From NCBI GenBank assembly GCA_025963815.1, contig JAOQAA010000265.1, positions 1-11,093 of the forward strand: a stretch of DNA of 11,093 nt, given 5' to 3'. Within the stretch, counting starts at the first letter, position 1, and every line of letters starts with the position of its first letter. Under the pieces are notes generated by a model. It ran no database searches and was not told the origin of the DNA. It saw only the letters and a list, made by a program, of their open reading frames with translations. This document shows positions 1 through 11,093 of this stretch, piece by piece. Source of the stretch: Capsulimonas sp. (GTDB taxonomy: Bacteria > Armatimonadota > Armatimonadia > Armatimonadales > Capsulimonadaceae). Both the position numbers and the translations under genes were made by a program.

Positions 1-859
1 TGGCGGTCTCATCGTCCCGCGCCGCCGGCTTCGCCCCGCGCTCCAGGGCCGCTGGGCGCTCCGTCTTGATAAACTCACCCGGAGAGCCGCCCGTATGCTT
101 GCGAAAACACACATGGAATTGCGACGCGCTGGCGAAGCCACAGTATTCGGCGATCTCGCCGATCGACAGCGTCGAATTGCGCAGCAGCAGTTTGGACTGG
201 CGAACGCGGGCCAGGATCAGATCCTCAATGGGACTGGATCCGAAATAGTGCGAAAACGTCTTTCGATAGTGCGACGAGCTCATATGCACGTGCGCCGCCA
301 TCTCATCGATCGTCCATCGCTGGCGCAGATTGGAATGTACGAACGCGCGCAGACGCCGCAGACTGGTGAGTGTTTCCTTTTGATAGAGCGACGGCGGCGC
401 GATCTCAATTCCGTGCGCGATCACACGCGAGAGGTTCCGCAGAAACGTCCGGCAGAGCAGCGTGACAGCGTCCTCCCAATACGGCTCGCGCTGCACGTGA
501 TGCCGGCGCACCTCTTCTAAAAACGGCGTCAGCGCCAGAGATTCGAATGGCCCCACCATCGCCCGATTGGTCGGGATCGCATAGCGCTGGAGATAATGCT
601 CCAGCCCCTCCCCGCTCACATGGAACCATGTATGGCTGACACTTTTCGAAGCCTTGTACAAATGCCGCTGGCCCGGCGAATACAAGATGCAGACATTCCC
701 CGGATACTCCCGCAGCCCATCCTCGCCTTCCAATTCGACTTGCGAGTCGAAGTATTCAAAGACATAGCTCGACGTCTTTTCGAGAGGGTCCATGAGGTGT
801 TCCGAGGCGATGGACGAGCGGATACACAAGATAGGCACATGAATCTGTTCGCCAAGCAT
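1..859 (-). CDS. AraC-family transcriptional regulator (C-terminus cut by window edge)
   Basis: A DNA-binding activator or repressor of the AraC/XylS family, 286 residues visible and still open at the window edge. The N-terminal ~95 residues look like the cupin-type ligand-binding domain (EYFDSQVELEGEDGLREYPG region at 35-54, then SPGQRHLYKAS at 61-71), which in this family usually binds a sugar or similar small molecule. The C-terminal domain has both helix-turn-helix units: WTIDEMAAHVHMSSSHYRKTF at about 182-202 followed by FGSSP, and LSIGEIAEYCGFASASQFHV at 231-250 followed by FRKHTGGSPGEF, the classic second-HTH signature. The DNA-binding domain is therefore complete and only a low-complexity tail is missing. 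The start at 859 is chosen because GAAGGAA lies about 7 nt upstream. The next gene upstream encodes a secreted GH116 glycosidase, so a role in regulating it is a reasonable inference. The ligand and targets are unknown. Confidence 0.93.
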   Translation of the reverse strand, partial: MLGEQIHVPILCIRSSIASEHLMDPLEKTSSYVFEYFDSQVELEGEDGLREYPGNVCILYSPGQRHLYKASKSVSHTWFHVSGEGLEHYLQRYAIPTNRAMVGPFESLALTPFLEEVRRHHVQREPYWEDAVTLLCRTFLRNLSRVIAHGIEIAPPSLYQKETLTSLRRLRAFVHSNLRQRWTIDEMAAHVHMSSSHYRKTFSHYFGSSPIEDLILARVRQSKLLLRNSTLSIGEIAEYCGFASASQFHVCFRKHTGGSPGEFIKTERPAALERGAKPAARDDETA

Positions 860-915
860 GCGGAGATTCCTTCAATTTGGATGGCGCAGACGGCCAGCAT
901 CGAATATTGGGTGGC

Positions 916-1009
916 ATGCCTGTAGCCCTGGACAGGCATGAATTGCGTACGAAGCGAAACGCGTGTTTGCTCTCGTTCGTAGCACATGCCTGTCCAGGGC
1001 TACAGGCAT
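916..1009. repeat. Long hairpin-forming inverted repeat (BIME/REP- or MITE-like)
   Basis: Two perfect 25-bp arms, 916-940 and 985-1009, are inverted copies of each other. Each arm is also a smaller hairpin (ATGCCTGT, 8-nt loop, ACAGGCAT). The 44-bp spacer is itself imperfectly self-complementary (TACGAA near 948-953 with TTCGTA near 976-981, and GCGAAAC with GTTTGC), so the whole element can fold into one stem. It fills most of the gap between the stop of the GH116 gene and the start of the AraC gene. No target-site duplication is visible. It could act as a transcription or RNA-stability barrier between the two genes, or be a dispersed repeat. With one copy in view the class cannot be decided. 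Confidence 0.85.
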
Positions 1010-1027
1010 AGCGCCCAGTGGCGCCCC

Positions 1028-4000
1028 CTATTCCCCATAAACCATCAACTCATGCACGGACCAGAAGCTTCCGAGGTCCGCGCCCTCGTTGGTGATTCGC
1101 AGATACTGTGCGTCCGTCGGCGGGAACGCGATCGTCAGCACGCCGGCCTGCTGCGCGGCGCCGGCCTGACCGGCGTCGGCGTGAGCGGCGGGCGTCCAGT
1201 TTGCGCCATCCGAGGACGTTTCCAGGAGGTAGCCGCGTGGATAGTCCGAAGGCGACTTCGCGCTGTCCAGAACGAGCTTGGCGACACGCTGGACTTTGCC
1301 CATGTCGAGCGTCAATGCATCGCCCGGGAGCATCGGGCGCAGGGTGGTCCAGCGGGAGGCGGGATCGCCGTCCAAGGCTATCTGTCCAAATGATGCGGCG
1401 AGCTGTGGCGAATCGTGCAAGTTATCGCTCAGCACCCAGTCCGCCGACGGCAGGCCGGGACGCACGGGGGTGGGCGCTTTGACCTCGAAATCGACTTTGC
1501 CGCTGGGAGTTTGAGGAGCCAAGCGGTCGATCATCGACGACAGGTCCAGCGTCGCGCCTTCTTTCACAGCAAAGGGAGCGTCAAGAGCGATGGGCGCGGC
1601 GTCGCCATCGGCAGCCACCGAGGTGAGCGTCATCGCATCCGACGGCGGCGTATGATTGCCGGCGACATGATAGAGCGACTGCTCCGTGGCGGAGTCCAAT
1701 GGGAAGACACGATCGATGCGCAGGGTCAAATGATGCTGCGCGGGAACGTAGTCAAGCCAGCCCCAGAAGCGTGAGAAGTAAACGGGAAGATGCAGCTCGG
1801 TCTCGGTCGTTGCGAGACGCGGCGACACGTAGAGCCGCTTGCCGGGCAGGTCCAGCGACGTTCCAGCGAGGGCGTTCAGCACATGCCACGATGTCGGGCA
1901 GGTCATATAGGTCCCCAGACCGCTTTGCACGCCCGACGGGGCGTCGTAGGCGAGCGATTGGTCCCATGGGCTGTGGTTCAGCTCCCAGGCGCTGTCATAG
2001 ACTCGCTTGATTGTCTCAATCCCGTCATCGACGTAGTTCTCGTAGATCGCCTCGCAGCCCAGAAACGGCTCGTGCTGCAGGAAATAGCACGAGGTGGTCG
2101 TGGGCTTGCCCATGGAAGTGACCTGCATCGGCGGCACGGGATAAAAGGGCTTCTGATGCCGGGCGATTGTCTGCGTAACGCTTTGATAGATGATCTTCGG
2201 ATCGAGGGTGCGCGGCAGGCCGGTCAGGCGCGCCAGCCAGTCGCCGGCGAGGTTCGCCACAAAGCTATCCTCCACCGTTTTCCCCGTTGTCGGCTGGCGC
2301 CACTTTCGGAAATATGTCCCGTTCCACAGGTCCGCCATCACCGATTTCTGGACATCTCCCAGATGCTTGTCGTAAGCCGCCGCCTGCACTGAATCCAAGA
2401 CAGCCGACGCCGCCCGCAGCGCGCCCAAGTAACAGGACGCCGAGTAAATAAACTCGCCGCGCGGCAGCTGTTCGTAATCGTAGGTGCTGCCGCCCGCCGG
2501 GATCAAATTGTCGTCCGCGCCATCTTTTTCGAGCCAGTCCATAGCGCTCGTAATGTGCGGCTTCATGCGAGTGAGAAACGATTCGTCGCCGGTCCAGCGA
2601 TAAAGCTTCACCGCCTGCATCACCCACGCCGACGAAAGGTCCGGCCAATCGGTAATGCCATACCCAACATCGGGGCGTCCGATTACCTCGTGGACATTGC
2701 CGTCGAAGTGCGTGATGCGCCCGTCCGGCTGCTGGCACGTGGCGTACATCTCCAACTCGGCGCGGTCCAGCTCGGGAAAAAACGCCGTGAAGAAGGCGTG
2801 TGACGCCATCCGCTGATCCATCGTGCCCAGCGCGCCGCCCATGTCAATCGGGCTTTCCAGAACCGTGAAGCGCCCGTCCTTGGTCAGGATCGTGTTGGAG
2901 AACAATGGAAACGCGCAGTTGATCAATTTGAGCTTCATCCAGAACGGCAGGCTCGATTGGAGGACAGGGTCTTGCCAGGATCGCGTCTGCTTGAGCAGCG
3001 TGTCCTCGTTCTTGTCGGCGTACGCCGCAATCTCCTTGGCGCTGTTCCACCAGTTCTTCCAGTAATGCCCGACATCTTCCGTGACCACAGTGGTTGTTTT
3101 GATCAGATTCGCCGAGACAGCGTCCGGCGCCAGCGTCAGCGGCTCCGCGCTTCCCTGGGCCTGGATTTTCAGCCCATAAACACTCCACCAGTAGAACGTA
3201 TCCGTTCCAAGGTTCGTCAGACGCAGGTATTTCCCGGCCACGGGCGCCAGCGCGATCGTCTGGGAGGCGCCCTTCATTTGGTCGGCGGTTTTGACCGCGA
3301 CTTCTTTCCAAGTTTTAGCGTCCGGGGAGACTTCGACGCGAAGGCCGTGCGCATAGTCCGTGCCCGCTCCCCCGCTGTCGATTGTGATCGACGACGGCGT
3401 AACGGATTGTCCGAGCGCGACGACGAGATTATCGCCCGCCTGCATCGCGCGCCCGGTTCCCCAGCGCGATCCGCCGTCGGTGTCGGTCACGGCTTCGACA
3501 TCAGTCTTCGATGGCGCCGTCTCCTCGCTCACCATCGCTCGGTTCTGGACCGTGATCATCTGGGGCATCGCCCAGGCGACCCGGAAGCGAAAGACGCGTG
3601 TTTCACCAGGCTTCAGTGTCGCCTCAGCCGCCACCGCGCCTGCCGGCTGCGCGAGATTCCTCCCCGCGCTCTGAAGCTTGCCGGTCCGTTCAAAGCCGCT
3701 CCAAAACGCCGGCGTCGCCGCTGCGGCGTCCCATGACGCACAGCGACTGACCGCCAAGCCACTGTCCGACCGCACTCCCACAAAGTCTTCCCCCAGCACA
3801 TTACGCCGCTGGTCCATATAAGATTGGCTCGTGGAGAAACGCAGTCCTTGAAGCGCTCCGGCCTGCGCCGGCGCCTGCGAATTGCCGCCCAGATCGTCCC
3901 ACTTCGTATCGACGCGACCGCCCCACCCCAAAAGATTTGGCCAGGACAGCAGCATACTCGCCTTCACTGTCTTCGCCGTGGTGTTGGTCACGGAATAATC

Positions 4001-4486
4001 CAAGAAGGCGACGGGTAGTGAGGAGTTCTTAGCGTCATGCGGAATCAGCGGCGAAAACGCCTCTAAACGCACCTTCACCGGCAGCGCATCATCGGCGTAG
4101 TCGATCTGAGCGCGAGGAAACCATCCCTGCATCCGCGTATGCTGAACATTGGTCAGCCCTGCGTACTCCTCGCCCTTTTGCAGTCGCAGCATCCGCGCGA
4201 CCGGCGCGCCGTCCGCCGCCTGGACGCGAACGGCGGCGAAGGCGCCCTTCGCCCACTTGTACGGTCGATCCCAGTTATGCTGGTTGGTGAAGTTCCCGAA
4301 AGACCCATCCGTCATCAGCTCGATCTTGCCGTCCCCAATCCCGCCCAGCGGCACGCCAGACTTCCAGCGGGCGTCGACAATCGTCCCGGTGGCGGGTTCA
4401 AACGAGGGATGAAGCGACTGAGCCGCAGCCGCGTGCGTGGCGGCGAGCGATGATAAGAGGAGAACGCGAAGGACTGCCTTGTTCAT
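1028..4486 (-). CDS. Secreted GH116-family glycoside hydrolase with two discoidin (F5/8 type C) modules
   Basis: A predicted exported beta-glycosidase of 1152 residues, related to non-lysosomal glucosylceramidase GBA2 and bacterial GH116 beta-glucosidases/xylosidases. Residues 1-22 form a signal peptide (basic start, Leu-rich core, Ala-rich cleavage site). The N-terminal GH116 beta-sandwich begins at SGVPLGGIGDGKIELMTDGS (43-62) and runs to about 316. The alpha-helical catalytic domain (about 469-890) contains VLES with candidate nucleophile Glu544 and STYDYE with candidate acid/base Asp670, matching the family's LEG..Y and TYD motifs. A discoidin-like domain (about 325-443, ending YWWSVYGLKI) is inserted between these two domains. 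A second (about 1014-1151, ending FWSVHELMVY) closes the protein. Such modules often bind glycans. The substrate cannot be told from sequence. It has its own upstream terminator and candidate promoter, so it is probably transcribed apart from the polymerase gene. A weak GGGG lies about 5 nt before the start codon. Confidence 0.92.
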   Translation of the reverse strand: MNKAVLRVLLLSSLAATHAAAAQSLHPSFEPATGTIVDARWKSGVPLGGIGDGKIELMTDGSFGNFTNQHNWDRPYKWAKGAFAAVRVQAADGAPVARMLRLQKGEEYAGLTNVQHTRMQGWFPRAQIDYADDALPVKVRLEAFSPLIPHDAKNSSLPVAFLDYSVTNTTAKTVKASMLLSWPNLLGWGGRVDTKWDDLGGNSQAPAQAGALQGLRFSTSQSYMDQRRNVLGEDFVGVRSDSGLAVSRCASWDAAAATPAFWSGFERTGKLQSAGRNLAQPAGAVAAEATLKPGETRVFRFRVAWAMPQMITVQNRAMVSEETAPSKTDVEAVTDTDGGSRWGTGRAMQAGDNLVVALGQSVTPSSITIDSGGAGTDYAHGLRVEVSPDAKTWKEVAVKTADQMKGASQTIALAPVAGKYLRLTNLGTDTFYWWSVYGLKIQAQGSAEPLTLAPDAVSANLIKTTTVVTEDVGHYWKNWWNSAKEIAAYADKNEDTLLKQTRSWQDPVLQSSLPFWMKLKLINCAFPLFSNTILTKDGRFTVLESPIDMGGALGTMDQRMASHAFFTAFFPELDRAELEMYATCQQPDGRITHFDGNVHEVIGRPDVGYGITDWPDLSSAWVMQAVKLYRWTGDESFLTRMKPHITSAMDWLEKDGADDNLIPAGGSTYDYEQLPRGEFIYSASCYLGALRAASAVLDSVQAAAYDKHLGDVQKSVMADLWNGTYFRKWRQPTTGKTVEDSFVANLAGDWLARLTGLPRTLDPKIIYQSVTQTIARHQKPFYPVPPMQVTSMGKPTTTSCYFLQHEPFLGCEAIYENYVDDGIETIKRVYDSAWELNHSPWDQSLAYDAPSGVQSGLGTYMTCPTSWHVLNALAGTSLDLPGKRLYVSPRLATTETELHLPVYFSRFWGWLDYVPAQHHLTLRIDRVFPLDSATEQSLYHVAGNHTPPSDAMTLTSVAADGDAAPIALDAPFAVKEGATLDLSSMIDRLAPQTPSGKVDFEVKAPTPVRPGLPSADWVLSDNLHDSPQLAASFGQIALDGDPASRWTTLRPMLPGDALTLDMGKVQRVAKLVLDSAKSPSDYPRGYLLETSSDGANWTPAAHADAGQAGAAQQAGVLTIAFPPTDAQYLRITNEGADLGSFWSVHELMVYGE

Positions 4487-4575
4487 TGAGACCCCATATG
4501 TAGCGCAATAAACGCAATCACAACCTCAAAAGATTGAAGCTTTGCATTTTGCCGCGCCACATGACCTGTGTTGAC

Positions 4576-4597
4576 TGTTCTCAATGATACCAGAACA
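4576..4597. promoter_or_regulatory. Candidate operator: TGTTCT-N10-AGAACA inverted repeat
   Basis: A perfect 6-bp inverted repeat with a 10-bp spacer. It overlaps the candidate -10 element and start region of the GH116 promoter, where a repressor or activator dimer would act. It lacks the central CG typical of LacI-family operators, so I do not assign a regulator. The AraC protein encoded downstream is one possibility. Confidence 0.4.
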
Positions 4598-4612
4598 ATC
4601 CGTTCGCGTCAG
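4584..4612 (-). promoter_or_regulatory. Candidate sigma70-type promoter for the GH116 gene
   Basis: Read on the minus strand, CTGACG (4612-4607; four of six consensus -35 bases) is followed by a 17-bp spacer and TATCAT (4589-4584; a good -10). Transcription would start near 4577, leaving a leader of about 90 nt before the GH116 start at 4486. The region is markedly AT-richer than the flanking genes. This is a motif match only. Confidence 0.4.
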
Positions 4613-4644
4613 TTCGGAATCTGATCTAAACATTGCACTATTCT

Positions 4645-4688
4645 AACCTCTGCGTCCGGGTATGGAAATGAAGCCGAACGCAGAGGTT
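4645..4688 (-). terminator. Hairpin terminator downstream of the RNA polymerase gene
   Basis: An 11-bp perfect stem (AACCTCTGCGT at 4645-4655 with ACGCAGAGGTT at 4678-4688) is extended by three further pairs after one mismatch. It lies 17 bp past the polymerase stop codon. The T-run is on the plus-strand side (TTTT after the stem). On the minus strand the stem is followed only by AGAATAG, so it is a weak classical terminator in the gene's direction. It still separates the sigma-polymerase unit from the GH116 gene. Confidence 0.6.
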
Positions 4689-4705
4689 TTGCATGCCAAA
4701 ATTGG

Positions 4706-7700
4706 CTAGCGCGCCGGCAGCCCAACGAACAAGCGGCTGTCGACTTCTGTCAGCGGGTCAATCTCGTCGGCGACGACCGCGCGGGCGAAGACGGCGCCGG
4801 GGTACTGTGCGCGCATGGCGCGGGCGAGTACGTGGCGGCCGCCGGCCGAGGGAGCTTGGGGCTCTGAGACGCTCTCACTGCTCAAGTTCCGATACCAGGC
4901 TTGGCGCAGGCTGAGCGCGAACAGCGTCACTTCCTCGGTCGTAAGCCCCTCGACCAGCCCATGCGATGTGGGTGTCGGCTTGCCGTGGATGTCCTGCACG
5001 ATTCCCCAGCCGGCGATGTAATCGAGCAGTAGCCGAGTGGAGCCCCGGGCGCCACTGAGTACGGAAAGACGCGCTGGGTCGAGGTCGTTGTCATCGAAGG
5101 TTGTTTTGCGTGTGAGGATGTCCGTAACTTCCTCGGCGTAGCGAGGCCAGGCGTCGAGCCACTCCTCCGCGCCCGGCTTCGGCGGCAAGTCCAGCGTGTG
5201 GCCAAGAAACGGACCCATCGACCATCCGGAGCGCTTGGCGGCTTCGAAGCCGCGACGGCGCAGGCATTCTGATGCCGTGATTGCCGCCGTGAGGCCATCA
5301 TGCTCGAAGATGCGCTTTAACGTATCTGTTACGTCACGCTTTGTCAGCAGGCCTTCGGGAAGCGGCTCAATGCCGAGGGCGCTGAGCTCCTCGCGCCCTT
5401 CTTCGCTTAAACTGAGATGAGCGAGTCCCCACAGGCTGTCCATGGATGGCCGCAGGTTCGCCAGCAGATGAGGCTCGCGCTCCAGGCAGGCGTGCGGCGT
5501 CAGCAGCTCGCCTGCTTCTCGCTGTCCGGCCTCCGTCACGGGGAGAAATATGGAGCAGATGTCTCCGTCGAAATCGACGTTCATCAGCGATGTGACGACG
5601 GTGTGGATCCGGATTACCTCCCCCGCCTCACGCACCGGGCGAAGCGCCAGCAGCGGCGTATGCACAAACTCCGGCTGTGCATACAGCATTGATGAGGCTA
5701 AGATGACCCAGGAACGCGCCATGACGGCGTCCAGCGCAGCCGCTGCGTCCGGCGACCTTCGCGCAATCGCATCGGCGCCCGAAAACTCACGCATCAGTAT
5801 AGGAGTAAACAGCGCCCAGGCCATTTCTTCTGGCAATGCGACTTCGTCCAGCGCCAGGCCGCTTCCCGGCGATACGATGGCGCGCCCGCTGAAGACGACA
5901 TCTTCATTCCATCGCAGCGTTTCTGGGCCGACTAGCGCTTCGAAGTAAGCGCTCACATTTGCTTCGAGCGCGACGCTTCCTTTGCGAATCAGCGTCTCGG
6001 GAGCCCCGGATTGGATCAATCGTCCAAGCTGCGCATTCACCTTTTCGATGTCATCAAACCCGGCGGTCGCACGGAAGTTTCCCACCGACCTTACCTCCAC
6101 GCCCCGAAGCCAGGGGTGAGGGACAGGGCGGGCAAGCTCCAGCCCCGACGAAGGCGCGCGCAGCGAAAGCTGCAAGATTCCATCCGTAAGGTCGGCGCCG
6201 ATACCGGCGGCGGCGAGGCGCGTGGTGAGATCCGCAAAGGCCGGCGACGATCCCGACTCCTGCTTGATGGAACCATGTGCGAGGCGCTCCGCCAGTGTCG
6301 CCGCCTCGGGATTGCGCTGAGATCGTGTGTGATATTGTTCGCGAATCGTCTCGTAAGCGCCGATCTCGCGCAGGGCGGCGTATTCGAGATAGCCCAAGGC
6401 CTGTCCTGGCGCTGCGCCGCCATTGCTTCCAGCAGTCCCTTCGGCGCCCGTCGTGTATGAAGTCTTTGTAGCCGCTTCGTGATCCAGTCGTCCCCAATAC
6501 ACCCACCCGACACAGGTTGGCCGATCCAGCGCGGGGCCGCCCTTGCCCAGTGCGAGCTGTCCAAGTCCATCATCCGGCAATCCCAGATCTTTGAACTGCG
6601 CCCGTAGATCGTCTTGAGATGGCCCATGAAACGGAAGCGCGATGAACGGCTCGCCAGTAAGATGGGCGATACGCCCGGCGGCGGCTTCCCATAATTGCCC
6701 AAGGTTCAGCCGCGAGATAACCCCAGACGGGGAGTAGACGAGATCAACGGCGACTCCGTCCAGATGCGGCATTTCGTTGTCGGGAAGGATGCGGCTGATG
6801 GTGCATTTCGCGCCGTGACGGTTCGACAACCGGTCGCCGGCCTGGATGAGCGTATAGCGCTCGCGATACCACTGGGTCGGAGCGGGCTCCGTGGGAAAGC
6901 GTTTAGCGCACGATTCACTGATCACAACCGCGTCCTCAAACGTGTCTTCGCCCCACGGCGCGTAGGCCGTGAGCAGGCTGCGGCCGCACCAAAATCCTGG
7001 GACATCCGGCTCGTATCCGGTCTGCACGAGCGCCGGTTCGGATTTCGTTGTCGGCAGCCACTGACGCATCATATTGCAGCTCATGATCAGGCGGGCGTCG
7101 GAACTGTGCTCGATAAAGGGGATCATCATCGCAGGCAGTCCGAAGCCAGCCTCGGGCGTATCGTCAACAATGACTAATTTGCCGTCTCGAATGGCCGCCC
7201 CCATGGCGATCGAGCAGATCTTATTGACGTTCGATCCCTCGGGCGTCTCCAGCGGACTGACGCGGCCGATATTCGCCGCCGTCAGCGCGCCGGTGGCGCT
7301 GGGAATAAAGAGACGCCGCGCGTGGATCTTGCGCGCCAGCCAATTTGTTTTGTCCAGCCATTGCGAATGCTCGGAGTAAAACAAAGCGAACCAGACATCA
7401 AGGGGAAGCCAGGAGCGCAGCAGGGATGCGTCCCAGGGCAGCTCCTCCGTCGCTTCCCCGAGACGCGCTTCGATATCGTCATAAAGGCGTTCGCCGATAC
7501 ACTTGATATTGGCGGCCTCCAGATCTTCCTGGTCGGCGTAAGGCAGCACGATGCGTGGATGCGACCAAGCCGGACCGCCATGGATCGATCCCTGATCGCC
7601 GCCGAGCCAGAGCATCCCTTCTCGGTCCGGTCGGCAAAGTCCGTCGAATGTCGCCGAAGCCTCGCCGCTCGGCCCGAATACCGAAACGGTCACTTGGGCC

Positions 7701-7831
7701 ACTGTCTCCGTGGGGAACTCCACCGCGTATCCCGGCAGCGGCAGCCGTTCGGAAAGCAGTTCGGGCAGCGTTTCCCGAAGAAATCGGTCGTAAGATTCCT
7801 GGTGCCATGTCGTTTCCGTCATCTGGATCAT
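4706..7831 (-). CDS. Single-chain two-barrel RNA polymerase (fused, minimised beta-beta' core)
   Basis: A predicted DNA-dependent RNA polymerase of 1041 residues joining RpoB-like and RpoC-like cores. RpoB signatures run in order: rifampicin-region SQWLDKTNWLARKIHARRLF (156-175), IGRVSPLETPEGSN (188-201), FEDAVVISE (298-306), GDRLSNRHGAKCTIS (332-346), DLVYSPSGVISRLNLGQ (363-379), GYLEYAALREIGAYETIRE (480-498), and SPAFADLTTRLAAAGI (529-544). RpoC signatures follow: LELARPVPHPWL (564-575), FSGRAIVSPG (647-656), LPEEMAWALF (666-675), catalytic NVDFDGD (751-757; Asp753, Asp755, Asp757), PSMDSLWGL (795-803), SGARGS (926-931), and a bridge-helix-like EGLTTEEVTLFALSLRQAW (961-979). It ends soon after. 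No CxxC zinc site and no trigger-loop GxPxTQ/TFH motif are visible. The first ~150 residues are unassigned. I chose the start at 7831 because GGGAG lies 8 nt upstream and it gives an ATGA overlap with the sigma gene. A Met five codons earlier has a poorer site. Confidence 0.9.
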   Translation of the reverse strand: MIQMTETTWHQESYDRFLRETLPELLSERLPLPGYAVEFPTETVAQVTVSVFGPSGEASATFDGLCRPDREGMLWLGGDQGSIHGGPAWSHPRIVLPYADQEDLEAANIKCIGERLYDDIEARLGEATEELPWDASLLRSWLPLDVWFALFYSEHSQWLDKTNWLARKIHARRLFIPSATGALTAANIGRVSPLETPEGSNVNKICSIAMGAAIRDGKLVIVDDTPEAGFGLPAMMIPFIEHSSDARLIMSCNMMRQWLPTTKSEPALVQTGYEPDVPGFWCGRSLLTAYAPWGEDTFEDAVVISESCAKRFPTEPAPTQWYRERYTLIQAGDRLSNRHGAKCTISRILPDNEMPHLDGVAVDLVYSPSGVISRLNLGQLWEAAAGRIAHLTGEPFIALPFHGPSQDDLRAQFKDLGLPDDGLGQLALGKGGPALDRPTCVGWVYWGRLDHEAATKTSYTTGAEGTAGSNGGAAPGQALGYLEYAALREIGAYETIREQYHTRSQRNPEAATLAERLAHGSIKQESGSSPAFADLTTRLAAAGIGADLTDGILQLSLRAPSSGLELARPVPHPWLRGVEVRSVGNFRATAGFDDIEKVNAQLGRLIQSGAPETLIRKGSVALEANVSAYFEALVGPETLRWNEDVVFSGRAIVSPGSGLALDEVALPEEMAWALFTPILMREFSGADAIARRSPDAAAALDAVMARSWVILASSMLYAQPEFVHTPLLALRPVREAGEVIRIHTVVTSLMNVDFDGDICSIFLPVTEAGQREAGELLTPHACLEREPHLLANLRPSMDSLWGLAHLSLSEEGREELSALGIEPLPEGLLTKRDVTDTLKRIFEHDGLTAAITASECLRRRGFEAAKRSGWSMGPFLGHTLDLPPKPGAEEWLDAWPRYAEEVTDILTRKTTFDDNDLDPARLSVLSGARGSTRLLLDYIAGWGIVQDIHGKPTPTSHGLVEGLTTEEVTLFALSLRQAWYRNLSSESVSEPQAPSAGGRHVLARAMRAQYPGAVFARAVVADEIDPLTEVDSRLFVGLPAR

Positions 7832-8451
7832 TGGATGTTCTCCCATTCCTTCACCATCTCACTCCACTCCCGAGCCAACTGCTGACGCGCATGATAGAGC
7901 CGCGATTTGACCGTCCCCGTGGGGATGCCAAGCTTCTCGGCCGCTCCCGCCATATCCATTTCATCCTCATGGATCAGGGCCCAGACTTCTCGCTTCTCGT
8001 CGGAAAGCTGGCCGATCATCTGACGAAGGCGCCGGGCGCTTTCGGCGCTCTGCGCGGCCTCTTCCGGAGTTTCGGCGGCGTCCGCGATCCATTCGGCGGG
8101 CAGGTCGCGGCGGACCTCATCCGTCGCGGCCATCGGCGGCGCTTCAAGCGCCGTTTCACGCCGCCTTCGGACCGAGCGCAGATGGTTGAGAGCAAGGTTT
8201 GTCGCGGCTCGAAAAAGCCATTGCCGAACACCCCCGCGCCCGTCCCATTGGTCCGCCTTGGTCCACACTCGCAGGAGCAGTTCCTGAAGGAGATCCCCTG
8301 CGGCGTCCTCATCACGCACCGTGCGCAGCAGATGCCGGCGCAGGACGTCCTGATAGCGCTGGACCAGCAGCTCAAACGCCGCCTCATCCCGCTCCTGGAT
8401 CCGCTCCATCAATTTGTCATCATGGTTGTTGGTTATCGGGTTCATTGACAT
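7828..8451 (-). CDS. ECF-type (sigma70 family) RNA polymerase sigma factor
   Basis: A 207-residue promoter-specificity factor with only the sigma2 and sigma4 domains, typical of group 4 (ECF) sigmas. Sigma2 covers about 25-98 (AFELLVQRYQDVL..., DLLQELLLRVWTKADQW, GVRQWLFRAATNLALNHLRS). Sigma4 covers about 142-199 (LRQMIGQLSDEKREVWAL, then helix-turn-helix AAEKLGIPTGTVKSRLYHAR). The acidic linker about 101-135 is ordinary for the class. Its TGA stop overlaps the polymerase start as ATGA, so the two proteins are probably translationally coupled and made together. No anti-sigma gene follows; the RNA polymerase takes that place. The start is uncertain: ATG at 8451 and ATG at 8445 are both possible, and neither has a strong ribosome binding site. 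The open frame continues upstream but through the palindrome and the preceding gene. Confidence 0.9.
   Translation of the reverse strand: MSMNPITNNHDDKLMERIQERDEAAFELLVQRYQDVLRRHLLRTVRDEDAAGDLLQELLLRVWTKADQWDGRGGVRQWLFRAATNLALNHLRSVRRRRETALEAPPMAATDEVRRDLPAEWIADAAETPEEAAQSAESARRLRQMIGQLSDEKREVWALIHEDEMDMAGAAEKLGIPTGTVKSRLYHARQQLAREWSEMVKEWENIQ
7840..7844 (-). promoter_or_regulatory. Ribosome binding site GGGAG that sets the polymerase start
   Basis: GGGAG lies inside the last codons of the sigma gene, 8 nt before the ATG at 7831. That start shares its bases with the sigma TGA (ATGA). The spacing is optimal, whereas the ATG at 7846 has AAGGA almost touching it. This supports the 1041-residue form. 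Confidence 0.65.
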
Positions 8452-8508
8452 ACCAAGGACACCGGAGGGAGGGCGCGGGTTCAATGCGGGCGAAAGAAAA
8501 CGACAAAT

Positions 8509-8532
8509 GGCCCATCCAAATTTGGATGGGCC
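8509..8532. terminator. Perfect 24-bp palindrome upstream of the sigma gene (terminator and/or operator)
   Basis: GGCCCATCCAAA and its exact reverse complement abut at 8520/8521. On the minus strand this gives a 10-bp GC-rich stem with an AATT loop, followed by ATTTGTCGTTTTC, so it can work as a rho-independent terminator for the metabolic operon ending at 8592. It also lies 58 bp before the sigma start, in a position where a dimeric regulator could bind. Sequence alone does not separate the two roles. Confidence 0.6.
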
Positions 8533-8591
8533 GAAAATCAGGGAGAACTGGCAAAGATTGATCACGTTGGAGATGGATTCCTTCTTATCCA

Positions 8592-8942
8592 TCATTCCAT
8601 CAAAAGCATGCCGAGCGGCTTGAGGGGGCCAAGCGGGATGAGCTCGAAGGTCATCAGGCCGGCCACGCCTAAGGGAAGTTTTTCGAGCAGTTCGTGCGCC
8701 TCGACGGGAGTCGTCACGTTCAGGATGAAGACGACGCCATTCGACCCGGTCTGGAAGAACCACTGGTCGATTTTGCCGGCCAGATGGAGACGGACGGTCG
8801 CCGGCACTTCAAAGGGCATGATCTGCGCAATGGCTTCGGGCGTCGCCTTGGCGGTCAGGGAGCTAATCGCCAGAATTTTGGTCGTGGGAACGGCTTCCAG
8901 AGCTGCCATGTCAGGCGCGCTGGGATTTTGATTTTCGGACAT
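8592..8942 (-). CDS. Small muconolactone-isomerase-like / dimeric alpha-beta barrel protein
   Basis: A 116-residue protein. After a disordered N-terminus (about 1-25) it has the compact ferredoxin-like pattern of the dimeric alpha/beta-barrel superfamily: KILAISSLT strand, helix around ATPEAIAQIMPFEVPATVRL, strand DQWFFQTGSNGVVFILNV, helix TPVEAHELLEKLPL, then GLMTFELIPLGPLKPLGMLL. The HELLEKLPL...F.LIPL segment resembles muconolactone delta-isomerase and YciI-type proteins. The exact reaction is not known. The start at 8942 has AGGAG 8 nt upstream. The gene follows the dehydrogenase gene by 16 bp and is probably co-transcribed with it. It is the last gene before the palindrome. Confidence 0.8.
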   Translation of the reverse strand: MSENQNPSAPDMAALEAVPTTKILAISSLTAKATPEAIAQIMPFEVPATVRLHLAGKIDQWFFQTGSNGVVFILNVTTPVEAHELLEKLPLGVAGLMTFELIPLGPLKPLGMLLME

Positions 8943-8958
8943 GAGCTTTCTCCTGTGA

Positions 8959-9702
8959 TTAGCGTTGCGGCAGCCGGGCGGACATCTTGGCTTGAAACGC
9001 CTTGGGATCGGCCGTGAAGGCGGCGTAGGCGCCGCGTGACAGAGCCCCCGCGACGACTTCGTCGTTCTGATCCGCTTGGATCGCATCCAGGGAATCCGAA
9101 ACGACTTCCTCGGGCGTTAAGCGCGGCTCCGGCAATCGCGCGCCCATCGGCGTCTCCGTCTGAGCCGCGAGAACGCCGACAACCAGTGTCCCCTGCGCCG
9201 AAAGCTCAGCCCGGATGCTGCGTGTGAGAGAGAGGCCCGCCGCCTTGGACGCCGAATAGGTTGCGGCCATGGGAAGGCTCACCAGCGACACCATCGACAG
9301 CATATTCAGGACAGCGCCGCCGCCCGACGCCGCCAGGATCGGGCTAAAGGCGCGGGTCAGCGCCAGGGCGCCGAAGTAATTGACGTCCATCTCCCGGCGC
9401 GCACTGGAGAGATCGGGCGCCGAGATCGCGCCTTCGAACGCGGCGAAACCGGCGTTGTTGATGAGAAAGGTCACATCCGGCGCGGCGGCGACCGCCGCTT
9501 CGACTTGCGCCAGATCGGTCACATCGAGCGTGAGAGGGACCAGGCGCTCGTCCCCACCCGCCATCAGATCCGAGAGCGAAGCGGCGTCGCGCGCCGCGAT
9601 ATAAACTTTCGCGGCGCCACGTTTTAGCAGCTCGCTGACAAAGGCGCGCCCAATACCCCCAGGGGCGCCTGTCACGAGGGCGACAGAACCAGAGATATCC
9701 AT
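8959..9702 (-). CDS. Short-chain dehydrogenase/reductase (SDR), classical type
   Basis: A 247-residue NAD(P)-dependent oxidoreductase with a Rossmann fold, of normal length for classical SDRs. Visible motifs: cofactor-binding TGAPGGIG (11-18), Asp60 in the LDVTD adenine-contact segment, INNAG (81-85), Asn108 in VNYFG, and the catalytic Ser136/Tyr149/Lys153 set (LNMLSMVS...YSASK). The ARD segment after beta2 (37-39) carries an Arg, which may favour NADP. The substrate cannot be inferred. The start at 9702 has AGGAG about 11 nt upstream; a longer in-frame extension would overlap the preceding gene and has no family support. It lies between an alpha/beta hydrolase gene and the small isomerase-like gene in the same direction. 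Confidence 0.93.
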   Translation of the reverse strand: MDISGSVALVTGAPGGIGRAFVSELLKRGAAKVYIAARDAASLSDLMAGGDERLVPLTLDVTDLAQVEAAVAAAPDVTFLINNAGFAAFEGAISAPDLSSARREMDVNYFGALALTRAFSPILAASGGGAVLNMLSMVSLVSLPMAATYSASKAAGLSLTRSIRAELSAQGTLVVGVLAAQTETPMGARLPEPRLTPEEVVSDSLDAIQADQNDEVVAGALSRGAYAAFTADPKAFQAKMSARLPQR

Positions 9703-9758
9703 AGTAAAGCGTTCTCCTATAAATCGTGATTGCGGAACAGAATTAGAAGCGACCAGGA

Positions 9759-10628
9759 TTAGGAAAGCATCGCCTGTGCGACTTCGGCGGGCATATCCGA
9801 TTGCACCCAATGACCCGCCGGCAGCAGATAAAGCGTGGCGTGCTGGAAATGGGACGCCCGGTTCTTCCCCACATCCGCCGTGATATAGGGATCGAGTTCT
9901 CCCCAGATCACCTTGACCGGAAGATCGAGATTCTTTAACTCAGCCAGGCGCCGCGTATTTCGCGCCAGCTCCGCAAAGAAGTGCGAAGCAAGCTGCATGA
10001 ACGCCGGCCCAGAACTCGGCGGCTGAGTGAAATTGTCGGCAATAAGCTGCCCAATCGATGTTTCGAAGCGCTCCTTTTGATCCGGCGGCAATGGATCGGC
10101 GAACAGCGTTTTCTGCCAGCCGAGCAGCCAGCCAAACTGCGCGGGGCTCTGCGCGATGGCGGCGCTCAGCGCGCTCATACTATGGGTCGCGAACAATGTC
10201 ACCATTTCCGGCCAGACGATGGGAAATGCGTCGTCGTAACCCGAGTTCAGGATACACAGCGACTCGACGCGCTGTGGATGCGCCAGCGTAAAGTTGATCG
10301 CCGTCGGCCCCGATGAGTCGTGAGCGACGGGAACGATTGTTTCCAATCCCAGGACATCGATCACCGTTTCCAGATCGCCCAACTGCTGCCCGAAGTTATA
10401 AATCGCGCCGGGAAGTTTGTCGGAGGCGCCGAACCCTAGAAAATCAAACGTGACGACCCGCCGGCCGGCGGCGACAAGATGCGGGACAAGATCGTCGTAA
10501 ATGCGCAGATTATCGGGGAAGCCGTGCATGAGCACAAAGGCGGGTTCGGCGCCGGCGTAGTCGCGCGTGTAGATGCGTCCCTGTCCATGGGAAATGTAGT
10601 GTTCGGTAAAGAATGGTTTGCCGTCCAT
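9759..10628 (-). CDS. Alpha/beta hydrolase with Asp nucleophile (dehalogenase/epoxide-hydrolase type)
   Basis: A 289-residue soluble hydrolase. HGFPDN (35-40) forms the oxyanion region. DFLGFGASDK (62-71) is the usual strand-4 motif. The nucleophile elbow is VAHDSSG (101-107), with Asp104 at the nucleophile position of haloalkane dehalogenases and epoxide hydrolases. Asp246 (WGELDPY) and His273 (AGHW) complete the triad. A cap domain spans about 135-225. The Trp that normally follows the Asp in dehalogenases (HDWGG) is Ser here, so halide binding of the classical type is doubtful. The start at 10628 has GAGGAG 6 nt upstream. It follows the chloroperoxidase-like gene by 23 bp and precedes the SDR gene by 56 bp, suggesting one operon. 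Confidence 0.9.
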   Translation of the reverse strand: MDGKPFFTEHYISHGQGRIYTRDYAGAEPAFVLMHGFPDNLRIYDDLVPHLVAAGRRVVTFDFLGFGASDKLPGAIYNFGQQLGDLETVIDVLGLETIVPVAHDSSGPTAINFTLAHPQRVESLCILNSGYDDAFPIVWPEMVTLFATHSMSALSAAIAQSPAQFGWLLGWQKTLFADPLPPDQKERFETSIGQLIADNFTQPPSSGPAFMQLASHFFAELARNTRRLAELKNLDLPVKVIWGELDPYITADVGKNRASHFQHATLYLLPAGHWVQSDMPAEVAQAMLS

Positions 10629-10651
10629 GTCATACTCCTCGCTGAATTCCG

Positions 10652-11093
10652 TCAGGATTTGAGGAACGCCAGTAGATCGGCGTTGACTTCATTGGCCAGC
10701 GTTGTGCATAGCCCGTGCGGCGCGCCGGGGTAAACCTTGAGCTTGGCGCCCTTGACCATCTTGACCGTACGCAGCGACGCGATGTCGATGGGAACGATCT
10801 GGTCGGCGTCCCCCTGCAAAACAAGCGTTGGGATATCGAACTTCGCTAAGTCTCCTCGGAAGTCCGTTGCGGAGAACGCCTTGATGCAATCGTATTGGCC
10901 CTGGATCGACCCCATCATCCCCTGGAGCCAGAACGAGTCGCGGACGCCCTGTGAGACCTTTGCGTCCGGCTTGTTGTAGCCGTAGAACGGCATGCTGAAA
11001 TCCTTGTAGAACTGGGCGCGATCCCCCAGCACCGCAGCGCGAATACCGTCGAACACTTCGATAGGCGCTCCTTGAGGATTTGAGTCGGTCTTC
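10652..11093 (-). CDS. Cofactor-free chloroperoxidase/esterase-type alpha/beta hydrolase (N-terminus outside window)
   Basis: The C-terminal ~146 residues of an alpha/beta hydrolase closely resembling non-heme chloroperoxidase/arylesterase proteins of about 275 residues. Diagnostic stretches are PIEVFDGIRAAVLGDRAQFY near the start of the visible part, then VSQGVRDSFWLQ, YDCIKAFSATDF, and LVLQGDADQIVP with the triad Asp. VYPGAPHGL follows with the triad His, and the end is NADLLAFLKS. The Ser nucleophile (GxSxG) lies beyond the window edge and cannot be checked. Family members hydrolyse esters and show perhydrolase/haloperoxidase activity in vitro; the physiological substrate is usually unknown. 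It is the first visible gene of the metabolic operon. Confidence 0.92.
   Translation of the reverse strand, partial: KTDSNPQGAPIEVFDGIRAAVLGDRAQFYKDFSMPFYGYNKPDAKVSQGVRDSFWLQGMMGSIQGQYDCIKAFSATDFRGDLAKFDIPTLVLQGDADQIVPIDIASLRTVKMVKGAKLKVYPGAPHGLCTTLANEVNADLLAFLKS

Follow-up and report, generated by a model that had tools for sequence, protein, structure and literature searches.

The 11,093-nucleotide stretch of Capsulimonas sp. DNA analyzed here (the window) probably carries a self-contained, autoregulated module composed of a sigma factor and a minimal RNA polymerase, that is, a chromosomal two-gene transcription system that functions beside the normal RNA polymerase. In the textbook picture, all sigma factors of a bacterium share a single core RNA polymerase. 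The evidence for the module consists of the homology and predicted fold of the polymerase, the pairing and co-divergence of the two genes, the conserved promoter ahead of them, and the coexistence of the compact gene with canonical rpoB. We infer that the sigma factor binds the polymerase and that the pair is active, self-regulated, and has a very small set of targets.

The polymerase gene occupies positions 4706..7831 of the reverse strand and translates as a 1041-aa open frame without an internal stop. The mechanical open reading frame begins at 7846 and encodes 1046 aa; residue numbers given here follow this longer frame. From its letters alone, the frame had been read as RpoB signatures followed by RpoC signatures, including NVDFDGD, on a single chain of 1041 residues. 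Profile searches, Pfam and hhalign all bore this out. The strongest profile matches were TIGR02013 for RpoB (3e-39, best stretch 334-542) and TIGR02386 for RpoC (5.5e-16, best stretch 650-815), and in hhalign the protein was collinear with both RpoB (6.8e-69) and RpoC (3.8e-49), so that a search of both halves against the two subunits, proposed along with that reading, gave strong matches in the right order. PF00562 (1.1e-26) and PF00623 (4.6e-12) scored over their cut-offs and PF04565 below its own. The beta part comes first and the beta' part second, with NVDFDGD at residues 756-762 (5561..5581, reverse strand). Homology of this frame to RpoB and RpoC is far beyond chance. The predicted structure (pLDDT 91.5) contains the pair of double-psi barrels that had been anticipated, and together with the DxDxD motif and the invariant beta lysine it identifies the protein as a member of the two-barrel superfamily. 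A protein search returned 2013 proteins at E<=1e-5; those listed, 120 in number, are 991-1106 residues long. Direct reading of the sequence showed a perfect 11-bp inverted repeat (4645..4688, arms 4645-4655 and 4678-4688) immediately past the stop codon of the polymerase gene; it was not flagged by a hairpin search with a loop limit of 8. A search for RNA families found none, and in a PADLOC defense search the polymerase had no match and the sigma factor two weak ones.

The three aspartates of NVDFDGD (Asp758, Asp760 and Asp762), together with Arg343, His344 and Lys347, do not vary among 58 aligned members of the family, whose identity with the window's protein goes down to 42%. Alignment of the same members placed the beta active-site motif GDRLSNRHGAK at residues 337-347 (6806..6838, reverse strand). 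The predicted structure and alignments also located a clamp-helix pair at residues 597-638 (5933..6058, reverse strand), which we take to be the equivalent of the canonical docking site for sigma region 2, and an SGARG loop and bridge-helix region at residues 936-991 (4874..5041, reverse strand); all of these regions align with the canonical enzyme. Literal motif counts are only partly informative (SGARG in 36 of the 120 listed compact proteins and 14 of 22 canonical ones, GARKG in 13/120 and 20/22, the clamp-helix pattern in 55/120 and 7/22), and it is the alignments that carry the argument for these retained parts. Other parts are missing. Residues 316-332 (6851..6901, reverse strand) face well over 100 canonical beta residues in the profile alignment, and in two relatives PF00562 was matched at 2-98 and then from 220 or 221 to 354 only, which indicates by sequence comparison that the canonical beta flap is absent. 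The zinc-ribbon pattern was found in none of the 120 listed family proteins versus 22/22 canonical RpoC proteins. The trigger loop also appears to be lacking, as far as can be judged from sequence: a loose pattern for it occurred in 0/120 listed proteins versus 22/22 canonical ones, and a strict pattern in 0/120 versus 14/22, the canonical set being drawn from Armatimonadota, Patescibacteria and Deinococcota only. The last segment of the polymerase may correspond to the canonical beta' C-terminus. Profile alignment of its last 40 residues to that region was weak (E 0.036, probability 1.4%), leaving the end points of the structural alignment as the remaining support for this mapping.

Strong matches to the compact gene were present in 17 of 291 Armatimonadota genomes. 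Canonical rpoB was found beside it in 11 of the 16 carriers other than the window's own genome, including all eight with completeness of 90% or more and contamination of 5% or less; the five without canonical rpoB are 72-86% complete. Two chromosome-level Latescibacteria genomes and Dictyobacter likewise have both genes (3/3), with the compact gene of Dictyobacter being split. The compact enzyme is therefore a second polymerase, in support of the earlier suggestion of a second, dedicated cellular RNA polymerase, and not a housekeeping fusion that replaces separate rpoB and rpoC. The accompanying proposal was to check for separate rpoB and rpoC genes elsewhere in the genome; in the window's own 69%-complete bin, rpoA was present and no canonical rpoB or rpoC domain was found.

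The sequence-only reading placed the polymerase in an ordinary metabolic neighborhood. This description was incomplete because it overlooked the gene directly upstream (7828..8445, reverse strand), which encodes an ECF sigma factor of 205 aa and has a stop that overlaps the polymerase start by 4 nt (ATGA). Its product matches PF04542 (sigma region 2; 8e-14), PF08281 (region 4; 6e-11) and TIGR02937 (5e-27), and it has sigma regions 2 and 4 only, as expected of an ECF factor. A 205-aa protein from Capsulimonas sp. is 96% identical to it. A scan of genome contigs yielded 156 stretches encoding relatives of the polymerase. The best 80 of these 156 were taken, 48 of which were compact, some being cut by contig ends. 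The 48 loci are labeled Armatimonadota, Chloroflexota, Poribacteria, Latescibacterota, Gemmatimonadota, Hydrogenedentota, Myxococcota, Planctomycetota or unplaced bins. In each of the 48, a same-strand ECF sigma frame precedes the polymerase (cut short by a contig end in L013 and L049). With distances counted to the closest candidate start of the polymerase, 35/48 loci have the sigma stop no more than 30 nt away and four have it more than 300 nt away; the 4-nt overlap recurs in 13/48. No other partner gene family was common to more than six of the 48 loci, many of which are short.

In a tree of sigma factors (30 of the 48 linked sigmas plus the window's own, 31 in all, and 15 unlinked ones, two of them from beside giant fusions), the linked sigmas separated from the unlinked ones with full support; the alignment had been fitted to the linked-sigma profile and the bootstrap had yet to converge. 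Across 44 pairs, with fragments left out, distances between polymerases correlated with those between sigma factors at 0.924 (0.686 among distant pairs), the largest value in 1000 permutations being 0.187. Because shared descent alone also produces such a correlation, it indicates joint inheritance of the two genes and is not proof of contact between the proteins.

Reading the upstream regions side by side revealed a conserved promoter, TGAAC-N15-CGGTGTC, just ahead of the sigma gene. In the window it spans 8458..8483 on the reverse strand, with TGAAC at 8479-8483 followed by 15 nt and GGTGTC at 8458-8463. Among 53 loci, 45 have the relaxed form 26-300 nt before the conserved sigma start and 33 have the strict one; 51 of the 53 loci have at least 100 nt upstream, and close relatives among them mean that they are not independent cases. 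In the 1.76 million strand-bases of these loci, the strict form occurred nowhere else and the relaxed form ten times elsewhere, and 200 shuffles of the upstream regions gave means of 0.0 (strict) and 0.05 (relaxed) loci. The letters used for picking sites are necessarily constant when bases are counted; outside of them, a C precedes GGTGTC in 37/42 sites and a pyrimidine follows TGAAC in 40/42. The promoter is kept across phyla, and the loci with upstream sequence that lack it number six (L017, L018, L024, L035, L037 and L047). In Capsulimonas corticalis, the sigma factor is 79% and the polymerase 73% identical to those of the window; the two DNA sequences start to match at the promoter, some 50 nt ahead of the sigma gene, and the neighboring genes differ except for one distant (29%) dehydrogenase match elsewhere. 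A terminator-like hairpin of 10 pairs with a T-rich tail (8509..8532, reverse strand) lies just upstream of the promoter; the hairpin search of the region found two such sites where shuffling predicts 3.1. The C. corticalis sigma gene also has a similar hairpin ahead of it.

Further targets were sought in 10 carrier and 10 non-carrier genomes, and no excess of perfect promoter matches was found in them beyond the operon itself. The perfect pattern had 27 hits in the carriers. Nine were the operon's own promoter, one in each of nine genomes (G216 has no perfect self site), leaving 18 non-self hits versus 17 for the pattern read backwards; the non-carriers had 20 hits versus 14 for the control. 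In G241, G244 and G293 the operon's own promoter is the sole perfect match in the genome. All 18 non-self hits fell inside frames of at least 120 codons, as did 5/9 self sites. Allowing one mismatch gave 40 hits, 8 self and 32 non-self, versus 15 for the control. Inspection of 22 of the 32 non-self hits found one to be intergenic, by a criterion that also called 3/8 self sites non-intergenic. With the spacing changed to N16 there were 8 hits versus 15 in the control, and none was an operon's own promoter. The 32 non-self hits against 15 with one mismatch leave room for a modest set of further targets; self-transcription would thus be the one clear target, with a small wider regulon possible.

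The window's polymerase belongs to a subclade (P0001-P0008 of the 120 listed homologues) with an altered active site. The lysine of GDK is present in 50/58 aligned members and replaced in seven of these eight, the window's protein having Arg at position 339. In all eight, a longer segment takes the place of the R-AP motif of beta' before the catalytic loop, a motif seen in all 10 other rows printed of the alignment and, as literal NRAP, in 53/120 listed homologues. P0007 carries DFDDD. Both altered positions are ones that contact the end of the RNA and the nucleotide about to be added. Changes this near the active site suggest that the chemistry of the subclade may differ, and the window's enzyme may have unusual kinetics or substrate choice.

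For the two-gene module, we envision that sigma region 2 would dock on the clamp helices that the one-piece polymerase has kept, and that the sigma factor would direct the enzyme to TGAAC-N15-CGGTGTC with region 4 on the -35 box, with or without a contact to the polymerase. The compact polymerase would open the DNA and make RNA by two-metal, two-barrel, three-aspartate synthesis without a flap and seemingly without a trigger loop, and the pair would be largely independent of the host core enzyme. Because its clearest target is its own operon, the pair would be autoregulated, and the simplest reading is a positive loop that is switched on and then runs without the host core. The missing flap argues against such a holoenzyme, since the beta flap is where region 4 of a canonical sigma factor binds, and without it one half of the normal sigma contact lacks its usual place. 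Loss of the structure that normally holds region 4 instead favors a scenario in which the ECF sigma factor works with the canonical polymerase of the host and the compact protein has some other job, such as RNA-templated synthesis, DNA synthesis or regulation. The altered active site of the window's subclade fits this scenario as well, as does the two-box layout of the promoter, which is that of ECF promoters in general. We nevertheless consider it rather unlikely given that the genes are paired in all 48 compact loci and often overlap, that sigma factor and polymerase co-diverge strongly, that the clamp helices are retained, and that no other gene family is tied to the pair.

The origin of the family was assessed with an unrooted tree of 67 chosen polymerases aligned via the compact profile over 634 shared columns. 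A branch with SH-aLRT 100 separates the 26 compact rows from the canonical polymerases, the viral ones (encoded by two genes or as a single chain) and the giant fusions; with this alignment and no root, the tree shows one group and not its age. On a compact tree of 45 rows, phylum labels need nine changes where seven is the least possible, and Armatimonadota, Latescibacterota, Chloroflexota and Gemmatimonadota are split, which makes some transfer or old duplication possible. We read the family as mostly old and vertically inherited with losses, plus some transfer or duplication. Strong horizontal transfer was dropped as a candidate history in light of the same nine changes against seven. A domesticated mobile-element polymerase had been offered as another possibility, and phages are the best-known source of single-chain two-barrel enzymes (PMC5467207, PMC10770324). 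An origin as a phage or mobile-element polymerase (YonO-, crAss- or P23-45-like), domesticated or in transit, would be in keeping with the match of the window's protein to the functionally uncharacterized phage family phrog_24349 (1.2e-29, strongest over residues 333-511), with matches to two further PHROGs (1e-16 and 2e-12), and with the long single-ORF relatives of 1447-2076 aa on some viral contigs. The compact single-chain frame itself, however, was absent from the 80 viral loci examined of 138 found, and 50,697 phage and 72,556 plasmid records contained no match over 80% of the protein, the partial matches in 24 phage and 66 plasmid records all falling short of that coverage. Because the compact rows also branch apart from viral single-chain forms, the family largely tracks bacterial phyla, and it occurs on contigs of up to 8 Mb, the mobile-element proposal found no support and we judge it very improbable. 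About as improbable is a paralogue that is decaying or has lost activity and persists for some non-catalytic function, an idea to which split polymerase frames in 3/48 loci (L016, L027 and L049) and the altered residues of the window's subclade lend some color and which we would scarcely credit, since the three aspartates, Arg343, His344 and Lys347 are invariant and the promoter is kept across phyla.

The sigma-polymerase module may also have a wider significance, which we put forward tentatively, as a reading slightly less apt to hold than to fail. At least eight phyla would harbor a complete miniature second transcription system, with a private sigma factor and a one-chain polymerase of 1,000 residues lacking flap and trigger loop. 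It would use one private promoter to transcribe chiefly or only its own genes, forming a self-sustaining, switch-like circuit independent of the host enzyme, and would constitute an orthogonal system and a model of a minimal polymerase. If so, a second cellular core with its own sigma factor and promoter exists in many phyla, and a small natural enzyme becomes available for asking which parts (flap, trigger loop, zinc ribbon, alpha) are dispensable and how a sigma factor works without the flap. It would also raise the question of what an apparently self-targeting transcription circuit is for, and the pair might find use as an orthogonal expression tool.

With canonical RpoB and RpoC, the compact enzyme shares the double-psi barrels, DxDxD, RHG-x-K, the clamp helices, the bridge-helix region and collinear order. 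Unlike those separate subunits with flap, zinc ribbon and trigger loop, it is a single 1041-aa chain with a gap at the flap and without the zinc-ribbon and trigger-loop patterns in any listed protein, and so stands outside the canonical cellular polymerases. Helicobacter and Wolbachia have a fused rpoB-rpoC that serves as the housekeeping enzyme. These fusions are also one chain, with models of 2839 and 2890 positions, whereas the compact enzyme is about a third of that and additional. Within the open-access literature consulted here, we found no description of a sigma-linked chromosomal family of compact polymerases; relatives may feature in early surveys by Iyer and Aravind. YonO of phage SPbeta is a single-chain enzyme of about the same size that, in the available text of PMC5467207, transcribes phage late genes, has no detected trigger-loop homology, and shares no sequence homology with multisubunit enzymes beyond a few residues; PMC7824862, a jumbo-phage survey whose available part covers phage forms, describes it as lacking the flap insert. 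By these descriptions, YonO differs from the compact enzyme, which is strongly homologous to RpoB (3e-39) and RpoC, chromosomal and sigma-linked. Chromosomal location is itself neutral in this comparison because YonO-like proteins also occur in some bacterial chromosomes, according to the same portion of PMC5467207, which leaves open whether YonO requires a factor. The P23-45 gp64/gp96 and crAss-like gp66 polymerases are single-chain two-barrel phage enzymes; the passages of PMC10770324 consulted describe no sigma partner for them, and phage forms were absent among the 50 best structural matches listed (Foldseek; VIA). The first clade of that paper is said there to include fusions derived from cellular enzymes, and PMC7281927 names phages and fungal plasmids as carriers of two-barrel enzymes with a single subunit. 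The alternate beta' proteins of PMC4679880, described as lacking most catalytic residues, are a different thing from the compact polymerase. Finally, the sigma factor shares with ECF factors in general regions 2 and 4 and a two-box promoter ahead of its own gene, and differs from them in being linked to a private polymerase and in forming, with its linked relatives, a sigma group of its own in the tree.

In the subclade of the compact polymerase that includes the window's own protein (P0001–P0008 among the 120 listed homologues), two positions near the active site were found to be changed, the Lys of the GDK motif and the R-AP preceding DxDxD, both of which are mostly kept in the other aligned members. 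The segments concerned lie at window positions 5561–5720 and 6806–6838. Despite these changes, the Asp triad is retained throughout P0001–P0008, with P0007 reading DFDDD.

Domain matches were also used to assign the genes flanking the sigma-polymerase operon. A GH116-type glycosidase with F5/8C domains (1028–4486) lies on one side, and a weakly matching muconolactone-isomerase-like protein (8592–8945), a short-chain dehydrogenase (8959–9705) and two alpha/beta hydrolases (9759–10628 and 10652–11056) lie on the other. Only the dehydrogenase had a match at the Capsulimonas corticalis locus, a distant one (29%, 1.6e-10) located far from the operon there; the glycosidase, the muconolactone-isomerase-like protein and the hydrolases had none at that locus.

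The compact enzyme is broken into at least two frames at three loci (L016, L027 and L049). In L016 and L027 both pieces share one reading phase, so the break there is either naturally occurring or due to a stop codon. Poribacteria and Latescibacterota encode giant chromosomal single-chain polymerases of 1979–2234 aa (L065:7046–13750, L064:7799–14449 and L070:635–6574) in which RpoA domains come first and beta and beta' sequence follows, with Pfam matches to the RNA_pol_A_bac, RNA_pol_L, Rpb2 and Rpb1 domains. An ECF sigma gene lies immediately 3' of the giant gene in L064 and close to it on the opposite strand in L065; canonical rpoB is also present separately in the L065 genome and as a fragment in that of L064. 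Four more proteins from other sources (2236–2363 aa) share the RpoA-type start. On six viral contigs (L115, L126, L131, L141, L143 and L151), beta and beta' occupy one frame of 1455–2076 aa, with intein and homing-endonuclease domain matches inside the beta' part in L115 and L126.

Six Latescibacterota loci with the compact enzyme (L007, L026, L029, L030, L031 and L048) encode a 315–345 aa protein upstream of sigma, and in five of the six a second protein of ∼320 aa comes next. In the two upstream proteins that were scanned, a zinc finger of the DksA/TraR type is present, matched at 5e-8 in L007 and at 8e-10 in L031. Because DksA-type proteins act on RNA polymerase, this domain content suggests that the upstream protein may be an accessory factor.
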